A program made the translations under genes and the position numbers. From the NCBI RefSeq assembly GCF_000425045.1, contig NZ_AULA01000008.1, forward strand, positions 1 through 64,000: a stretch of DNA of 64,000 nucleotides. The letters are read 5' to 3'. Within the stretch, counting starts at the first letter, position 1. Every line of letters starts with the position of its first letter. The notes under the pieces are model-generated. The model was not told where the DNA came from. It did not search any database and was given only the letters and a program-made list of their open reading frames with translations. Below are positions 1-64,000 of the stretch, piece after piece. This stretch comes from Acidaminococcus intestini DSM 21505 (GTDB lineage: Bacteria > Bacillota > Negativicutes > Acidaminococcales > Acidaminococcaceae).

Positions 1-166
1 AATCCGCTATATATCCTGCGATACGCTTTTGTCTTACAAAGCGTATCGGGTATCGTTTTAGGAAACCAAACCAAAGCTTGGATTCCTCCGGGGTCATATG
101 GCGGCGCATTTCACGGGCATAGGCGAGGTTCTCTTTATCCTTGTGATTTTGGTAGTACGTTTTCAT
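1..166 (-). CDS. DUF559-type endonuclease-like protein, N-terminal part, runs off the window
   Basis: An open frame on the minus strand starts with ATG at 166 after an AAAGGAG ribosome site and runs to the window edge, giving about 55 residues. The visible part (MKTYYQNHKDKENL, later EESKLWFGFLKRYPIRF and IAGYIAD) matches in order the N-terminus of the complete DUF559 protein encoded at 46668-47045, which has LWFDFMRPYPLRF and FGFIADF. DUF559 proteins are small PD-(D/E)XK-like predicted nucleases of unknown role, often stand-alone. The predicted active-site region lies beyond the edge, so its integrity cannot be judged. Confidence 0.8.
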   Translation of the reverse strand, partial: MKTYYQNHKDKENLAYAREMRRHMTPEESKLWFGFLKRYPIRFVRQKRIAGYIAD

Positions 167-320
167 AGGGCATCTCCTTTTAATGCAGTAGGATAAATCC
201 TGTTATATGGGTCATTATGCCCGAAAAGTCCGATGAAATCTATATAGTAGGATGAATGTCCGTTTTTGAGAGATAAATGGGATAAAATGAAGGATAATCG
301 GGATTTGAAAAGACCGTAAG

Positions 321-345
321 GAAAAAGACTGTTTGGCGCCGTGCC
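321..345 (+). repeat. Partial copy of the GGCGCC repeat module
   Basis: The 15-nt string GTTTGGCGCCGTGCC at 331-345 is identical to the minus-strand module at 10579-10593. It also resembles the right arm of the second large repeat near 23150-23159. Only the 3' half of the module is recognisable here; the left GGCGCC arm and the central GGGAGACG block are missing or decayed. Confidence 0.5.
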
Positions 346-418
346 TTTCAATCTTTCCCCTTAATTAATTTTTATCTCCATTTGCTTTTTTCAAATATGG
401 CCTAGACGTAGTCAGATG

Positions 419-517
419 CTAGGAGCACCCGGCCTCATCGACGACGGCGTACGATTTGTGTACGTCGAGGCGATCGAGGTCGTGGGCGACAACGCAGATG
501 GCTGCGTAAAGGTCCAT
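419..517 (-). pseudogene. Possible IS110-family transposase N-terminal relic
   Basis: A 32-codon minus-strand frame from ATG 517 contains LDRLDVHKSYAVVDEAG. This resembles the start of IS110-type DEDD transposases, where a GIDVHK-like motif carries the first catalytic Asp, followed by a V-V-D-E-x-G strand. A stop codon follows at once and no further transposase sequence can be found, so any element would be a stub. The sequence just upstream on the same strand carries a perfect 9-bp stem (547-593), the position where intact IS110 elements encode their bridge RNA. A chance match is quite possible. Confidence 0.3.
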
Positions 518-738
518 AGGCTGAAAAAAGCTTCTTGCCTGATGAGCTGGGCGCTGGAGGTGACGACACGAGGTTAGGAGGGGAAGCGCCCAGGCGTAAG
601 GTATCCCCAAACCAGCAACGAATCATCGTACGAATCGTCATGCCTCCATTGCATCCTTAAAATGAGAAATTAAGCAATGGGGGCACGCTGGGGTGGAGAA
701 TCGGAGCGATTTTTGCTCCGAGTAAAAACAGTGCGCCC

Positions 739-767
739 TTTACATTTTCCCCTCCCCGTGCTACAAT
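739..767 (+). promoter_or_regulatory. Promoter of the pyr operon
   Basis: A TTTACA -35 box (739-744) and a TACAAT -10 box (762-767) are separated by 17 bp. Transcription would start near 774, just ahead of the PyrR-type site, giving a leader of about 200 nt before pyrB. Confidence 0.75.
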
Positions 768-785
768 GACTAAAAATGAATATAG

Positions 786-820
786 GCCTTTTAATCTAGT
801 CCTGTGAGACTAAGAAAGGG
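786..820 (+). promoter_or_regulatory. PyrR-binding RNA element in the pyr leader
   Basis: The segment AGTCCTGTGAGACT (798-811) fits the PyrR recognition consensus ARUCCNGNGAGGYU at all but one position. It sits in a hairpin closed by CCTTT (787-791) and AAAGG (815-819). In Bacillus such anti-antiterminators bind PyrR with UMP and so favour the downstream terminator. That terminator is present at 886-924, and together they form a standard pyrimidine attenuator. No pyrR gene lies in this window. Confidence 0.85.
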
Positions 821-885
821 ACTTTTGCTACAGAAGAAATGAGCTGCAGTGGGCGGCGTACTTTAGGGTGCGTGCCTTTAAAGAG

Positions 886-924
886 AAGCCTTCTTGTCTT
901 ATGGGGACAAGGGGGCTTATTTTT
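886..924 (+). terminator. Attenuator terminator before pyrB
   Basis: A 13-bp stem (886-898 with 906-918, two G-T wobbles) is followed by a T-rich run. It lies between the PyrR-type site and pyrB, so it should act as the regulated terminator of the leader. Confidence 0.8.
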
Positions 925-976
925 GTTGCAATGAATTGTTTCCCAGATTGACCATGACAAGTAAGGAGGCTATCAC

Positions 977-1933
977 ATGGCAAAGGCAGCGGTCAGCCTG
1001 TCCGGAAGGGATATCTTGGATCTGTCATCCCTTTCGGTCGAGGAATACGACCTCATCATGAAGACAGCAGCAGAAATGAAGAAAATCCTGAAACGGGATA
1101 TCAAGAAGGTGCCTTCCCTCAGGGGAAAATCCATTGTTAACCTGTTTTATGAAAACAGCACGCGCACGCGTTCTTCGTTTGAACTTGCCGGTAAATATTT
1201 GGGGGCCGATGTCATCAATATCAGTACGGGCACTTCGAGCGTCAAGAAAGGGGAGTGCCTCAAGGATACGGTGCTCACCATGCAGTCCATGGCCTGCGAT
1301 GCCATTGTTATGCGGCACCCCATCGAAGGTGCGGCCAAGTACATTGCCGATATCGTAAAACCGGTTGTCATCAATGCCGGAGATGGCTGTCATGCCCACC
1401 CCACCCAGGGTCTCCTGGATATGTTCACAATCCTTGAAAAGAAGAAATCCTTCAAGGGCCTCAAGATGGCCATCATCGGAGATATCCTCTACAGCCGTGT
1501 GGCACGCAGCAATATTGCTGCTTGGACGAAGCTTGGTGCCGATGTCCATGTGGCGGGGCCGGTCACGCTCATGCCTTACGAAATGGAAAAACTGGGCGTC
1601 ACGGTCCATAAACGAGTGGAAGAGGCCATTGAAGGCGCGGATGTTGTCGACATCCTCCGTATCCAGCTTGAACGGCAGCAGAGCGGTCTTTTCCCGACAC
1701 CTCGCGAATATGCCCGTATCTTTGGGGTCAACGAGGAACGCATGAAACTGGCCAAACCGGATGTGATGATCATGCATCCCGGTCCCATGAACCGCGGTCT
1801 TGAAATTTCCTATGAAGTGGGCTACAGCGACCAGGCTGTGATCCGTGAACAGGTTACCAATGGGGTGGCGGTTCGGATGGCGCTCTTATTCTTGACACTG
1901 ACAGGGGGGAAACAAGTTGAAAACGCTGATTAA
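977..1933 (+). CDS. pyrB: Aspartate carbamoyltransferase, catalytic subunit
   Basis: Condenses carbamoyl phosphate with L-aspartate to N-carbamoyl-aspartate, the committed step of pyrimidine synthesis in the cytoplasm. The 318 residues match the usual catalytic chain. The carbamoyl phosphate loop STRTR is at 61-65, HPTQ at 141-144, and HPGPMNRG lies in the C-terminal half. The ATG at 977 follows an AAGGAGG site. No pyrI regulatory chain follows, as is usual in Firmicutes, where the enzyme is an unregulated trimer. First gene of an eight-gene operon; the 3' end overlaps pyrC by 17 bp. Expression should be set by the PyrR-type attenuator upstream. Confidence 0.97.
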
Positions 1934-3209
1934 AAAGGGACACCTTGTCGATCCCAGCCAGCATCTGGATGCTGTGAAGGATATCCTCGTGGAGGACGGG
2001 ATCATTAAACGTGTGGCTGATTCCATCGAAGAAGCCGCTGACGAAACGTATGATGCTTCAGGAAAGGTGGTTGCTCCGGGCTTCATCGACCTGCATACCC
2101 ATCTTCGCGAACCGGGACTTGAAGCAAAGGAAGATATCGTTTCCGGGACGATGGCAGCGGCTCACGGTGGCATTACGCGCATCGCCTGCATGCCGAACAC
2201 GAACCCTGTCATCGATACCTCGATTGTCGTGAGCGGAATCAAAAAGAGAGCGGCAGAAGAAGGTTATGTCCATGTGGAAGTCATTGGGGCTATTACGAAG
2301 GGCGAAAAGGGCAAGGAACTTTCTGAAATGGGAGATATGGCCATGCGGGGCGCAATGGCGTTTTCCGATGATGGGCACTTTGTAGAGGATCCCCTGATGA
2401 TGCTCAAGGCGGCCCGTTATGTGAATTCCTTTGATAAGGCGCTCATTGTCCATGCCATTGAGGAACACATGAATCATTCGGGCTATATGCACGAAGGCGC
2501 CGTATCGGCAAGGCTGGGTGTGCCGGGCATTCCTTCCATTGCAGAAGATATGGCAGTTGCCCGCGATGCCATCATTGCCGAGTATACAGGAACCCATGTC
2601 CACATCGCTCATATTGCAAGTAAAGGGGCGGTGGATATCGTTCGCCAAGCAAAGAAAAGAGGTGTGCCCATTACGTGCGAAGTGACGGTTCATCATTTGA
2701 CGCTCACTGATGAAGCCTGTGCTTCCTTTAGTACGGCAACCCGCGTTTCGCCGCCCCTTCGCAGCCGGGACCATGTGGAAGCCCTGCGGGACGCCCTCAA
2801 GGATGGGACCATTGATGCCATCGTAACGGATCACGCACCGCATGCACCGGAAGAAAAGGATGTGGAATTCCGCAATGCCCCGAACGGATTCTGCGGTCTT
2901 GAAACGAGTGTCGGGGTCATTCTGACGGAACTCTATCATACGGGTCTATTTACCATTAATGAGATTGTCGATAAAATGAGCTGCCGACCGGCTGAACTTT
3001 TCCACCTTGACGGGGGCACCCTCCGCGAAGGCAGTTCCGCCAATATCACCATCCTGGATCTTGATAAGGATTGGGTCGTCGACAGCAGCAAGTTCTATAC
3101 CCGCGGCAAGGTCACGCCTTTTAATGGAAAACACTGCAAAGGGCAGGCTGCCGCCACCATGGTCGATGGTGTATTTGTGATGAAAGACGGTGTCGTATGC
3201 AAAAAGTAA
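1917..3209 (+). CDS. pyrC: Dihydroorotase
   Basis: Cyclises N-carbamoyl-aspartate to dihydroorotate. The 430-residue length and the HTHLREPG metal-binding motif at 60-67 place it in the type I, Bacillus-like amidohydrolase class. The metal-ligand motif DHAPH lies near residue 305. The start is a TTG at 1917 preceded by AGGGGGGA, and it overlaps the end of pyrB, so translation is probably coupled. It is active alone in this class and is not fused to carbamoyltransferase. The 3' end overlaps carA by 13 bp. Confidence 0.96.
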
Positions 3210-4276
3210 AAGGTAAGTTGGTACTAAAAGATGGTGGTGTCTATGAAGGAACCCTTTATGGGGACCATCCGGCTGTTGGTGAAGTCGTCTTCACAACAGG
3301 CATGAGCGGCTATCAGGAAACCCTGACGGACCCTTCTTTCTGCGGACAGATTGTAGTCTTTACCTATCCGCTCATCGGCAACTATGGCTGCAATCCCATT
3401 TTTGATCAGGGGGATGGCTGCTGCTATGAAGGGCTTATCGTTGATGAACTCTGCGATGAACCGAGTTCTTGGCGCGACGAAGGAACGGTCCTTTCCTTCC
3501 TTGAAAAGAACCATATTCCGGTCCTTGCTGATGTGGACACGCGGGCCATTACGCGCCGCATCCGGGCTTACGGTACGCTTCAAGGCGTCATCGTTCCTTA
3601 TGATATGCCTGATGAAGACGTCCAAAAGCTCCTTGCCACGCCGGAACGGCATGATCAGGTGGCTCAGGTGACGACAAAGAAAGTCTACCACATGGGGGAC
3701 AAGGAAAAGAGCAAATTCAGCGTTGCTGTCATGGACTATGGTATTAAGCGCAATATCCTCAAGAGCCTTGTGGAAAAGGGCTGCTATCTGACGGTCTTCC
3801 CGGCGGAAACACCGGCTGAAGAAGTCCTTGCCATCGATCCTGATGGGATCTTCCTTTCAAATGGCCCCGGCGACCCGGCGGACCTTACGGTTGAAATCGA
3901 CAACATCAAGAAGATGATTGGCAAGAAACCTATCTTTGGAATTTGCCTGGGGCATCAGGTCATGGCCCTTGCGTGCGGGGCCAAGACAAAGAAAATGCTC
4001 TTTGGCCACCGCGGCATCAACCAGCCGGTGCGGGACTATGTGGATAACTGCATCATGATTACGTCCCAGAACCACGGCTTTATGGTTGACGAAGATTCCC
4101 TGAAGGGGCTTCATGTGAAGGTCATCAACCGTTCCCTCAACGATGGCACCATTGAAGGAATCCAGTATCTTGATCATCCGACCTTTACGGTCCAGTTCCA
4201 TCCGGAAGCTTCCCCGGGACCGAGCGGAAACGGATATCTCTTTGACCGCTTTATTACCATGATGGGGGGACACTGA
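3197..4276 (+). CDS. carA: Carbamoyl-phosphate synthase, small (glutaminase) subunit
   Basis: Hydrolyses glutamine and passes ammonia to CarB. The N-terminal CPSase small-chain domain covers about residues 1-150. A class I glutamine amidotransferase domain follows, with the catalytic Cys250 in FGICLGHQ and the His-Glu pair in FHPEASPGP near 335-343. The 359-residue length is typical. The ATG at 3197 lies inside the end of pyrC, and carB follows after 2 bp. Being inside the pyr operon suggests this copy serves pyrimidine synthesis; whether another copy serves arginine synthesis cannot be seen here. Confidence 0.97.
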
Positions 4277-4278
4277 TT

Positions 4279-7200
4279 ATGCCAAAAAGAAACGATGTCA
4301 ATAAAGTCATGGTCATTGGCTCCGGTCCAATCATCATTGGTCAGGCTGCCGAATTTGACTATGCAGGAACCCAGGCCTGCCGGGCCCTTAAAGAAGAAGG
4401 ACTGGAAGTTGTCCTTGTAAACTCCAACCCGGCGACCATCATGACCGATGTGCATATTGCTGACCGCGTCTATGTCGAACCGCTCAATGTGGAATTTCTT
4501 GAAAGCGTCATCCAAAAGGAACGGCCGGATTCCTTGCTTGCTACCTTAGGCGGCCAGATTGGCCTTAACCTTGCCATCGAACTTGATAAGACGGGCATCC
4601 TCAAAAAATACAATGTGAAGCTCATTGGGACCCAGATCCCGAGCATCATGAAGGCTGAGGACCGCGAACTCTTCAAAGAAACGATGGAAAAACTCCATCA
4701 GCCCATTCCTCAGAGCACGATTGTGGAAAGCGTTGCCGCGGCAAAGGAATTTGCCGACCGCATCGGCTATCCGCTCATTGTGCGTCCGGCCTATACATTG
4801 GGCGGTACGGGCGGCGGCATTGCCCACAACGATGCTGAACTCGACGATATCTGCACGAAGGGGCTCCAGTACAGCCTCATTGGTCAGGTCCTCATTGAAC
4901 GCTCCGTTGCCGGCTGGAAGGAAATTGAATTTGAAGTCATCCGCGACCATGCCGACAACTGCATTACGGTCTGCAATATGGAAAACCTTGATCCTGTGGG
5001 CGTCCATACGGGCGACTCCATCGTCGTGGCGCCGTGCCAGACCCTGACGGACCGTGAAGTCCAGATGCTGCGTACGGCCGCTATTGATATTGTCCGCGAA
5101 CTCGGCGTTGAAGGCGGCTGCAACGTGCAGTATGCCCTGAACCCTGACAGCGAGGAATATATCGTCATTGAAGTCAATCCCCGCGTCAGCCGTTCGTCCG
5201 CTCTTGCTTCCAAAGCAACGGGATATCCCATTGCCAAGGTGGCATCAAAGATTGCTGCCGGCTATACCCTTGATGAAATCGAAAATGCCGTTACGAAAAA
5301 GACCACGGCTTGCTTTGAACCGACCTTGGACTACTGCGTACTGAAGATTCCTCGCTGGCCTTTTGACAAATTTGTCAAGGCAGACCACACCCTGGGCACG
5401 CAGATGAAGGCAACGGGCGAAGTCATGGCCATTGAACGCAACATCGAAGCAGGGCTCCTCAAAGCCATTCGCTCCCTTGAAATCGGCCTGATTCACCTCG
5501 ATATGCCGGAATTCCATGCCCTCAGTGACGAAGAAGTTTTTGCCAAGGTTCATCTTGTCAATGATGAACGCTTCTTTGCCATCGCTGAAGCCTTCCGCCG
5601 TGGCATGACCGTCGACGAGGCTCACGAAATTACTAAGATTGATGAATTCTTCCTGCGGAAGATCCGTCATATCGTAGAAATCGAAAAGGCCATCAAGGAA
5701 GGTCCGCTTACGAAAGAGCTCATGAAGGAAGCCAAGAAACGCGGTTTCTGCGATGAGGAAATTGGCCTTCTTACAGGCAAGTCGGCTCTTGAAATCCGCG
5801 CCCTGCGCAAGGAAATGGGAATTGTACCGGTCTACAAGATGGTGGATACATGCGCAGCCGAATTTGACGCGGAAACGCCGTACTACTATTCGACCTACGG
5901 TGTCGAAGACGAAGTGCGGCCCAGCAATAAGAAGAAAGTTGTCGTTCTCGGGTCCGGTCCAATCCGCATCGGTCAGGGCGTTGAATTCGACTACTGCTCG
6001 GTACACTCTGTCTGGGCCCTCAAAGAAGAAGGATACGAAACAATCATCATCAACAACAACCCGGAAACGGTTTCCACGGACTTTGATACGGCAGACCGTC
6101 TGTATTTTGAACCGCTGACCTTGGAAGACGTGCTGAACGTCATCGACCGGGAACAGCCTGAAGGCGTCATTGTCCAGTTTGGCGGCCAGACGGCCATCAA
6201 CCTTGCCGGGCCCCTTCATAGCTGCGGCGTGAAGATCCTTGGTACGAGCGTCGATGATATTGACCGCGCTGAAGACCGTGAACGCTTTGATGAAGTCCTG
6301 ACGGAAGTAGGCATTCCCCGTCCGAAAGGACACACCGTCTTTGATGTGGAAGGCGCTGTGAAAGCCGCCCACGATGACGGCTATCCTGTCATGGTCCGTC
6401 CGAGCTACGTTCTTGGCGGCCGTGCGATGGAAATCGTCTATAACGATGATCAGCTGCGCTACTATATGGCAAATGCCGTCAAGGCCTCGAAGGAACATCC
6501 TGTCCTTGTTGACCATTACCTCATGGGGACGGAAGTCGAAGTCGATGCCATCAGTGACGGCGTCGATGTCGTCATCCCGGGCATCATGGAACACATTGAA
6601 CGGGCTGGTGTACACTCCGGTGACTCCATCGCCGTTTACCCGCCGCGCACGCTGAGCGAACACATCATCGAAGCAATCATTGAATACACCAATAAGCTGG
6701 CCCTGACGCTCCACGTCAAAGGTCTGCTCAATATCCAGTACATCGTCCGCGATGAAAAGCTCTATATCATCGAAGTGAACCCGCGCTCCAGCCGGACCGT
6801 CCCGTTCCTGTCGAAGGTCACGGGGATTTCCATGGTGGATGTTGCTACCAAGTGTGCGGTAGGTAAGAGCCTCAAGGAACAGGGCTTTGAATCGGGCCTG
6901 AAACTCTTCCCGGATTATTACGCTGTCAAGGCACCGGTCTTTTCCTTCAACAAGATGACCGATGTGGATATCACCTTGGGACCGGAAATGAAGTCCACGG
7001 GCGAAGTCATGTGCATTGATAACCAGTTCCCACGCGCCCTTTATAAGGCCTGCGTTGCTGCTGGGACCAATGTGCCGGATAAGGGAACTATCCTCATTAC
7101 GGTCGCTGATAAGGATAAAGACGAAGTGACGGAAATTGCCGAAGGCTTTGAAGATTTGGGCTATACGATTGCGGCAACGGAAGGCACGGCAAACTTCCTC

Positions 7201-7485
7201 CGCAGCAAGGGCATGACCGTGGAAACGGCAGCCAAGATTGGCGAGGACAGTCCGAACCTCCTGGATGATATCAAGGAAGGCAAGATCTGCATGGTCATCA
7301 ATACCATGAACCATGGGGAAAGCACGCGCAGTGACGGGTTCCGGATCCGCCGCAGTACGGTGGAACACGCCATTCCTTGCCTGACGAGCCTTGATACGGC
7401 CCGCGCCCTCCAGCATGCCCTGGGGGCTATGCGCCGCCGCCGCATTGTCAGTGTCGTTGCCCTGCAGGACCTTAAAACGGAGTAA
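4279..7485 (+). CDS. carB: Carbamoyl-phosphate synthase, large subunit
   Basis: Uses two ATP, bicarbonate and ammonia from CarA to make carbamoyl phosphate. The 1068 residues show the expected internal duplication. Each half begins with a dinucleotide-like motif ([17 protein letters not shown] near residue 12, [17 protein letters not shown] near 555) followed by an ATP-grasp domain. An MGS-like allosteric domain occupies about the last 140 residues. No break or missing motif is apparent. The large minus-strand frames across this gene are codon shadows. Confidence 0.98.
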
Positions 7486-7488
7486 GCC

Positions 7489-8256
7489 ATGACGAAATTC
7501 TTGGAAGATGGAAGAGTGGTGGGGCAGCGCAGCCTGTCCCACGACATCCGAATCATGGAAATTTGGTCACCGCAGGTAGCGGCCTCGGCTGAACCCGGTC
7601 AGTTTGTGACTGTAAAGAGCAACGATTTGAGTGTGCCTCTTTTGCGCCGTCCTTTTGGGGTATCCGGCGTCAATCGTGACAAAGGTACCTTCCTTCTCAT
7701 CTACCGGATTGTGGGGGAGGCGACGCAGCTGCTTGACCAGCTGAGAAAAGGGGATTCTATCAGTGTCATGGGTCCTTTGGGACGCGGTTTTGACCGGAGC
7801 CACCATAAGGTTCTTCTTGTTGGCGGCGGTGTTGGTCTTGCGCCCCTTCGTTTCCTTGCGGAAGACTATCCCCAAGCGGACGTGGATGTCCTCATTGGCG
7901 CCCGCACGGCAGAGGAGCTTTTTTGGACGGACCTGTTTCGGGATAAGACGGTTCACCAATTTGAGACCACGGAAGATGGTTCCCGGGGGACGAAGGGCCT
8001 TATCACGGCGCCCTTGGGGCAGCTTCTTGATGAGGGCGGATATGACTGTGTCTATGTCTGCGGACCTTCGCCGATGATGCGGGCTGTGACGAAAGTCGTG
8101 GAACCGCGGGGCATTCCCTGTCAGATTTCCCTTGAAAAGTACATGGGCTGCGGCCTTGGCGCGTGCCTTTCCTGCACATGCAGCGGTATCGGCAAACGGG
8201 TCAAGGTCTGTAAAGATGGCCCTGTCTTTTGGTCACGGGAGGTGTCGGAATGGTAA
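7489..8256 (+). CDS. pyrK: Dihydroorotate dehydrogenase, electron transfer subunit
   Basis: Carries FAD and a [2Fe-2S] cluster and passes electrons from PyrD to NAD+. The ferredoxin-reductase fold is shown by RRPFGVSG near residue 55 and by the glycine-rich LLVGGGVGLAPL near 105. The C-terminal 40 residues hold the four cluster cysteines (GCGLGACLSC and VCKDGPVF). The 255-residue length is typical. Its presence makes the following PyrD a type 1B enzyme. The start lies 3 bp after carB and is preceded by GGAG. Confidence 0.95.
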   Translation: MTKFLEDGRVVGQRSLSHDIRIMEIWSPQVAASAEPGQFVTVKSNDLSVPLLRRPFGVSGVNRDKGTFLLIYRIVGEATQLLDQLRKGDSISVMGPLGRGFDRSHHKVLLVGGGVGLAPLRFLAEDYPQADVDVLIGARTAEELFWTDLFRDKTVHQFETTEDGSRGTKGLITAPLGQLLDEGGYDCVYVCGPSPMMRAVTKVVEPRGIPCQISLEKYMGCGLGACLSCTCSGIGKRVKVCKDGPVFWSREVSEW

Positions 8257-9176
8257 ACAATAGGACCCTTCTTGAAACTGAGCTTTGTGACCTTCATCTT
8301 AAGACCCCTATCACCACAGCGTCGGGGACCTTTGGGTTTGGCCTTGAATTTACGGATTTTCTTGACCTAAATAATGTGGGCGCCATTACGGTAAAGGGCA
8401 CGACCCTTCATCCCCGGGCCGGCAACAAGGGACAGCGCATTGTTGAGACCCCTTCGGGTATCCTTAACTGTGTAGGTCTTGAAAACCCCGGTGTGGACGT
8501 TTTCCTAAAAGAGACCCTGCCTCAGCTGAAGGCATATGACACAAAGGTCATCGTGAACATTGATGGGGACAGCGCTGCCGAATATGGCGAACTTGCTGCC
8601 ATGCTTGACGTGGATGGCGTTGATGCGCTGGAACTCAATATTTCCTGCCCCAATGTTGCCCAAGGGGGCCTTGCTTTTGGCACGAGCTGCAGTGCTGCCG
8701 CGCAAGTCGTGGAAGCAGCCAAGAAGCGAACCCATAAGCCCATCATTACAAAACTTTCACCGAATGTGACGGATATCACGGAAATTGCCAGAGCCGTGGA
8801 AGCGGCAGGGACCGATATGATTTCCTTGATCAATACGCTGGTGGGTATGAAGATTGATATCCAGACCCAAAAGCCGGTCCTGGGCAATATCATGGGCGGC
8901 CTTTCCGGTCCAGCGGTCCGTCCGGTTGCTGTGCGCATGGTCTATCAAGTTGCTCAGGCTGTTAAGGTGCCCCTCATTGGGATGGGCGGGATTACCTGTG
9001 CCGCTGATGCCATTGAATTTTTCCTTGCCGGAGCGTCTGCCATTGCCGTAGGGACTGCTAATTTTGACAATCCACGGCTTGCAGAAACCATTTCGCAGGG
9101 GATCGCGGCCTATCTTATCGACCATAACCTCAAAAATATTCGGGACCTTGTTGGCAAGGCCCTGCCCAATCAGTAA
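8250..9176 (+). CDS. pyrD: Dihydroorotate dehydrogenase, catalytic subunit, type 1B
   Basis: Oxidises dihydroorotate to orotate using FMN; with PyrK it forms the NAD+-linked heterotetramer. The 308-residue chain carries ASGTFGFG near the N-terminus, the active-site Cys in NISCPN and the FMN-phosphate motif GMGGI in the C-terminal half. The ATG at 8250 follows GGGAGGTG, which lies inside the pyrK 3' end. An upstream in-frame TTG at 8229 has no ribosome site and is less likely. Confidence 0.95.
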   Translation: MVNNRTLLETELCDLHLKTPITTASGTFGFGLEFTDFLDLNNVGAITVKGTTLHPRAGNKGQRIVETPSGILNCVGLENPGVDVFLKETLPQLKAYDTKVIVNIDGDSAAEYGELAAMLDVDGVDALELNISCPNVAQGGLAFGTSCSAAAQVVEAAKKRTHKPIITKLSPNVTDITEIARAVEAAGTDMISLINTLVGMKIDIQTQKPVLGNIMGGLSGPAVRPVAVRMVYQVAQAVKVPLIGMGGITCAADAIEFFLAGASAIAVGTANFDNPRLAETISQGIAAYLIDHNLKNIRDLVGKALPNQ

Positions 9177-9189
9177 GGAGAAGAAGGAA

Positions 9190-9918
9190 ATGACGAAGGT
9201 ACAAGACCGTCTGATTGTGGCCCTTGATTTTCCTACGGGACAAGAGGCGAGGGCCCTTGTTGAGGAACTGGGTGATGCGGTTACATTTTATAAAGTAGGG
9301 ATGGAGCTTTTTTACAGTGAAGGCCCGGCCATTGTTTCCTATCTGAAGGAACAGGGCAAGAAGGTCTTCCTTGACCTCAAGCTCCAGGATATTCCCAATA
9401 CAGTGGCGCACAGTCTTGCTGTGTTGACGCGTCTTGGGGTGGATATCATGAATGTCCACGCCGTTGGTGGACCCAAAATGATGGCAGAAGGCATGAACGC
9501 CATCCGGGAAGCAGCGGAAAAACTCTGCGTCGCGGCACCAAAACTCATTGCTGTGACAATCCTTACGAGTATGGATGAAGCGCAGTGGGCGCCTCTTGGT
9601 TATGCAAAGCCCATTGGCGAGGAAGTCCTTGCCCTGGCGGCGCTTGCTAAGGAAAGCGGCCTTAGTGGGGTCGTTGCTTCCCCGCGGGAAGCTGAAGCCA
9701 TCCGCAAGGCCTGTGGCAGCGATTTTCTCATCGTGACGCCCGGTATCCGTCCGACTTGGGCGGCAGCCAATGACCAGAGCCGCATTGCGACGCCAAGTAT
9801 GGCCATGAAAAATGGGTCAACCCATCTTGTAGTCGGTCGGCCCATTACGAAAGCGGAAAACAAGATTGACGCGGTCAATCGGATCTTGAAAGAAATGGAA
9901 GGTGCCCTTCATGAATAA
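9190..9918 (+). CDS. pyrF: Orotidine 5'-phosphate decarboxylase
   Basis: Decarboxylates OMP to UMP, the last step of the pathway. The 242-residue protein has the catalytic Asp-Lys-Asp array in FLDLKLQDIPNT and a phosphate-binding VTPGIRP near the C-terminus. The ATG at 9190 follows AAGGAGAAG; the frame stays open upstream through pyrD, but that extension is not protein-like. Here pyrF precedes pyrE, as in Bacillus subtilis. Confidence 0.96.
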   Translation: MTKVQDRLIVALDFPTGQEARALVEELGDAVTFYKVGMELFYSEGPAIVSYLKEQGKKVFLDLKLQDIPNTVAHSLAVLTRLGVDIMNVHAVGGPKMMAEGMNAIREAAEKLCVAAPKLIAVTILTSMDEAQWAPLGYAKPIGEEVLALAALAKESGLSGVVASPREAEAIRKACGSDFLIVTPGIRPTWAAANDQSRIATPSMAMKNGSTHLVVGRPITKAENKIDAVNRILKEMEGALHE

Positions 9919-10483
9919 CAAAAGTGTCCTGAGTATGCTCGAAGAAACCAATGCTGTCATGCATGGCCATTTTCTCCTCACGAGCGGACTTCATAGTCCC
10001 ATCTATGTGGAAAAATTCAATGTCCTGCAGCGCCCGGAATATACGGAACAGCTCTGCAAGGAAATTGCCAGCCGGTTCATCAACGACAATGTGGAACTTG
10101 TTGTCGGTCCGATGACGGGCGGCATTCTCCTGGCCTATGAAGTGGCAAAGAACCTTGGAACGAGATTCTTCTTTACGGAACGAGTCAATGGCAAGATGAC
10201 CTTCAAGCGGGGCTTTGCCATCAAACCGGGAACCCGTGTCCTTGTGGTGGAAGATATTGTAACGACGGGCGGCAGTGTCCGGGAAGTGCTCGATGTCGTC
10301 AAGGGCGAAGGCGGCGTTCCCGTTGGTGTCGGCCTCCTCGTAGACCGCAGCGGCGGCAAAGTGGACTTTGGTGTCCGCACGGAACCGCTCCTGCGTCTTG
10401 ATGTAGAAACCTATAAACCGGAAGAGTGTCCCATGTGCAAAGAAGGTACACCCCTGACTCAGCGCGGCCGGACGGGGAAGTAA
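9911..10483 (+). CDS. pyrE: Orotate phosphoribosyltransferase
   Basis: Joins orotate and PRPP to give OMP. The PRPP-binding signature VLVVEDIVTTGGS is visible, and the 190-residue length suits the type found in many Firmicutes. The C-terminus ends with a short CPMCKEG cysteine pair, as seen in related PyrE proteins. The ATG at 9911 is spaced correctly from GGAAGGTG; an in-frame GTG at 9902 is the alternative. It overlaps pyrF by 8 bp and is the last gene of the operon. Confidence 0.95.
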   Translation: MNNKSVLSMLEETNAVMHGHFLLTSGLHSPIYVEKFNVLQRPEYTEQLCKEIASRFINDNVELVVGPMTGGILLAYEVAKNLGTRFFFTERVNGKMTFKRGFAIKPGTRVLVVEDIVTTGGSVREVLDVVKGEGGVPVGVGLLVDRSGGKVDFGVRTEPLLRLDVETYKPEECPMCKEGTPLTQRGRTGK

Positions 10484-10495
10484 GAAGATAAGGAA

Positions 10496-10526
10496 AACTG
10501 CGGTGCCAAAGGCGCCGCAGTTTTTT
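10496..10526 (+). terminator. Terminator of the pyr operon
   Basis: A 12-bp GC-rich stem (AACTGCGGTGCC with GGCGCCGCAGTT) has a 3-nt loop and a following T6 run, 12 bp after the pyrE stop. Confidence 0.92.
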
Positions 10527-10578
10527 GTTTGGGAAAGATGCTGTGGTGCTGTGATATTGTGATGCTAAAAGACCGCAC

Positions 10579-10624
10579 GGCACGGCGCCAAACCGTCTCC
10601 CTATCGGTCGTGGGCGCCGAATTG
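10579..10624 (-). repeat. GGCGCC-flanked repeat module, inverted copy
   Basis: On the minus strand the module reads GGCGCC, a central block with ACGACCGA and AGGGAGACG, then GGCGCC, with arms 29 bp apart. The plus-strand module at 23124-23158 has the same arms, the same spacing and nearly the same centre. It stands alone here, without the rest of the large element. Confidence 0.7.
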
Positions 10625-10743
10625 ATTTTTTGGTCACACGGTCCGTGAACCGAATTGCGTTGGCAGCGTCTTGTGATTAGCGGTTTTGGCCCATCGAAAG
10701 CGGAACGGCATTCGCCGTCTCCAAGGCAAAAGACCGTAACGTG

Positions 10744-10796
10744 AGCCCTGAACCGAACGTAGACACGAATTACACGAATTCGGTTCAGGGCTTTTT
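10744..10796 (+). terminator. Orphan intrinsic terminator
   Basis: A perfect 14-bp inverted repeat (10744-10757 with 10779-10792) around a 21-nt loop is followed by T5. No gene ends nearby and pyrE already has its own terminator, so this hairpin may end a short non-coding transcript or be a decayed repeat. Confidence 0.6.
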
Positions 10797-10888
10797 GAGC
10801 GTGGGAGGTACTGTATGCTCTTGGTAAATGAGCTGTTGTTTGCGTATTTCTCAATCGGGCCTAGCTCAAAATTCAATCTGTGGGATTA

Positions 10889-11212
10889 TTGCTATGATGA
10901 TATTCAGCAGCGCATTCCTTATTCTCACCACTGCCCGTCTTGGTATTTTGCCTCTAAACTCGATTTCTCTGAAATCGATCCGCCCCGCCAGGGCGGGGGA
11001 CCGAAAGCCGCATGTTGCCTCATTGAAATGAGGCAAGCGTGCCCTTTCGGTGGTGGATGAGGAGCGTAGCGACGTTTCCTTACGAACGGCAGTGAGGTAG
11101 ATTCGCCCGGAGTTTCGAAGGACGATTTTGAAGCGGAGCGAAAGTCCGAGAAACATGTCCCTGGGCGAATCAAGTTCGGACCCGTTCCCCCGCAGGGGGC
11201 GGTTTGGGTCCG
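10889..11212 (+). repeat. Structured non-coding repeat, copy 1
   Basis: Begins with TTGCTATGATGATA (an extended -10-like box, TATGAT 10893-10898). Then come a hairpin (10960-10967 with 10971-10978), CCGCCC/GGGCGG (10980-10996), CCGAAAG/CTTTCGG (11001-11007 with 11044-11050) enclosing a perfect 9-bp hairpin (11015-11036), a domain closed by ATTCGCCC/GGGCGAAT (11101-11108 with 11163-11170), and a last stem CGGACCC/GGGTCCG (11177-11183 with 11206-11212). Copy 2 at 22619-23159 shares blocks of 13 to 16 nt and keeps the helices by paired changes. No protein-like frame fits. I do not recognise it as a named RNA family. Confidence 0.75.
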
Positions 11213-11379
11213 GCGTTACAGTTGCCTTCCACTTTTTTAGCCAGCTGCCACCGGTAGCCTTAGCCAAGGAAAGCCCCGTCACATATGCCTTCCGCCTTAG
11301 CCTACCTTTATGCCTCCCATCATGTTCCTTTTCCCCCATAATTATGATAAAATTAAGTGTTATGCAAGGAGGAATCCCT

Positions 11380-12822
11380 ATGCTCACAAAACCACTCCTC
11401 GAGGCTATGAAGGCTTATCGGGAAGATCATGTATACCCCCTTCATACACCGGGCCATAAGGGCGGACGCGGTGCTGATGAGGATCTCAAGGACCTATTGG
11501 GTGAAAATGCCCTTTTATCTGACGTATCACTTATGGAGGAACTGGACGATATCCACCATCCTGAAGGAGCCATCAAGGACGCTGAAACGCTGGCAGCGAC
11601 GCTTTATGGGGCAGACCGCTGCTTTTTTGGTGTCAATGGCACGACGGGCGTCATCCATGGCATGCTCCTTGGCGCGCTGCGTCCTGGGGACAAGATCCTG
11701 GTTCCCAGAAACAGCCATAAGTCTGTTTTGGGCGGTCTCATTCTTGGCGGCTTAGAACCGATTTCCCTGGCTCCTTGTTATGATGAGTCGTGGCGCATGA
11801 CGCTTCAGATTACACCGGAGCAGGTGGATGCGGCTCTTAACAAGAAGCCTGATATCAAGGCCGTCTTTCTTACGACCCCAAATTATTTTGGCCTTGCTGC
11901 CGATACGGAAAAAATTGCCAGGATCTGTCATGAAAAAGGGGTACTGCTCCTTGTTGATGAAGCCCACGGTCCCCATCTTGGATTTTCGTCCCTGCTTCCC
12001 AAAAGCGCCATGCAGTGCGGCGCTGATGCAGCAGCGCAAAGTACCCATAAGATTGTGGGTGCCATGACGCAGTGCTCACTTCTTCAGGTTTCCTATGACC
12101 GCATCGATAAGGACGCTATGGAACGGGCCATGAGCCTTGTGACGACAACAAGCCCGAACTATCTTCTTATGGGATCCCTTGATGCGGCGCGTTTTCAGCT
12201 TGCCCAAAAAGGCACAGCCATGGCGAAAGCCTCCCTTCGCGCGGCTGCGCTTCTCCGCGAAGAACTTAAAAAGATTGACGGTCTTCCGGTCCTTACAGAT
12301 GAACTGATCGGAAAGGGCGGCGTTGCGGCCATGGATCCGGGGAAGGTCACGATTATGACCAGCGCCCTGGGGCTTACGGGACCGGAAGCGGCGGAAATTC
12401 TGCGCCGCGAAAAAATTGCCGTTGAGCTTGTCGATGAAGATCACGTGCTCTTTCTTGTTACCTATGCTGATGACCATGCAGAATTTGCCCAAAAGGCCGT
12501 TCTTATCCGGGAAACGCTGGAAAAAAGCCGGAAACCGGTACGGAACGTAGCGCCAGCGGCTGTTCTCTCAAAGATTCCGGAACGGCGACTCCTGCCGCGG
12601 GACGCGTTTTTTGCGCCCCATGAGAGGGTGCCTTTTGACGAATCTGCAGGCCGTGTGACCACTGAATCCATCAGCTTTTATCCCCCTGGGATCCCTCTCA
12701 TCATGCCGGGAGAAGTCATTACGGAAGAGCTTATTGCCTACGCCCGTCTTATGCAGGAAAAGAAGCTTCTTGTCAGCGGGCCCCAGGATCCCTCCCTTAG
12801 AGAAATCGAGGTCATAAAATGA
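11380..12822 (+). CDS. Orn/Lys/Arg decarboxylase family protein (YaaO-like)
   Basis: PLP-dependent basic amino acid decarboxylase of fold type I. The 480-residue size and its position directly before tmk match Bacillus subtilis yaaO. The PLP Lys is in STHKIVGAMTQ, the cofactor Asp in LLVDEAHGPHLG, and HTPGHKGG is near the N-terminus; the C-terminal Orn/Lys/Arg domain is present. The ATG at 11380 follows CAAGGAGG. Substrate (lysine, arginine or ornithine) cannot be fixed from sequence. The product would be a polyamine or its precursor. The stop overlaps tmk by 4 bp. Confidence 0.9.
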   Translation: MLTKPLLEAMKAYREDHVYPLHTPGHKGGRGADEDLKDLLGENALLSDVSLMEELDDIHHPEGAIKDAETLAATLYGADRCFFGVNGTTGVIHGMLLGALRPGDKILVPRNSHKSVLGGLILGGLEPISLAPCYDESWRMTLQITPEQVDAALNKKPDIKAVFLTTPNYFGLAADTEKIARICHEKGVLLLVDEAHGPHLGFSSLLPKSAMQCGADAAAQSTHKIVGAMTQCSLLQVSYDRIDKDAMERAMSLVTTTSPNYLLMGSLDAARFQLAQKGTAMAKASLRAAALLREELKKIDGLPVLTDELIGKGGVAAMDPGKVTIMTSALGLTGPEAAEILRREKIAVELVDEDHVLFLVTYADDHAEFAQKAVLIRETLEKSRKPVRNVAPAAVLSKIPERRLLPRDAFFAPHERVPFDESAGRVTTESISFYPPGIPLIMPGEVITEELIAYARLMQEKKLLVSGPQDPSLREIEVIK

Positions 12823-13436
12823 AAAAAGGACTCTTTATTACGTTGGAAGGCCCTGACGGCAGCGGTAAGACGACGCAGGCAAAACGCCTTAAGGCATATC
12901 TTGAAACGAAGGGACGGGAGGTTGTCCTCACCCGGGAACCGGGCGGGACGGGCCTTGCGGAAACGCTGCGCAGCCTTGCCCTTTCCCCAGAGATCACCAT
13001 GAGTAAACGGGTGGAAAGCCTCCTTCATGTGGCAGCCCGGGCCGACCATGTGGATAAGGTCATTCGGCCCGCTCTTGAAGCAGGAAAAGTGGTCATCTGC
13101 GACCGTTTCAGTGATTCCACCCTCATTTACCAAGGCATCTTGGGCGGTATGGACCTTGATGAACTGGAAAGACTGTCCCTTTTCGGGTCTAAAGGGCTCA
13201 GCCCTGATGTGACCTTTCTTATTGACGGCAATCCCCGCGTCCTCCTTTCCCGGCGGGAAGCCCGGGGCGTTACGGATAAGTTTGAGGCCCAAGGCCTTCT
13301 TTTCCAGGAAAAGATCCGTCAGGGGTATTTGACCCTTCTTGACCGCTATCCAGAGCGCATGATCCTCATCGATGGGGAAGGAACTCCAGACAGTGTGACG
13401 GATGCCCTCATAAAAAAAGTGGAAAAATTTCTCTAA
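12819..13436 (+). CDS. tmk: Thymidylate kinase
   Basis: Phosphorylates dTMP to dTDP. The P-loop GPDGSGKTT is at 11-19, the DRF motif (CDRFSDSTLIYQG) is near residue 95, and a lid segment (REARGVTDKFE) follows. The 205 residues are standard. The ATG overlaps the decarboxylase stop in an ATGA arrangement. Unlike Bacillus, no darA (yaaQ) or yaaR gene lies between tmk and holB. Confidence 0.96.
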   Translation: MKKGLFITLEGPDGSGKTTQAKRLKAYLETKGREVVLTREPGGTGLAETLRSLALSPEITMSKRVESLLHVAARADHVDKVIRPALEAGKVVICDRFSDSTLIYQGILGGMDLDELERLSLFGSKGLSPDVTFLIDGNPRVLLSRREARGVTDKFEAQGLLFQEKIRQGYLTLLDRYPERMILIDGEGTPDSVTDALIKKVEKFL

Positions 13437-13484
13437 ATGGGGTATAGTCTACTTGTTGTGTAATACAATGGAAGGAACATCATC

Positions 13485-14465
13485 ATGTGGGATACCATTT
13501 TGGGTCATGAAGCCAATAAAATATTTTTGGGAAACATGCTCCAAGGAGAGCGTAAAACACCGGCCCTCCTTTTTTATGGGCCTGATGGCATTGGTAAGAA
13601 GAAACTTGCCTATGAATTTGCCCGGAGTTTTCTTTGCCTTGATGATCCCACCCATGATGACTGCAAGTGCCGCAGCTGCCGCGCCTTTTGCGGGGAAAGT
13701 CACCCCGACTTTATCTATGTAGAAGGGCAGGGCGCCCGGCATGATATCCTAATTGAACAAATCAAGGAAGTAGAAAAAAAGGAAGTCTTTTCCCCCGTCC
13801 TTTCCCCTTATAAGGTCTGTCTCATTGATGGTGCGGACCGCATGCGGGAAGAAGCGTCCAATTCCTTGTTGAAGCTCCTTGAAGAGCCGCCGACGTACTG
13901 GCTCTTTATCCTCGTTGCATCCGAAATTTCGCGCATCCTGCCGACCATCCGCAGCCGTCTCATGGCCATCCGCTTTGAGCCCCTTCACAGGGAGAAAGCG
14001 GTACGTGTCATGGAGGAGCTTTCTGTTCCGCAAGGCGAAACCTTGGCGCGTCTATCTGATGGCTCGCCGGGAAAAGCCCTCCATCTTGCCGAGGCAGAAG
14101 CGCTGATGTGGCGGGAGCGGGCCTTATTCATTATGGAAGGCATAGAAGATCCTTATCTCATGGCAAGCCTTGCCCGTCTTGAATGGCTGGGCGATATGGA
14201 TGTGGACCAGACACAGACCTTTTTGGAAATGCTGCTCCTCATCTTGCGCGATGCTATGATGATCCAAGAAGGCAGCGGCCTTCTTCTTTATAATGAAGAT
14301 GAACGCGAGCGAATCGCTTCGATTTTTGCTTCATTTACTTTATCTGCTCTCAAGAAATCCCTCCTTGAAACGGAGCGTTTTTACCTTGGGCTCAATAAGG
14401 GCGTCAATACACGGATGATCCTTGAGGCCCTCTTTCTTGAGATCCATACTTTTCTAAAGGAGTAA
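13485..14465 (+). CDS. holB: DNA polymerase III, delta' subunit
   Basis: Clamp-loader subunit of the replicase. The P-loop region is GPDGIGKKKLA near residue 30, and a zinc-binding cluster of four cysteines lies near 52-66 (CLDDPTHDDCKCRSCRAFC). The sensor-like SNSLLKLLEEPP and an SRL-type motif follow. The 326-residue length is normal. The first of the two P-loop lysines is retained, although the loop lacks the usual Thr after it, as is common in delta' chains. ATG 13485 follows GGAAGGA. Confidence 0.93.
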   Translation: MWDTILGHEANKIFLGNMLQGERKTPALLFYGPDGIGKKKLAYEFARSFLCLDDPTHDDCKCRSCRAFCGESHPDFIYVEGQGARHDILIEQIKEVEKKEVFSPVLSPYKVCLIDGADRMREEASNSLLKLLEEPPTYWLFILVASEISRILPTIRSRLMAIRFEPLHREKAVRVMEELSVPQGETLARLSDGSPGKALHLAEAEALMWRERALFIMEGIEDPYLMASLARLEWLGDMDVDQTQTFLEMLLLILRDAMMIQEGSGLLLYNEDERERIASIFASFTLSALKKSLLETERFYLGLNKGVNTRMILEALFLEIHTFLKE

Positions 14466-14470
14466 CGACC

Positions 14471-15316
14471 GTGGTTACGATTGTTGGAATCCGGTTCAAA
14501 AGAGCCGGGAAAATCTATTATTTTGCTCCAGGCAGCTTTGATCTGCAAAAAGGCGACCATGCCATTGTAGAGACGGCCCGGGGTGTTGAATATGGGGAAG
14601 TGGTCATGGGGCCCCAGGAAGTCGATGAAAAGAGCATCGTATCTCCCTTAAAGAGCGTGATCCGCAAGGCGGATGAGCGGGATGCCCGCAAGGTGGAGGA
14701 AAACCATCGTAAGGAAAAGGAAGCGTTCACCATCTGTGAAAAGAAGATTGCTGCCCGCAAACTGGAAATGCGTCTTGTCAATGTAGAGTATACCTTTGAC
14801 GGCGGGCGGATCATCTTCTACTTTACAGCCGATGGGCGCATTGATTTCCGCAATCTTGTCAAGGATTTGGCCGCTGTTTTCCGGACGCGCATCGAGCTGC
14901 GCCAAATTGGTGTGCGCGATGAAGCAAAGATGCTAGGCGGCATTGGATGCTGCGGACGGCCCTTGTGCTGTGCAACTTTTTTGGGAGACTTTGAACCTGT
15001 CTCCATCAAGATGGCAAAGGAGCAGAACCTGTCCCTTAATCCGACGAAGATTTCAGGAATTTGCGGACGGCTCTTGTGCTGCCTTAAGTACGAAAGTGAA
15101 ATGTACTGCGGCCGCTGCTGCAAGAACAAGGGGAAAAAGAAGGAAGCAAGTCACCTTATTCCTAAACCGGGCATGAAGGTTGTCACGCCTACTGGGGAGG
15201 GCATGGTCATGCATGTTTCCCGCCGCGATCAGACGGTTGTGGTTGAACTGTCCCCAGGCAACCGGATTACGGCAAGCTGGGACGAAATCGTCGAAGCCGC
15301 CAAAAGTGATGAATGA
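14471..15316 (+). CDS. ricT: RicT/YaaT-like PSP1 domain protein
   Basis: Homologue of Bacillus RicT (YaaT), a member of the RicAFT complex that carries Fe-S clusters and assists RNase Y in mRNA maturation. The PSP1 domain covers about residues 60-150. The conserved cysteine cluster GGIGCCGRPLCC, with further cysteines at GRLLCCLKYE and YCGRCCKNKG, is intact. The start is GTG at 14471 following AAAGGAG, 5 bp after holB. The partner proteins RicA and RicF are not encoded here. Confidence 0.88.
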   Translation: MVTIVGIRFKRAGKIYYFAPGSFDLQKGDHAIVETARGVEYGEVVMGPQEVDEKSIVSPLKSVIRKADERDARKVEENHRKEKEAFTICEKKIAARKLEMRLVNVEYTFDGGRIIFYFTADGRIDFRNLVKDLAAVFRTRIELRQIGVRDEAKMLGGIGCCGRPLCCATFLGDFEPVSIKMAKEQNLSLNPTKISGICGRLLCCLKYESEMYCGRCCKNKGKKKEASHLIPKPGMKVVTPTGEGMVMHVSRRDQTVVVELSPGNRITASWDEIVEAAKSDE

Positions 15317-16037
15317 AACGGAACGCCTTGACAGCCTGCCCAGTGGAAATCTCCGGATTTGGCAGGATGAAAAAGAATTTTCCTTTACAACGGACGCGGT
15401 CTTTTTGGCCGCGTTTCCCCATATGGTGAAAAAAGCCTGCGTCCTTGAGCTTGGCTGTGGAACCGGCGCTATTTCCCTTCTGGCTGCAAACAGGGGAGCC
15501 CAGTCCGTTCTTGCCGTGGATAAAAATCCCCATGTCATTGAGCTCCTGAAGCGCAGCGTAAGGGAAAACGGCCTTGAGCAGCAGGTTATGCCGTTTGTGG
15601 GGGATATCCTGGCTTATCGTGAGTATCTTAAGCCGGACACAATGGATCTTGTCTATATGAATCCCCCTTACCGCATTGGCGGAAGGCGGCGTCAGCTCAT
15701 GACCGAGGCCTGCCATGAAGTGGGCGTTACGTTAGAAGATTTCATCAAAGCCGCTGCTTTTGCGTTAAAGACACGGGGGCGCCTTGCCATGGTCCAGCTT
15801 CCTGACCGGTTTACCGATGCCCTACGCCTAGCTGATCGCTATCATCTAGAAATCAAGCGGCTACAGTGGGTCCATTCGTATATTGATCGGGGGGCGTGGA
15901 TTTTTTTGGCGGAGTTTCAAAAAGGGGGCCGGGGAGGGCTTACGGTCCTGCCGCCCCTTATCATGTACCGGCATGACGGCAGCCTGAGTGAGGATGCCCT
16001 TGCTTATTATGAAGGAAAGGAGTGGGTCCATGGCTGA
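15309..16037 (+). CDS. tRNA1(Val) (adenine-N6)-methyltransferase family protein
   Basis: Class I SAM-dependent methyltransferase with the SAM motif LELGCGTGAISLLAA near residue 41 and the N6-adenine catalytic motif NPPY near 118. Length (242 residues) and position between ricT and rsmI match the Firmicute yabB/TrmN6-like protein, which modifies tRNA. The ATG at 15309 overlaps the ricT stop by 8 bp; the upstream extension of the frame lies in ricT and is not used. Confidence 0.85.
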   Translation: MNETERLDSLPSGNLRIWQDEKEFSFTTDAVFLAAFPHMVKKACVLELGCGTGAISLLAANRGAQSVLAVDKNPHVIELLKRSVRENGLEQQVMPFVGDILAYREYLKPDTMDLVYMNPPYRIGGRRRQLMTEACHEVGVTLEDFIKAAAFALKTRGRLAMVQLPDRFTDALRLADRYHLEIKRLQWVHSYIDRGAWIFLAEFQKGGRGGLTVLPPLIMYRHDGSLSEDALAYYEGKEWVHG

Positions 16038-16875
16038 ATCGGTTGGAACCTTATATCTATGCGCAACACCCATTGGGAATTTGGAAGATATGACGCCCCG
16101 TGCCCTGCGGATGCTGCGGGAAGCCAATCTTATCGCCGCGGAAGATACACGTCATACGCGGCAGCTTTTGAATCATTTTGATATCCATGGGACGCTTCTG
16201 AGCTATCATGAGCATAACAAAGAAAAAATGGGGCCTGTTCTTCTGGAGCATCTAAAAGAAGGCAAAAACATCGCCCTTGTTTCCGATGCCGGCTTCCCTG
16301 GTATTTCCGATCCGGGTGAACACATTGCCCAGACGTGTATTGCAGAAGGCATTCCTGTTGTGCCTGTTCCGGGAGCCAATGCGGCACTGACAGCCCTTGT
16401 AGCTTCAGGTCTATCGAGCACGCCTTTCTTTTTTGGCGGGTTTCTTCCTAAAAGTCGGAAAAACCGGCGGGAGAAGCTAGCAGAATGGAAAGACATTCCA
16501 GCAACTATCATCCTGTATGAGGCACCGCACCGAATCATAGAGGTGCTTTCTGATATTGAAGACGCATGGGGAGACCGGACCATGACCATGGCGAGGGAAC
16601 TGACAAAGCTTCATGAAGAGTTTTTTCGCGGCACGGTTTCCACGTGCCGGGCGCACCTTTTGGAACAGGCGCCACGCGGTGAGTTTGTCCTCGTGATTGC
16701 TGGCGGAACCAAGGTGGAAGAAGCCCCAACAGGGGATCCCCTTGATGCCGTGCGTCGCCTGATGGCTGACGGCGTGGGAAAAAAAGAAGCGCTCCAGCAA
16801 ATTGCCAAAGTTTATAAGCTGCCTAAACGGGAGCTTTATAATAGACTAGTCAAAGAAGGGGTAGAAGATGAGTAA
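16030..16875 (+). CDS. rsmI: 16S rRNA (cytidine-1402-2'-O)-methyltransferase
   Basis: Methylates the ribose of C1402 in the ribosomal P site. Tetrapyrrole methylase fold with LYLCATPIGNLED at the N-terminus, AEDTRHT near 39 and VPGANA near 118, plus a C-terminal helix-turn-helix-like tail. The 281 residues are typical. The ATG at 16030 is preceded by GGAAAGGAG, and the gene overlaps its neighbours at both ends by 8 bp, so translation is tightly coupled. Confidence 0.95.
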   Translation: MAESVGTLYLCATPIGNLEDMTPRALRMLREANLIAAEDTRHTRQLLNHFDIHGTLLSYHEHNKEKMGPVLLEHLKEGKNIALVSDAGFPGISDPGEHIAQTCIAEGIPVVPVPGANAALTALVASGLSSTPFFFGGFLPKSRKNRREKLAEWKDIPATIILYEAPHRIIEVLSDIEDAWGDRTMTMARELTKLHEEFFRGTVSTCRAHLLEQAPRGEFVLVIAGGTKVEEAPTGDPLDAVRRLMADGVGKKEALQQIAKVYKLPKRELYNRLVKEGVEDE

Positions 16876-18802
16876 ACCAGCTTTTTTCATTACGACACCG
16901 ATTTACTATCCGAGTGCCAATCTGCATATTGGTCATGCGTACTGCTCGACCATTGCTGATACGATTGCTCGGTATAAAAGGGCCAATGGGTTTGATGTCC
17001 GATTCGTGACGGGCAGTGATGAACATGGCCTCAAGATCCAGCGCAAAGCGGAAGAAAATGGGATGACGCCGCTCCAGTACGTAGATGGCATTGTGGCAAA
17101 CTTCAAGAAACTTTGGGAAATGCTGGGTATCAGCTACACGGATTTTGTACGCTCTTCCAGTGCGGAACACGAACGGGTCGTTCAGGAAATCCTGCAGCGC
17201 GTCTATGATAAGGGCGATATCTATAAAAAGAAATATGTCGGGAAATACTGCGTTCCTTGCGAATCCTTCTGGACGGACCGTCAGATTGAGGAAGCAGGCG
17301 GCGTTTGCCCGGACTGTGGCCGTCCTGTGGAAACGATGGAAGAAGAGGACTATTTCTTCCGTATGTCCAAATATGCTGACCAAATTCTCAAACATATTGA
17401 AAATCATCCTGATTTCATCCAGCCCGTTTCCCGCCGCAACGAAATGATCGCTTTTCTTAAACAAGGGTTGGAGGATCTGTGTATTTCCCGTTCCACGTTC
17501 GACTGGGGCATTCCGGTTCCTTTTGATAAGAAACAGATTACTTATGTCTGGTTCGATGCCCTTTTGTGCTATTTCACGGGGATTGGGTTCCTGCGCAATG
17601 AAGAGGAATTTAACCGTTTCTGGCCGGTTGACCTGCACCTTGTAGGAAAGGAAATCGTCCGTTTCCATACGATCATTTGGCCGGCTATGCTCCTTTCCAT
17701 GGGGTATGAACTGCCGAAGAAGGTTTATGGTCACGGCTGGCTTGTCGTTAATGGTGACAAGATGAGTAAATCCAAGGGCAATGTCGTCGATCCTGTGGAA
17801 CCAATCAAGGAATTTGGTCCTGATGCCGTCCGTTACTTCCTCCTCAGCGAAATTGCCTTGGGCAACGATGGGAATTATTCCCGCGAAGGCCTCATCCGCC
17901 GTTGGAATACGGACCTTGCCAACGACTTGGGCAACCTCCAGTATCGTACGGTTTCCATGATTGAAAAATATCATCAAGGTATTGTTCATAAGACGGCATC
18001 AGATCATGCCGATGACAAGGCTTTTGCGGCCCTTGCCGAGGAAACGCTTGGCAGTTACCGTAAAGCTATGGATGAATACCAGATCAATGACGCGCTGAAG
18101 GCTGTCTGGTCCTATATTGGCGCTGCCAATAAATACATTGATGTAACGACGCCGTGGATCCTTGCTAAGGATCCTGCGCAGAAGGATCGCCTTGAAGCCG
18201 TGATGTACAACCTTGCTGATGCTGTTCGCAATATTGCCATCCTGATTTCACCTATGATGCCTTTTACGGCACCGAAGATTTTCGAACAGCTCGGTCTTGC
18301 CGTGCCGGAAAACTTCGATCTTAATGAAGTGAAGTATGGCGGTTTCTCTGATGGCACGAAAGTCATGAAGGGGCAGCCCATTTTCCCGCGCATTGAAGTG
18401 GAGTCGGAAAAGACACCTCCGAAGGAAGCCCCGAAAGCAAAAAAAGCGGAAAAGAAGAACGTCGGTGTGGTTACGCCCGAAGAAATCGCCATCGATGATT
18501 TCCAGAAGGTTGACCTCCGTGTTGCTGTAATCAAAACGGCCGAACGGGTCCCCAACACAGATAAGCTCATGAAGATTACCGTTGATATGGCAGGCCGTGA
18601 ACGGATCATTGTCTCCGGGATTGCCCAGTACTATGAAGCCAAGGAGCTTATTGGCAAGAATGTCATCGTTGTGGCTAATCTCAAACCAGCCAAGCTCAAA
18701 GGCATCGAATCTCGCGGCATGCTCCTTGCTGCAAGTGACGGCAAGGGAAACCTCGTCCTTGCCGAAGTGCCGGGAATTGCGTCGGGCAGCAAGGTCAAAT
18801 AA
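16868..18802 (+). CDS. metG: Methionyl-tRNA synthetase
   Basis: Charges tRNA-Met. The HIGH motif appears as LHIGHAY near residue 19, KMSKS as DKMSKSKGN near 298, and a four-Cys zinc knuckle (CVPC and CPDC) near 127-147. A C-terminal EMAP/tRNA-binding domain of about 105 residues follows a charged linker rich in Lys, Glu and Pro (about 515-540). The 644-residue form with this domain is common in Firmicutes. The ATG overlaps the rsmI stop by 8 bp. Confidence 0.97.
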   Translation: MSKPAFFITTPIYYPSANLHIGHAYCSTIADTIARYKRANGFDVRFVTGSDEHGLKIQRKAEENGMTPLQYVDGIVANFKKLWEMLGISYTDFVRSSSAEHERVVQEILQRVYDKGDIYKKKYVGKYCVPCESFWTDRQIEEAGGVCPDCGRPVETMEEEDYFFRMSKYADQILKHIENHPDFIQPVSRRNEMIAFLKQGLEDLCISRSTFDWGIPVPFDKKQITYVWFDALLCYFTGIGFLRNEEEFNRFWPVDLHLVGKEIVRFHTIIWPAMLLSMGYELPKKVYGHGWLVVNGDKMSKSKGNVVDPVEPIKEFGPDAVRYFLLSEIALGNDGNYSREGLIRRWNTDLANDLGNLQYRTVSMIEKYHQGIVHKTASDHADDKAFAALAEETLGSYRKAMDEYQINDALKAVWSYIGAANKYIDVTTPWILAKDPAQKDRLEAVMYNLADAVRNIAILISPMMPFTAPKIFEQLGLAVPENFDLNEVKYGGFSDGTKVMKGQPIFPRIEVESEKTPPKEAPKAKKAEKKNVGVVTPEEIAIDDFQKVDLRVAVIKTAERVPNTDKLMKITVDMAGRERIIVSGIAQYYEAKELIGKNVIVVANLKPAKLKGIESRGMLLAASDGKGNLVLAEVPGIASGSKVK

Positions 18803-19587
18803 TGGAACGACTTCCTTATTTTGATACGCATGCCCACCTTGACACGGAGGACTTTGACGCGGACCGAGAAGCGCTGCTCCAGGAGATTGGATCGCACATG
18901 TTGGGATTCATCAATCCCGGTTGTGACGTGAGAAGCTCGAAGGCATCGCTTGCTATGGCCCACCGCTATGATTATGTGTATGCCGCCGTCGGACTTCATC
19001 CAGAAGATTTGGGCCATGTGAGCGAAGGGGACCTTGAGGAAATTTACCAGCTTGCCCAAGATGACAAGGTGGTCGCCATTGGTGAGATCGGTCTTGACTA
19101 TTATAACGATGAAGATTCACCCCATGAGCGGCAGCAGACTTTCCTTATCCGCCAACTTGCCATGGCCCGTGAACTTAAGCTGCCCGTCATCATCCATGAC
19201 CGGGAGGCCCATGAGGATATGACAAGGCTCCTTCTGACGGAAGGGCAGGGCGTGCGAGGGGTTCTTCATTGTTTCAGCGGAGACTGGGCCATGGCTGAAA
19301 CCTTTATTAAGGCCGGCTGGTACTTTGGCTTTGGCGGGACAAGTACCTTTAAGAATGATCATGGGGTCAGGGAAATCCTTCGCAAGATGCCTCTTGACCG
19401 CATTGTTTTTGAAACAGATTCGCCTTATATGGCCCCTGTTCCTTACCGCGGGAAACGCAATAACCCGCTTTATGTGAAGCTTGTTGCTGAAATGGCAGCG
19501 GAGGTCAAAGGAATTCCAGTCCTTTCGATGATGGAAATTGCCACAAAAAATTCGCAAAATCTCTTCCCAAAATTAAAAAGTTACTAA
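18802..19587 (+). CDS. tatD: TatD family metal-dependent hydrolase
   Basis: Amidohydrolase-fold deoxyribonuclease with metal ligands in FDTHAHLD at the N-terminus, GEIGLDYY near residue 92, the His in VIIHDRE, HCFSG near 152 and the Asp in FETDSPY near 208. The 261 residues are standard. It follows metG as in Bacillus (yabD). The ATG overlaps the metG stop as TAATG, and no terminator is evident before the next promoter. Confidence 0.93.
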   Translation: MERLPYFDTHAHLDTEDFDADREALLQEIGSHMLGFINPGCDVRSSKASLAMAHRYDYVYAAVGLHPEDLGHVSEGDLEEIYQLAQDDKVVAIGEIGLDYYNDEDSPHERQQTFLIRQLAMARELKLPVIIHDREAHEDMTRLLLTEGQGVRGVLHCFSGDWAMAETFIKAGWYFGFGGTSTFKNDHGVREILRKMPLDRIVFETDSPYMAPVPYRGKRNNPLYVKLVAEMAAEVKGIPVLSMMEIATKNSQNLFPKLKSY

Positions 19588-19679
19588 AAATCGCGATGAC
19601 TTTGCTGTAAATTTTTCAAAACCGTCACAAAATCAAGCTATGAAAATGTTCATTTTTAGGAGCTGGTCCTAATTTTGTT

Positions 19680-19709
19680 TTGACAGGTTTTTCGTCTCCA
19701 TGGTAGAAT
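19680..19709 (+). promoter_or_regulatory. Promoter of the G5/3D protein gene
   Basis: TTGACA (19680-19685) and TAGAAT (19704-19709) are spaced by 18 bp, 26 bp ahead of the TTG start at 19735. Confidence 0.75.
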
Positions 19710-19734
19710 ACAAAAGCTTTAAGGAGGCGAGAAT

Positions 19735-20718
19735 TTGCGAATAACAAATACTTGGAAGCGTCCTGAAAAGTGGGTTGTTGTCATGCTCATGCTTGTCTTC
19801 AGCTTGAATTTTCTCGGCTTTGCTGCCGCTCCAAAACAGGTGAAGATTCAAGTTGACGGGCAGACGATTGCCCTTTCAACCAGAGCCCTTACGGTTAAAG
19901 GTGCTTTGGAAGAAGCCGGTGTTGTTCTTCAAAAAGCCGACGGTTATGATGTAGTTGGTCATGGAAACTTTGAAGATGGATCGACGATCGAAGTCATCCG
20001 TGCCATTCCAATCAAGGTGTGGCATAATGGAAGAACGACCGAGTATACCATCGGACGCAAAACGGTAAAAGAAGTGCTGGATGCTGTGGGTGTGGACTAC
20101 AAAGGATATAAGGTGTATCCGTCCTTGGAGTCCCCGGCAAAAAAAGACATGACCATCCATGTCGTTTCCCCCACAACTGAGGTGAAGACGGCCAAAGAAA
20201 GCATTCCTTTTGAAGTGGAATTCCGCAACAATGACAACCTGCCCCGCGGCAGACAGTCTGTTGTATCGGAAGGCCGCAATGGGGAAGCTGTGGTCACCTA
20301 CCGCACGGTGAAGATTGGAAATCAAGAAGTAAGACGTGAACTGGCGCGTGATGTTGTTTCCCAACCTGTTCCGCAAGTCGTAGAAGTAGGCACAGGCAAA
20401 AATCTGATGGTGGAAACAAGCCGTGGCTTTGTTCGGTACCGCAGCGCGAGAACCTTTGAGGCTTCCGCGTATACCCTTGCCGAGGGCAGTGGAACCGGTC
20501 TGACTTCGACAGGCGTTGTGCCTTATCATGGAATCGTAGCTGTGGATCCTGATGTGATTCCATATGGAACGCGGATGTATATCCCTGGTTATGGTTTTGC
20601 CGTGGCAGGTGATTGCGGCGGTGCTATCAATGGCAGCCGGATTGACCTGTACATGGAAAACTACTCTGACGCAATCAGTTGGGGCAGGCGCGACGTAACC
20701 GTGTATTTCCTTGAGTAG
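19735..20718 (+). CDS. Secreted G5/3D domain cell-wall protein (YabE/Rpf-like)
   Basis: Predicted peptidoglycan hydrolase of the YabE group. The N-terminus has a hydrophobic export segment at about 14-32. Two DUF348-type repeats (residues 35-135), a G5 domain (about 140-220) and a C-terminal 3D domain follow; the 3D domain has three conserved aspartates, in AVDPDVIPYG, VAGDCGG and RIDLYM. The 327 residues match the family. The start is a TTG after AAGGAGGCGAG. Its place before rnmV and rsmA is conserved with Bacillus. It probably cleaves wall glycan chains; the substrate is unproven. Confidence 0.88.
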   Translation: MRITNTWKRPEKWVVVMLMLVFSLNFLGFAAAPKQVKIQVDGQTIALSTRALTVKGALEEAGVVLQKADGYDVVGHGNFEDGSTIEVIRAIPIKVWHNGRTTEYTIGRKTVKEVLDAVGVDYKGYKVYPSLESPAKKDMTIHVVSPTTEVKTAKESIPFEVEFRNNDNLPRGRQSVVSEGRNGEAVVTYRTVKIGNQEVRRELARDVVSQPVPQVVEVGTGKNLMVETSRGFVRYRSARTFEASAYTLAEGSGTGLTSTGVVPYHGIVAVDPDVIPYGTRMYIPGYGFAVAGDCGGAINGSRIDLYMENYSDAISWGRRDVTVYFLE

Positions 20719-20721
20719 AAA

Positions 20722-20753
20722 AGGGGCTGTTGCCAATTGGCAATGGCCTCTTT
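20722..20753 (+). terminator. Terminator of the G5/3D gene
   Basis: A 13-bp stem with three wobble pairs (AGGGGCTGTTGCC with GGCAATGGCCTCT) and a 4-nt loop, followed by TTT. Confidence 0.7.
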
Positions 20754-20778
20754 CCTTATTTGTGGGGAGAACTTTCTT

Positions 20779-20807
20779 TTGACATTCTTCCTGCAATCTG
20801 TTAGAGT
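20779..20807 (+). promoter_or_regulatory. Promoter of rnmV-rsmA
   Basis: TTGACA (20779-20784) and TAGAGT (20802-20807) with a 17-bp spacer, about 45 bp ahead of rnmV. Confidence 0.7.
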
Positions 20808-20851
20808 AAAAATCCGGAACGAGAGGTCCAAGAATAGGGAGCGTGACAAGA

Positions 20852-21397
20852 TTGCTTAAGGAAGTCCTTGTCGTAGAAGGAAAAATGGATACAGTGGCGA
20901 TCAAGAAGGCCCTTGATGCCGATACAATCGAAACAGGCGGCTTTACCTTGTCGCCGTATACCCTTAAAAAGATTGAAGCAGCCTATAAGAAGCGGGGCAT
21001 CATCATCCTCACCGACCCTGATGGGGCAGGGGAGCGAATCCGCCGTTATTTGACGGAGCGCTTTCCTGAGGCGGGACAGGCCTTTGTGCCAAAGTGTGAA
21101 GCTCTGGCCCACCATGATGTGGGCATTGAGCAGGCTCAGCCGGAGGCAATCCTCAAGGCACTTTCCAAGGTGCGTCACACCACGATGACGCCGCAGGAAG
21201 AATTTACGGCCATGGACCTTTACCATAACGGTATGAGCGGATCCCAGTCTGCGGCGGAAAAACGGGATGCCCTTGGAGCCGAACTGGGTATTGGCTACGG
21301 CAATGTGAAGAAAATGGTGGAGCGTCTCAATCATTATGGCGTGACCCGCGACGAATTCAATAAAGCACTTCAGATCATCGAAACACGTCATGCGTGA
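20852..21397 (+). CDS. rnmV: Ribonuclease M5 (5S rRNA maturation)
   Basis: TOPRIM-domain nuclease that trims 5S rRNA precursors. The TOPRIM Glu is in VLVVEGKMD and the DxD-type motif is LTDPDGAGERIRR near residue 54. About 180 residues, normal for the family. Two starts are possible: GTG at 20843, which is too close to its AGGGAG site, and TTG at 20852, which has proper spacing and gives a start like that of Bacillus RnmV. Followed directly by rsmA, the conserved partner. Confidence 0.9.
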   Translation: MLKEVLVVEGKMDTVAIKKALDADTIETGGFTLSPYTLKKIEAAYKKRGIIILTDPDGAGERIRRYLTERFPEAGQAFVPKCEALAHHDVGIEQAQPEAILKALSKVRHTTMTPQEEFTAMDLYHNGMSGSQSAAEKRDALGAELGIGYGNVKKMVERLNHYGVTRDEFNKALQIIETRHA

Positions 21398-21411
21398 GAA
21401 AGGACTTCAGT

Positions 21412-22257
21412 ATGCTTCATCCTGTGATTGCAAGCCGTGAAGTAACGCGGTATATTCTTGATACCTTTGGCCTTCATACAAAAAAACGCTTTGGACAGAA
21501 CTTCCTCATCAATGAGTCTGTTGTAAGGGGCATTGCAGAAAAAGCAAAGATTGGTCCTGGGGACCTGGTCCTTGAAGTCGGGCCTGGAATCGGCACATTG
21601 ACCCAGGCCCTTGCGGAAACCGGAGCCAATGTCAAGAGTGTTGAAATCGATGAGTCTCTTCTTCCAATCCTTCGCAAGACGCTTGAAGGGTATGACAATG
21701 TAGAAATCATCCATGGGGATATCCTTAAGGTTGACCTCAAAGACATTACGGGGGGAAAGCCTTTTACAGTGGCGGCGAACCTGCCTTATTACATTACGAC
21801 GCCCATCATCTTTTCCCTGCTTGAAGCAAACCTTCCCTTAAAGCGTATTGTCGTTATGGTGCAAAAAGAAGTGGCTGAGCGGATGGCTGCTCGTCCTGGA
21901 ACAAAGGCTTATGGGCCCCTTTCCTTGGCGCTGCAGTATTATTCGGAGCCCCAGCTGGCAATTCCCGTTCCGGCTCACGATTTCATGCCGGCCCCAAAGG
22001 TTGATTCCATGGTCGTCGTATGTGAAAAAAGGGAGAGTCCCATTGTCAATGTGGATGCGTCTTTATATGTTAAGGTCGTGCGGGCGGCTTTTTCCCAGCG
22101 CCGGAAGATGCTCCGCACTTGTCTAAAGTCAATGGTGCGTCCTGGTGATACAGCGGAGGCCTGGATGGCCCGTGCTGGGATTGAGCCGACGCGCAGAGGG
22201 GAGTCCCTTACCATAGAAGAGTTTGGCAAACTGGCGGAAAGCTGGGAAGAAAAATGA
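21412..22257 (+). CDS. rsmA: 16S rRNA dimethyladenosine transferase
   Basis: KsgA-type enzyme that dimethylates A1518 and A1519 of 16S rRNA during late 30S assembly. Conserved KKRFGQNFL, the SAM loop LEVGPGIGTLTQAL near residue 51 and the catalytic NLPYY near 125 are present. The ATG at 21412 follows GAGAAAGGAC; a GTG at 21394 overlapping the rnmV stop is an alternative. The 281 residues are typical. Overlaps the next small gene by 4 bp. Confidence 0.96.
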   Translation: MLHPVIASREVTRYILDTFGLHTKKRFGQNFLINESVVRGIAEKAKIGPGDLVLEVGPGIGTLTQALAETGANVKSVEIDESLLPILRKTLEGYDNVEIIHGDILKVDLKDITGGKPFTVAANLPYYITTPIIFSLLEANLPLKRIVVMVQKEVAERMAARPGTKAYGPLSLALQYYSEPQLAIPVPAHDFMPAPKVDSMVVVCEKRESPIVNVDASLYVKVVRAAFSQRRKMLRTCLKSMVRPGDTAEAWMARAGIEPTRRGESLTIEEFGKLAESWEEK

Positions 22258-22502
22258 CGAATCACTATAAGTACTTTTCCCATAAGGAATGTGAGTTCTT
22301 CCCCTGTCATAAGGAAAGTGACGGGAAGGACTTTAACTGTCTCTTTTGTTTCTGTCCTTTGTATCTAGTTAAGGCCTGCGGCGGAGCCTATACTTATACG
22401 GAGACAGGCACCAAGGACTGCTCTCATTGCCTTTTTCCCCATAAAAAGGAAAACTATGGCAGAATCATGGCTCGGCTCAAAGAAGAAATGGAAAAGAAAT
22501 GA
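22254..22502 (+). CDS. Small cysteine-rich, probably metal-binding protein
   Basis: An 82-residue protein with nine cysteines, including CEFFPC, CLFCFC, KACGG and CSHC, plus several histidines. The spacing suggests zinc or Fe-S binding and resembles the short Cys-rich domain proteins annotated in clostridia and Negativicutes. The ATG overlaps the rsmA stop (ATGA), so it is translationally coupled to rRNA modification. Function is unknown. A strong terminator follows 8 bp after the stop. Confidence 0.75.
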   Translation: MTNHYKYFSHKECEFFPCHKESDGKDFNCLFCFCPLYLVKACGGAYTYTETGTKDCSHCLFPHKKENYGRIMARLKEEMEKK

Positions 22503-22509
22503 GGAAAGA

Positions 22510-22550
22510 AAAGCCAGAGTGCATGGATGAATCCATGCACTCTGGCTTTT
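22510..22550 (+). terminator. Terminator of the rnmV-rsmA operon
   Basis: A near-perfect 18-19-bp stem (22510-22528 with 22531-22549) with a 2-nt loop and a TTTT end. The long stem could also act as an RNase III site. Confidence 0.9.
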
Positions 22551-22618
22551 GCTGTGATGCTGCAGCGCTATGATGCTGCTGCCAAAGGCGGCAGGTAGAT
22601 AAACCAGCTATAAAAGTG

Positions 22619-23159
22619 TTGCTATGATGATACCCGACAACGGTTACTTTATATTCGGTACGACCTGCTATCGTGTTACGCGTTAGAACTTGATTTCTCC
22701 GAAATCAATCCGCCTTTGCCAAGGGGGGACAAAAGCCGCATGTTGCCACATTAAAAAGAGGAAACATGGTCTTTCGGTGGTGGATGAAGACGCGAAGCAG
22801 ACGTTTCCTTACGAGCCGCTTATAGGTTGTACCTTAAGATCCGTGATATGAGATAGTGGGGCTCTCGGCGAACCCATTAGCCTGTTGGTAACCAATCCAC
22901 GTATAACAGAAAAGGCAAAAGCCGGAGACTGTGAAACCCTAGCTCTTGCCATATGCTGCCAGGTATTACCTTTGGGTCAAGTATGAGGGAAAAGATTTTT
23001 GGAAACCGTCTTGAAAAAGGTCAGTTCATAACAGCGGCTTGCGAGGCGGATTTGCCCGGGTTCTGAGGCTGCTATGGAACGGAGCGAAAAGCAGAAGAAC
23101 ATGTTTGAGGGCGAATGTAATTTGGCGCCCACGACCGACAGGGAGACGATTAGGCGCCG
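22619..23159 (+). repeat. Structured non-coding repeat, copy 2, with inserted 212-nt domain
   Basis: Starts with the same TTGCTATGATGATA box as copy 1; TATGAT (22623) lies exactly 67 bp before the first hairpin in both copies. The first hairpin is 22690-22697/22701-22708. Shared identical blocks are GCCGCATGTTGCC (22735), TTTCGGTGGTGGATGA (22772) and GACGTTTCCTTACGA (22800). A domain of 212 nt (22821-23032), absent from copy 1, sits on a GCCGCT/AGCGGC stem. The ATTTGCCC/GGGCGAAT domain (23050-23116) and the GGCGCC/GGCGCC stem (23124-23158) follow. Helices GTTCT/AGAAC and CTGCT/AGCAG replace GTTTC/GAAAC and GGAC/GTCC of copy 1. Confidence 0.75.
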
Positions 23160-23277
23160 CTCGTTATCATCTTTCCCTTCAACGCACTATAAGCATCAAA
23201 GCATCAAAGCTCCATAGCATTCCTATATGTCTTTCCAACCTAAAAGACAAAAAGTTTGACTTTTTTAGTAAAACCCC

Positions 23278-23343
23278 TTGCATTTTTTTTGAAAGATGCT
23301 ATTATTATAGCTGTGGTTAGCACTCCAATGTAATGAGTGCTAA
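23278..23343 (+). promoter_or_regulatory. groESL promoter with CIRCE operator
   Basis: The CIRCE element is perfect: TTAGCACTC (23317-23325), a 9-nt spacer, GAGTGCTAA (23335-23343). It lies just downstream of a TTGCAT -35 (23278) and a TATTAT -10 (23300, 16-bp spacer), so the HrcA repressor would block initiation or early elongation. The hrcA gene is not in this window. Confidence 0.93.
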
Positions 23344-23390
23344 TAAATCAAAAAGTTAAAATTTATCCATAGTGAAAGGGGATTACAAAC

Positions 23391-23684
23391 ATGTTAAGAC
23401 CTTTGGAAGATCATGTCGTCGTAGAACCGGTTGTGCAGGAAGAAAAAACGGAAAGCGGGATTTATCTGCCCGATACGGCTCATAAGGACAAACCCCAGAC
23501 CGGTAAAGTCGTAGCTGTAGGTACGGGCCGTCTCCTTGATAATGGCACCCGCATTGCTTCTGAAGTCAAGGTTGGCGAAACTGTTGTCTTTGCTAAATAC
23601 TCCGGCAGCGAAGTCGAACTGGACGGCAAGGATTATATCATCCTCCGTGACAGTGATATCTTGGCCGTCGTTGAGGATAAGTGA
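23391..23684 (+). CDS. groES: Co-chaperonin GroES
   Basis: The 97-residue heptameric lid of GroEL. It has the N-terminal [12 protein letters not shown], the mobile loop around [17 protein letters not shown] (residues 18-34) with the IYLP contact for GroEL, and the GKVVAVGTG strand. The ATG is preceded by AAAGGGG. Under CIRCE control, with groEL 64 bp downstream. Confidence 0.97.
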
Positions 23685-23742
23685 ATCGCTCCCTTTTTTG
23701 TGGAGAACCAATCACCTTATATCATTTGGAACTAAGGAGTAG

Positions 23743-25377
<1,635 letters not shown>

Positions 25378-25451
25378 GATGAATCGGGAGTTGTGCCGCA
25401 GGTAGGCTCCTTTTATCCTTAAAAAATCGCATACGCACCGTGAGGTGCCTG

Positions 25452-25487
25452 AAACGTCCCTATGGAGTGTTCCATAGGGACGTTTTT
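25452..25487 (+). terminator. Terminator of groESL
   Basis: A perfect 15-bp stem (25452-25466 with 25471-25485), a GTGT loop and a T5 run. Confidence 0.92.
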
Positions 25488-25506
25488 CTTGCTGTAATTT
25501 TTCTGT

Positions 25507-25553
25507 AAATAGTTAAAATAACTATTTACTAATCATTATTAAAGTGCTATAGT
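25507..25553 (+). promoter_or_regulatory. tpx promoter with perfect palindromic operator
   Basis: AAATAGTTA (25507-25515), three A residues, then TAACTATTT (25519-25527) form a perfect 21-bp inverted repeat. It overlaps the -35 box TTTACT (25525-25530) of a promoter whose extended -10 is TGCTATAGT (TATAGT 25548-25553, 17-bp spacer). The position fits a repressor site. The sequence does not match the PerR, Fur or Rex consensus well; a MarR-type repressor is one guess. Confidence 0.7.
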
Positions 25554-25617
25554 ATACGTGTCGTATGAATGAATCATATGGATCATCCATTTTGCTATGA
25601 TATAGGAGGAATGAATT

Positions 25618-26133
25618 ATGGAAAAACGTTCTGGTGCAGTTACTTTTGCTGGAGGCCCTGTAACCCTTGTTGGTCCCGAAGTGAAAGTGGGAGAAAAGGC
25701 GCCTGATTTCAAGTTGCTTGATAATAGCCTTGCTGAAAAGACCTTGAAGGACTATGAAGGCAAAATCAAGGTTATTTCTGTTGTACCGTCCCTTGATACG
25801 GGTGTCTGTGATGCCCAGACCCGTTGGTTCAATAAGGACGTAACTGGTCTTTCTTCCGATGTCGTGGTCCTCACGGTTTCCATGGATCTGCCCTTTGCTC
25901 AGGCTCGTTGGTGCGGGGCTGCTGGGGTCAAGAATGTAGTTACCCTTTCTGACCATCGTGATGCCTCCTTTGGGACGAACTATGGCTTCCTCATGGAAGG
26001 ACTGCGTCTTGAAGCCCGTGGTGTTGTTGTCATTGATAAAAATGATAAGGTCACCTATGTGGAATACGTTCCAGAAGTCACCCATGCCATTAATTTTGAT
26101 GGTGTCCTTGCTGCAGTAAAGGCTCTGATTTAA
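25618..26133 (+). CDS. tpx: Thiol peroxidase
   Basis: Atypical 2-Cys peroxiredoxin that reduces peroxides with thioredoxin. The peroxidatic Cys64 lies in PSLDTGVC and the resolving Cys99 in ARWCG, spaced as in E. coli Tpx (Cys61 and Cys95). The 171-residue length is typical. A strong AGGAGG site precedes the ATG. It has its own promoter with a palindromic operator, consistent with control by redox stress in an anaerobe. Confidence 0.95.
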   Translation: MEKRSGAVTFAGGPVTLVGPEVKVGEKAPDFKLLDNSLAEKTLKDYEGKIKVISVVPSLDTGVCDAQTRWFNKDVTGLSSDVVVLTVSMDLPFAQARWCGAAGVKNVVTLSDHRDASFGTNYGFLMEGLRLEARGVVVIDKNDKVTYVEYVPEVTHAINFDGVLAAVKALI

Positions 26134-26139
26134 TTGTAG

Positions 26140-26469
26140 GGCTTCCTGATCGACCTATTCACCTGCACCGGTGAGCGAGACTTTTTGATGACGTATCGAG
26201 ACCAGGACTTTCAAAAAGAAAACATCATCTACCGGAATGTGGATTGATTTGCCCATTGGTTTGCCTCTGTCCTTAAGACGTTTGATGGATCAGCCCAATC
26301 TTTGACTGTTTACTTGGGGGACCTTACGGAAGCTTATGCTGTTTCCAATGAGGAATTTTTTGAGATCCGCGGATTTTATACAAAAAGCGGAAATTCTGAA
26401 GGCTATTCGTTCAAGGTCCAGTATCAGCAGGATGAGGACGGCGAAATCATTCAAAATATGATCTTATAA
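26140..26469 (+). pseudogene. Degraded gene remnant with in-frame stop
   Basis: A frame of about 109 codons reads smoothly except for one TGA at 26245-26247. The flanking parts read FLIDLFTCTGERDFLMTYRD and, after the stop, FAHWFASVLKTFDGSAQS through to a natural TAA at 26467. There is no ribosome site or start, and the frame begins directly after the tpx stop codon, so the 5' end is lost. I do not recognise the family. Composition resembles that of its neighbours, suggesting local decay rather than recent import. Confidence 0.65.
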
Positions 26470-26481
26470 CTAGATAAAAAG

Positions 26482-26521
26482 AAAAATTCCCGACTGGAAA
26501 TGATACCAGTCGGGAATTTTT
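26482..26521. terminator. Bidirectional terminator between the remnant and fsr
   Basis: A perfect 16-bp stem AAAAATTCCCGACTGG with CCAGTCGGGAATTTTT. A-run and T-run on the two sides let it work for both converging units. Confidence 0.9.
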
Positions 26522-27696
26522 CATGCTTTTTTCTTTATCATGGAAGGCGGGACGGGAACGAGGAAGGCGAAGAAGCAGCCAATGGCGGCGACGATCCAGA
26601 GAATCTGCAGGCTAGGACCAACACCCCAACGGTCGGCAGCCCATCCGACCAGGGGAGAAATCAGGCCGCCTACACTGGCACTGAGACCCAAGGTCACGCC
26701 GGAAGCAAAACCAATGTTGCGGGCAAGGTAGGTCTGTCCCAAGATGACCATGGGACTGTAAGGCGCAAAAAGGGAAAGAGCCGTCGGCACCAAGAGCAGG
26801 GTTGCTGTCGTTTGGCTGGTACTGTTTGTGAGAAAGAAGAGGGCGGGGACCATGACGAGGAAGGATATCCGCATGACCTTGATGTGTCCCACTTTGTCTG
26901 CCAGGATACCGCCCAAAAAAGTCATGACAACCCCCATGGAAAAAAGCAGGGAAAGGGCAAGACTGCCGCTGCTTGCTGATGTGCCAAGAACGCTGATCCA
27001 GTAAATTGGGATAAAGGAGTTAAGGATGGTAAAGCCAATTGAGCGTGCAAAAATAACGAAACTAAGTTTCCCGAAGGCGTTCCAATCATTTTTCGGCTGA
27101 GGTTCGTTTGAATGGCATTCCCTTTTTTCTGTCCCTTTGAGTCTTTTTTTGATTGCAGGAAGTTTCTTCATCAGATAGAGAGCCGTAAGAAAATTGACTA
27201 CGGCGTAAATGATGAGCCCCTTGATGCCAAACTGATAGGCGCTGAACCCTGCTGCCACGGGACCGACGGCAAAGCCTGCATTGCCCCCGACAGAAAAAAT
27301 CCCCATCGCCTTGCCTTTTTGGGCGCCTGAAATGCCGTTTACAAGACGAGCTGCTTCGGGATGGAAAAGGCTGCTGCCCAATCCGCTCAGCATGGCTAAA
27401 AAGAGGATGAACCAATAATTCTGGGTAAAGGCCATGGCTGAAAGACTGAACCCACAGAGAAAGACACCAAGGGGGACCAAATAAGGAAGGGATGCACGGT
27501 CCGAATAGTAGCCGATGAGAGGCTGCGTTACAGAGGCGAGGACAATATTTGCAAAGATGATGCCCGCTGCTTCCTGATAGGAAAGATGGCAGGCCGCGAT
27601 AAAATAGGGGAGAAGGGCTGGAATCCCGCCTTGGGCCCAGTCTGTACCAAAATGGCCCAAGGTAAAGTGCAGCACGTTATTCTGGGAATGTTCCAT
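26521..27696 (-). CDS. MFS transporter, fosmidomycin-resistance (Fsr) type
   Basis: Twelve-helix major facilitator of 391 residues. The N-terminal HFTLGHFGTDWAQGGIPALLP and the GYYSDRASL loop between helices 2 and 3 are typical of the Fsr subfamily, whose E. coli member exports fosmidomycin. GSSLFHPEAARLV and the GKAMGIFSVGGNAG stretch are further family marks. ATG at 27696 follows GAAAGGAAG. A TTGCAG-17-TACAAT promoter is readable upstream. Native substrate unknown. Confidence 0.85.
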   Translation of the reverse strand: MEHSQNNVLHFTLGHFGTDWAQGGIPALLPYFIAACHLSYQEAAGIIFANIVLASVTQPLIGYYSDRASLPYLVPLGVFLCGFSLSAMAFTQNYWFILFLAMLSGLGSSLFHPEAARLVNGISGAQKGKAMGIFSVGGNAGFAVGPVAAGFSAYQFGIKGLIIYAVVNFLTALYLMKKLPAIKKRLKGTEKRECHSNEPQPKNDWNAFGKLSFVIFARSIGFTILNSFIPIYWISVLGTSASSGSLALSLLFSMGVVMTFLGGILADKVGHIKVMRISFLVMVPALFFLTNSTSQTTATLLLVPTALSLFAPYSPMVILGQTYLARNIGFASGVTLGLSASVGGLISPLVGWAADRWGVGPSLQILWIVAAIGCFFAFLVPVPPSMIKKKA

Positions 27697-27737
27697 GGAA
27701 GCCTTCCTTTCTGCATGGGGAGAAACGTTTTTCTTTC

Positions 27738-27766
27738 ATTGTATTCGACAGCGCTTCATCCTGCAA
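27738..27766 (-). promoter_or_regulatory. Promoter of the Fsr-type transporter gene
   Basis: On the minus strand, TTGCAG (27766-27761) and TACAAT (27743-27738) are separated by 17 bp, 42 bp before the ATG. Confidence 0.65.
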
Positions 27767-27992
27767 GGTAAAAGAGGAGAAACCTCGAATAAGACCTTTT
27801 GGTGTGGATAAGTTAACTGGCAGTTTGAATCAATGGGCCATTATACGCCAAATATCGAATCATATTGTTTAGAAATGTAATGAATCCATAAAGACAATAT
27901 CGAATTTGACCACATCACATGGATGAATCGCCGTTATTTTTGCAAAATTTTATATTTTCAGAAAATAACTAGCATTCTATCCTGACTTTGGG
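27767..27992. other. AT-rich divergent region with a direct repeat
   Basis: No gene is seen. The 10-mer AATATCGAAT occurs twice, at 27851-27860 and 27896-27905, 45 bp apart, upstream of the first AbgT gene. It could be an activator or repressor site. Confidence 0.4.
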
Positions 27993-28110
27993 TATAATAA
28001 AGATGCAATCATTTTTCTCAAAGCGCCGTTTTTTCTATCGAAGGGGACGCAACGGTCAAACCAGCCGCGGCTTGGATAGACGGCTTAAAAATCCGGCAGG
28101 CGCTTTTAGC
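27993..28110 (+). promoter_or_regulatory. Promoter and structured leader of the first AbgT gene
   Basis: A TATAAT box (27993-27998) without a clear -35 precedes a leader of about 145 nt. The leader can form either an inner domain closed by GCCGT/ACGGC (28025-28029 with 28080-28084) and TCTATC/GATAGA (28034-28039 with 28075-28080), or an outer AAAGCGCC/GGCGCTTT hairpin (28020-28027 with 28099-28106) ending in CTTTTA. The two forms share the GCGCC segment and exclude each other, as in riboswitches. No known class was recognised. Confidence 0.45.
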
Positions 28111-28151
28111 AGGAACGGAACCCAATTAAACAAAAGGAGGCAACAAATCGC

Positions 28152-29753
28152 ATGCAACCATCTGTAAGAAAGAAATCGTGGATGAATCGATTCATCGACA
28201 CCATTGAGTATTGGGGAAATAAATTGCCCCATCCTTTTATCCTTTTTGGGATGCTCGTCGTCATTACCCTTATTGGGTCCTGGATCTTATCCCAGGCTGG
28301 CTGCAGCATAACCTATATGGCAGCTTCACGAACCCCAGGGGAACCGGAAAAGGAAGTGACCATTGCCGTTACCAATCTGCTATCCGGAGAAAACCTGCGT
28401 TACCTGATTACGAAGTATCCTGATATTTTTATTGGGTATCCACCTATGAAACTTGTTCTTGTGATGATGGCGGCAACGGCCTTTATCGAAAAGACCGGTT
28501 TCTTTGGGACTTTTATGAAAAAGTATCTGCTCCGCGCGCCTCGGGGCCTCGTGACTTTTGCTGTTGTCTTTGTCGGCGTCAACTCCAATTTGATGAGTGA
28601 TGCCGGGACCCTTTTTGCCTTGACCATGGGTGGAATTATTTTTGCTGCTTTGGGCCGAAATCCCCTGATTGGTGTTATTCTTGGTTGGGCAAGTTCGAGC
28701 GGCGGCTTTACGGCAAATCTCTTCCTTGCTGGGACGGATGCTCTGCTTGCTGGCATAACGGAAGGTGTTGTCAAGGAGATGGGCGTTGCAGTCGATATCA
28801 ATCCAGCCATGAACTACTTCTTTATGGCTTCAGCGACCTTCTTCCTTTCTGTGACGCTTACCCTTTTTACGGAAAAGGTTGTCTGCCGTATGGTCGGTGA
28901 TGGGGATGGAAAGGTCAATATGGCTTTGCTTGAGGAGCATAAACTAACGGCGGATCAGGAAAAGGGACTGCGTTGGGCTTTTTATGGATTTCTCTTCTTC
29001 CTTGCCGTTATGGCAGCCCTTACCGTTCCTTCCTGGGCCATCCTGCGCAATGCGAAGGGTGGTTTCCTGCCGAAATCACCGTTCTTTGCTGGCATCATCA
29101 CACTTATTGCTTTCTTCTTTGTTTCCACAGGCCTGCCTTATGGTGTGGCAACAGGGGAAATCAAGAAGTGGAAGGATATTCCCCGCCTTGTTTCCGCCGG
29201 TCTGCGGGAAGCGATTCCCCTTTTGACGACGACCATGATGGCAGCGGTCTTCATCGATATGATGAATAAATCCAATATCTTTAAAATGGTTGCTGTAGCT
29301 GGTGCAGAAGCTCTGCGTGGAGCCAATATCGGTCTTTTGCCGCTTTGTTTGATGATCATTGTCGTGACCACCATCATCAACCCGTTCATGACAAGCGGTT
29401 CCTCCAAGTGGCTCATCATCGCGCCCATGATTGTTCCTATGTTCACCATGCTGAATGTGCATCCTGCTTATGCCCAGCTTGCGTATCGCATTGGTGACTC
29501 GGCTACGAATATCTGTTCCCCTCTGCAGGAACTTCTGCCCGTAATCATTGGCATGCTGACACAATACCAGGAAGACGGGAAAATCCCTCTGCGTCCAGGT
29601 GAAACGGAACATCGCAAGATTGGGATTGGTACGATTTTTTCCTTGACTATTCCCTATGCCATGGTTATTCTTCTGACCATGACGGCCATGCTCATTGTTT
29701 GGCTCACCTTTGGTCTTCCCATTGGACCGGGCATTCCTATGCATATTCAGTAA
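28152..29753 (+). CDS. AbgT family transporter, first tandem copy
   Basis: Integral membrane protein of 533 residues of the AbgT (p-aminobenzoyl-glutamate / sulfonamide) family. Family marks include GNKLPHPFILFG at the N-terminus, the NSNLMSDAG stretch near residue 150, SGGFTANLFLAGTDALLAG in the middle and the NPFMTSGSSKWLIIAP motif near 410. Characterised members import p-aminobenzoyl-glutamate or export sulfonamides by a cation gradient. The ATG at 28152 follows AAAGGAGG. A very similar gene follows at 29934. Confidence 0.93.
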   Translation: MQPSVRKKSWMNRFIDTIEYWGNKLPHPFILFGMLVVITLIGSWILSQAGCSITYMAASRTPGEPEKEVTIAVTNLLSGENLRYLITKYPDIFIGYPPMKLVLVMMAATAFIEKTGFFGTFMKKYLLRAPRGLVTFAVVFVGVNSNLMSDAGTLFALTMGGIIFAALGRNPLIGVILGWASSSGGFTANLFLAGTDALLAGITEGVVKEMGVAVDINPAMNYFFMASATFFLSVTLTLFTEKVVCRMVGDGDGKVNMALLEEHKLTADQEKGLRWAFYGFLFFLAVMAALTVPSWAILRNAKGGFLPKSPFFAGIITLIAFFFVSTGLPYGVATGEIKKWKDIPRLVSAGLREAIPLLTTTMMAAVFIDMMNKSNIFKMVAVAGAEALRGANIGLLPLCLMIIVVTTIINPFMTSGSSKWLIIAPMIVPMFTMLNVHPAYAQLAYRIGDSATNICSPLQELLPVIIGMLTQYQEDGKIPLRPGETEHRKIGIGTIFSLTIPYAMVILLTMTAMLIVWLTFGLPIGPGIPMHIQ

Positions 29754-29807
29754 CGTTCCGGCTTCCTTGATTTTGTCCCCCCTTAAGAAGGCATCAGACT
29801 AAGATGG

Positions 29808-29845
29808 AAAATCCCCTGGCAGCTAATCAGCTGCTGGGGGATTTG
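29808..29845 (+). terminator. Hairpin after the first AbgT gene
   Basis: A 16-bp stem with two wobbles (AAATCCCCTGGCAGCT with AGCTGCTGGGGGATTT) and only TTT after it, so probably a partial terminator. Confidence 0.6.
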
Positions 29846-29933
29846 TAGAATCAGTAGAAATTCATCGCGATGAATATCCTTTTGGAGAGGCTTCTGGTTG
29901 AGGCTTCCTTTTTCTAAACGGAGAATAATCCTC

Positions 29934-31523
29934 ATGAAAACAAAGAAAACCTTCCTCAATCGATTTATTGATACCATCGAGTATTGGGGCAACAAATTAC
30001 CCCATCCTTTTATGCTCTTTGGCGGTATGCTCCTTGCTACTTTATTCATTTCCTGGCTTCTTGCCCGTATGGGTGTCAGTATCTCCTATATGAGTGCATC
30101 AAAGATTCCCGGTGAACCGGAAAAGCTTGTGACAGTTGCTGTTGTTAATCTTCTTTCTGGAGATAACCTGCGCTACATCATCATAAAATTCCCGGAAATC
30201 TTTGTTTCTTATCCACCGCTTAAATTGGTCCTTGTCATGATGGCTGCCAGTGCCTTCATTGAAAAAACGGGCTTTTTTGAGACCTTCATGAAAAAATATC
30301 TGCTCAAGGCACCACGCAGTCTCATTACTTTTGCTGTCGTCTTTGTGGGAATCAATGCCAATCTGATGAGTGACGCGGGGACGATTTTTTCCTTTACCAT
30401 GGGCGGTGTCATCTTTGCCGCCTTGGGACGCAATCCTCTTATTAGGGTCATCCTTGGCTATGCGAGCGCCAGCGGCGGTTTTACAGCCAACCTCTTTCTT
30501 GCCGGGACGGATGCACTGCTCGCGGGGATAACAGAAAGCATTGTCAAGGAAATGGGACTTTCTGTACCCATTAATCCCGCGGTCAACTATTTTTTCATGG
30601 CGGCAGCCACTTTTGTTCTTTCCGTGACCATGACCATTTTTACCGAAAAAGTCGTTTGCCGTATGGTGGGCGATGGGGATGGGACCCTTGATGAGAGCCT
30701 CATCGCAAAACATCGCCTTACGGAAGATCAGGAAAAAGGACTGCGCTGGGCTTTTTATGGCTTCCTTTTCTTCCTTTTCATTATGGGACTTCTCACGATT
30801 CCAGAGGGAGCACTCCTGCGTAATGCCAAAGGGGGATTTCTTCCAAAATCCCCACTCTTTGAGGGCATCATCGTCATTATAGGCTTTGCTTTTGTGGCAA
30901 CGGGAATTCCTTATGCGGCAGCAACAGGAACAATCAAGGAGATGCGAGATATTCCCCGTCTGGTATCAGCCGGGCTGCAGCAAGCCATTCCTCTTTTGAC
31001 AACAACCTTGATTGCTTCCCTTTTTATCGATATGATGAATAAGTCCAATATATTCAAGGTTGTCGCCATTGTTGGAGCTGAAATCTTCAAAGGGGCCGAT
31101 GTGGGGCTTATTCCTTTGTGCCTAATGATTGTTGTTGTGACAGCCATTATCAATCCTTTCATGACCAGTGGATCATCTAAATGGCTCCTTATTGCCCCCA
31201 TGATTGTGCCCATGTTCACCCTCCTCAATGTCCATCCTGCCTATGCCCAGCTGGCCTTTCGCATTGGGGATTCGTGCACCAATATTTGTTCGCCCCTTCA
31301 TTCCGCCCTGCCCATCATTATAGGACTCCTCACGGAATATCAAGCCGAAGGGAAGATTCCTTTGCGTCCCGGCGAGACGATGCAACGGGAACTGGGGATT
31401 GGAACCATTTTCTCTCTTACGATTCCATATTCCCTGGTTCTCCTATCAACCATGACGGTCATGCTGGTTCTTTGGCTGCTGCTTGATCTGCCTATCGGGC
31501 CAGGGGTTTCCATGTATCTGTGA
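29934..31523 (+). CDS. AbgT family transporter, second tandem copy
   Basis: A 529-residue paralogue of the preceding gene, matching it along the whole length (the same GNKLPHPF, NANLMSDAG, SGGFTANLFLAGTDALLAG and NPFMTSGSSKWLLIAP segments). The ATG at 29934 follows CGGAGAA; a TTG at 29898 is in frame but has no ribosome site. The leader carries a perfect ATTCATCGCGATGAAT palindrome at 29860-29875, not shared with the first copy. The tandem arrangement suggests duplication followed by divergence in substrate or control. An amidohydrolase gene follows 45 bp later. Confidence 0.93.
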   Translation: MKTKKTFLNRFIDTIEYWGNKLPHPFMLFGGMLLATLFISWLLARMGVSISYMSASKIPGEPEKLVTVAVVNLLSGDNLRYIIIKFPEIFVSYPPLKLVLVMMAASAFIEKTGFFETFMKKYLLKAPRSLITFAVVFVGINANLMSDAGTIFSFTMGGVIFAALGRNPLIRVILGYASASGGFTANLFLAGTDALLAGITESIVKEMGLSVPINPAVNYFFMAAATFVLSVTMTIFTEKVVCRMVGDGDGTLDESLIAKHRLTEDQEKGLRWAFYGFLFFLFIMGLLTIPEGALLRNAKGGFLPKSPLFEGIIVIIGFAFVATGIPYAAATGTIKEMRDIPRLVSAGLQQAIPLLTTTLIASLFIDMMNKSNIFKVVAIVGAEIFKGADVGLIPLCLMIVVVTAIINPFMTSGSSKWLLIAPMIVPMFTLLNVHPAYAQLAFRIGDSCTNICSPLHSALPIIIGLLTEYQAEGKIPLRPGETMQRELGIGTIFSLTIPYSLVLLSTMTVMLVLWLLLDLPIGPGVSMYL

Positions 31524-31529
31524 TTTTTG

Positions 31530-31538
31530 TGCTATACT
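31530..31538 (+). promoter_or_regulatory. Extended -10 promoter before the amidohydrolase
   Basis: TGCTATACT, an extended -10, lies between the second AbgT gene and the amidohydrolase. No clear -35 is present, so the gene may have weak independent transcription in addition to read-through. Confidence 0.5.
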
Positions 31539-31568
31539 GAAAGAAAACTCAATGAAGGAGGAACAGCA

Positions 31569-32675
31569 ATGCTGATCAAAAATGCTCATGTACTCAGTCC
31601 CCATGTGACAGAGGGGTTCTATGATATTAGGGTCCTTGACGGAAAAATTGCCGAAGTGGGGGAGAGCCTTTCGGCAGAAGGTGAATCCGTTCGGGATGCT
31701 GGCGGGGCCTATGTGACGCCTGGATTCATTGATGCCCACACACATCTTGGACTCAAAGCAGATTCGCTGGGTGAATTTTACGCTGATCATAATGAGAAGA
31801 AGATGATTCTTTCACCAGAGATGCGTGCCATTGATGCCATCAATCCTCTTGACCGGACCTTTGAGGAGGCGCGAAATGCCGGGATTACGTGCTGCGCAAG
31901 CGGCCCTGGTTCGCTTAATGTGATCGGCGGTCAGTATGCTGCCATCAAGACGCGGGGCAAGATCATTGACGAGATGGTCCTTGATCCTTATTTTGCCATG
32001 AAATGCGCCCTGGGGGAAAATCCTAAAAAGGGATATGAAACAACTCGTATGGGGATTGCGGCAACACTTCGGGAATTTCTCCTTACTGCCAAAGTTTATG
32101 CGGAAACGCCTGTCCGTGATTATGACCGGAAACTGGAACCCATGGTGCCTGTCATGCGTGGCGAAAAACCGCTTAAGATTCATTGCCATGAGGCCCTTGA
32201 TATTGTGACGGCTATCCGCATTTGTGATGAATTTCATTTACGGTTTACCTTGGACCATGTGACAAGCGGGACGGATATCTTGGAATTTTTGCGCAAACGT
32301 CCGGAGATCCCTCTTCTTGTAGGGCCCAGCCTGGGAAGCCGCGGCAAGGTGGAGCTTCACGGGAAGGGATTTGACAGTGTAGCGGCGTTAGCAGAAGGCC
32401 GTGATATCTGCATCATTACGGATGCTCCCGTGATTCCCCTGCAGTATTTGCCTGTTTGCGTTGGCCTTGCCATCAGCAAGGGCATGGCCTATGAAAAAGC
32501 TCTTGCAGCGGTCACCATCAATGCGGCCCGCGTCATGGGCGTTGATCAGCGGGTTGGGAGCCTAGAAAAAGGAAAGGATGCCGATTTGGTCCTTTTCAAG
32601 GATAAACCTTTTGTCACGATTCAAGATCCTTTGGCTGTCATGATGGACGGAATTTTTCTTGACGCCTCTAATTAA
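31569..32675 (+). CDS. Amidohydrolase, imidazolonepropionase-like (COG1228 type)
   Basis: A 368-residue metal-dependent hydrolase. The metal motif is FIDAHTHLGLK near residue 55; further ligands are probably in HCHEALD near 200, LDHVTSGTD near 224 and ITDAPVIP near 282. The C-terminus has the family ending EKGKDADLVLFKD. The position after two AbgT transporters suggests a cytoplasmic hydrolase for the imported acyl-glutamate or dipeptide-like substrate, but it is unrelated to the AbgAB peptidases of E. coli. ATG follows GAAGGAGGAA. Confidence 0.8.
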   Translation: MLIKNAHVLSPHVTEGFYDIRVLDGKIAEVGESLSAEGESVRDAGGAYVTPGFIDAHTHLGLKADSLGEFYADHNEKKMILSPEMRAIDAINPLDRTFEEARNAGITCCASGPGSLNVIGGQYAAIKTRGKIIDEMVLDPYFAMKCALGENPKKGYETTRMGIAATLREFLLTAKVYAETPVRDYDRKLEPMVPVMRGEKPLKIHCHEALDIVTAIRICDEFHLRFTLDHVTSGTDILEFLRKRPEIPLLVGPSLGSRGKVELHGKGFDSVAALAEGRDICIITDAPVIPLQYLPVCVGLAISKGMAYEKALAAVTINAARVMGVDQRVGSLEKGKDADLVLFKDKPFVTIQDPLAVMMDGIFLDASN

Positions 32676-32693
32676 AAAGAAGCAATTTATGAA

Positions 32694-32731
32694 CCTCTCC
32701 TATCAACTTTGATAGGAGAGGCTTTCTTTTT
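32694..32731 (+). terminator. Terminator after the amidohydrolase
   Basis: A perfect 13-bp stem CCTCTCCTATCAA with TTGATAGGAGAGG, followed by CTTTCTTTTT. Confidence 0.9.
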
Positions 32732-32860
32732 ACTGAAAAGGATGATTTGTGTACAGATAATAATGATAATGGGAATAAAATCGGACGTGTTTGAACGGAT
32801 ATACAAGATAAATTATACTTACACAAATATGTATCATTTTATGAACAAATTGTAAAATAT

Positions 32861-32889
32861 TTGACGGAGTATTTAGCAACATGTTAAAT
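32861..32889 (+). promoter_or_regulatory. Promoter of the betaine transporter operon
   Basis: TTGACG (32861-32866) and TTAAAT (32884-32889), 17-bp spacer, inside a strongly AT-rich 200-bp stretch. The box ATGAACAAAT occurs at 32841 and again near 32897, flanking the promoter. Confidence 0.6.
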
Positions 32890-32941
32890 TAATATTATGA
32901 ACAAATATTTTGAATAAATATACTGAAGAAAGGATGGTTTC

Positions 32942-33925
32942 ATGAAAGCATTCAAGTTGATGATCCTTACTGCTTTTCTTGTTTTGCTGGGAATTCTATC
33001 AGGGTGTTCCCCTGACGAAAAGCGGCCTGTTGTCTTTGCAGATCCTGGATGGGATAGTGTCCGGTTCCATAACGCTGTGGCTCAGCTCGTTGCTGAAAAG
33101 GTCTATGGACTCAAGACGGAAATCCTTTATGGCTCCACGCCCATCACGCAGGCCGCCCTTGTACGCGGCGATGCAGATGTCAATATGGAGCTGTGGACGG
33201 ATAACGTTCCCACTTATGAAGCTGATAAGGCCGCCGGCGGGATCGTGGATCTGGGCGTCAACTATGATGATAACCGCCAAGGGTTTTATGTCCCGCGCTA
33301 CGTCATTGAAGGTGATGCCGAACGCGGTATTGCCCCTATGGCGCCGGACCTGAAATCCGTCAAGGATCTGAGCCGCTATGCGGCGCTCTTTAAGGATGAG
33401 GAAGATCTCGCGAAAGGACGCTTATATGGTGCCATCCCAGGATGGAATATCGATGCCATCCTCTATAAGAAGTATGAAGTCTATGGGCTTAATCAGAACT
33501 ATATCTATTTTCGGCCTGGCAGCGAAGCTACGCTTTCTACGGCTTTTTTGACTGCCTACGAGAAAGGGCTTCCTGTTGTTGGGTATCAATGGGAACCTAC
33601 TTGGCTTTCCGGTAAACTTGACCTTGTATTGCTGGAAGACGCCCCTTATGAGAAGGCCGCCTTTGAAGAGGGCCTTACGGAAGCCCCTGCCGTGAAGGTT
33701 GTGATTGCGGCCAATTCTCGTTTCCCCAAACGGGAGCCGGAGTTTTCAAAGTTCCTTAGCCGCTACCATACGTCAAGTACCCTTACGGCAGAAGCCTTGG
33801 CTCATATGGCGGATACAAAGGCTTCCTATGAGGAAACGGCCCGCTGGTTCCTCAAAAAACATGGGGAACTTGTTGATGCTTGGCTGACGCCAGAAGACGC
33901 AGCCAAACTGAGGGAAGCACTTTAA
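32942..33925 (+). CDS. Glycine betaine/proline ABC transporter, substrate-binding lipoprotein
   Basis: The 327-residue precursor has a lipoprotein signal with LSGCS at residues 19-23. It is followed by an OpuAC-type type II binding domain beginning VVFADPGWDSVRFHNAVAQL, in which Trp and neighbouring aromatics form the box for quaternary ammonium ligands; QWEPTWL is a second such segment. Its closest functional classes bind betaine, proline betaine, carnitine or choline, and the exact ligand is not decidable here. First gene of a three-gene operon with permease and ATPase. Confidence 0.88.
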   Translation: MKAFKLMILTAFLVLLGILSGCSPDEKRPVVFADPGWDSVRFHNAVAQLVAEKVYGLKTEILYGSTPITQAALVRGDADVNMELWTDNVPTYEADKAAGGIVDLGVNYDDNRQGFYVPRYVIEGDAERGIAPMAPDLKSVKDLSRYAALFKDEEDLAKGRLYGAIPGWNIDAILYKKYEVYGLNQNYIYFRPGSEATLSTAFLTAYEKGLPVVGYQWEPTWLSGKLDLVLLEDAPYEKAAFEEGLTEAPAVKVVIAANSRFPKREPEFSKFLSRYHTSSTLTAEALAHMADTKASYEETARWFLKKHGELVDAWLTPEDAAKLREAL

Positions 33926-33942
33926 CTGGGAAAGGAGCCCTT

Positions 33943-34803
33943 ATGATCAATTATCTCACAACGTTTCCGAACCTTCGCATCAATGTGGCTGAGCCCGTCG
34001 ATGCTTTTGTCCGTTATATCAACATTCATTATGGAGAATTCTTCGTCTCCTTCAAGCGTCTCATTGGTATCTTTGTTGGGGCCCTTAACAGCGGACTTGA
34101 CGCAATTCCTTGGTGGATCTTGATTCTTGCCGTGGCCTATGGCGGCGGCAGATTGATGAATAGTTACCGCAAAGGCGCTTTTTTTGGCGGGCTGCTCTTT
34201 TTTATCGGTCTTTTGGGTTACTGGCAGATGATGTGTGAAACCCTTTCCATTGTCCTTGCGGCTGTGTTCTTTTCCCTTTTGATTGGTCTTCCCATTGGCG
34301 TCCTCCTTGCCTCCATCAAACGGGCCGATCCTTTGATTCGGCCTTTTCTTGATGCCATGCAGACCATGCCGACCTTTGTTTATATGATTCCCGCAGTCAT
34401 GCTCCTGGGGCCAGGAAAGGTGCCTGCCGTCCTTGCAACCGTTGTATATGCAGTTGTTCCTGTCATTCGGCTGACCAGTCATGGAATCAAGCAAGTCGAT
34501 CCAGAAGTAGTCGAAGCGTCTCGTTCATTTGGGGCCTCACGCTTCCAGACCCTCGTCAAGGTGCAGATCCCTCAGGCCCTGCCTACGATCATGACGGGTA
34601 TCAATCAGACCATGATGATGGCGGTTGCTATGGTCGTTACAAGTTCCATGATCGGTGCCAACGGCCTTGGTATGGAAGTCCTCATCGCCATCAACCGTAT
34701 GGAATCAGGTCGTGGTCTGTCGGCGGGACTCAGTATTGTCATCATTGCGATCCTGCTTGACCGTCTGACCCAAAGCGTGATTCGGAAGGAGGAATCCCAA
34801 TGA
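33943..34803 (+). CDS. Glycine betaine ABC transporter, permease
   Basis: A 286-residue ProW/OpuAB-type membrane protein. Several helices are evident, and the EAA loop is near residue 190 (EVVEASRSFGASRFQTLVKVQIPQ, with the conserved glycine). The ATG at 33943 follows AAAGGAG. The frame is open upstream into the binding-protein gene, but that part is not used. Overlaps the ATPase gene by 4 bp. Confidence 0.92.
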   Translation: MINYLTTFPNLRINVAEPVDAFVRYINIHYGEFFVSFKRLIGIFVGALNSGLDAIPWWILILAVAYGGGRLMNSYRKGAFFGGLLFFIGLLGYWQMMCETLSIVLAAVFFSLLIGLPIGVLLASIKRADPLIRPFLDAMQTMPTFVYMIPAVMLLGPGKVPAVLATVVYAVVPVIRLTSHGIKQVDPEVVEASRSFGASRFQTLVKVQIPQALPTIMTGINQTMMMAVAMVVTSSMIGANGLGMEVLIAINRMESGRGLSAGLSIVIIAILLDRLTQSVIRKEESQ

Positions 34804-35999
34804 CACAAACGCCCATTCTCGAGGTCCGGCACCTCTACAAAATCTTTGCCCCTCTGGATTTTCGCGGTGAAAAGAAAATGGCCTATAAGCTATTGGAACT
34901 TGGGGCTACAAGACAGGATGTCCTTGAAGCAACCGGGATGACGGCGGCTGTGACGGACGTGTCCTTTCGGGTGGGAAAAGGAGAAATCTTTGTACTTATA
35001 GGGCTGTCTGGCAGCGGCAAATCGACCCTTGTGCGCTGCCTCAATATGCTGCATCGGCCCAGCCGGGGAGAAGTCCTCATTGACGGAGAAGATATCACTG
35101 CGTACGATGAAGTAAAACTTCAGAAGCTGCGGCGGACAAAAATTTCCATGGTCTTCCAAAACGGCGGTCTTCTCGCTCATCGGGATGTCATGGGCAATGT
35201 GGGCTATGGTCTTGAAATCCGCGGCGTCAAGAAGGAGGAACGGGAGGCCAAGGCTCTTGAAATGATTCGCATGGTGGGTCTTGAAGGGCACGAACGGGAG
35301 AGTCTTGATAGTTTGTCCGGCGGGATGCGGCAGCGCGTTGGTATCGCCAGGGCCTTGGCAAGCGACCCGGATATCCTGCTCATGGATGAAGCCTTTTCCG
35401 CCCTTGATCCCCTTGTGAAAAATGATCTCCAGTTTGAGCTGCTGCGCATCCAGGAGCAGACGGGAAAGACCATCATCTTCATTACTCATGACATCAATGA
35501 AGCATTTAAGTTGGGAAGCCGCGTGGGCATTTTGCGGGACGGACGCATGATCCAGCTTGATACACCGGAAAAAATGCTGAGCGCACCGGCCAATGACTAT
35601 GTCCGCCGCTTTATTGACAGTGTTGATACAACCAAGGTGCTCACGGTTAAGCACATCATGACCGTTCCCGGTTCGGTCATAAAAAAGACCGACGGCGCCA
35701 ATGTGGCCCTAAACAGTATGCGTGCGAGCGGCGTTTCAAGTGCCTATGTGGTGAGTGATTATATGCACTTTGACGGAATCATCACCTTGGAAGGAGCCCT
35801 TTCCGTGCGGGATGGGAAGAAGACTTTTGAAGAAGCCATCATTCGGGAGGTTCCTTTTGTACGCAATCTTGATGCTCCAGTTTCTTCCATTGTCCCTCTG
35901 GCGGCAAAGACGCAGTATCCTCTTGCTGTAGTGGATGAGCATGATGTCTTCCGCGGCATTGTGACAAAGGCCTCCGTCCTGTCTTCCCTTTCCGTCTAA
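34800..35999 (+). CDS. Glycine betaine ABC transporter, ATP-binding protein with CBS pair
   Basis: OpuAA/ProV-type ATPase of 399 residues. The Walker A GLSGSGKST is near residue 65, the signature LSGGMRQRVGIARALA near 165 and the Walker B DILLMDEAFSALDP near 187. About 115 C-terminal residues form a CBS pair, which in OpuA senses ionic strength (or c-di-AMP in some species). The CBS pair suggests activity control by osmotic state. Confidence 0.94.
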   Translation: MTQTPILEVRHLYKIFAPLDFRGEKKMAYKLLELGATRQDVLEATGMTAAVTDVSFRVGKGEIFVLIGLSGSGKSTLVRCLNMLHRPSRGEVLIDGEDITAYDEVKLQKLRRTKISMVFQNGGLLAHRDVMGNVGYGLEIRGVKKEEREAKALEMIRMVGLEGHERESLDSLSGGMRQRVGIARALASDPDILLMDEAFSALDPLVKNDLQFELLRIQEQTGKTIIFITHDINEAFKLGSRVGILRDGRMIQLDTPEKMLSAPANDYVRRFIDSVDTTKVLTVKHIMTVPGSVIKKTDGANVALNSMRASGVSSAYVVSDYMHFDGIITLEGALSVRDGKKTFEEAIIREVPFVRNLDAPVSSIVPLAAKTQYPLAVVDEHDVFRGIVTKASVLSSLSV

Positions 36000-36000
36000 A

Positions 36001-36040
36001 CAAAAACGGGTCTTCCCAAAGGAGGACCCGATTTTTTGTT
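36001..36040. terminator. Bidirectional terminator between betaine operon and LysR gene
   Basis: CGGGTCTTCC with GGAGGACCCG (one wobble), A5 on the left and T6 on the right, serving both converging units. Confidence 0.88.
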
Positions 36041-36041
36041 T

Positions 36042-36887
36042 TTATTTTTGTTTTAGCCATTTAGTAAAGAGGGGATAGCGTTGGCCCATCTTTTTTGTCA
36101 TGACAAGAGAGTACTCAATCTGGGCCGATTGGTCCACAATCGGGACAGCCGTCCGATTTTTGAGAGGTTCTTCACTAAGGACACGGTCCGTAATGAAGGA
36201 AGGCAGGGAGGAAGCTTTCTCCAGCTCGAAAAAGTCATCTCTCTGTTCTTGGAGCAGGAAACGGGAATGGGGCATTGTTTCCTTGATGAGATCCTTCCAG
36301 AACCCGATGTGGGAATAAACAATCATGGCAGTCCCGTCCAAATCGGAAAAAGAAAGGGAGGAGCTTTTTTCCTGGGGATGCCCTTTGGGAAGGTTGAAGT
36401 ACAGTGATTCCTTGCCGAAGGGGAGAGCGATGAGTGCGCTGTCAGTCGGCTTAAAAGGCAGGATAATGACATTGTATCGCCCATCCCGCAGCCCTTGAAG
36501 AAGGGGCTCGGTGCTGCGCAGTTCCGTTGTCAGTGACTGCGATGGATAGAGTTCCGTTGCTAGCCGTACAAAGTCCATGACAGGATAGGGGGCACAGCTT
36601 CCCAGTGACAAGGTATGCCTTGAGCGGTCGAGCTGACGGACTTTATCCGTCATGACTTCTATTTCGGAGAGAATCTTTCTTGCTTCCTTTATGGCAAGCA
36701 GCCCATTTTCATTGAGGGCAATGTGATTTTTTGACCGCGCAAATAGAATGACACCAAATTCCTTTTCCAAAAGTTTCATGTTCCTTGTCAGTGTCGGCTG
36801 TGAGACGTGCAGGATTTCTGCTGTTTTTGAAAGTGTGCCGTACATTCCAAAGGCAACGAATTGGAAAAGATGCTCAAATTCAATCAT
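36042..36887 (-). CDS. LysR family transcriptional regulator
   Basis: A 281-residue regulator with an N-terminal winged helix-turn-helix (residues 1-60, TLSKTAEILHVSQPTLTRNMKLLE) and a C-terminal effector domain. The ATG at 36887 follows GGAGG; a GTG 12 bp further upstream lies over that site. It is divergent from the aldo/keto reductase gene, with a shared AT-rich region of about 150 bp, so it probably controls that gene and itself. Ligand unknown. Confidence 0.88.
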   Translation of the reverse strand: MIEFEHLFQFVAFGMYGTLSKTAEILHVSQPTLTRNMKLLEKEFGVILFARSKNHIALNENGLLAIKEARKILSEIEVMTDKVRQLDRSRHTLSLGSCAPYPVMDFVRLATELYPSQSLTTELRSTEPLLQGLRDGRYNVIILPFKPTDSALIALPFGKESLYFNLPKGHPQEKSSSLSFSDLDGTAMIVYSHIGFWKDLIKETMPHSRFLLQEQRDDFFELEKASSLPSFITDRVLSEEPLKNRTAVPIVDQSAQIEYSLVMTKKMGQRYPLFTKWLKQK

Positions 36888-37038
36888 ACGCACCTCCACT
36901 ATTTATTTTATAAATACTATTATACTATATTACTAATGTACAAGAAACGGATTTCTCGCTATAGTATAAGAAAGATTGGCATATTCAGCAATCAATTTGA
37001 AAAATTATATGATAGAAAATAAGAAAGGTGGAATCCTT

Positions 37039-37890
37039 ATGCAGGAAGTGACCCTTAATCAGGGAATCAAGATGCCCCAACTGGGATTTGGTGTTTTTCA
37101 GGTTCCCGACGAAAAAATTTGCAGGGAAAGTGTCCTTATGGCCCTTGAAACTGGGTACCGGCTCATTGATACGGCTGCCGCGTATTTCAACGAAAAAGCT
37201 GTTGGAGAGGCAATCAAGGAAAGCGGGATTCCTCGGAATGAGCTCTTTATTACGACGAAACTATGGGTTCAAGATGCTTCTTATGAAAAGGCTAAGGAAG
37301 CCCTGAAGGTTTCCCTTGATAAGCTGAATCTTGATTATCTGGATCTTTACTTGATCCATCAGCCCATGGGGGACTATTATGGTGCCTATCGGGCCATGGA
37401 AGAGGCGCATGACAAGGGACTTGTTCGAGCTATTGGGGTCTGTAATTTCTATCCTCATATCCTTGCTGATTTTTGTGAGACTGTTCGCGTCATGCCAGCA
37501 GTTAACCAAGTCGAGCTGCATCCTTTCTTTCAGCAGGAAAATGCCTTGGCACTTATGAAACACTATGGCGTGAAACCGGAAGCTTGGGGGCCTTTTGCAG
37601 AAGGAAAACATGGTCTTTTCACCCATCCGGTCCTAACAGAAATCGGGAAAAAGTATGGCAAGTCCGCCGCCCAGGTGGCTTTGCGCTGGAATCTTGACCG
37701 TGGCGTCATCGTCATTCCAAAGTCGACCCATCTGGAACGGATGAAGCAAAATATAGATGTCTTTGATTTTACCCTTTCAGCAGAAGACCGTAGCGCCATT
37801 GCAGCCCTTGACCGGGGCCGCAGCGACATTGTGAATCACTTTGATCCCCAATTTGTCCAGGCCCTTCACCAACTGAAGATCCATGATTGA
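37039..37890 (+). CDS. Aldo/keto reductase
   Basis: A 283-residue (alpha/beta)8 NADPH-dependent reductase of the 2,5-diketo-D-gluconate reductase-like group (AKR5-type). The catalytic tetrad is visible: Asp and Tyr in LIDTAAAYFNE (near 46-51), Lys in FITTKLW (near 73) and His in LIHQPM (near 106). The cofactor motif VIPKSTHLERMKQN is near residue 231. ATG at 37039 follows AAAGGTGG. Likely reduces small carbonyl compounds; probably regulated by the divergent LysR protein. Confidence 0.9.
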   Translation: MQEVTLNQGIKMPQLGFGVFQVPDEKICRESVLMALETGYRLIDTAAAYFNEKAVGEAIKESGIPRNELFITTKLWVQDASYEKAKEALKVSLDKLNLDYLDLYLIHQPMGDYYGAYRAMEEAHDKGLVRAIGVCNFYPHILADFCETVRVMPAVNQVELHPFFQQENALALMKHYGVKPEAWGPFAEGKHGLFTHPVLTEIGKKYGKSAAQVALRWNLDRGVIVIPKSTHLERMKQNIDVFDFTLSAEDRSAIAALDRGRSDIVNHFDPQFVQALHQLKIHD

Positions 37891-37949
37891 GTGCCTTACC
37901 CACCCTGCCAGATCGATCTTTTTATTTCAACCATTTCATTGCGCGTAAG

Positions 37950-37988
37950 AAAAGCTCCAGCCCTCTTTAAAGGAGGACTGGAGCTTTT
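37950..37988. terminator. Bidirectional terminator between reductase and alcohol dehydrogenase genes
   Basis: An AAAAGCTCCAG stem with CTGGAGCTTTT around an inner CCTCTTT/AAGGAGG helix. Serves the two converging genes. Confidence 0.85.
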
Positions 37989-38016
37989 GATGCATCTGAA
38001 AGGGGCGCCGTTGGCT

Positions 38017-39234
38017 TCAAAAATCAATATCCCTATCGTAGTAGCAGGCTTGGAGCAGCTTTTTCATCTCACTTTCCGTCGGTTTACGGGGATTGGACGA
38101 GGTGCAGGCATCTAAAAGGGCGTCTTTGGCAATTTGGGGCAGTCTTTCTTCAAAGACGGCTTCCGGAATGAACCCTTGCTCTGTCGGAAGGGCATCCTTT
38201 CCATAGAAACGGATGGCACGGGGAATCCTCAGCTCTTTCTGCGTATTACGAATCCAGTCAATGAGGAGATGGACTTTTTCCTCGTCTGTCGTTCCTCCCA
38301 GCTTCATGTAGTCGCAAATGATGGCGTAGCGTTTTTTGGTCGCTTCTTCTTTCGCGTTAAACTGGATAACCTTTGGCAGATACATCGCATTGGCTGCCCC
38401 ATGGATTAGGTGGGCCCCATAATCAGCAAAGGCTGCTCCTGTTTTATGGGCCATGGAGTGGACAATCCCCAGGAGGGCATTGGAAAAGGCCATCCCAGCA
38501 AGGCACTGCGCATCATGCATCTTATCCCTTGCTTCCATGTTGCCTTGGTAAGAGGGAATCAGATATTTTTGAATCATTTCTATGGCATGGATGGCAAGGG
38601 CGTCCGTAAATTCACAATGAGCCGTTGACACATAGGCTTCCACGGCGTGAGTAAAGGCATCCATACCAGTATGTGCCACGAGTTTTGGGGGCATGCCATG
38701 GGTTAATTCAGGATCGATGATGGCCATGTCCGGTGTAATCTCAAAGTCTGCAATCGGGTACTTGATTCCGCTTTTATAATCGGTGATGATGGAAAAACTG
38801 GTCACTTCCGTGGCCGTGCCTGATGTGGACGAAATCGCGATAAAATGGGCTTTGCGCCTTAATTTGGGGAGTCCAAAGACCTTGCGCATTTCATCAAAGG
38901 TGATGGATGGGTACTCATATTTGATCCACATGGCTTTTGCGGCATCAATGGGGGAGCCGCCGCCAATGGCGATGATCCAATCAGGACCAAATTCCTGCAT
39001 GACCTTGGCGCCTTTAAGAACAGTTTCTACTGAAGGATCGGATTCGATACCTTCGTAGATCTTTACTTCCATGCCTGCCTCTTTGAGGTAGGCCTCGGCT
39101 TTACCGAGAGAACCGTTCCGACGGCTGGAACCTCCGCCGGTGCAGATTATGGCACGTTTTCCTGTTAAATTTTTAAGGATTTCCATGGAGCCATAGCCAT
39201 GATAGATATCTCTTGGAAGTGTAAATCGCTGCAT
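38017..39234 (-). CDS. Iron-containing alcohol dehydrogenase (butanol-dehydrogenase type)
   Basis: A group III alcohol dehydrogenase of 405 residues. NAD(P)-binding GGGSPIDAAKAM is near residue 92. The iron site is suggested by the HTGMDAFTHAVEAY segment, GIVHSMAHKTGA and HGAANAMYLP, which supply the Asp and His ligands. It resembles the NADPH-dependent butanol dehydrogenases of clostridia and probably reduces aldehydes from amino acid fermentation. ATG at 39234 follows AAAAAGGAGG. No partner gene in the same direction. Confidence 0.9.
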   Translation of the reverse strand: MQRFTLPRDIYHGYGSMEILKNLTGKRAIICTGGGSSRRNGSLGKAEAYLKEAGMEVKIYEGIESDPSVETVLKGAKVMQEFGPDWIIAIGGGSPIDAAKAMWIKYEYPSITFDEMRKVFGLPKLRRKAHFIAISSTSGTATEVTSFSIITDYKSGIKYPIADFEITPDMAIIDPELTHGMPPKLVAHTGMDAFTHAVEAYVSTAHCEFTDALAIHAIEMIQKYLIPSYQGNMEARDKMHDAQCLAGMAFSNALLGIVHSMAHKTGAAFADYGAHLIHGAANAMYLPKVIQFNAKEEATKKRYAIICDYMKLGGTTDEEKVHLLIDWIRNTQKELRIPRAIRFYGKDALPTEQGFIPEAVFEERLPQIAKDALLDACTSSNPRKPTESEMKKLLQACYYDRDIDF

Positions 39235-39442
39235 AATATGACCTCCTTTTTAGGTTACGGGTTCATCATATCATGGTTCGGATGGATTTCAACTAGTGAC
39301 ACCAAGGGTTCATATTTATGGTGTGAATCTGTAACAAAGTTACCATAAGACCCGCAGTTTTGGCCATGTTCTCAAATCAATTGCCCTTTGCTAAATGGGG
39401 TAAGGCTGTCCCATGATGAGGACGTACTTTCGGGCGTGCTTG
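39235..39442. other. Non-coding spacer between adh and pst
   Basis: No gene seen. It contains a few imperfect inverted repeats, such as GTGACACC/GGTGTGAATC near 39295-39330, and presumably the minus-strand promoter of the dehydrogenase gene. The Pho-box-like segment begins at 39443. Confidence 0.4.
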
Positions 39443-39485
39443 TTTTTACGAAATTTTTACAGGAAGAAAAGGTCAATCTTTACAG
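39443..39485 (+). promoter_or_regulatory. Pho-box-like direct repeats upstream of pstS
   Basis: TTTAC occurs at 39445, 39456 and 39479. The first two are exactly 11 bp apart, and the third is 23 bp further, close to two more turns. An 11-bp direct repeat of this kind is the pattern bound by PhoP/PhoB response regulators. The last TTTACA (39479-39484) could be the -35 of a promoter with a poor -10 (TTCATA, 39501). No phoPR pair adjoins the operon. Confidence 0.5.
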
Positions 39486-39562
39486 AGGTGGGGTAGGCTA
39501 TTCATAAAGCAAAACCAATACAGCTCATAAAAAAGATTGGTGTAAGAAAGGATGGATCATTG

Positions 39563-40465
39563 ATGAAAGTAAAAAGCGCGTTAAGAAAAGGATTGCTGAT
39601 GAGTTTGACAGCTATGATGGTGGTTGGGCTCGCTGGCTGCGGAGGTAAGAAGGCAGCAACGACGGGTGGCGAAAAGGCTCTTTCCGGAAACATTACGGGT
39701 TCTGGTTCATCGGCTCTCCTGCCGCTTGTCAAGGATGCAGCAGAAGCCTTCAAGAAGAACCATAAAGATGTATCCATCAGTCTTAATGCTGGGGGAAGCG
39801 GCACCGGTCTCAAACAGGTCTCCGAAGGCTCTGTCGATATGGGAAACTCCGATGTTCCGGCTGCATCCAAACTGCCTAAGGATAAAGCAGAAAATCTCCT
39901 TGACCACAAGATCTGCGTTATGACCGTTGCGACCATTGTCAATAAGGATGTAGCTGCCACTGTAAAGAACCTGACCAGCCAGCAGCTAAAAGAGATCTTT
40001 ACGACGAAAATCAAGAATTGGAAAGAAGTCGGCGGTCCGGACGAACCGATTGTCCTGATTACCCGTCCGAAGACTTCCGGTACGCGTGCCCTCTTTACGA
40101 AGTATGCATTGGGCGGAGTGGAAGAAGTTTCCAATAAGTCCCTTGAGACGGATAACTCCGGACTCCTGCTCCAGAGTGTTGCCCAGAATAAAGGTGCCAT
40201 TGGATATGTGGCCCTGCCTTATCTTGTAAAGAATGATACGGTCGCCGCCATAGCTATTGACGGCGTTGCCCCGACCTTGGAAAACACCTACAGCGGTAAG
40301 TATAACGTCTTTGGGTTTGAACATATCTACACGGCAAAAGACCCGAAACCGGCGGTCAAAGCTTTCCTCGAATTCATTGGTTCTGCTGATTACGGCAAAC
40401 GGATTGAAGAACTGGGTTACGGTGTCAGCAGCAAGATAGAGCTGAAGGATCCAGACCACGATTAA
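39563..40465 (+). CDS. pstS: Phosphate ABC transporter, substrate-binding lipoprotein
   Basis: A 300-residue PstS with a lipoprotein signal (VGLAGCGG, Cys near 26). The phosphate-binding segments are GSGSSALLP near residue 47 (mature start), GGSGTGLKQ near 82 and RPKTSGTRALF near 170, matching the PstS ligand loops. ATG at 39563 follows AAGGATGG. First gene of pstSCAB-phoU. Confidence 0.94.
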   Translation: MKVKSALRKGLLMSLTAMMVVGLAGCGGKKAATTGGEKALSGNITGSGSSALLPLVKDAAEAFKKNHKDVSISLNAGGSGTGLKQVSEGSVDMGNSDVPAASKLPKDKAENLLDHKICVMTVATIVNKDVAATVKNLTSQQLKEIFTTKIKNWKEVGGPDEPIVLITRPKTSGTRALFTKYALGGVEEVSNKSLETDNSGLLLQSVAQNKGAIGYVALPYLVKNDTVAAIAIDGVAPTLENTYSGKYNVFGFEHIYTAKDPKPAVKAFLEFIGSADYGKRIEELGYGVSSKIELKDPDHD

Positions 40466-40502
40466 GTCCATCTTTCCAGCTTTGAGAAAGGAAGATTTTT
40501 CT

Positions 40503-41429
40503 ATGAAGGAAAAAGCGATGCTGCAGCATGCAGCAGCCATCCATCACAGGGAACTCCTTGCAACGACGGGAGTAAAGCTATGCGGGTTTACAGCGGCTTT
40601 ACTTCCGTTTTGTATAGGCCTGTTCCTTTTTATGCGCGGCAGTGAGACGTTTCTGGTCTTTGGACATTCGTTACAGGAATTTCTTTTCAGTGGGCAGTGG
40701 GCCCCTTCTGATACAGCGTCCGGCGGAGGGCAGGTGGGGGCTGCCATGTTTATCTCGGGCTCCCTTGTCATCTGCCTCCTGGCCCTTTTATTTGCCCTTC
40801 CAGTCAGTCTTGCGGCGGCCATTTATATGACGGAAATTGCATCCCCTTCGTCACGGCGCCATGTCCAACCTTTTATTGAACTTTTTACGGGGATTCCCTC
40901 TGTCATCTATGGCTGGATTGGTCTTACCGTGCTGATTCCTTTTTTACGGAAATTTTTCACGATGCCTTTTGGCTTTTCCGTCCTTTCTGCTTCTTTGGTG
41001 CTGGCAACTATGATTTTTCCCGTGATTACTATGATGGCCTCCGATGCCATGATGGCTGTCCCCAAGAGCCTGCGTGATGCAGCCTATGGCCTTGGTGCGA
41101 CACGTTGGGAGACAATCCGTACCGTTGTTCTTCCTTCTGCCCGGACGGGAATCTTTACAGGGATTGTCCTAGGTCTTGCCCGTGCTTTGGGCGAAGCCCT
41201 TGCCGTGGCTATGGTTGTAGGTCAAATGAAGGTTTTCCCAACCTCCCTATTTCTGCCGGCAACGGCCATGACAACGGTCATTGCTTCTGATATGGGAAGT
41301 GCCATGGAAGGCGGCGAATATAATGCCGCACTTTGGACGCTGGCGTTGCTGCTCTTTGTCATCTCATTCATCCTGATCTTTATTATCCATCACGTGGGTA
41401 AAAAGCGCTTAAAGGGGGCTGACCAATGA
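40503..41429 (+). CDS. pstC: Phosphate ABC transporter, permease PstC
   Basis: A 308-residue inner-membrane protein with about six helices and the EAA-type loop SLRDAAYGLGATRWETIRTV near 200. The family segment YMTEIASPSSRR near 110 is present. ATG at 40503 follows GAGAAAGGAAG. The gene overlaps pstA by 4 bp. Confidence 0.94.
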   Translation: MKEKAMLQHAAAIHHRELLATTGVKLCGFTAALLPFCIGLFLFMRGSETFLVFGHSLQEFLFSGQWAPSDTASGGGQVGAAMFISGSLVICLLALLFALPVSLAAAIYMTEIASPSSRRHVQPFIELFTGIPSVIYGWIGLTVLIPFLRKFFTMPFGFSVLSASLVLATMIFPVITMMASDAMMAVPKSLRDAAYGLGATRWETIRTVVLPSARTGIFTGIVLGLARALGEALAVAMVVGQMKVFPTSLFLPATAMTTVIASDMGSAMEGGEYNAALWTLALLLFVISFILIFIIHHVGKKRLKGADQ

Positions 41430-42346
41430 TTGAAGAAATTCTTTCGCTCCCCCGCCATGATGAGTCCTCTAAGGAAACGGGGCTGAACCGAATCAAGCGA
41501 AAAAGAATGATATCGTCCATCATGACCGGCTTTTTTTATGCGGGGGCTTTTGGCGCGGCCTTGCTGCTCACTATCTTTGTTGCTTTTGTTATCGGGCAGG
41601 GTTTCTTGTCGGTAAATCCAGATATTCTCGATTCCCTTTCCAGCATCTTTTTCAATACCCTCTATCTTGTGGTCCTGGCCCTGTTTTTCAGCGCCTTATG
41701 GGGGATTCCTGCAGGAATCTTTCTTGCAGAATTCGCCGGTCATGGTAAATTGACCAAATGGGTCCGGATGGCGATTGAAACCCTCGCGTCCCTTCCATCG
41801 ATTGTTGTTGGCCTATTTGGTTATCTGGTCTTTATCGTCATGACCGGTTCCCAATGGAACCTGATGGCCGGGGCCCTGTCTGTTTCCATCATGACCTTGC
41901 CCATGCTTGCCTCAGTTACGGAGGACGCCCTTGAAGGACTGCCGCCGTTTTATAAATTGGGCAGCCTGGGCCTTGGAGCATCCCGGATGCAGACACTGAT
42001 CCACGTCGAGCTGCCCGCATGTTTTCCGCGTATCATGACCGGTCTTATCCTCGCTGCTGGCCGTGGCTTTGGGGAAGCGGCCGCCCTGATGTTTACGGCG
42101 GGAATGAGCACGGACATCGACTGGTCAAACTGGGATATTTTAAGCCAATCCTGTCCGCTGAACCCGTTTAGGCCGGGTGAAACCTTGGCCCTTCATATTT
42201 GGGCACTACGGACGGAAGCGCTTGATCCCAATGCGGCGCAAATCGCAGGGGTCACGAGTGCCATCCTGATGTTGGTCGTTGTTATTTTCAATGCGCTGGC
42301 TCGCTATATCAGCTGGCGCATGGAAAAGAAAATGGGAGGAATTTGA
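41426..42346 (+). CDS. pstA: Phosphate ABC transporter, permease PstA
   Basis: A 306-residue partner permease. After a charged N-terminal tail of about 35 residues come the helices, GIPAGIFLAEFAG near 94 and the EAA loop PPFYKLGSLGLGASRMQTL near 175. The large exit loop contains WSNWDILSQSCPLNPFRPGE. Start overlaps the pstC stop (ATGA). pstB follows after 3 bp. Confidence 0.94.
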   Translation: MIEEILSLPRHDESSKETGLNRIKRKRMISSIMTGFFYAGAFGAALLLTIFVAFVIGQGFLSVNPDILDSLSSIFFNTLYLVVLALFFSALWGIPAGIFLAEFAGHGKLTKWVRMAIETLASLPSIVVGLFGYLVFIVMTGSQWNLMAGALSVSIMTLPMLASVTEDALEGLPPFYKLGSLGLGASRMQTLIHVELPACFPRIMTGLILAAGRGFGEAAALMFTAGMSTDIDWSNWDILSQSCPLNPFRPGETLALHIWALRTEALDPNAAQIAGVTSAILMLVVVIFNALARYISWRMEKKMGGI

Positions 42347-42349
42347 TCC

Positions 42350-43126
42350 ATGGAAAAACTAGATGCAAGATCGGAGGACCTGACATTTGATATTCAGCAC
42401 GTGAATCTTTTCTATGGAAAGAATCAAGCTTTGAAGGATATTTCCATGCAGGTCCGCAAAAATGAGATCACTGCTCTTATTGGACCGAGCGGATGCGGGA
42501 AATCCACGCTTCTTAAGACACTTAACCGCATGAATGATTTTGTTGAGGGCTGCCGCGTTGAAGGATCCATCAAGTTTGAAGGGCTTGATATCTTTACGGA
42601 AATCGATTCCTTGCTCCTGCGTTATCGGGTGGGGATGGTCTTTCAGCAGCCTTCGCCGTTTCCTAAGAGTATATATGATAATGTTGCTTATGGGCCGCGC
42701 GTCCAGGGCATTACGAGTCAGTCCGTCCTAGACGGCCTCGTGGAGACAAGTTTAAAGCAAGCTGCCATTTGGGATGAACTCAAGGATCGACTCAACACGA
42801 GTGCCTTGGGCCTTTCCGGCGGGCAGCAGCAGCGCCTGTGCATTGCAAGGACACTTGCCGCGCAGCCTTCCGTGATCCTTATGGATGAACCAACAAGTGC
42901 CCTAGATCCGATTTCTACCCAGAAAATCGAGGATCTTGCCTTGGAACTTAAGCGACAATATACGATTGTCATCGTGACCCATAATATGCAGCAGGCCAAA
43001 CGGATTTCCGACCGAACAGCGTTCTTCTACTTGGGTGAATTGGTGGAAATGGACCGAACCGAAAAACTCTTTACCAATCCTGACGAACCTCGTACGGAAT
43101 CTTACATTACGGGCCGGTTCGGTTGA
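42350..43126 (+). CDS. pstB: Phosphate ABC transporter, ATP-binding protein PstB
   Basis: A 258-residue ATPase with Walker [10 protein letters not shown] near residue 46, the PstB-specific [15 protein letters not shown] segment after it, signature [16 protein letters not shown] near 160 and Walker [14 protein letters not shown] near 182. It energises phosphate import and takes part in PhoU-linked signalling. Confidence 0.96.
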
Positions 43127-43146
43127 TGCCAAAAGGAGGAATAAAC

Positions 43147-43812
43147 ATGCGGGATGCCTATGTAGACTCCCTTGAAGAAATGCACAAAGATGTGGAAAAG
43201 CTCATTTGCGCGCTCAAGGATACAGTCAAAAGGACGGGGCAAGCCATGCTCAGCATGGATGTCGATATGGCACGGGAAATCCGTGATGGTGATGAGGCCT
43301 TTGATAACATGATCCGTGATATCATGCACAAAGACCTCAATATCCAGGTCCTGCAGTCACCCGTTGCCGGTGATTGGCGGGGTCTTGTCGGAACCTTCAA
43401 GATCCTAGGGGATATGGAACGGATTGCAGATCATTGTTCCGATATCAGCAGCTATGTGCTGCGTATTGCGGGAATGAAAAATCCCCTTCCACTGCCGAAA
43501 GGGGTCGATCATCTCTATGAAGATATGGAGGGTCTTGTCACGACGGCCTTTGACTGTTACCTAAGTGGGGATTCCAAGACCGCGGAACTGATCAAGGATA
43601 AGGATGATGTTGTCGATGCCCACTTCAACCAATTGCTTTATGATCTTTCCAATAAAATCGAGAACCAGGAAGACCGGTTAAGTACGGGTGCCTATGTGGA
43701 TTACGTGCTCATCATCAAATATATCGAGCGCATGGCGGACCATGGAACCAATATTGGTGAGTGGGTCGTCTATCAAAAAAATAATGAATTGCCTGGACGG
43801 CCGAATCTATAA
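43147..43812 (+). CDS. phoU: Phosphate transport system regulator PhoU
   Basis: A 221-residue all-helical protein with the tandem PhoU repeat. The motif DMERIADHCSDIS near residue 92 and its counterpart YIERMADHGTNIGEW near 198 are the metal-binding ExxxD-type segments. ATG at 43147 follows AAAAGGAGGA. Acts between PstB and a phosphate-sensing kinase; the kinase is not adjacent here. Confidence 0.95.
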   Translation: MRDAYVDSLEEMHKDVEKLICALKDTVKRTGQAMLSMDVDMAREIRDGDEAFDNMIRDIMHKDLNIQVLQSPVAGDWRGLVGTFKILGDMERIADHCSDISSYVLRIAGMKNPLPLPKGVDHLYEDMEGLVTTAFDCYLSGDSKTAELIKDKDDVVDAHFNQLLYDLSNKIENQEDRLSTGAYVDYVLIIKYIERMADHGTNIGEWVVYQKNNELPGRPNL

Positions 43813-43836
43813 TTTGGATATCCGGATGTGGGGAAG

Positions 43837-43866
43837 AAAAGGGCTCGGGTGATGGAGCCCTTTTTT
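43837..43866 (+). terminator. Terminator of pst-phoU
   Basis: AAAAGGGCTC with GAGCCCTTTTTT, loop of 8 nt. The left A-run could let it stop azlD transcription from the other side as well. Confidence 0.85.
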
Positions 43867-43976
43867 GCTGTCTCTAACAAGTAGGAAAACGTTCTTTGCC
43901 TTCGTTCATCCTTTCTAAATCGCGGGACTATTACGATTTCATTGATGTGAGCAAAATCCGTGCAGCGAGCAGATTG

Positions 43977-44297
43977 TCAGAGCCTAATCAGCACCATGTA
44001 ACAAACCGTTCCAACGACCATGGAAAGCATCATGCTGCGCTTTTTGAGCTGCAGGAAAACGGTGACGGCTGACGCACATAATTCTGGCAGTCCGTAGGGC
44101 GAAACAAGAAAGGTGATATGGCGCAGGCAGTAGACGCAAAGCATGGCAAAAATGGCGGGTGGCAGGGCCTTTCCCAGATAAGTCATGAAAGGCGGTGTGG
44201 GGCGCCTAGATGAAAAGACAAAGAAAGGAAGAAAGCGGGTCAGGATGGTTGCCGCGGCACAGACGCCAATCGTAATGGCTTCTTCAAAAAAGGTCAT
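43977..44297 (-). CDS. azlD: Branched-chain amino acid exporter small subunit, AzlD type
   Basis: A 106-residue protein with about four helices and the AzlD-type segment GVCAAATILTRFLPF near the N-terminus, where a conserved Thr-Arg follows the first helix. The ATG at 44297 overlaps the azlC stop by 4 bp. Together with AzlC it forms an exporter of branched-chain or related amino acids. Confidence 0.85.
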   Translation of the reverse strand: MTFFEEAITIGVCAAATILTRFLPFFVFSSRRPTPPFMTYLGKALPPAIFAMLCVYCLRHITFLVSPYGLPELCASAVTVFLQLKKRSMMLSMVVGTVCYMVLIRL

Positions 44298-45022
44298 GAA
44301 GGAAAGCCTCCTTTTTGGGTAATTCGTTTGCGCAGGCCCGTTACGAGAATGAGAATCACGATCATGGTGGGAATCAGGAAGTGGTCGGGACCAAATAGAA
44401 GCCTGCAGATTACGGCAGAGCAAAGTCCGATGGATGCGGTGAGCGGCGTTTTTTGCTGGCGAACCTGTTCAACAAAAATGACAATGAACATGCTTGTCAT
44501 GACAAAGTCAATACCTTTTGTGTCAAAGGGAACGAGGGAACCAAAAATGCCGCCAAGGGCTGCGCTTGTAAACCAGTACGTGTAGTCAAGCAGCGTAACA
44601 AAAAGCATGAACCAGCCTGGGTCAACGTCGGGATGGGGCTTTTTGGCAAAGATCAGGGCGAAGGTTTCATCACACATGCCGTAGATCAGAAACGGTTTTT
44701 TCCAACCCATTCCTTTATAGCGGTCCAGCATGGCAATGCCATAAAAGAGGTGCCGCGCCTGGATCATGAGAGCCATGAGAAAAGCTTGGAGCGGGGCAAA
44801 GGGAGAAAGGAGCATGGTCACTGTAACAAACTCCAAGGAGCCGCCAAAGATGATCATGGCCATCAGCATGGGATACCAAAAGGAAAACCCCATACGCTGC
44901 ATATAAAATCCATAGGCTGCTCCGATAAAAAGAAATCCGGCCGCAATGGGAAGTGTAGCTGTCAAGGCCTCCCTGAAAGCATTTAAGATGGGTGGACGGG
45001 CAGGGGACTTGGGCAGAACCAA
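44294..45022 (-). CDS. azlC: Branched-chain amino acid exporter large subunit, AzlC type
   Basis: An integral membrane protein of 242 residues with the AzlC pattern IFGGSLEFVTVTML near residue 65, QARHLFYG near 92 and GMCDETFALIF near 118. Two starts compete: a GTG at 45031 that overlaps the AAGGAG site, and a TTG at 45022 with correct 8-nt spacing; the TTG is preferred. Export of branched-chain amino acids would suit an amino acid fermenter. Confidence 0.88.
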   Translation of the reverse strand: MVLPKSPARPPILNAFREALTATLPIAAGFLFIGAAYGFYMQRMGFSFWYPMLMAMIIFGGSLEFVTVTMLLSPFAPLQAFLMALMIQARHLFYGIAMLDRYKGMGWKKPFLIYGMCDETFALIFAKKPHPDVDPGWFMLFVTLLDYTYWFTSAALGGIFGSLVPFDTKGIDFVMTSMFIVIFVEQVRQQKTPLTASIGLCSAVICRLLFGPDHFLIPTMIVILILVTGLRKRITQKGGFPS

Positions 45023-45037
45023 TGTAATCACTCCTTA

Positions 45038-45072
45038 TTAAAAGGGACTGCCGCCGTTTTGGCGCAGTCCCA
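45038..45072 (-). terminator. Terminator of sstT
   Basis: On the minus strand, GGGACTGCGCC with GGCGGCAGTCCC (one bulge) is followed by TTTTAAT. Confidence 0.85.
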
Positions 45073-45088
45073 TTCATGTGCTGTACAA

Positions 45089-46339
45089 TCAATCTTTGCT
45101 GGGAACAAGGTCCCCGGCCTTTAATTCACCGCGCTTGGCCCGTTCCGCAAACTCAGCCGTTGCCGTAAATAGGACATCACTGCTGCTGTTAAGGGCTGTT
45201 TCACAAGCATCTTCCAAAACGGAGATGATGAATCCAACGCCAACAACCTGCATGGCAAGGTCGTTGGAGATGCCAAAGGAAGCACAGGCGACAGGAATCA
45301 GAAGCAGAGAACCGCCAGCTACACCGGAAGCCCCACAGGCACCGACGGTGGAAATGAGGCATAAGAGGAGGGCTGTCAAAAGATCGACTTGGATTCCTAA
45401 GGTGTTGGCCGCTGCCAAGGCAAGGACAGAAATTGTAATCGAAGCACCTGCCATATTGATTGTAGCGCCAAGCGGAATGGAAATGGTATAGGTATCCGGA
45501 TTAAGTCCCAAGCGTTTGCAAAGGGACAGATTGACGGGGATATTCGCAGCTGAACTTCTGGTAAAGAAGGCATAGATGCCTGATTCACGAATCGTGGCAA
45601 AGACAAGGGGATAGGGATTGCGGTGGATTTTGGCAAAGACGATGATTGGGTTCATGACAAGGGCTACCAAGGCATACGAGGCAATGAGGACCCCGAGCAG
45701 CTTTAAATAAGAAAGAAGGGCGGAAAGTCCGCTTGCAGAAATGGACTGCGTCACAAGACCCATGATGCCGAGCGGGGCAAAACGGATGACCCAGCTGACG
45801 ACAATGGTGATGCCCTTCGAGAGGTCATCAAAGACTTTTTTCGTTTCTTCTTTAGCGACGCTATGCATGGCAAGGCCAATGATGACGGCCCAGGCGAGGA
45901 TCCCAATGTAGTTGGCCCGCAGGAGGGCGTTAACAGGGTTATCCACGACGTTCATGATCAGCGTATGAAGGACTTGGGCAATCCCGCTGGGCGGATTGAT
46001 TTCACTGTTTCCAATCGATAGCTGTAGAGTGACAGGAAAGAGAAAGGACAGCGTTACGCCAACAAGAGAGGCAGCGAAAGTGCCTAGGACATAAAGTGTG
46101 ACGATGGGTTTCATGTTGGTATCACCATCACTCTTGCGCTGCGTCATGGCGTTCATAACGAGAATAAAGACAAGGACTGGAGCCACGCCTTTAAGGGCAC
46201 TGACAAATAAATCGCCGAAGATACTGACGAAGGGGACCGCAGAGGGTACAAAGACGGCGAGCATGATGCCAATGACGAGTCCAATGGCAATCTGTTCAAT
46301 GAGGGGCACTTTCTTTACAAAGGTAACAAGCGGATTCAT
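45089..46339 (-). CDS. sstT: Serine/threonine:Na+ symporter
   Basis: A 416-residue dicarboxylate/amino acid:cation symporter family member. The SstT subgroup is indicated by [18 protein letters not shown] near residue 45 and [13 protein letters not shown] near 286, the serine-rich re-entrant loop, plus the glycine-rich [11 protein letters not shown] near 316 of the second hairpin. The ATG at 46339 follows AAAGGGAG; a TTG 6 bp upstream is less well placed. Imports serine and threonine, fuels for amino acid fermentation. Confidence 0.92.
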
Positions 46340-46605
46340 GTGCAAACTCCCTTTCTTTCATGACTGAAACAAATGAAAATAAGATTCTTCTAGTATACTC
46401 GTTTCATGTTGCAAGTACAATAGTTTTCAACAAAATCATAAAAAAGGATGCACATTACAAATGCTATCTAAACAAGATAATTAAAACAAACATTGTAATC
46501 TTTAATTCGCTAATTCTAACATAGTGAGTTTTCTATCTCCCGTGCTGAAAAGGGAGAGTTGATCAACTGGCCGTTGATGAGTAGCGCCTGAATGAATCTT
46601 CTATT
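46340..46605. other. AT-rich spacer upstream of sstT
   Basis: No gene seen. It should contain the minus-strand sstT promoter, since the TACTAG/CTAGTATA-type AT-rich stretch near 46385-46400 lies 50 bp before its start. Nothing else is recognisable. Confidence 0.35.
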
Positions 46606-46650
46606 TGAAAAGGCCTGCCACAAGCGTTGGAGTTCGGGCAGGCCTTTATT
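46606..46650. terminator. Hairpin terminator after the DUF559 gene
   Basis: An 11-bp stem AAAGGCCTGCC with GGCAGGCCTTT around a 17-nt loop. On the minus strand it ends in TTTT, 18 bp past the DUF559 stop. Confidence 0.75.
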
Positions 46651-46667
46651 TGAAATCAGGAGGGCTG

Positions 46668-47045
46668 TTAGGAGAGAACGCCCGTTGCCTCTTCAATCCG
46701 TTCTTCAATTTCTAGGCAAACATCCTCAAAATGATGCATAATATCGTCTCTGGTCAGATGAAGGATCTCATAGCCATATCGCCAAAGCTTTTTCTTGCCT
46801 TCGGCTGTATCATCTATGGGGGTTGTCGGATTGTTGGGATTGCCGTCTATGACAATGAGCAGCTTTGCCTTGGCGCAGTAAAAGTCGGCAATGAAGCCAA
46901 AGATACATTTCTTGCGGCCGAACCGGAGAGGGTAGGGTCGCATGAAGTCAAACCAAAGATGACATTCGGCTTCATTCATGGACCGTCTCATGGTGGCAGC
47001 AAGGCCTCTGTTTTCCCAATCTTCGTGTTGTTGGTAATAGATCAT
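46668..47045 (-). CDS. DUF559 family protein, divergent
   Basis: A 125-residue stand-alone DUF559 protein. The family pattern IADFYCAKAKLLIVIDG (residues 51-67) aligns with the usual DFYC...LxIExDG core, but the glutamate expected before the DG is a valine here. The His usually found two to three residues after DG is also absent (DGNPNN). Both belong to the predicted PD-(D/E)XK active site, so it may be inactive. ATG follows GAAGGAGA. A paralogue starts at 166 on the minus strand. Confidence 0.85.
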   Translation of the reverse strand: MIYYQQHEDWENRGLAATMRRSMNEAECHLWFDFMRPYPLRFGRKKCIFGFIADFYCAKAKLLIVIDGNPNNPTTPIDDTAEGKKKLWRYGYEILHLTRDDIMHHFEDVCLEIEERIEEATGVLS

Positions 47046-47223
47046 GTGTCGTGTCTCCTTCGTTATGGATTGGCGTGTAATGGGTTCATGTCCTTTATTA
47101 TGCCCTAAATAGAACGGATATAAAAGGGGGATTGGATAAAAGGGAAGTTTTTGACGTTAAAAGGGATGATTTCGGGGACAAAATGATCCTTTTGGTCATT
47201 ATCTCAAAAGATTTGCCAGCTAT

Positions 47224-47252
47224 TTGAAAAATAAACAGAATCATAGTATAGT
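47224..47252 (+). promoter_or_regulatory. Promoter of trpS
   Basis: TTGAAA (47224-47229) and TATAGT (47247-47252), 17-bp spacer. The 80-nt leader carries a CCGGTC/GACCGG hairpin (47273-47300); no T-box sequence was found. Confidence 0.65.
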
Positions 47253-47296
47253 TATACAAAGAAAGAACCGTTCCGGTCTCCTTTTTTAGGGAATGA

Positions 47297-48400
<1,104 letters not shown>

Positions 48401-48499
48401 GGAAGCGAAGACATTTTTTCTTGTCATTGAACTGAATCATCTGGAAAGGGAAGGGCCCGTGGCGGCGCTTCCTTTTCTTCATGCAAAGGAGCTGAAGCT

Positions 48500-49846
48500 A
48501 TGGCCCATTCCTCAACCACTATGGATATGACGAAGGGGAGTATCTGGAAAAGCCTTTTCCTTTTTTCACTGCCGCTTTTGCTGGGTAATCTTTTTCAGCA
48601 GCTGTACAGCACCGTTGATAGTCTTGTTGTGGGAAATTTTGTGGGAGCCGACGCCTTGGGCGCGGTTACCAGCATGATGCCTGCCGTCAATACGCTGATT
48701 GGCCTTTTTATGGGAATCAGTACGGGGGCCAGTGTCATCATTTCCCAATACTTTGGCGCCCATGACCCGGACATGCTAAAAAAAGCCATCCATACATCCT
48801 TGCTGGGGACCTTTATCCTTTCCCTTATTTTTGATGCAATTGGTTATGTGGGAGCTCCCTATATGGTTCGATTCATGCGGACGGCGCCCTCCATTACGCC
48901 TCTTGCGACGGTGTATCTCCGGATCCTTTTGACGGGATCCACAAGTACCATGCTTTATAACATGGGCTCTGCCGTCTTACGGGCCGTCGGGGATTCTAAA
49001 AGGCCGCTCTATTTCCTTATCTTTACGAGTCTACTTAATGTCGTACTGGATCTTTATTTTGTGGTTTCCCTCAAGATGAGTGTGGCCGGCGCAGCGCTTG
49101 CAACCGTCATGAGCCAATATGTTTCGGCATTCCTTATCCTATTTGTTCTCTATCGCTCCCATGATGTTTATCAGATCCGTTTCAGGAACATGAAGATCCA
49201 CGCCTTTGTTTTTAAGCAGATCATCGATGTCGGTATGCCGGCAGGATTTCAACAGGCTCTCACCAGTTTTTCCAATGTTTTTGTCCAGGCCTATATCAAT
49301 TTTTTTGGGGCGGCGAGCACCACGGGGTGGGGTGTCTATTTCCGAATTGATGCTTTTATCCTCATGCCTATGATGACCATTGCCTTAGCTGTTACGACCT
49401 TTACTGGTCAAAACGCCGGGGCCCGGAATCTTTCCCGCATCAAGGAGGGTCATAAGGTCGCCTTGAAAATGGCGGAAATCGGGACGCTGATCCTGGCTCT
49501 GCCGGCACTCTGCTTTGCCCCGGAGATCGTTCGGATTTTCAATACAGATCCAGACGTTGTTTATTATGGCACCCTTTTCATCCGAACGAACTGTTGGTTC
49601 GCTCTCTTTGCCTGCCTGAACCAGGTCTACGCTGGCGTTCTGCGGGGCATTGGCGATGCCCGGGCGCCAATGGTCATCATGCTCTTTTCCTTTGTCTTTT
49701 TTAGACAAATCTATCTTTTCATTGTCTCCCATATCCAAAATGAGCCGCATCTCATGGCTTTTGGCTACCCCTTGGGGTGGATGATGTGCAGTTTCCTGCT
49801 TTATCTCTATTACCAAAAATCAGGATGGGAAAAACGCTTTGCTTGA
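48500..49846 (+). CDS. MATE family efflux transporter
   Basis: A 448-residue, twelve-helix multidrug and toxin extrusion protein of the DinF/NorM superfamily. Typical segments are LPLLLGNLFQQLYSTVDSLVVGNFVG at the N-terminus (helix 1 region) and GMPAGFQQALTSFSNVFVQ near 245, the start of the second half. ATG at 48500 follows AAAGGAG. Probably a Na+- or H+-driven exporter; substrate unknown. Confidence 0.92.
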   Translation: MAHSSTTMDMTKGSIWKSLFLFSLPLLLGNLFQQLYSTVDSLVVGNFVGADALGAVTSMMPAVNTLIGLFMGISTGASVIISQYFGAHDPDMLKKAIHTSLLGTFILSLIFDAIGYVGAPYMVRFMRTAPSITPLATVYLRILLTGSTSTMLYNMGSAVLRAVGDSKRPLYFLIFTSLLNVVLDLYFVVSLKMSVAGAALATVMSQYVSAFLILFVLYRSHDVYQIRFRNMKIHAFVFKQIIDVGMPAGFQQALTSFSNVFVQAYINFFGAASTTGWGVYFRIDAFILMPMMTIALAVTTFTGQNAGARNLSRIKEGHKVALKMAEIGTLILALPALCFAPEIVRIFNTDPDVVYYGTLFIRTNCWFALFACLNQVYAGVLRGIGDARAPMVIMLFSFVFFRQIYLFIVSHIQNEPHLMAFGYPLGWMMCSFLLYLYYQKSGWEKRFA

Positions 49847-49860
49847 CTCGTGTATGTATG

Positions 49861-49884
49861 AGCTGCCTGCGGGCAGCTCTTTTT
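49861..49884 (+). terminator. Terminator of the MATE gene
   Basis: AGCTGCC with GGCAGCT around a 4-nt loop, then C and T5. Confidence 0.82.
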
Positions 49885-49996
49885 CTATCTCTTGTGGCCT
49901 TATGGCAGAGCAGGAAGCACCCTTGTTAGGGACGAGGAAAGCCTCACTTATGCATGAACAATTTTGTAATATATGAAATAAAAGTTCGAATTAGAA

Positions 49997-50025
49997 TTGA
50001 CAGCAAGGCTGCAGATTGATAGAAT
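49997..50025 (+). promoter_or_regulatory. Promoter of the pur operon
   Basis: TTGACA (49997-50002) and TAGAAT (50020-50025), 17-bp spacer, a near-consensus promoter. Just upstream, the minus strand of 49981-49993 reads TAATTCGAACTTT, which resembles a PurR box with a CGAAC core, but this match is weak. Confidence 0.75.
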
Positions 50026-50057
50026 GTAATCAGCATTTATGCATTTGTTCAACTGAC

Positions 50058-50108
50058 CCTAGAGAAGTTTCATGGTAATCGATTCATGGTAGGCTCTGGG
50101 TCTTTTTT
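50058..50108 (+). terminator. Attenuator-like terminator in the purE leader
   Basis: GACCCTAGAG pairs with CTCTGGGTC (one bulged T) and a T6 run follows, all within the 5' leader between the promoter and purE. The loop contains the direct repeat TTCATGGTA twice. A terminator in a leader implies conditional read-through. No known riboswitch fold was recognised. Confidence 0.6.
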
Positions 50109-50125
50109 ATTCGGAGGTGCTTAAG

Positions 50126-50620
50126 ATGAAAGTTGCAATGATCATGGGAAGCAATTCTGATTGGCCTAAACTGGAGAGCGCTGAAAAAGTCTTTCAGGAA
50201 TTTGGCATTGACCTTGAGGTCACGGTTGCTAGCGCCCATCGTACGCCGGAACTCGTCAAGGCCTTTGCCGAAGGGGCTCGGGACCGCGGTGTTGATGTCA
50301 TTATCTCCGCTGCAGGAGCGGCGGCTCACTTGGGTGGTGTCGTAGCTGCGTATACTACGCTTCCGGTCATTGGGGTGCCAATTAATGCAACGGCTCTTAA
50401 TGGAATGGATGCCCTTTTGAGTACGGTCCAGATGCCAAGCGGAATTCCTGTGGCAGCCATGGCTATCGACGGGGCCAAGAACGCGGCTATTTTTGCTGTA
50501 GAAATCCTTTCCCTTAAGTATCCGGAACTGGTTCGGAAGCTTGCCACTTATCGTGCCAAGATGAAAGAAGAAGTCAGAGCCAAAGGGGAGAAGCTGGCAG
50601 CTGCCCGTGCTTCTAACTAA
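50126..50620 (+). CDS. purE: N5-carboxyaminoimidazole ribonucleotide mutase
   Basis: Class I PurE of 164 residues. It has MGSNSDWPKLESA at the N-terminus, the active-site SAHRTPE near 43, and GAAAHLGGVVAAYT near 74. It converts N5-CAIR to CAIR and normally works with PurK, which is not seen here. The ATG at 50126 follows TCGGAGGTG; the GTG at 50117 lies within that site. First gene of the purE-F-M-N-H-D operon. Confidence 0.95.
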   Translation: MKVAMIMGSNSDWPKLESAEKVFQEFGIDLEVTVASAHRTPELVKAFAEGARDRGVDVIISAAGAAAHLGGVVAAYTTLPVIGVPINATALNGMDALLSTVQMPSGIPVAAMAIDGAKNAAIFAVEILSLKYPELVRKLATYRAKMKEEVRAKGEKLAAARASN

Positions 50621-50644
50621 TTGATTGTCATTTAAGGAGGAACT

Positions 50645-52087
50645 ATGCGGGACCTTTTCTACGAAGCGGATAAGCTGCATGAAGAATGCGGTGTATTCGG
50701 TATCTATTCCCACAAAGACGATGTAGCACTTAATACGTACTGGGGGCTTTTTGCACTGCAGCACCGCGGTCAGGAAAGTGCGGGAATTATTGTCAGCGAC
50801 GGACAGAACGTCCATGTGAAAAAGAATATGGGCCTTGTTTCCGATGTGTTCAAATCAGGACTCGAGGGTCTTGACGGATATATTGGCATTGGTCATGTCC
50901 GTTATTCCACGACGGGCAGCAGTATGACTTACAATGTCCAGCCTTTGAAAGTGTTCTATGATGGGGGAAATCTCTGCCTGTCCCATAATGGTAACTTGAC
51001 AAATGCAGCTAGCCTGCGGCAGGAGCTTGCCAAGGAAGGACACGTATTCCAGACTACGGTTGATAGCGAGGTCGTTCTGTCCCTGATTGCCCGTTCCCGC
51101 AAAAAGACCTTGGAAGAGCGCGTAGCGGAGGCTGCCAATGCAATCAAGGGTGCTTTTGCCATCCTCATCATGAGTAATGATAAACTGATTGCGTTCCGTG
51201 ATCCTTATGGTTTTCGGCCTCTTTGTTTGGGACGTCTTGATCATGGCTGGGTTGTTGCCAGTGAAACCTGTGCCCTTGATTTGGTGGGTGCTCATTATGT
51301 CCGTGACATAAAACCAGGCGAGATGATTGTTATCGATGATGCTGATAAAGAGCCGACAAGCCTCATGTATGCCCAGCATCAACCAGAACACCGCGCCCAT
51401 TGCATCTTTGAGTTTGTCTATTTTGCCCGTCCTGATTCCATCATGGATGGAGAAAGCATTTATTTGGCCCGTGTCAATATGGGACGTATCCTTGCCCGTG
51501 AAACTAAGGATATCAAGGCGGATATCGTTATTTCCGTTCCTGATTCAGGGACGCCGGCCGCCATTGGCTATGGCCTTGAAAAGGGAATACCTTTCCTCGA
51601 AGGATTGACAAAGAATAAATATATTGGAAGGACTTTTATCCAGCCGACGCAGAAACAGCGCCTCAACGCAGTTCGGCTGAAGCTCAATGCCAACCGCAGT
51701 TTGGTGGCGGGCAAGTCTGTCGTCATGGTTGATGATTCGATTGTCCGCGGGACGACAAGCGGCAAAATTGTCCAGCTCCTGCGTGATGCTGGGGCTAAGC
51801 AGGTCCATGTCTGTATCAGTTCTCCACCGGTCATGAATTCCTGCTATTATGGCATTGATACGTCAGAACGCAAGGAACTGATTGCTGCGACCAAGACGGA
51901 AAAAGAGATCTGTGAATACATTAAAGCTGATAGCCTGCATTATATTTCCATGGAAGGCTTACGGTCATCCCTGTCCGTCCTTGATCCGGATGATATGTGC
52001 TATGCCTGCTTCAATGCCAAGTATCCTGATGGGGCAGATGAAGAGATGAAACAAGGTTCCAAGTATCAATTTGAAATGGGCTGCTAA
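50645..52087 (+). CDS. purF: Amidophosphoribosyltransferase
   Basis: First enzyme of purine synthesis; makes phosphoribosylamine from PRPP and glutamine. The 480-residue chain begins with a 14-residue propeptide, so that Cys15 (in EECGVFG) becomes the N-terminal nucleophile. Cysteines at AHCIFEF, NSCYYG and MCYAC match the four ligands of the [4Fe-4S] cluster of Bacillus-type PurF. The PRPP loop is VVMVDDSIVRGTTS. ATG follows AAGGAGG. Confidence 0.96.
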   Translation: MRDLFYEADKLHEECGVFGIYSHKDDVALNTYWGLFALQHRGQESAGIIVSDGQNVHVKKNMGLVSDVFKSGLEGLDGYIGIGHVRYSTTGSSMTYNVQPLKVFYDGGNLCLSHNGNLTNAASLRQELAKEGHVFQTTVDSEVVLSLIARSRKKTLEERVAEAANAIKGAFAILIMSNDKLIAFRDPYGFRPLCLGRLDHGWVVASETCALDLVGAHYVRDIKPGEMIVIDDADKEPTSLMYAQHQPEHRAHCIFEFVYFARPDSIMDGESIYLARVNMGRILARETKDIKADIVISVPDSGTPAAIGYGLEKGIPFLEGLTKNKYIGRTFIQPTQKQRLNAVRLKLNANRSLVAGKSVVMVDDSIVRGTTSGKIVQLLRDAGAKQVHVCISSPPVMNSCYYGIDTSERKELIAATKTEKEICEYIKADSLHYISMEGLRSSLSVLDPDDMCYACFNAKYPDGADEEMKQGSKYQFEMGC

Positions 52088-52100
52088 GGAGGTACCAATC

Positions 52101-53156
52101 GTGAGTGATGAGAAAAAGAGCATTACCTATGCTGATGCCGGGGTAAACATTGATGCCGGCAACAAAGCCGTTGAACTGATGAAAGATAGTGTCCGCGCGA
52201 CCTATCGTCCGGAGGTCATTGGTGACCTAGGTGGTTTTGGAGGTCTTTTTGCCCTGGGTTCCTACAAGAATCCTGTTCTTGTATCCGGCACTGATGGCGT
52301 GGGTACCAAGCTCAAGATTGCCTTCCTCATGGACCGTCATGACACCATCGGCCAGGATGCAGTCGCCATGTGTGTCAATGATATCCTTGTCCAGGGAGCG
52401 GAACCGCTCTTTTTTCTCGATTACATTGCAACGGCTAAGGTGGATTCCCAAAAGATTGCTGACATCGTTCGCGGTGTGGCCGGCGCCTGCAAAGAATCGG
52501 GCTGTGCCCTTATTGGCGGTGAAACCGCTGAAATGGCCGGCTTTTATGCCAAAGATGAATATGACATTGCCGGTTTTTCCGTCGGTGTGGTCGAACGGGA
52601 CAAGATGATTACTGGTGATAAGGTAAAGGCCGGTGATGTGCTCTTGGGCCTTCCTTCCACGGGCATCCATTCAAATGGTTATTCCCTTGTTCGTAAGCTT
52701 TGCTTTGACGTGATGGGCATGAAGGTTGATACGTATATCCCTGAATTTGGCAAGACTCTCGGTGAAGAACTTCTTACACCGACCCGTCTGTATCCCCGTA
52801 CGTGCCTGCCGCTCATCAAGAAGTTCGATCTCCACGGCATGGTGCATATCACGGGCGGCGGATTCTATGAAAACATTCCTCGTATTCTTCCGGCTGACTG
52901 TGATGCCGAAGTTCATGCCGATGCGTGGGAAATGCCGGCGGTCTTCAAGAAACTCCAGGAATGGGGCAACGTGCCTTGGAAGGAAATGTACCGCACCTTT
53001 AATATGGGTGTCGGCATGGTCCTTGTTGTCGGGGCCGATGAAGCAGATGCCGTCCGTGCCCATTTGAAGGAAAATGGGGAAACCTTCTATGAACTTGGTC
53101 ATGTTGTACCTGGAACAAAGAAGACGGTCATGAAAGGCGGCGTTTTTGGTGAATAA
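52101..53156 (+). CDS. purM: Phosphoribosylformylglycinamidine cyclo-ligase
   Basis: AIR synthetase, 351 residues, ATP-dependent. Typical segments are ITYADAGVNIDAGN at the N-terminus, GTDGVGTKLK near 68, IGGETAEMAGFY near 145 and HITGGGFYENIPR near 255. The start is GTG at 52101 with TAAGGAGG upstream. It overlaps purN slightly. The FGAM synthase that makes its substrate is not in the window. Confidence 0.95.
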   Translation: MSDEKKSITYADAGVNIDAGNKAVELMKDSVRATYRPEVIGDLGGFGGLFALGSYKNPVLVSGTDGVGTKLKIAFLMDRHDTIGQDAVAMCVNDILVQGAEPLFFLDYIATAKVDSQKIADIVRGVAGACKESGCALIGGETAEMAGFYAKDEYDIAGFSVGVVERDKMITGDKVKAGDVLLGLPSTGIHSNGYSLVRKLCFDVMGMKVDTYIPEFGKTLGEELLTPTRLYPRTCLPLIKKFDLHGMVHITGGGFYENIPRILPADCDAEVHADAWEMPAVFKKLQEWGNVPWKEMYRTFNMGVGMVLVVGADEADAVRAHLKENGETFYELGHVVPGTKKTVMKGGVFGE

Positions 53157-53763
53157 AAGAAAGATCGGTGTCCTTGTTAGCGGTCGAGGAAGCAACTTGC
53201 AGGCCATCATTGATAAGATTGCGGCAGAATCCCTTCCCATTGAGATTTGCCTTGTTATCAGCGACAGTCCGGAAGCCTTTGCCCTTGAACGGGCGGCCAA
53301 AGCGGGAATCACGGGAAAGACCATTCTCCGTCAGGAGTTTAAGGATAAGGCTTCCTATGAAGCGGCCCTTGATGCCGCCTTGCGGAATGCGGGGGTCGAG
53401 CTTGTTGTCCTTGCTGGGTTTATGCGCATCTTAAGCGGTGAATTTGTGACCAAGTGGCCTCACGCCATCATCAATATCCATCCGGCCCTCCTGCCGAGTT
53501 TCAAAGGTCTTGACGCACAGGGGCAGGCCCTCCAGTATGGAGTCAAGATTGCTGGCTGTACCGTTCATTTTGTCGATGCCGGCATGGATTCCGGTCCAAT
53601 TATTCTCCAGAGGGCGGTTCCCGTCTACGATGAGGATACACACGATACCCTTGCCGCGAGGATCCTAGTAGAAGAACATACAATCCTTCCGGAAGCTGTG
53701 AAACTATGGTGTGAAGACCGCCTGAGCGTTAAAGGGCGGAGAGTCAAGATCAGAAAGGAATAA
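53149..53763 (+). CDS. purN: Phosphoribosylglycinamide formyltransferase
   Basis: GAR transformylase using 10-formyl-THF, 204 residues. [14 protein letters not shown] lies at the N-terminus, and the catalytic Asn-His pair is in [13 protein letters not shown] near 106. The catalytic Asp is in [14 protein letters not shown] near 142. Start is GTG at 53149 (8 bp inside purM) after AAAGGCGG; a TTG directly before it is an alternative. Confidence 0.94.
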
Positions 53764-53773
53764 GGTGATCGCT

Positions 53774-54364
53774 ATGGCAATCAAAAGAGCCCTCCTCAGT
53801 GTGTCTGATAAGCGTGGCATTGTAGAATTAGCCCGCTTCCTTCATGATAAAGGCATCGAAATCATTTCTACGGGCGGAACCATGAAAGCCATCGAGGATG
53901 CCGGTATTCCTGTGACCTATGTCAGTGATGTGACGGGCACGCCGGAGATGATGGACGGCCGCGTCAAGACGCTGAATCCAAAGATTCATGGCGGAATCCT
54001 TGCGGTGCGCAGCAATCCCAAACACATGGAAGATATGAAAAAGAACGGCATTAAACCGATTGATTTGGTGGTCTGCAACCTGTATCCTTTTGAAGCGACG
54101 ATTGCTAAACCGAACGTGACAGAAGCGGAAGCCATCGAAAATATCGACATTGGCGGTCCCTGCATGGTTCGGGCTTCGGCAAAGAATTTCCACGATGTGG
54201 TGGTCATCACGAATCCGGATCGCTATGCCAGTCTCATGAAGATGCTTGACGAAAAAGGTGACGTGGACCTTAAGACGCGCCGGATGCTGGCCCATGAGGC
54301 TTTTGCCCATACGGCGCATTATGATACGGCCATCAGCGCCTATTTCGAGAAACTGCTGTCATAA
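53774..54364 (+). CDS. purH: IMP cyclohydrolase, single-domain PurH
   Basis: About 196 residues covering only the N-terminal MGS-like IMP cyclohydrolase domain of Pur[45 protein letters not shown] and [12 protein letters not shown] are all intact. The C-terminal AICAR formyltransferase domain (about 320 residues in bifunctional PurH) is absent. The frame ends with a normal stop 15 bp before purD, with no residue of the missing domain, so this is a true single-domain form and not a recent truncation. The transformylase must be encoded elsewhere. Confidence 0.92.
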
Positions 54365-54379
54365 AGGAGGCCTATTGGT

Positions 54380-55654
54380 ATGAATGTACTCGTCATCGGC
54401 GGTGGCGGCCGCGAACATACAATTGTTTGGAAACTCGCCCAAAGTCCTAAGGTGAAGAAGCTCTATGCGATTCCTGGCGGTCCGGGGATGATGGGATTGG
54501 CAGAATGCGTTCCCATGGATGTGACCAATCTTGAAGGTCTGGCCCAGTGGGCCGAAACGCATGCCATCGACCTGACCGTAGTGGGGCCGGAAGCACCCCT
54601 TGTAGCGGGTCTCGTCGATGTCTTTGAAGCTCATGGGCTCAAGGCCTTTGGGCCTAAGGCCAAGGCGGCAGAGATTGAAGGATCCAAGATCTTTTCCAAG
54701 GAACTGATGGAAAAGTACCACGTGCCTACGGCATTTTTCAAGGTATGCGATTCCTTGGATGAAGCGAAGGCTTACGTTCGCGAAAAAGGGGCCCCGATTG
54801 TCATCAAGGCCGATGGACTTGCTGCCGGTAAAGGTGTCGTTGTCGCGATGACGAAAAAAGAAGCGCTGGAAGCGCTGGAAGAAATGATGGGGCAAGAGCA
54901 TCGTTTTGGAAGTGCCGGGAGTCGCGTTGTCATCGAGGAATTTATGGAAGGGGAGGAATGTTCCCTTTTGTGCTTTACCGATGGCAAGACCATTGTTCCT
55001 ATGATTCCAGCCCAAGACCATAAGAGGGTCTTTGATGGGGATAAGGGGCCCAATACGGGTGGCATGGGCGCTTATGCCCCAGCACCCGTGATGACAGAGG
55101 CCCTTAAGCAAAAGACTCTGGATACGATTATTCGTCCTGTCATTGATGCTTTGGAAAAGGAAGGACGGCCTTATTCTGGCTGTCTGTATGCAGGTCTCAT
55201 GATCAGTGGGGATTCCATCAAGGTCGTTGAATTCAACTGCCGCTTTGGCGATCCGGAAACCCAGGCCGTCCTGCCTTTATTCGACGGGGACCTCGCAGAA
55301 GTGATGTATGCCTGCGCAACAGGAACCCTTCGTCCTGATATGGTGAAATGGAAATCTGGTGCTGCTGTCTGTGTTGTCATGGCAAGCGGCGGTTATCCTG
55401 GTTCCTATCCCAAGGGCATCGCCATTACGGGTCTTGAGGAAGCGTCCAAGCTCGAAGATGTCGTGGTCTTCCATGCAGGAACCAAGGAAGTGGACGGGCA
55501 GATTGTCACAAATGGCGGCCGGGTTCTCGGAGTGACGGCTGTCGATGAAACAATCGCAAAAGCAAAGGAACGCGCTTACGGTGCTGTAGAACGCATTCAT
55601 TTCGAAGGGGCCCAATATCGTAAAGATATTGCCTGGAGAGCGCTGAACCGCTGA
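54380..55654 (+). CDS. purD: Phosphoribosylamine-glycine ligase
   Basis: GAR synthetase, 424 residues, ATP-grasp fold. MNVLVIGGGGREH is at the N-terminus, ADGLAAGKGVVVA near 145, and QDHKRVFDGDKGPNTGGMGA near 213. FNCRFGDPETQ near 286 carries metal ligands. ATG follows AAAGGAGG. It is the last gene of the pur operon. Confidence 0.96.
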   Translation: MNVLVIGGGGREHTIVWKLAQSPKVKKLYAIPGGPGMMGLAECVPMDVTNLEGLAQWAETHAIDLTVVGPEAPLVAGLVDVFEAHGLKAFGPKAKAAEIEGSKIFSKELMEKYHVPTAFFKVCDSLDEAKAYVREKGAPIVIKADGLAAGKGVVVAMTKKEALEALEEMMGQEHRFGSAGSRVVIEEFMEGEECSLLCFTDGKTIVPMIPAQDHKRVFDGDKGPNTGGMGAYAPAPVMTEALKQKTLDTIIRPVIDALEKEGRPYSGCLYAGLMISGDSIKVVEFNCRFGDPETQAVLPLFDGDLAEVMYACATGTLRPDMVKWKSGAAVCVVMASGGYPGSYPKGIAITGLEEASKLEDVVVFHAGTKEVDGQIVTNGGRVLGVTAVDETIAKAKERAYGAVERIHFEGAQYRKDIAWRALNR

Positions 55655-55663
55655 TTGATCATA

Positions 55664-55687
55664 GGAACGGCCTTCGGGCCGTTCCTT
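55664..55687 (+). terminator. Hairpin after purD
   Basis: A perfect 9-bp stem GGAACGGCC with GGCCGTTCC and a TTCG tetraloop. Only TT follows, so termination may be partial. Confidence 0.7.
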
Positions 55688-55737
55688 CCCATATCTCGCC
55701 TTTTAAGACGGGAAACGGGGAATTTGTAAAATAACTG

Positions 55738-55766
55738 TTGCATTTGTGACAGTGTAGTGATAAAAT
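55738..55766 (+). promoter_or_regulatory. Promoter of the IMP dehydrogenase gene
   Basis: TTGCAT (55738-55743) and TAAAAT (55761-55766), 17-bp spacer. Confidence 0.6.
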
Positions 55767-55795
55767 AGGGAAAATATCTTCAAGGAGGAATGAGA

Positions 55796-57307
55796 ATGGC
55801 ATTCATTTATGATGAACCTGCGCATACTTTTAGTGAATATCTGTTGGTCCCTGGGTACTCTTCCAGCGAATGTATTCCTGCGAACGTAAGTCTCAAGACC
55901 CCTCTGGTAAAGTTTAAAAAGGGTGAAAAGCCGGCCCTTAGCCTGAACATTCCCCTTGTTTCTGCTATTATGCAGTCCGTATCCGATGATGGGATGGCGG
56001 TGGCCCTTTCCCGTGAAGGGGGCCTGTCCTTCATCTATGGATCTCAATCTGTGGAAAGCGAAGCCGCGATGGTTGCTCGCGTAAAAAGCTATAAAGCGGG
56101 ATTTGTCGTAAGTGATTCCAATCTTCGCCCAGACAGCACCCTGGCCGATGTTCTTGCCTTAAAGGAAAAAACGGGACACTCTACCGTCGCAGTTACAAGC
56201 GATGGTTCCGGTCATGGTCACCTCGAAGGTATCGTAACAAGTCGTGACTATCGTGTCAGCCGCATGCATATGACGGATCTTGTCAAGGACTTTATGACGC
56301 CAGTTTCTGAAATGGTGGTTGGCGATGCGGACATAACGCTTAAAGAAGCCAATGATGTCATTTGGGATAACAAACTCAACACCCTTCCCATTATTGATAA
56401 AGACGGAAATCTGCTTTATATGGTCTTCCGGAAAGATTACCAGACCCACAAACAGTATCCGTTGGAGCTTCTTGATGGTCAGAAGCGCCATATGGTTGGT
56501 GCCGGGATCAACACCCGGGATTATGAACAGCGTGTTCCAGCCCTTGTCGAAGCTGGTGCTGATGTCCTTTGCATCGATTCTTCCGAAGGATTCAGTGAAT
56601 GGCAGGCACGGACCCTCAAGTGGATCCGTGACAAGTATGGCGACAAGGTGAAGGTTGGTGCCGGCAACGTTGTTGATAAGGAAGGGTTCCGCTTCCTGGC
56701 TGAAGCGGGTGCCGATTTCATCAAGATTGGTATTGGCGGCGGCTCCATCTGCATTACCCGTGAACAAAAGGGGATTGGCCGCGGTCAGGCAACGGCTGTC
56801 ATCGAAGTAGCCAAAGCCCGTGATGAATACTTTGAAGAAACAGGAATCTATGTGCCAATCTGCTCGGACGGCGGGATTGTCTATGACTATCACATGACCC
56901 TCGCCCTTGCCATGGGGGCTGATTTCATTATGCTGGGACGCTATTTTGCCCGCTTTGATGAATCCCCTACCAAGCGTGTCAATATCAACGGCACGTATAT
57001 GAAGGAATATTGGGGTGAGGGTTCTGCCCGTGCCCGCAATTGGCAGCGGTATGACCTGGGCGGAGATAAGAAACTCTCCTTTGTTGAAGGCGTAGACTCT
57101 TATGTTCCTTATGCAGGGCCGCTAAAAGAAAACGTCGGTGTCACTCTTGCCAAGATTTCCTCTACCATGTGCAACTGTGGGGCGCTTACGATTCCTGAGC
57201 TGCAGAAAAAAGCAAAATTGACCCTTGTTTCTGCAACCAGCCTTGTCGAAGGTGGAGCCCATGACGTCGTTCTTAAGGACAGTACGTCCAATAATTATCC
57301 TAAATAA
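55796..57307 (+). CDS. guaB: IMP dehydrogenase, atypical subclass
   Basis: Oxidises IMP to XMP for GMP synthesis. The 503-residue barrel has an inserted CBS pair (about 110-225) and the catalytic Cys319 in [13 protein letters not shown], where common bacterial enzymes have GPGSICTTR. The mobile flap keeps an Arg-Tyr dyad in NWQRYDLGG, next to an unusual [13 protein letters not shown] segment. These features mark a distinct IMPDH branch. ATG at 55796 has 7-nt spacing from AGGAGG; the ATG 6 bp earlier is too close. It follows the pur operon with its own promoter. Confidence 0.88.
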
Positions 57308-57319
57308 GTGTACAACTGG

Positions 57320-57359
57320 CTGTGAAGAATGCGTGTCGTCTTTCTTCACAGTTTTTTTT
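57320..57359 (+). terminator. Terminator of the IMP dehydrogenase gene
   Basis: A 10-bp stem CTGTGAAGAA with TTCTTCACAG, then T8. Confidence 0.88.
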
Positions 57360-57406
57360 ATGGGTAGAATAACTCTCCCTTATCCTCTTTTTTTAGGGCA
57401 TATTTC

Positions 57407-57415
57407 TGTTATAAT
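57407..57415 (+). promoter_or_regulatory. Extended -10 promoter of the beta-repeat protein gene
   Basis: TGTTATAAT (TATAAT 57410-57415), 22 bp before the start codon; no clear -35. Confidence 0.55.
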
Positions 57416-57436
57416 AAGAGAAAGGAGGGAAGGCCG

Positions 57437-57766
57437 ATGAAAAAACGCATACTGTCTGCTTTTTGCCTGTTACTGTTCGTCTTTGCCCTGCCGCTTACCG
57501 GATGGACTTCTGGTGTATCCAGGGATGGGTATTTTGGAAAGATTCGTCTCAGTGGGAAGGTACGCATTGTTGAATATAATGCCGATATCAAGGTCAAGGT
57601 CGTCAATGCTTTCCCTGACCTTAAAGTGAAAGTGGTTGACTATTTCCCGGATGAAATTGGAGAGTGGCAGTTTGTTGAATATGGTGAGGACTTTACGGTC
57701 CAATTCGTCAATAGTTTCCCTGATATTACCATTCAGTATGTATCTGCCTTTCCGGGCGTAAATTAA
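57437..57766 (+). CDS. Small secreted protein of short beta repeats
   Basis: A 109-residue precursor with a signal peptide (residues 1-26, hydrophobic core FCLLLFVFALPL). The mature part consists of about six repeats of roughly 11 residues, each a V-x-V/F-V strand ending in a F-P-D or N-A-D turn (for example IKVKVVNAFPD, LKVKVVDYFPD, TVQFVNSFPDI). The pattern resembles proteins described as the 7(1) septoil knot type, small knotted beta proteins of unknown function; this assignment is from memory. ATG follows AAAGGAGG. It is followed by a small membrane protein gene. Confidence 0.75.
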   Translation: MKKRILSAFCLLLFVFALPLTGWTSGVSRDGYFGKIRLSGKVRIVEYNADIKVKVVNAFPDLKVKVVDYFPDEIGEWQFVEYGEDFTVQFVNSFPDITIQYVSAFPGVN

Positions 57767-57785
57767 AAAGGGGGAGGGCGCATCC

Positions 57786-57986
57786 ATGGGTCGATTGCTG
57801 GTTACCATTGGCATCCTATTTGTCGTGATAGGTCTTTTTGTGGAGTTTGGCCCCCATTTCCTCCCATTGGGGCATTTGCCGGGGGACATTTCGATTACGG
57901 GAAAGCATGGCAGTTTCTATTTTCCTGTTGTCAGCTGTATTGTTGTTAGTATTGTGCTCAACGTGATCCTGTGTCTTTTTCATTGA
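57786..57986 (+). CDS. Small membrane protein, DUF2905-like
   Basis: A 66-residue protein with two transmembrane helices (about 4-22 and 46-64) joined by a loop with LPGDI. The G-x(n)-LG-x-LPGDI pattern is typical of DUF2905 proteins, whose function is unknown. ATG follows GGGGGAGGG, 20 bp after the secreted protein gene, so the two are probably co-transcribed. Confidence 0.75.
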   Translation: MGRLLVTIGILFVVIGLFVEFGPHFLPLGHLPGDISITGKHGSFYFPVVSCIVVSIVLNVILCLFH

Positions 57987-58004
57987 TAGGGGATCAATCG
58001 GGGG

Positions 58005-58046
58005 AAAGGGGGTAAGGGAACAGGTTTCCCTTATCCCTTTTCTTTA
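58005..58046 (+). terminator. Terminator before the alarmone synthetase gene
   Basis: AAAGGG and TAAGGGAA on the left pair with TTCCCTTA and CCCTTT on the right, with T-rich sequence after. Confidence 0.8.
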
Positions 58047-58089
58047 CTGTGCTCATTTTGTTTCAGATTATTTCCTTTTTGGGACTACC

Positions 58090-58098
58090 TGCTATGAT
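58090..58098 (+). promoter_or_regulatory. Extended -10 promoter of the synthetase/two-component operon
   Basis: TGCTATGAT (TATGAT 58093-58098), 40 bp before the ATG; no good -35 was found. Confidence 0.55.
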
Positions 58099-58137
58099 AC
58101 AATAAAGAAAGAACCGTAAAAGGAGGTCCATGCCACT

Positions 58138-58773
58138 ATGACACAACAAAATCCATCCTATGCCGATTGGCAGCCGACCCTGCAGCGCGTCATGACCTAT
58201 CTTGTTGGAAAAATTGAAGACTATAGCCGTGTCTGCAAGGAAAGAACAGGGGAGCCAGCCTATGAGCATTTGATTTACCGTGTCAAAAGCATTGACAGCA
58301 TGAACGAAAAGTGTGTGAGAAAGGGGCTTCCCGTATCGGCTCGCTCCGCTCTGCGGGAACTAAATGATGCCATTGGTATTCGGATTGTCTGTCGTTTTAT
58401 CGATGATATCTATACCAACCTTGAGGCCATCCGCAGCTTTACTTTCTGCCGGATCATCAAGGAAAAAGACTATATCAGTCACGTAAAACCGAATGGATAC
58501 CGCAGTTACCACATCATTATTGAAGTGACGGCCCCTTTTGAAGACATCGATGGAAAGAATCCAGGCCGTTTTTTTGCGGAGCTGCAGCTGCGGACCATTG
58601 CCATGGATTCCTGGGCAAGTTTGGAACATGAAGTGAAATACAAACAGGATATTGAAGATCCTGCCCTTATCATCGAAGAATTGAAACGCTGTGCTGATGA
58701 GCTTGCGGCCTGTGATCTTTCCATGCAGACCATTTCCCACCTCATCCGCAAAAATCATAAAAAGGAGTCTTAA
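58138..58773 (+). CDS. Small alarmone synthetase, RelQ/RelP type
   Basis: A 211-residue stand-alone (p)ppGpp synthetase without a hydrolase domain or TGS tail. The RelA/SpoT-like nucleotidyltransferase core has DAIGIRIVCRFIDD near 79, the acidic ExQLRT motif (FAELQLRTIAMDSWA) near 147 and NGYRSYH near 118, which are the G-loop and catalytic parts. Such enzymes make pppGpp or ppGpp under stress. The response regulator gene starts 3 bp later, so the two are co-transcribed. Confidence 0.88.
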   Translation: MTQQNPSYADWQPTLQRVMTYLVGKIEDYSRVCKERTGEPAYEHLIYRVKSIDSMNEKCVRKGLPVSARSALRELNDAIGIRIVCRFIDDIYTNLEAIRSFTFCRIIKEKDYISHVKPNGYRSYHIIIEVTAPFEDIDGKNPGRFFAELQLRTIAMDSWASLEHEVKYKQDIEDPALIIEELKRCADELAACDLSMQTISHLIRKNHKKES

Positions 58774-58776
58774 GGG

Positions 58777-59457
58777 ATGAATATCTTGCTTGCTGAAGAT
58801 GAAAAAGCCATGAGCATGGCCATTTCTGCTGTCCTTACCCATTCAGGCTATACGGTGGATACTGTGCAAAATGGGGCGGAAGCTGTCGAAGCGGCTGCGC
58901 AAAAGCCCTATGACTGTCTCATCTTTGATATTATGATGCCCATTAAAGATGGCGTAACGGCTCTTTCCGAAATCCGGCAAAGCGGCAATGAAACGCCGGC
59001 AATCTTTCTTACGGCAAAATCAGAAGTCGATGACCGTATCATGGGACTAGATGCTGGCGCTGATGATTACTTGACGAAACCCTTTGCCATGGGGGAACTG
59101 CTTGCCCGCATCCGTTCCATGACGCGGCGCCGTCAGAAGGACAGGGAAGATCTCACAACGGGTACGCTTACCCTTAAGGTCGGTGAAGGGGAACTTTCAT
59201 GTACCAGCAGTGTTCGCTTATCGGCTAAGGAAACGGCCCTGATGAAACTACTCATGCTCAATGAAGGAAAAACTCTTTCAACGGAGCTGCTCCTTTCCCA
59301 TGTCTGGCAGGATGAGGAAGAAAAAGGTCCTGGCGTGGTCTGGATATATATTTCTTATCTACGGGAGAAACTTCGGGCCATCGGCAGCCATTGCACCATA
59401 GAAGGTGAGGAAAATGGCAGTTTCCGCCTTGTTTCCCAGGAGGCCGCAAATGGCTGA
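58777..59457 (+). CDS. Response regulator, OmpR/PhoB type
   Basis: A 226-residue regulator. The receiver domain has the acidic pair in LAEDE, phosphoacceptor Asp51 in IFDIMMP and Lys near 101 in LTKPF. The winged-helix output domain occupies about 125-224. The kinase gene overlaps its 3' end by 8 bp. Targets unknown; the operon link to an alarmone synthetase suggests stress or envelope sensing. Confidence 0.92.
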   Translation: MNILLAEDEKAMSMAISAVLTHSGYTVDTVQNGAEAVEAAAQKPYDCLIFDIMMPIKDGVTALSEIRQSGNETPAIFLTAKSEVDDRIMGLDAGADDYLTKPFAMGELLARIRSMTRRRQKDREDLTTGTLTLKVGEGELSCTSSVRLSAKETALMKLLMLNEGKTLSTELLLSHVWQDEEEKGPGVVWIYISYLREKLRAIGSHCTIEGEENGSFRLVSQEAANG

Positions 59458-60712
59458 AATCCAGCGTCTGCGGCGCAAATTCATTCTCGTAGGCACTCTT
59501 GCCGTTATCATCATTGTGGTTGGCGCGTTGGGGCTCATCAATACCATTTCCTATATGCGTATGCAGCACTCCGTTTTTTCGCTCCTCACAAGTATCTCCG
59601 AAAATGGAGGGCAGCTGCCGCGGCGGGAAGGAGAACGGCCCTCTTCCTGGATTGAGGATCCGGACTGGTACAATGATTCCCCGGAATCGATCTATCAGAT
59701 CCGTTATTTTAGTATTGTTCTCGACCGCCTCGGCAATGTAGAAGATGTCAACCTTTCCCGCATTGCTTCCTTTAGTGAAAGTGAGGCGGTCCAAGTTGTC
59801 CGGAGCGTCATCGAATCACAGAGGGATCGGGGAATCTTTCGCAAGAACCGGGCAAGTTACAGCTATATGGTGACGCCCCTTGACAATCATCAATACCGTA
59901 TTGTCATTATGGATTCTACAAAGGACGTGGCAGCTGTGGAAAGCTTTGTCCGGTATTCCCTGCGCTTTGGTATTGGCTGCATTCTGGTTTATGTCCTTGT
60001 CCTGACCGGGCTTTGCAACCTTATCATCCGGCCCTTCGTCGATAATATGGAAAACCAGAAGCGTTTCATTACCAATGCTGGCCATGAACTCAAGACCCCG
60101 ATTGCCATCATTTCTGCCAATACGGAAGCCTTGGAACTCATTCAGGGAAAGAGTGAGTGGACGGCCAATATCCTGACGCAGGTCAAGCGCCTTTCCCGCC
60201 TCATCTCGAGCCTCATCACCCTTTCGAAGATGGGCGAAAAACGTAAGGAAGACCTGCAGAAAGAGGAGCTGGATTTGACGCCTCTTTTCAAGGATACGGT
60301 GGAGCAGTTCAGGCCTCTTGTCAAAGCGGATGATAAGACCCTATCCCTAACCGCACCGGATACCCTTCCTGTTATGACGGACCAGCGTTCCCTTGTGGAG
60401 CTGATCAATATCCTCATGGATAATGCGGTCAAATACTGTGACGCCAAAGGAACCATTGCAGCGTCGCTGACCCGAAGGGGCAAACAAGGTTTTGTCATTG
60501 CTATTTCCAATGCTTATGCCAAAGGGGAAGGAGAGGACTATTCTCATTATTTTGAGCGGTTTTATCGCGGTGACAGTTCCCATGACAGCACCATTCCTGG
60601 CTACGGGATTGGCTTATCCATGGCAAAGGAGATGGTCGCCCTCCTGGATGGACAGATCTCTGTATCCTATAAGGATCATATCATTACCTATGCGCTGACC
60701 TTCGAGCACTAA
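59450..60712 (+). CDS. Sensor histidine kinase
   Basis: A 420-residue membrane kinase with two helices (about 11-33 and 173-193) that bracket an external domain of about 140 residues without clear family marks. The phosphoacceptor His212 is in NAGHELKTPIA, the N-box is ILMDNAVKYC near 324, and the G-box GYGIGLSMAKEM is near 385. ATG at 59450 follows CCAGGAGG. Cognate to the preceding regulator. The signal is unknown. Confidence 0.92.
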   Translation: MAEIQRLRRKFILVGTLAVIIIVVGALGLINTISYMRMQHSVFSLLTSISENGGQLPRREGERPSSWIEDPDWYNDSPESIYQIRYFSIVLDRLGNVEDVNLSRIASFSESEAVQVVRSVIESQRDRGIFRKNRASYSYMVTPLDNHQYRIVIMDSTKDVAAVESFVRYSLRFGIGCILVYVLVLTGLCNLIIRPFVDNMENQKRFITNAGHELKTPIAIISANTEALELIQGKSEWTANILTQVKRLSRLISSLITLSKMGEKRKEDLQKEELDLTPLFKDTVEQFRPLVKADDKTLSLTAPDTLPVMTDQRSLVELINILMDNAVKYCDAKGTIAASLTRRGKQGFVIAISNAYAKGEGEDYSHYFERFYRGDSSHDSTIPGYGIGLSMAKEMVALLDGQISVSYKDHIITYALTFEH

Positions 60713-60760
60713 AAAAAGACCTGACAGGGCCACCTAGAAGCGGTTCTGCTGGGTCTTTTC
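60713..60760 (+). terminator. Terminator of the two-component operon
   Basis: AGACC and CAG on the left pair with CTG and GGGTCT on the right, flanked by A-run and TTTTC. Confidence 0.7.
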
Positions 60761-60838
60761 TGCATCTATGGGAATAATTAATCCAGTATAGCCCTCATCC
60801 GCCGTATTGGAGAAATCTTGTTTTTGCAACCATTCCCG

Positions 60839-61190
60839 TTATTCTTCTGTTTCGAGAATATCAATTCGTTCAATAAAAAAAATGACGGGACGCGTTCCAT
60901 AATTGCAGCAGGCAATCATCGTACGGTCATCACTTGTCCAGCCATGCATGATGGATCCGCACTGAAGGGGTGTATGGACATAGCGGCCGATGGTATCCCA
61001 CGCTTCTCCGCAAAAGCGCCCATTCATAAGATGATGAAAAACATCCTGTGTCGTCGTTCGTTTCAAAAGAAACGGATCCCCCCTTTTTGAAATAGGGACA
61101 GGGATCGGAATTAGAATTTGCAAGATAGGCTTTTTGGGATTCGGGAAAGATCTTGGTCTCAAGGTCGGTAATTCGGCATTCGTGCTGCAT
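60839..61190 (-). pseudogene. TIGR04076-like small protein gene with a homopolymer frameshift
   Basis: A gene of about 116 codons starts with ATG at 61190 (MQHECRITDLETKIFPES...) and ends at 60839 (...FIERIDILETEE). The two halves lie in different frames, joined at a run of six G on the coding strand (61078-61083), where removing one G restores FKKGDPFLLKR. The combined protein has CPYFKKG, GRFCGEAWDTI and ACCNYGTRPVIF, as in TIGR04076 proteins, whose function is unknown. Either the gene is broken, the run varies, or the assembly has one base too many. Confidence 0.75.
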
Positions 61191-61346
61191 AGGGGGCACC
61201 ACCTTTCTGGATTTTTTACTATTATATAGGAAACGTTGGATGAACACCAATAAAAACGTGCTTTTCTGATGAAAGCAAAAAGACATGATGCGAAAGAGGG
61301 GGAGCATCATGTCTTTTTTGCTGATATAAAAAGGAGTGGGAATACA

Positions 61347-61736
61347 TCAGTTTTCGTCAATGGGCTCGAACATATCCAGGGTTTCCAGGATGGGCAGGAG
61401 CTTTGTGACGCCGCAGGTAAAGAAGATAATGCGGATGACTTCAAAAATCTCATCCAAGGTGGCCCCATTTTCAAGGGCCAAGCGGGAATGAACCTTCATG
61501 GTTGTTTCCGTTCCCGTTGCCATTCCAATGGCCATAACGATGAGTTCGCGATATTTCCGCGGGATCTGAACATCTTTTTTGTTGCAGTTTACATACTGCT
61601 CGAGGAACATTTTTACAAGGGAGGGATCATTGCCCATGGTTCGATGGGAATCCATGATCTTGCCGCCGCGGGCTTCCTTCAGTTTCTGGAGAAAAGCACG
61701 GGATCGCTTCAGTTTTTCTTCATCCGTTTGTTTCAC
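61347..61736 (-). CDS. Carboxymuconolactone decarboxylase (CMD) family protein
   Basis: A 129-residue all-helical CMD-domain protein. The core segment RELIVMAIGMATGTETTMKVHSRLALENGAT (in part GTETTMKVHSRLAL near 75-88) keeps the His, but the CxxC pair of AhpD-type peroxidase partners is absent. So redox activity like that of AhpD is unlikely, and function is uncertain. Start is a GTG with AAGGTGAC upstream. It lies 11 bp after the OadA-like gene and is probably in its operon. Confidence 0.82.
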   Translation of the reverse strand: MKQTDEEKLKRSRAFLQKLKEARGGKIMDSHRTMGNDPSLVKMFLEQYVNCNKKDVQIPRKYRELIVMAIGMATGTETTMKVHSRLALENGATLDEIFEVIRIIFFTCGVTKLLPILETLDMFEPIDEN

Positions 61737-61747
61737 AGTAGGTCACC

Positions 61748-63124
61748 TTATCCTTTATATTTTTTTTTAAGAAAAGGCACGGCAATTTCGGGGAAGAGGG
61801 CATAGGTAAGCACATCTTCTCTTGTGCGTGCAAGCTCTCCTGCAGCCGTCCTTGCTTTTTCAAGGCCCGGTGCAATTCGGCTGCCCGGTCTAGAAAAGTC
61901 CGGTTCCTTTCCTTTTAGTGCTAATTTAGAAAGTTCCGCATCGATCTTTCCTGGCGGCATACCATATAGGCCGCGGCAGTAATTGGTCATTTCCTTGGAA
62001 ATCATGCCGTAGCGCTTTCCTGTGAGAACGTTGACCGTTGCCTGGGCGCCGCAGATCTGACTCGACGGCGTTGCAAGGGGCGGATAGCCCATATCGGCCC
62101 GGACTTGGATCACTTCTTTGAGGACTTTGGGAAGCCTGTCGGACATATTCATCGTTTTGAGCTGACTTTCGAGGTTCGAAAGCATCCCGCCCGGAATCTG
62201 ATGGTTCAGGCATCCTACGTCGACGCCAACGAGTTTCGTTGCCATGTCGGCATGGTTTTGTCTGACGGCAAGGAACTTCTTGTTGATGGCATCAAACTGT
62301 CCTAAACCAATCTTGGGGTCACGCGGCGTTCCCCGTAGGGCAGCAATATAGCTTTCAATGGGAGGATGAGCCGAGCTGAAGGCCATGGAAGAGACACATA
62401 CATCAAGACCGTCCACGCCAGCTTGGATGGCTTCCCAGTAGGCCATATCCGCAAGACCGCCCACGCAGTGGGCATGGAGATGAATGGGCACGGTCAATTC
62501 TTTCTTAAGGGCTCGAATGAGGTCGTAAGCTGCCTTTGGCGTCATGAGCCCGGCCATATCTTCTACGTGAATGGCAGACGCACCCATGGAAACCTGGTCC
62601 TTGGCATTTTGGACATAGCTTTCAATCGTATTGAAAGGACTGATGTTGTACTGCAGGGACCCTTCAATGATCTTCCCGGCCTTTTTGATGGCATCAAAAG
62701 CCGTTTCACAGTTCCTGAGGTCGCCTAGGGCATCAAAGGTAAGGAAAATATCGATGCCGTTATCGGCGGCACGGGCCACAAATTCTTCGACAACATCATC
62801 GGGGTAGGCCTGGTAGCCTACAAGGTTTTGGGCACGGAGCACCATTTTGAGCGGCGTCTTCTTGACATGCTGCTTAAAGATGCGGAGTCGCTCCCAAGGA
62901 TCTTCTTGAAGGTAACGGATACAGACGTCAAAGGTGGCGCCGCCCCACATTTCCATGGTCGCAAAGCCAACTTCGTCCATTTCCTCCAAGAGGGGAATCA
63001 TTTCGTCTGTTGTCATACGGGTTGCAAATAAGGATTGCTGTCCATCCCTGAATTCGACGCTATTGAACTGCAAGGGATGAGGATTGCCTGCGTAGTAAGG
63101 CACTTCTTTATGTGAAAAGAACAT
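61748..63124 (-). CDS. Carboxyltransferase, oxaloacetate decarboxylase alpha / pyruvate carboxylase B type, without biotin domain
   Basis: A 458-residue HMGL-like TIM barrel followed by a conserved carboxylase domain. The metal and substrate motifs FRDGQQSLFATRM near residue 27, FDALGDLRN near 130 and HLHAHCVGGLADMA near 215 are present. The C-terminus stops after PFLKKKYKG without a biotinyl domain, so a separate biotin carrier is needed. It could work in Na+-pumping decarboxylation or a transcarboxylase; the other subunits are not adjacent. ATG 63124 follows AAAGGA; a GTG 9 bp upstream is less likely. Confidence 0.88.
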   Translation of the reverse strand: MFFSHKEVPYYAGNPHPLQFNSVEFRDGQQSLFATRMTTDEMIPLLEEMDEVGFATMEMWGGATFDVCIRYLQEDPWERLRIFKQHVKKTPLKMVLRAQNLVGYQAYPDDVVEEFVARAADNGIDIFLTFDALGDLRNCETAFDAIKKAGKIIEGSLQYNISPFNTIESYVQNAKDQVSMGASAIHVEDMAGLMTPKAAYDLIRALKKELTVPIHLHAHCVGGLADMAYWEAIQAGVDGLDVCVSSMAFSSAHPPIESYIAALRGTPRDPKIGLGQFDAINKKFLAVRQNHADMATKLVGVDVGCLNHQIPGGMLSNLESQLKTMNMSDRLPKVLKEVIQVRADMGYPPLATPSSQICGAQATVNVLTGKRYGMISKEMTNYCRGLYGMPPGKIDAELSKLALKGKEPDFSRPGSRIAPGLEKARTAAGELARTREDVLTYALFPEIAVPFLKKKYKG

Positions 63125-63190
63125 AGGGAACACATCCTTTGATCAAATTCATCAGAAATTCGGATAGGCAGTCCGAAATCATCGATTTGT

Positions 63191-63252
63191 CGTTAGGTTT
63201 AACGTTATACTAGAGATAACTGAATCATAACCCACTTTGAATGGCTTGTCAA
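63191..63252 (-). promoter_or_regulatory. Promoter and palindromic operator of the carboxyltransferase gene
   Basis: On the minus strand, TTGACA (63252-63247) and TATGAT (63229-63224) are 17 bp apart. Downstream, at about +12 to +26, CGTTA and TAACG arms around 4 nt form a palindrome (63191-63204). This is a plausible roadblock operator for a LacI-type repressor, such as the one encoded next to it. Confidence 0.65.
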
Positions 63253-63305
63253 GAAATAATTTTCCGTATATTTAAAACTCCTGAAAACGCCGTCAACTTA
63301 ATAGA

Positions 63306-63343
63306 TAAAAAGAGTAGTGAAACTTGGGCTTCACTACTCTTTG
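63306..63343 (-). terminator. Terminator of the LacI-family gene
   Basis: AAAGAGTAGTGAA with TTCACTACTCTTT, 8-nt loop, followed on the minus strand by TTTT. Confidence 0.88.
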
Positions 63344-63347
63344 CTGA

Positions 63348-64000
63348 TTACAGGGAAAAACTTTCACGTAAGACGACTTTGGGCTGCAGGATCTTATGCA
63401 GGGGACCTGCTTCCTCGCCTGACAGAAGCTTCATGAGCATGGCTACGATTTCCCTACTCACTTCCTGCTGGGAAATCTCGATGACGCTGAGGGAGGGAAT
63501 AGTGTAAAGGGTTGTTTCAGGACTCATAAGGGATGTTGTAAGGATTTCCGTATCCTCGGGAACAGCTACGCCGCTGCGATGGAGTTCATAAAGGGCGCCT
63601 CTAGCAAGTTCATCCGCTTCGGAGTAGATGACAGGAGGGCGCTTTCCAAGACGCAGGTATTTTGCTGCTCCTTTCACGCCGCCTTCAATGGAATTATCAC
63701 AGTAGATGAGGGCTTCCGAGGCTATTTCGATGCCAAGTTCCTTGCAGGAAGTGAGGAAGGCTTTGGTACGGACTCCTGTTGCGACGTAAGGCGTTTTCCC
63801 CGCAAGAAGTGCGGCCTCTCTATAGCCTTTGTCATAAAGAAGACGGGCTGCCTCACGGCCGACGGCCTTGTCATCAACACTGATGGTGGAGTGCAGGGCG
63901 GACGTTCTGTTGATGAGAATGACCGGGGATTGGGAGGGGGTATTTTCAAGGAATTCCACATCATGGAGCGAGGACGCACCAATGATCATGGCATTGTAAC
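63348..64000 (-). CDS. LacI family transcriptional regulator, C-terminal part
   Basis: The frame is open to the window edge, so the DNA-binding N-terminus is outside. The visible 217 residues match the periplasmic-binding-like effector domain of LacI/GalR regulators: AMIIGASS, SPVILINR, SVDDKAVGREAARLLYDKGY, the sugar- or ligand-contact region and a C-terminal PKVVLRESF as in many family members (usual ending xLVxRES). Probably a dimeric repressor; the neighbouring carboxyltransferase promoter has a suitable operator. Confidence 0.9.
   Translation of the reverse strand, partial: YNAMIIGASSLHDVEFLENTPSQSPVILINRTSALHSTISVDDKAVGREAARLLYDKGYREAALLAGKTPYVATGVRTKAFLTSCKELGIEIASEALIYCDNSIEGGVKGAAKYLRLGKRPPVIYSEADELARGALYELHRSGVAVPEDTEILTTSLMSPETTLYTIPSLSVIEISQQEVSREIVAMLMKLLSGEEAGPLHKILQPKVVLRESFSL

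Follow-up and report, generated by a model that had tools for sequence, protein, structure and literature searches.

Covarying hairpins in Acidaminococcus intestini likely belong to a species-specific family of mosaic palindromic intergenic repeats

Two regions in a 64,000-nucleotide stretch of the Acidaminococcus intestini genome (the window) share a series of hairpins whose arms differ in sequence and remain complementary. Do these helices mark a structured RNA, or are they the modules of a DNA repeat? The preliminary description placed an element at 10889-11212, with a second copy further along the window, and explained it either by selection on the RNA fold or as a modular repeat with maintained hairpins. 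The modular repeat is the part that stood, since the copies are dispersed, mosaic and intergenic, occur in both orientations, exchange hairpins as blocks and are confined to one species. The element likely represents a species-specific family of long mosaic palindromic intergenic repeats of the REP/BIME/BOX kind. It is probably not a dedicated RNA gene, and the best reading is that the repeat acts at the DNA level and is transcribed only incidentally.

The two copies align as had been described, with E = 3.6e-26 in a search of the genome, far beyond chance similarity. The paired helix changes are all found in the sequence: TCGATTTC/GAAATCGA (10960-10978) corresponds to TTGATTTC/GAAATCAA in copy 2, GTTTC/GAAAC (11112/11150) to GTTCT/AGAAC, GGAC/GTCC (11120/11144) to CTGCT/AGCAG, and CGGACCC/GGGTCCG (11177/11206) to GGCGCC/GGCGCC. 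The loop-like segment CGGAGCGAAA is identical in both. The spacing to the first hairpin is also equal, and nhmmer aligns 22604-22829 to copy 1. Both copies were said to open with TTGCTATGATGATA, which is indeed found at 10889 and 22619. Beyond the two window copies, this 14-mer is found only in a near-identical copy at locus L023, so it is not a general feature of the element.

The extent of copy 1 required correction. Rather than 10889-11212, it is a composite of ~650 bp (Table 1), in which a 3' half on the minus strand (10566-10700) is joined head to head to a copy on the plus strand (10697-11230). The same composite occurs at locus L010. Alignment indicates that the flanks of the two loci are unrelated and that the composite boundaries are sharp at both, and the right part is 75% identical between them (left part, Table 1). 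The sub-family 2 HMM matches the minus-strand half with E 2.9e-18, and the half-unit that follows corresponds, as its reverse complement, to the H1/H2 region in other copies. Units arranged as inverted pairs or mosaics were found in the window composite, at L010 and at L009. A 173-aa minus-strand ORF across the element was considered as a protein remnant and rejected, with no Pfam match.

Table 1. Features of the two window copies and of related insertion sites. Positions are those of the window; L-numbers are loci fetched from genomes.
Feature	Position	Strand	Basis or remark
Composite palindromic repeat, copy 1	10566..11230	.	Alignment with L010 1726-2368
3' half of sub-family 2 copy, opposite orientation, ends GGTTTGGCGCCG..GCGGTCTTTT	10566..10700	-	90% identical to L010 over 135 bp
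5' palindrome half-unit GCGGAACGGCATTCGCCGTC..AAGGCAAAAGACCGTAACG	10697..10741	+	Short matches (hmm 9-46) at many loci, both strands
Terminator-like hairpin GAGCCCTGAACCGAA/TTCGGTTCAGGGCTTTTTGAG, module common to many copies	10743..10799	+	Alignment, fold
Variable spacer including TTGCTATGATGATA (10889-10902)	10800..10957	+	Alignment
H1, TCGATTTC/GAAATCGA	10960..10978	+	Alignment, fold
H2, CCGCCCCGCCAGGGCGGGG, and H3, ACCGAAAG/CTTTCGGT, with inner stem	10980..11051	+	Alignment, fold
Most conserved segment, GGTGGTGGATGAGG	11049..11062	+	Supplies the most frequent repeated 11-mers in the intergenic DNA fetched
Mini-hairpins H4 (GGAGCGTAGCGAC) and H5 (CCTTAC/GTGAGG)	11061..11097	+	
Arm with helices A (11100-11108/11163-11171), B (11112-11116/11150-11154) and C (11120-11123/11144-11147)	11100..11171	+	Pair counts, 22 copies
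Terminal hairpin T, CGGACCC/GGGTCCG	11177..11212	+	Alignment, fold
Copy 2, between ksgA-like gene and groES	22604..23165	+	5' part to ~22814, 3' part from ~23043
Insert in H5 tip of copy 2, putative IS110/IS1111-type non-coding end remnant	22815..23042	+	nhmmer
IS110/IS1111-type elements at palindromes of congener G005	L184, L188, L192, L196, L198, L200, L202, L204		

The ends of the composite are inverted. CGGCGCCAAACCG lies on the left and CGGTTTGGGTCCG on the right, and the latter reverse-complemented is CGGACCCAAACCG, which gives 13-bp terminal inverted repeats identical at 11 of 13 positions (read from the L010 alignment). Among the copies extending to the 3' end, about half run on into YACGGTCTTTT (counted by eye), a terminal segment common to copies and the complement of AAAAGACCGTAACG at the 5' module. 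Inverted ends, this common terminus, dispersed duplicates and the related ~220-bp elements of genome G326, which have outer inverted repeats GCTGTGAAAAA/TTTTTCACAGC, would all suit a MITE, a narrower form of the preferred explanation in which the repeat derives from one IS and, being non-autonomous, is moved via its inverted ends by the transposase of that IS. We treat this form as a tentative option: most copies are fragments whose ends differ, no target-site duplication was recognised at the two loci (copy 1 and L010), and no autonomous partner or other cognate transposase was found among the Y1 and Transposase_20 families searched in the genome. Transposase_20 (PF02371) has no match there. 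The sole Y1 match is a truncated, stop-interrupted IS200-like remnant (G000:C6:46046-46315, L039) with no element adjoining, and mobilisation in the manner of RAYT and REP was rejected on this ground.

The plus-strand copy has, from 10960 onward, H1, H2, H3, the nearly invariant GGTGGTGGATGAGG, H4, H5, the arm A-B-C and the terminal hairpin T. H2 and H3 together form the skeleton hp1-GGGGACC-hp2-GGT. H4 frequently contains GCGNAGC, a sequence known to form a DNA mini-hairpin of unusual stability. H1, H3 and the arm are traded between copies as blocks; in place of the H1 of copy 1, other copies have CGACTCGTAGAGTCG or CGATGCGCAGCATCG, and sub-family 2 possesses a different, longer arm (ATTTTTCGATGG...GACCGTGTTATCGAAAAAT). 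Such whole-hairpin swaps (H1, H3, the sub-family 2 arm) are consistent with a purely mutational artefact, in which template-switch repair keeps long palindromes complementary and recombination copies them, with no selection and no transposition. Stem mismatches without strand bias point in the same direction. This account leaves unexplained the 650-bp composite between unrelated genes as well as the conserved unpaired GGTGGTGGATGAGG, and we consider it doubtful.

Further copies, which the preliminary description proposed to look for, are plentiful. They were located by genome search and by reading the stretches around the matches. The 324-bp query (10889-11212) finds 43 matches at E<=1e-3 in the 2.28-Mb genome from which it comes, corresponding to several dozen copies, many of which are fragments. 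A 10689-11230 profile run on the loci fetched around these matches gave 58 alignments, 39 of them with >25 bits and >100 positions. All fetched copies are intergenic, lying between genes predicted by a simple gene caller. The element has the high copy number and the intergenic palindromic units of a repeat family.

The family appears to be restricted to this species. Eight other genomes of the genus contain no match at E<=1e-3, and the ksgA-groES gap of five congeners (L070-L074), which is short, contains CIRCE and lacks the repeat. Sequence searches of plasmid and phage collections returned nothing similar. The core motif GGTGGTGGATGAGNNRCNNNRYGNCGTNTC has a single match in ~85,000 species genomes, a scan that possibly did not include the records of the element's own genome; this match, in an Acidobacteria genome, sits in what reads like coding sequence and was dismissed as chance. 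A variant, GAAGGTGG..CGGATGAGG, gave several matches in one genome of the same class and otherwise singletons across the phylum, and a wider spread was dropped on this result. Rfam matched nothing in the window at the gathering threshold and, at relaxed thresholds, gave only insignificant matches near copy 1 and no match near copy 2, and known RNA families were rejected on this result. Published descriptions of such repeats in the group were not found in the open-access literature, and we know of no palindromic repeat family like this one described in the class. The element was rightly called undescribed: the family is new in the resources searched (Rfam, phage, plasmid, species genomes, open-access papers), and its kind is already known.

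The genes around the copies show a preference in arrangement. Nineteen copies lie in tandem gaps, 13 in convergent and two in divergent ones. The difference between convergent and divergent gaps (p = 0.01) is only indicative because the loci were picked for carrying the element. A depletion between divergent genes is also a feature of REP repeats, which favour tandem and convergent gaps (PMC3733652). The orientation of the element relative to its neighbours is not fixed; in tandem gaps, 12 copies point in the same direction as the genes and seven in the opposite direction.

Pairing in the helices is maintained. Across 22 copies aligned without reference to structure, standard pairs fill 89.2% of pair cells, compared with 85.3 +/- 0.6 in shuffles that ignore relatedness (0/500) and 21-49% in slid controls. 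Changes on both sides of a pair occur in 28 cells against 10.3 +/- 2.9 in the same kind of shuffles (0/500). The covariation expected of extra copies is in this respect above chance, but under a phylogeny-aware null on a tree, which is crude and underpowered, no individual pair fell below E 0.05 (best 0.5). Much of the helix change is inherited in sub-family blocks. The statistics fit selection, palindrome correction or block exchange alike.

A structured non-coding RNA family, kept in many copies by selection on the RNA fold, would account for the excess of both-sided changes over shuffles and slid controls. It would also fit the conservation of unpaired segments and the more stable predicted fold of the plus strand (-120 kcal/mol vs -105 for the other strand). 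However, both strands fold far better than shuffles. The 258-nt 3' half beats 200/200 dinucleotide shuffles with z -4.75 as RNA and z -5.17 as DNA, and its opposite strand reaches z -4.49. Stem-internal mismatches in 39 copies lack a wobble bias (G-T 42 vs A-C 36), a weak test given that the tRNA control showed only 13 vs 7, and the asymmetry was set aside as a test of RNA selection. A scan of 10484-11382 found no sigma-70-type promoter; a promoter at TTGCTATGATGATA was rejected on this result and because the motif is not conserved in other copies. Together with the outcome of the tree-based null, the variable orientation, the absence of an Rfam family and of matches in the eight congeners, and the fragmentary state of many copies, these observations speak against the ncRNA gene that the preliminary description had in part suggested, and we regard the RNA family as improbable.

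Copy 2 was also found to differ in extent, as it contains a foreign insert of ~228 bp (Table 1). This insert has just two occurrences in the genome. The other (L019 2951-3196) sits in the same hairpin, the H5 tip, of a divergent sub-family 2 copy, a pattern of site-specific insertion into a repeated target. The insert encodes no transposase (including DEDD) and matches the Butyrivibrio plasmid pCY186 with nhmmer E 2.4e-12, in a region ~230-360 nt downstream of an IS110-family transposase gene. In IS1111-type elements, the side downstream of the transposase gene is a non-coding region that yields the guiding seekRNA (PMC11187229). Because the match falls on this side, we read the insert as a putative remnant of an IS1111-like element, derived from its non-coding end. 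The H5 tip appears to have served as the insertion site of an IS110/IS1111-type element of which only this remnant survives. Elsewhere in the window, a long near-perfect hairpin, AAAGCCAGAGTGCATGGATG/CATCCATGCACTCTGGCTTTT (22511-22552), lies just past a small cysteine-rich ORF and looks like a strong terminator.

REP/BIME repeats (GTAG and CGTC super-families; PMC3733652) provide the closest parallel in many respects. Like the present element, they are high-copy, intergenic and palindromic, frequently form inverted pairs, favour tandem and convergent gaps, and are landing sites of IS110/IS1111-type elements. The differences are considerable: a REP has 20-40 bp and one hairpin, whereas the element has 170-650 bp and approximately seven hairpins, and the terminal GTAG or CGTC tag of REPs was not recognised at its ends (by eye). 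The REP GTAG super-family has a RAYT (Y1) transposase, whereas the element has no associated RAYT (only the decayed IS200-like match). In length and tag, the element falls outside the strict REP definition. BOX, RUP and SPRITE of Streptococcus pneumoniae are likewise modular and structured, proliferated in one species, are nearly absent from relatives, are probably parasitic and can affect co-transcribed genes (PMC3049150). This likeness is by description only, and the modules of the element are the hairpins H1-H5, A-C and T plus an inverted duplication. IS1111/IS110 elements with their seekRNA or bridge RNA (PMC11187229, PMC11208160) are relevant to the copy 2 insert, which matches their non-coding region and sits in the tip of a hairpin; REPs, attC and other folded sites are known IS1111 targets. 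The insert differs from them in being without a transposase gene, and the repeat that hosts it is not itself an IS.

We propose that the repeat is non-autonomous and spread inside this lineage. The palindromic form of its hairpins would be preserved by the machinery that copies them or recognises them as DNA, possibly a transposase that acted in trans and has since been lost or escaped detection, and template switching that corrects imperfect palindromes could contribute to the same effect. The repeat may serve no dedicated function in the host. In copies downstream of genes, the transcripts would fold and may serve as terminators or 3' end protectors. Several findings weigh against this explanation. 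Neither a cognate transposase nor a clear target-site duplication was found in the searches described above, the length of 170-650 bp is far above that of REPs, and the A-B-C arm, with changes on both sides of its helices, exceeds most REPs in complexity and might point to a role as RNA. It is also conceivable, as a long shot, that the element is a mobile unit whose conserved multi-helix fold (A-B-C, H4/H5, T), as single-stranded DNA or RNA, is the substrate of some transposition machinery. If so, covarying structure rather than sequence would define a transposon family.

The preferred reading, a DNA repeat family, adds a large mosaic palindromic family to the class. Helix covariation between repeats can mimic an RNA gene while marking a DNA repeat family, and such repeats are a trap for ncRNA discovery by comparative folding.

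Related palindromes occur in other genomes. Congener G005 carries palindromes of its own upstream of groES, and their skeleton is GGGGGACC-hairpin-GGTGGATGA. A skeleton pattern search gave 12 matches in G005, 12 in G326, three in G369 and two in G478. These four belong to a 120-genome class sample whose remaining 116 genomes had no match, and the reversed controls together gave a single one. The sample includes the window's own genome, whose second hairpin exceeds the length allowed by the pattern. In all four genomes the order hp1-GGGGACC-hp2-GGTGGATGA is the same as H2-H3-GGTGGTGGATGA here, but the repeats are shorter, have other loops and are without the A-B-C arm. We infer common descent of the element and these repeats, for which we know of no name.

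IS110/IS1111-type elements accompany the palindromes of the relatives as well. In G005, the elements of two such groups abut the 3' arm base of its palindromes in eight of eight cases (by eye; Table 1), and G003 has several of these elements beside a repeat of its own (by eye). Insertion of IS110/IS1111-type elements into REPs is known (PMC1525189, PMC11187229). These observations suggest that different species of one genus have palindromic repeats of their own, accompanied by IS110/IS1111-type elements that insert within or next to these repeats, and the genus offers a natural series to study how guide-RNA transposons track their targets. The ~220-bp elements of G326 (L107-L116) contain two inverted skeleton units between their outer inverted repeats and are MITE-like in appearance.
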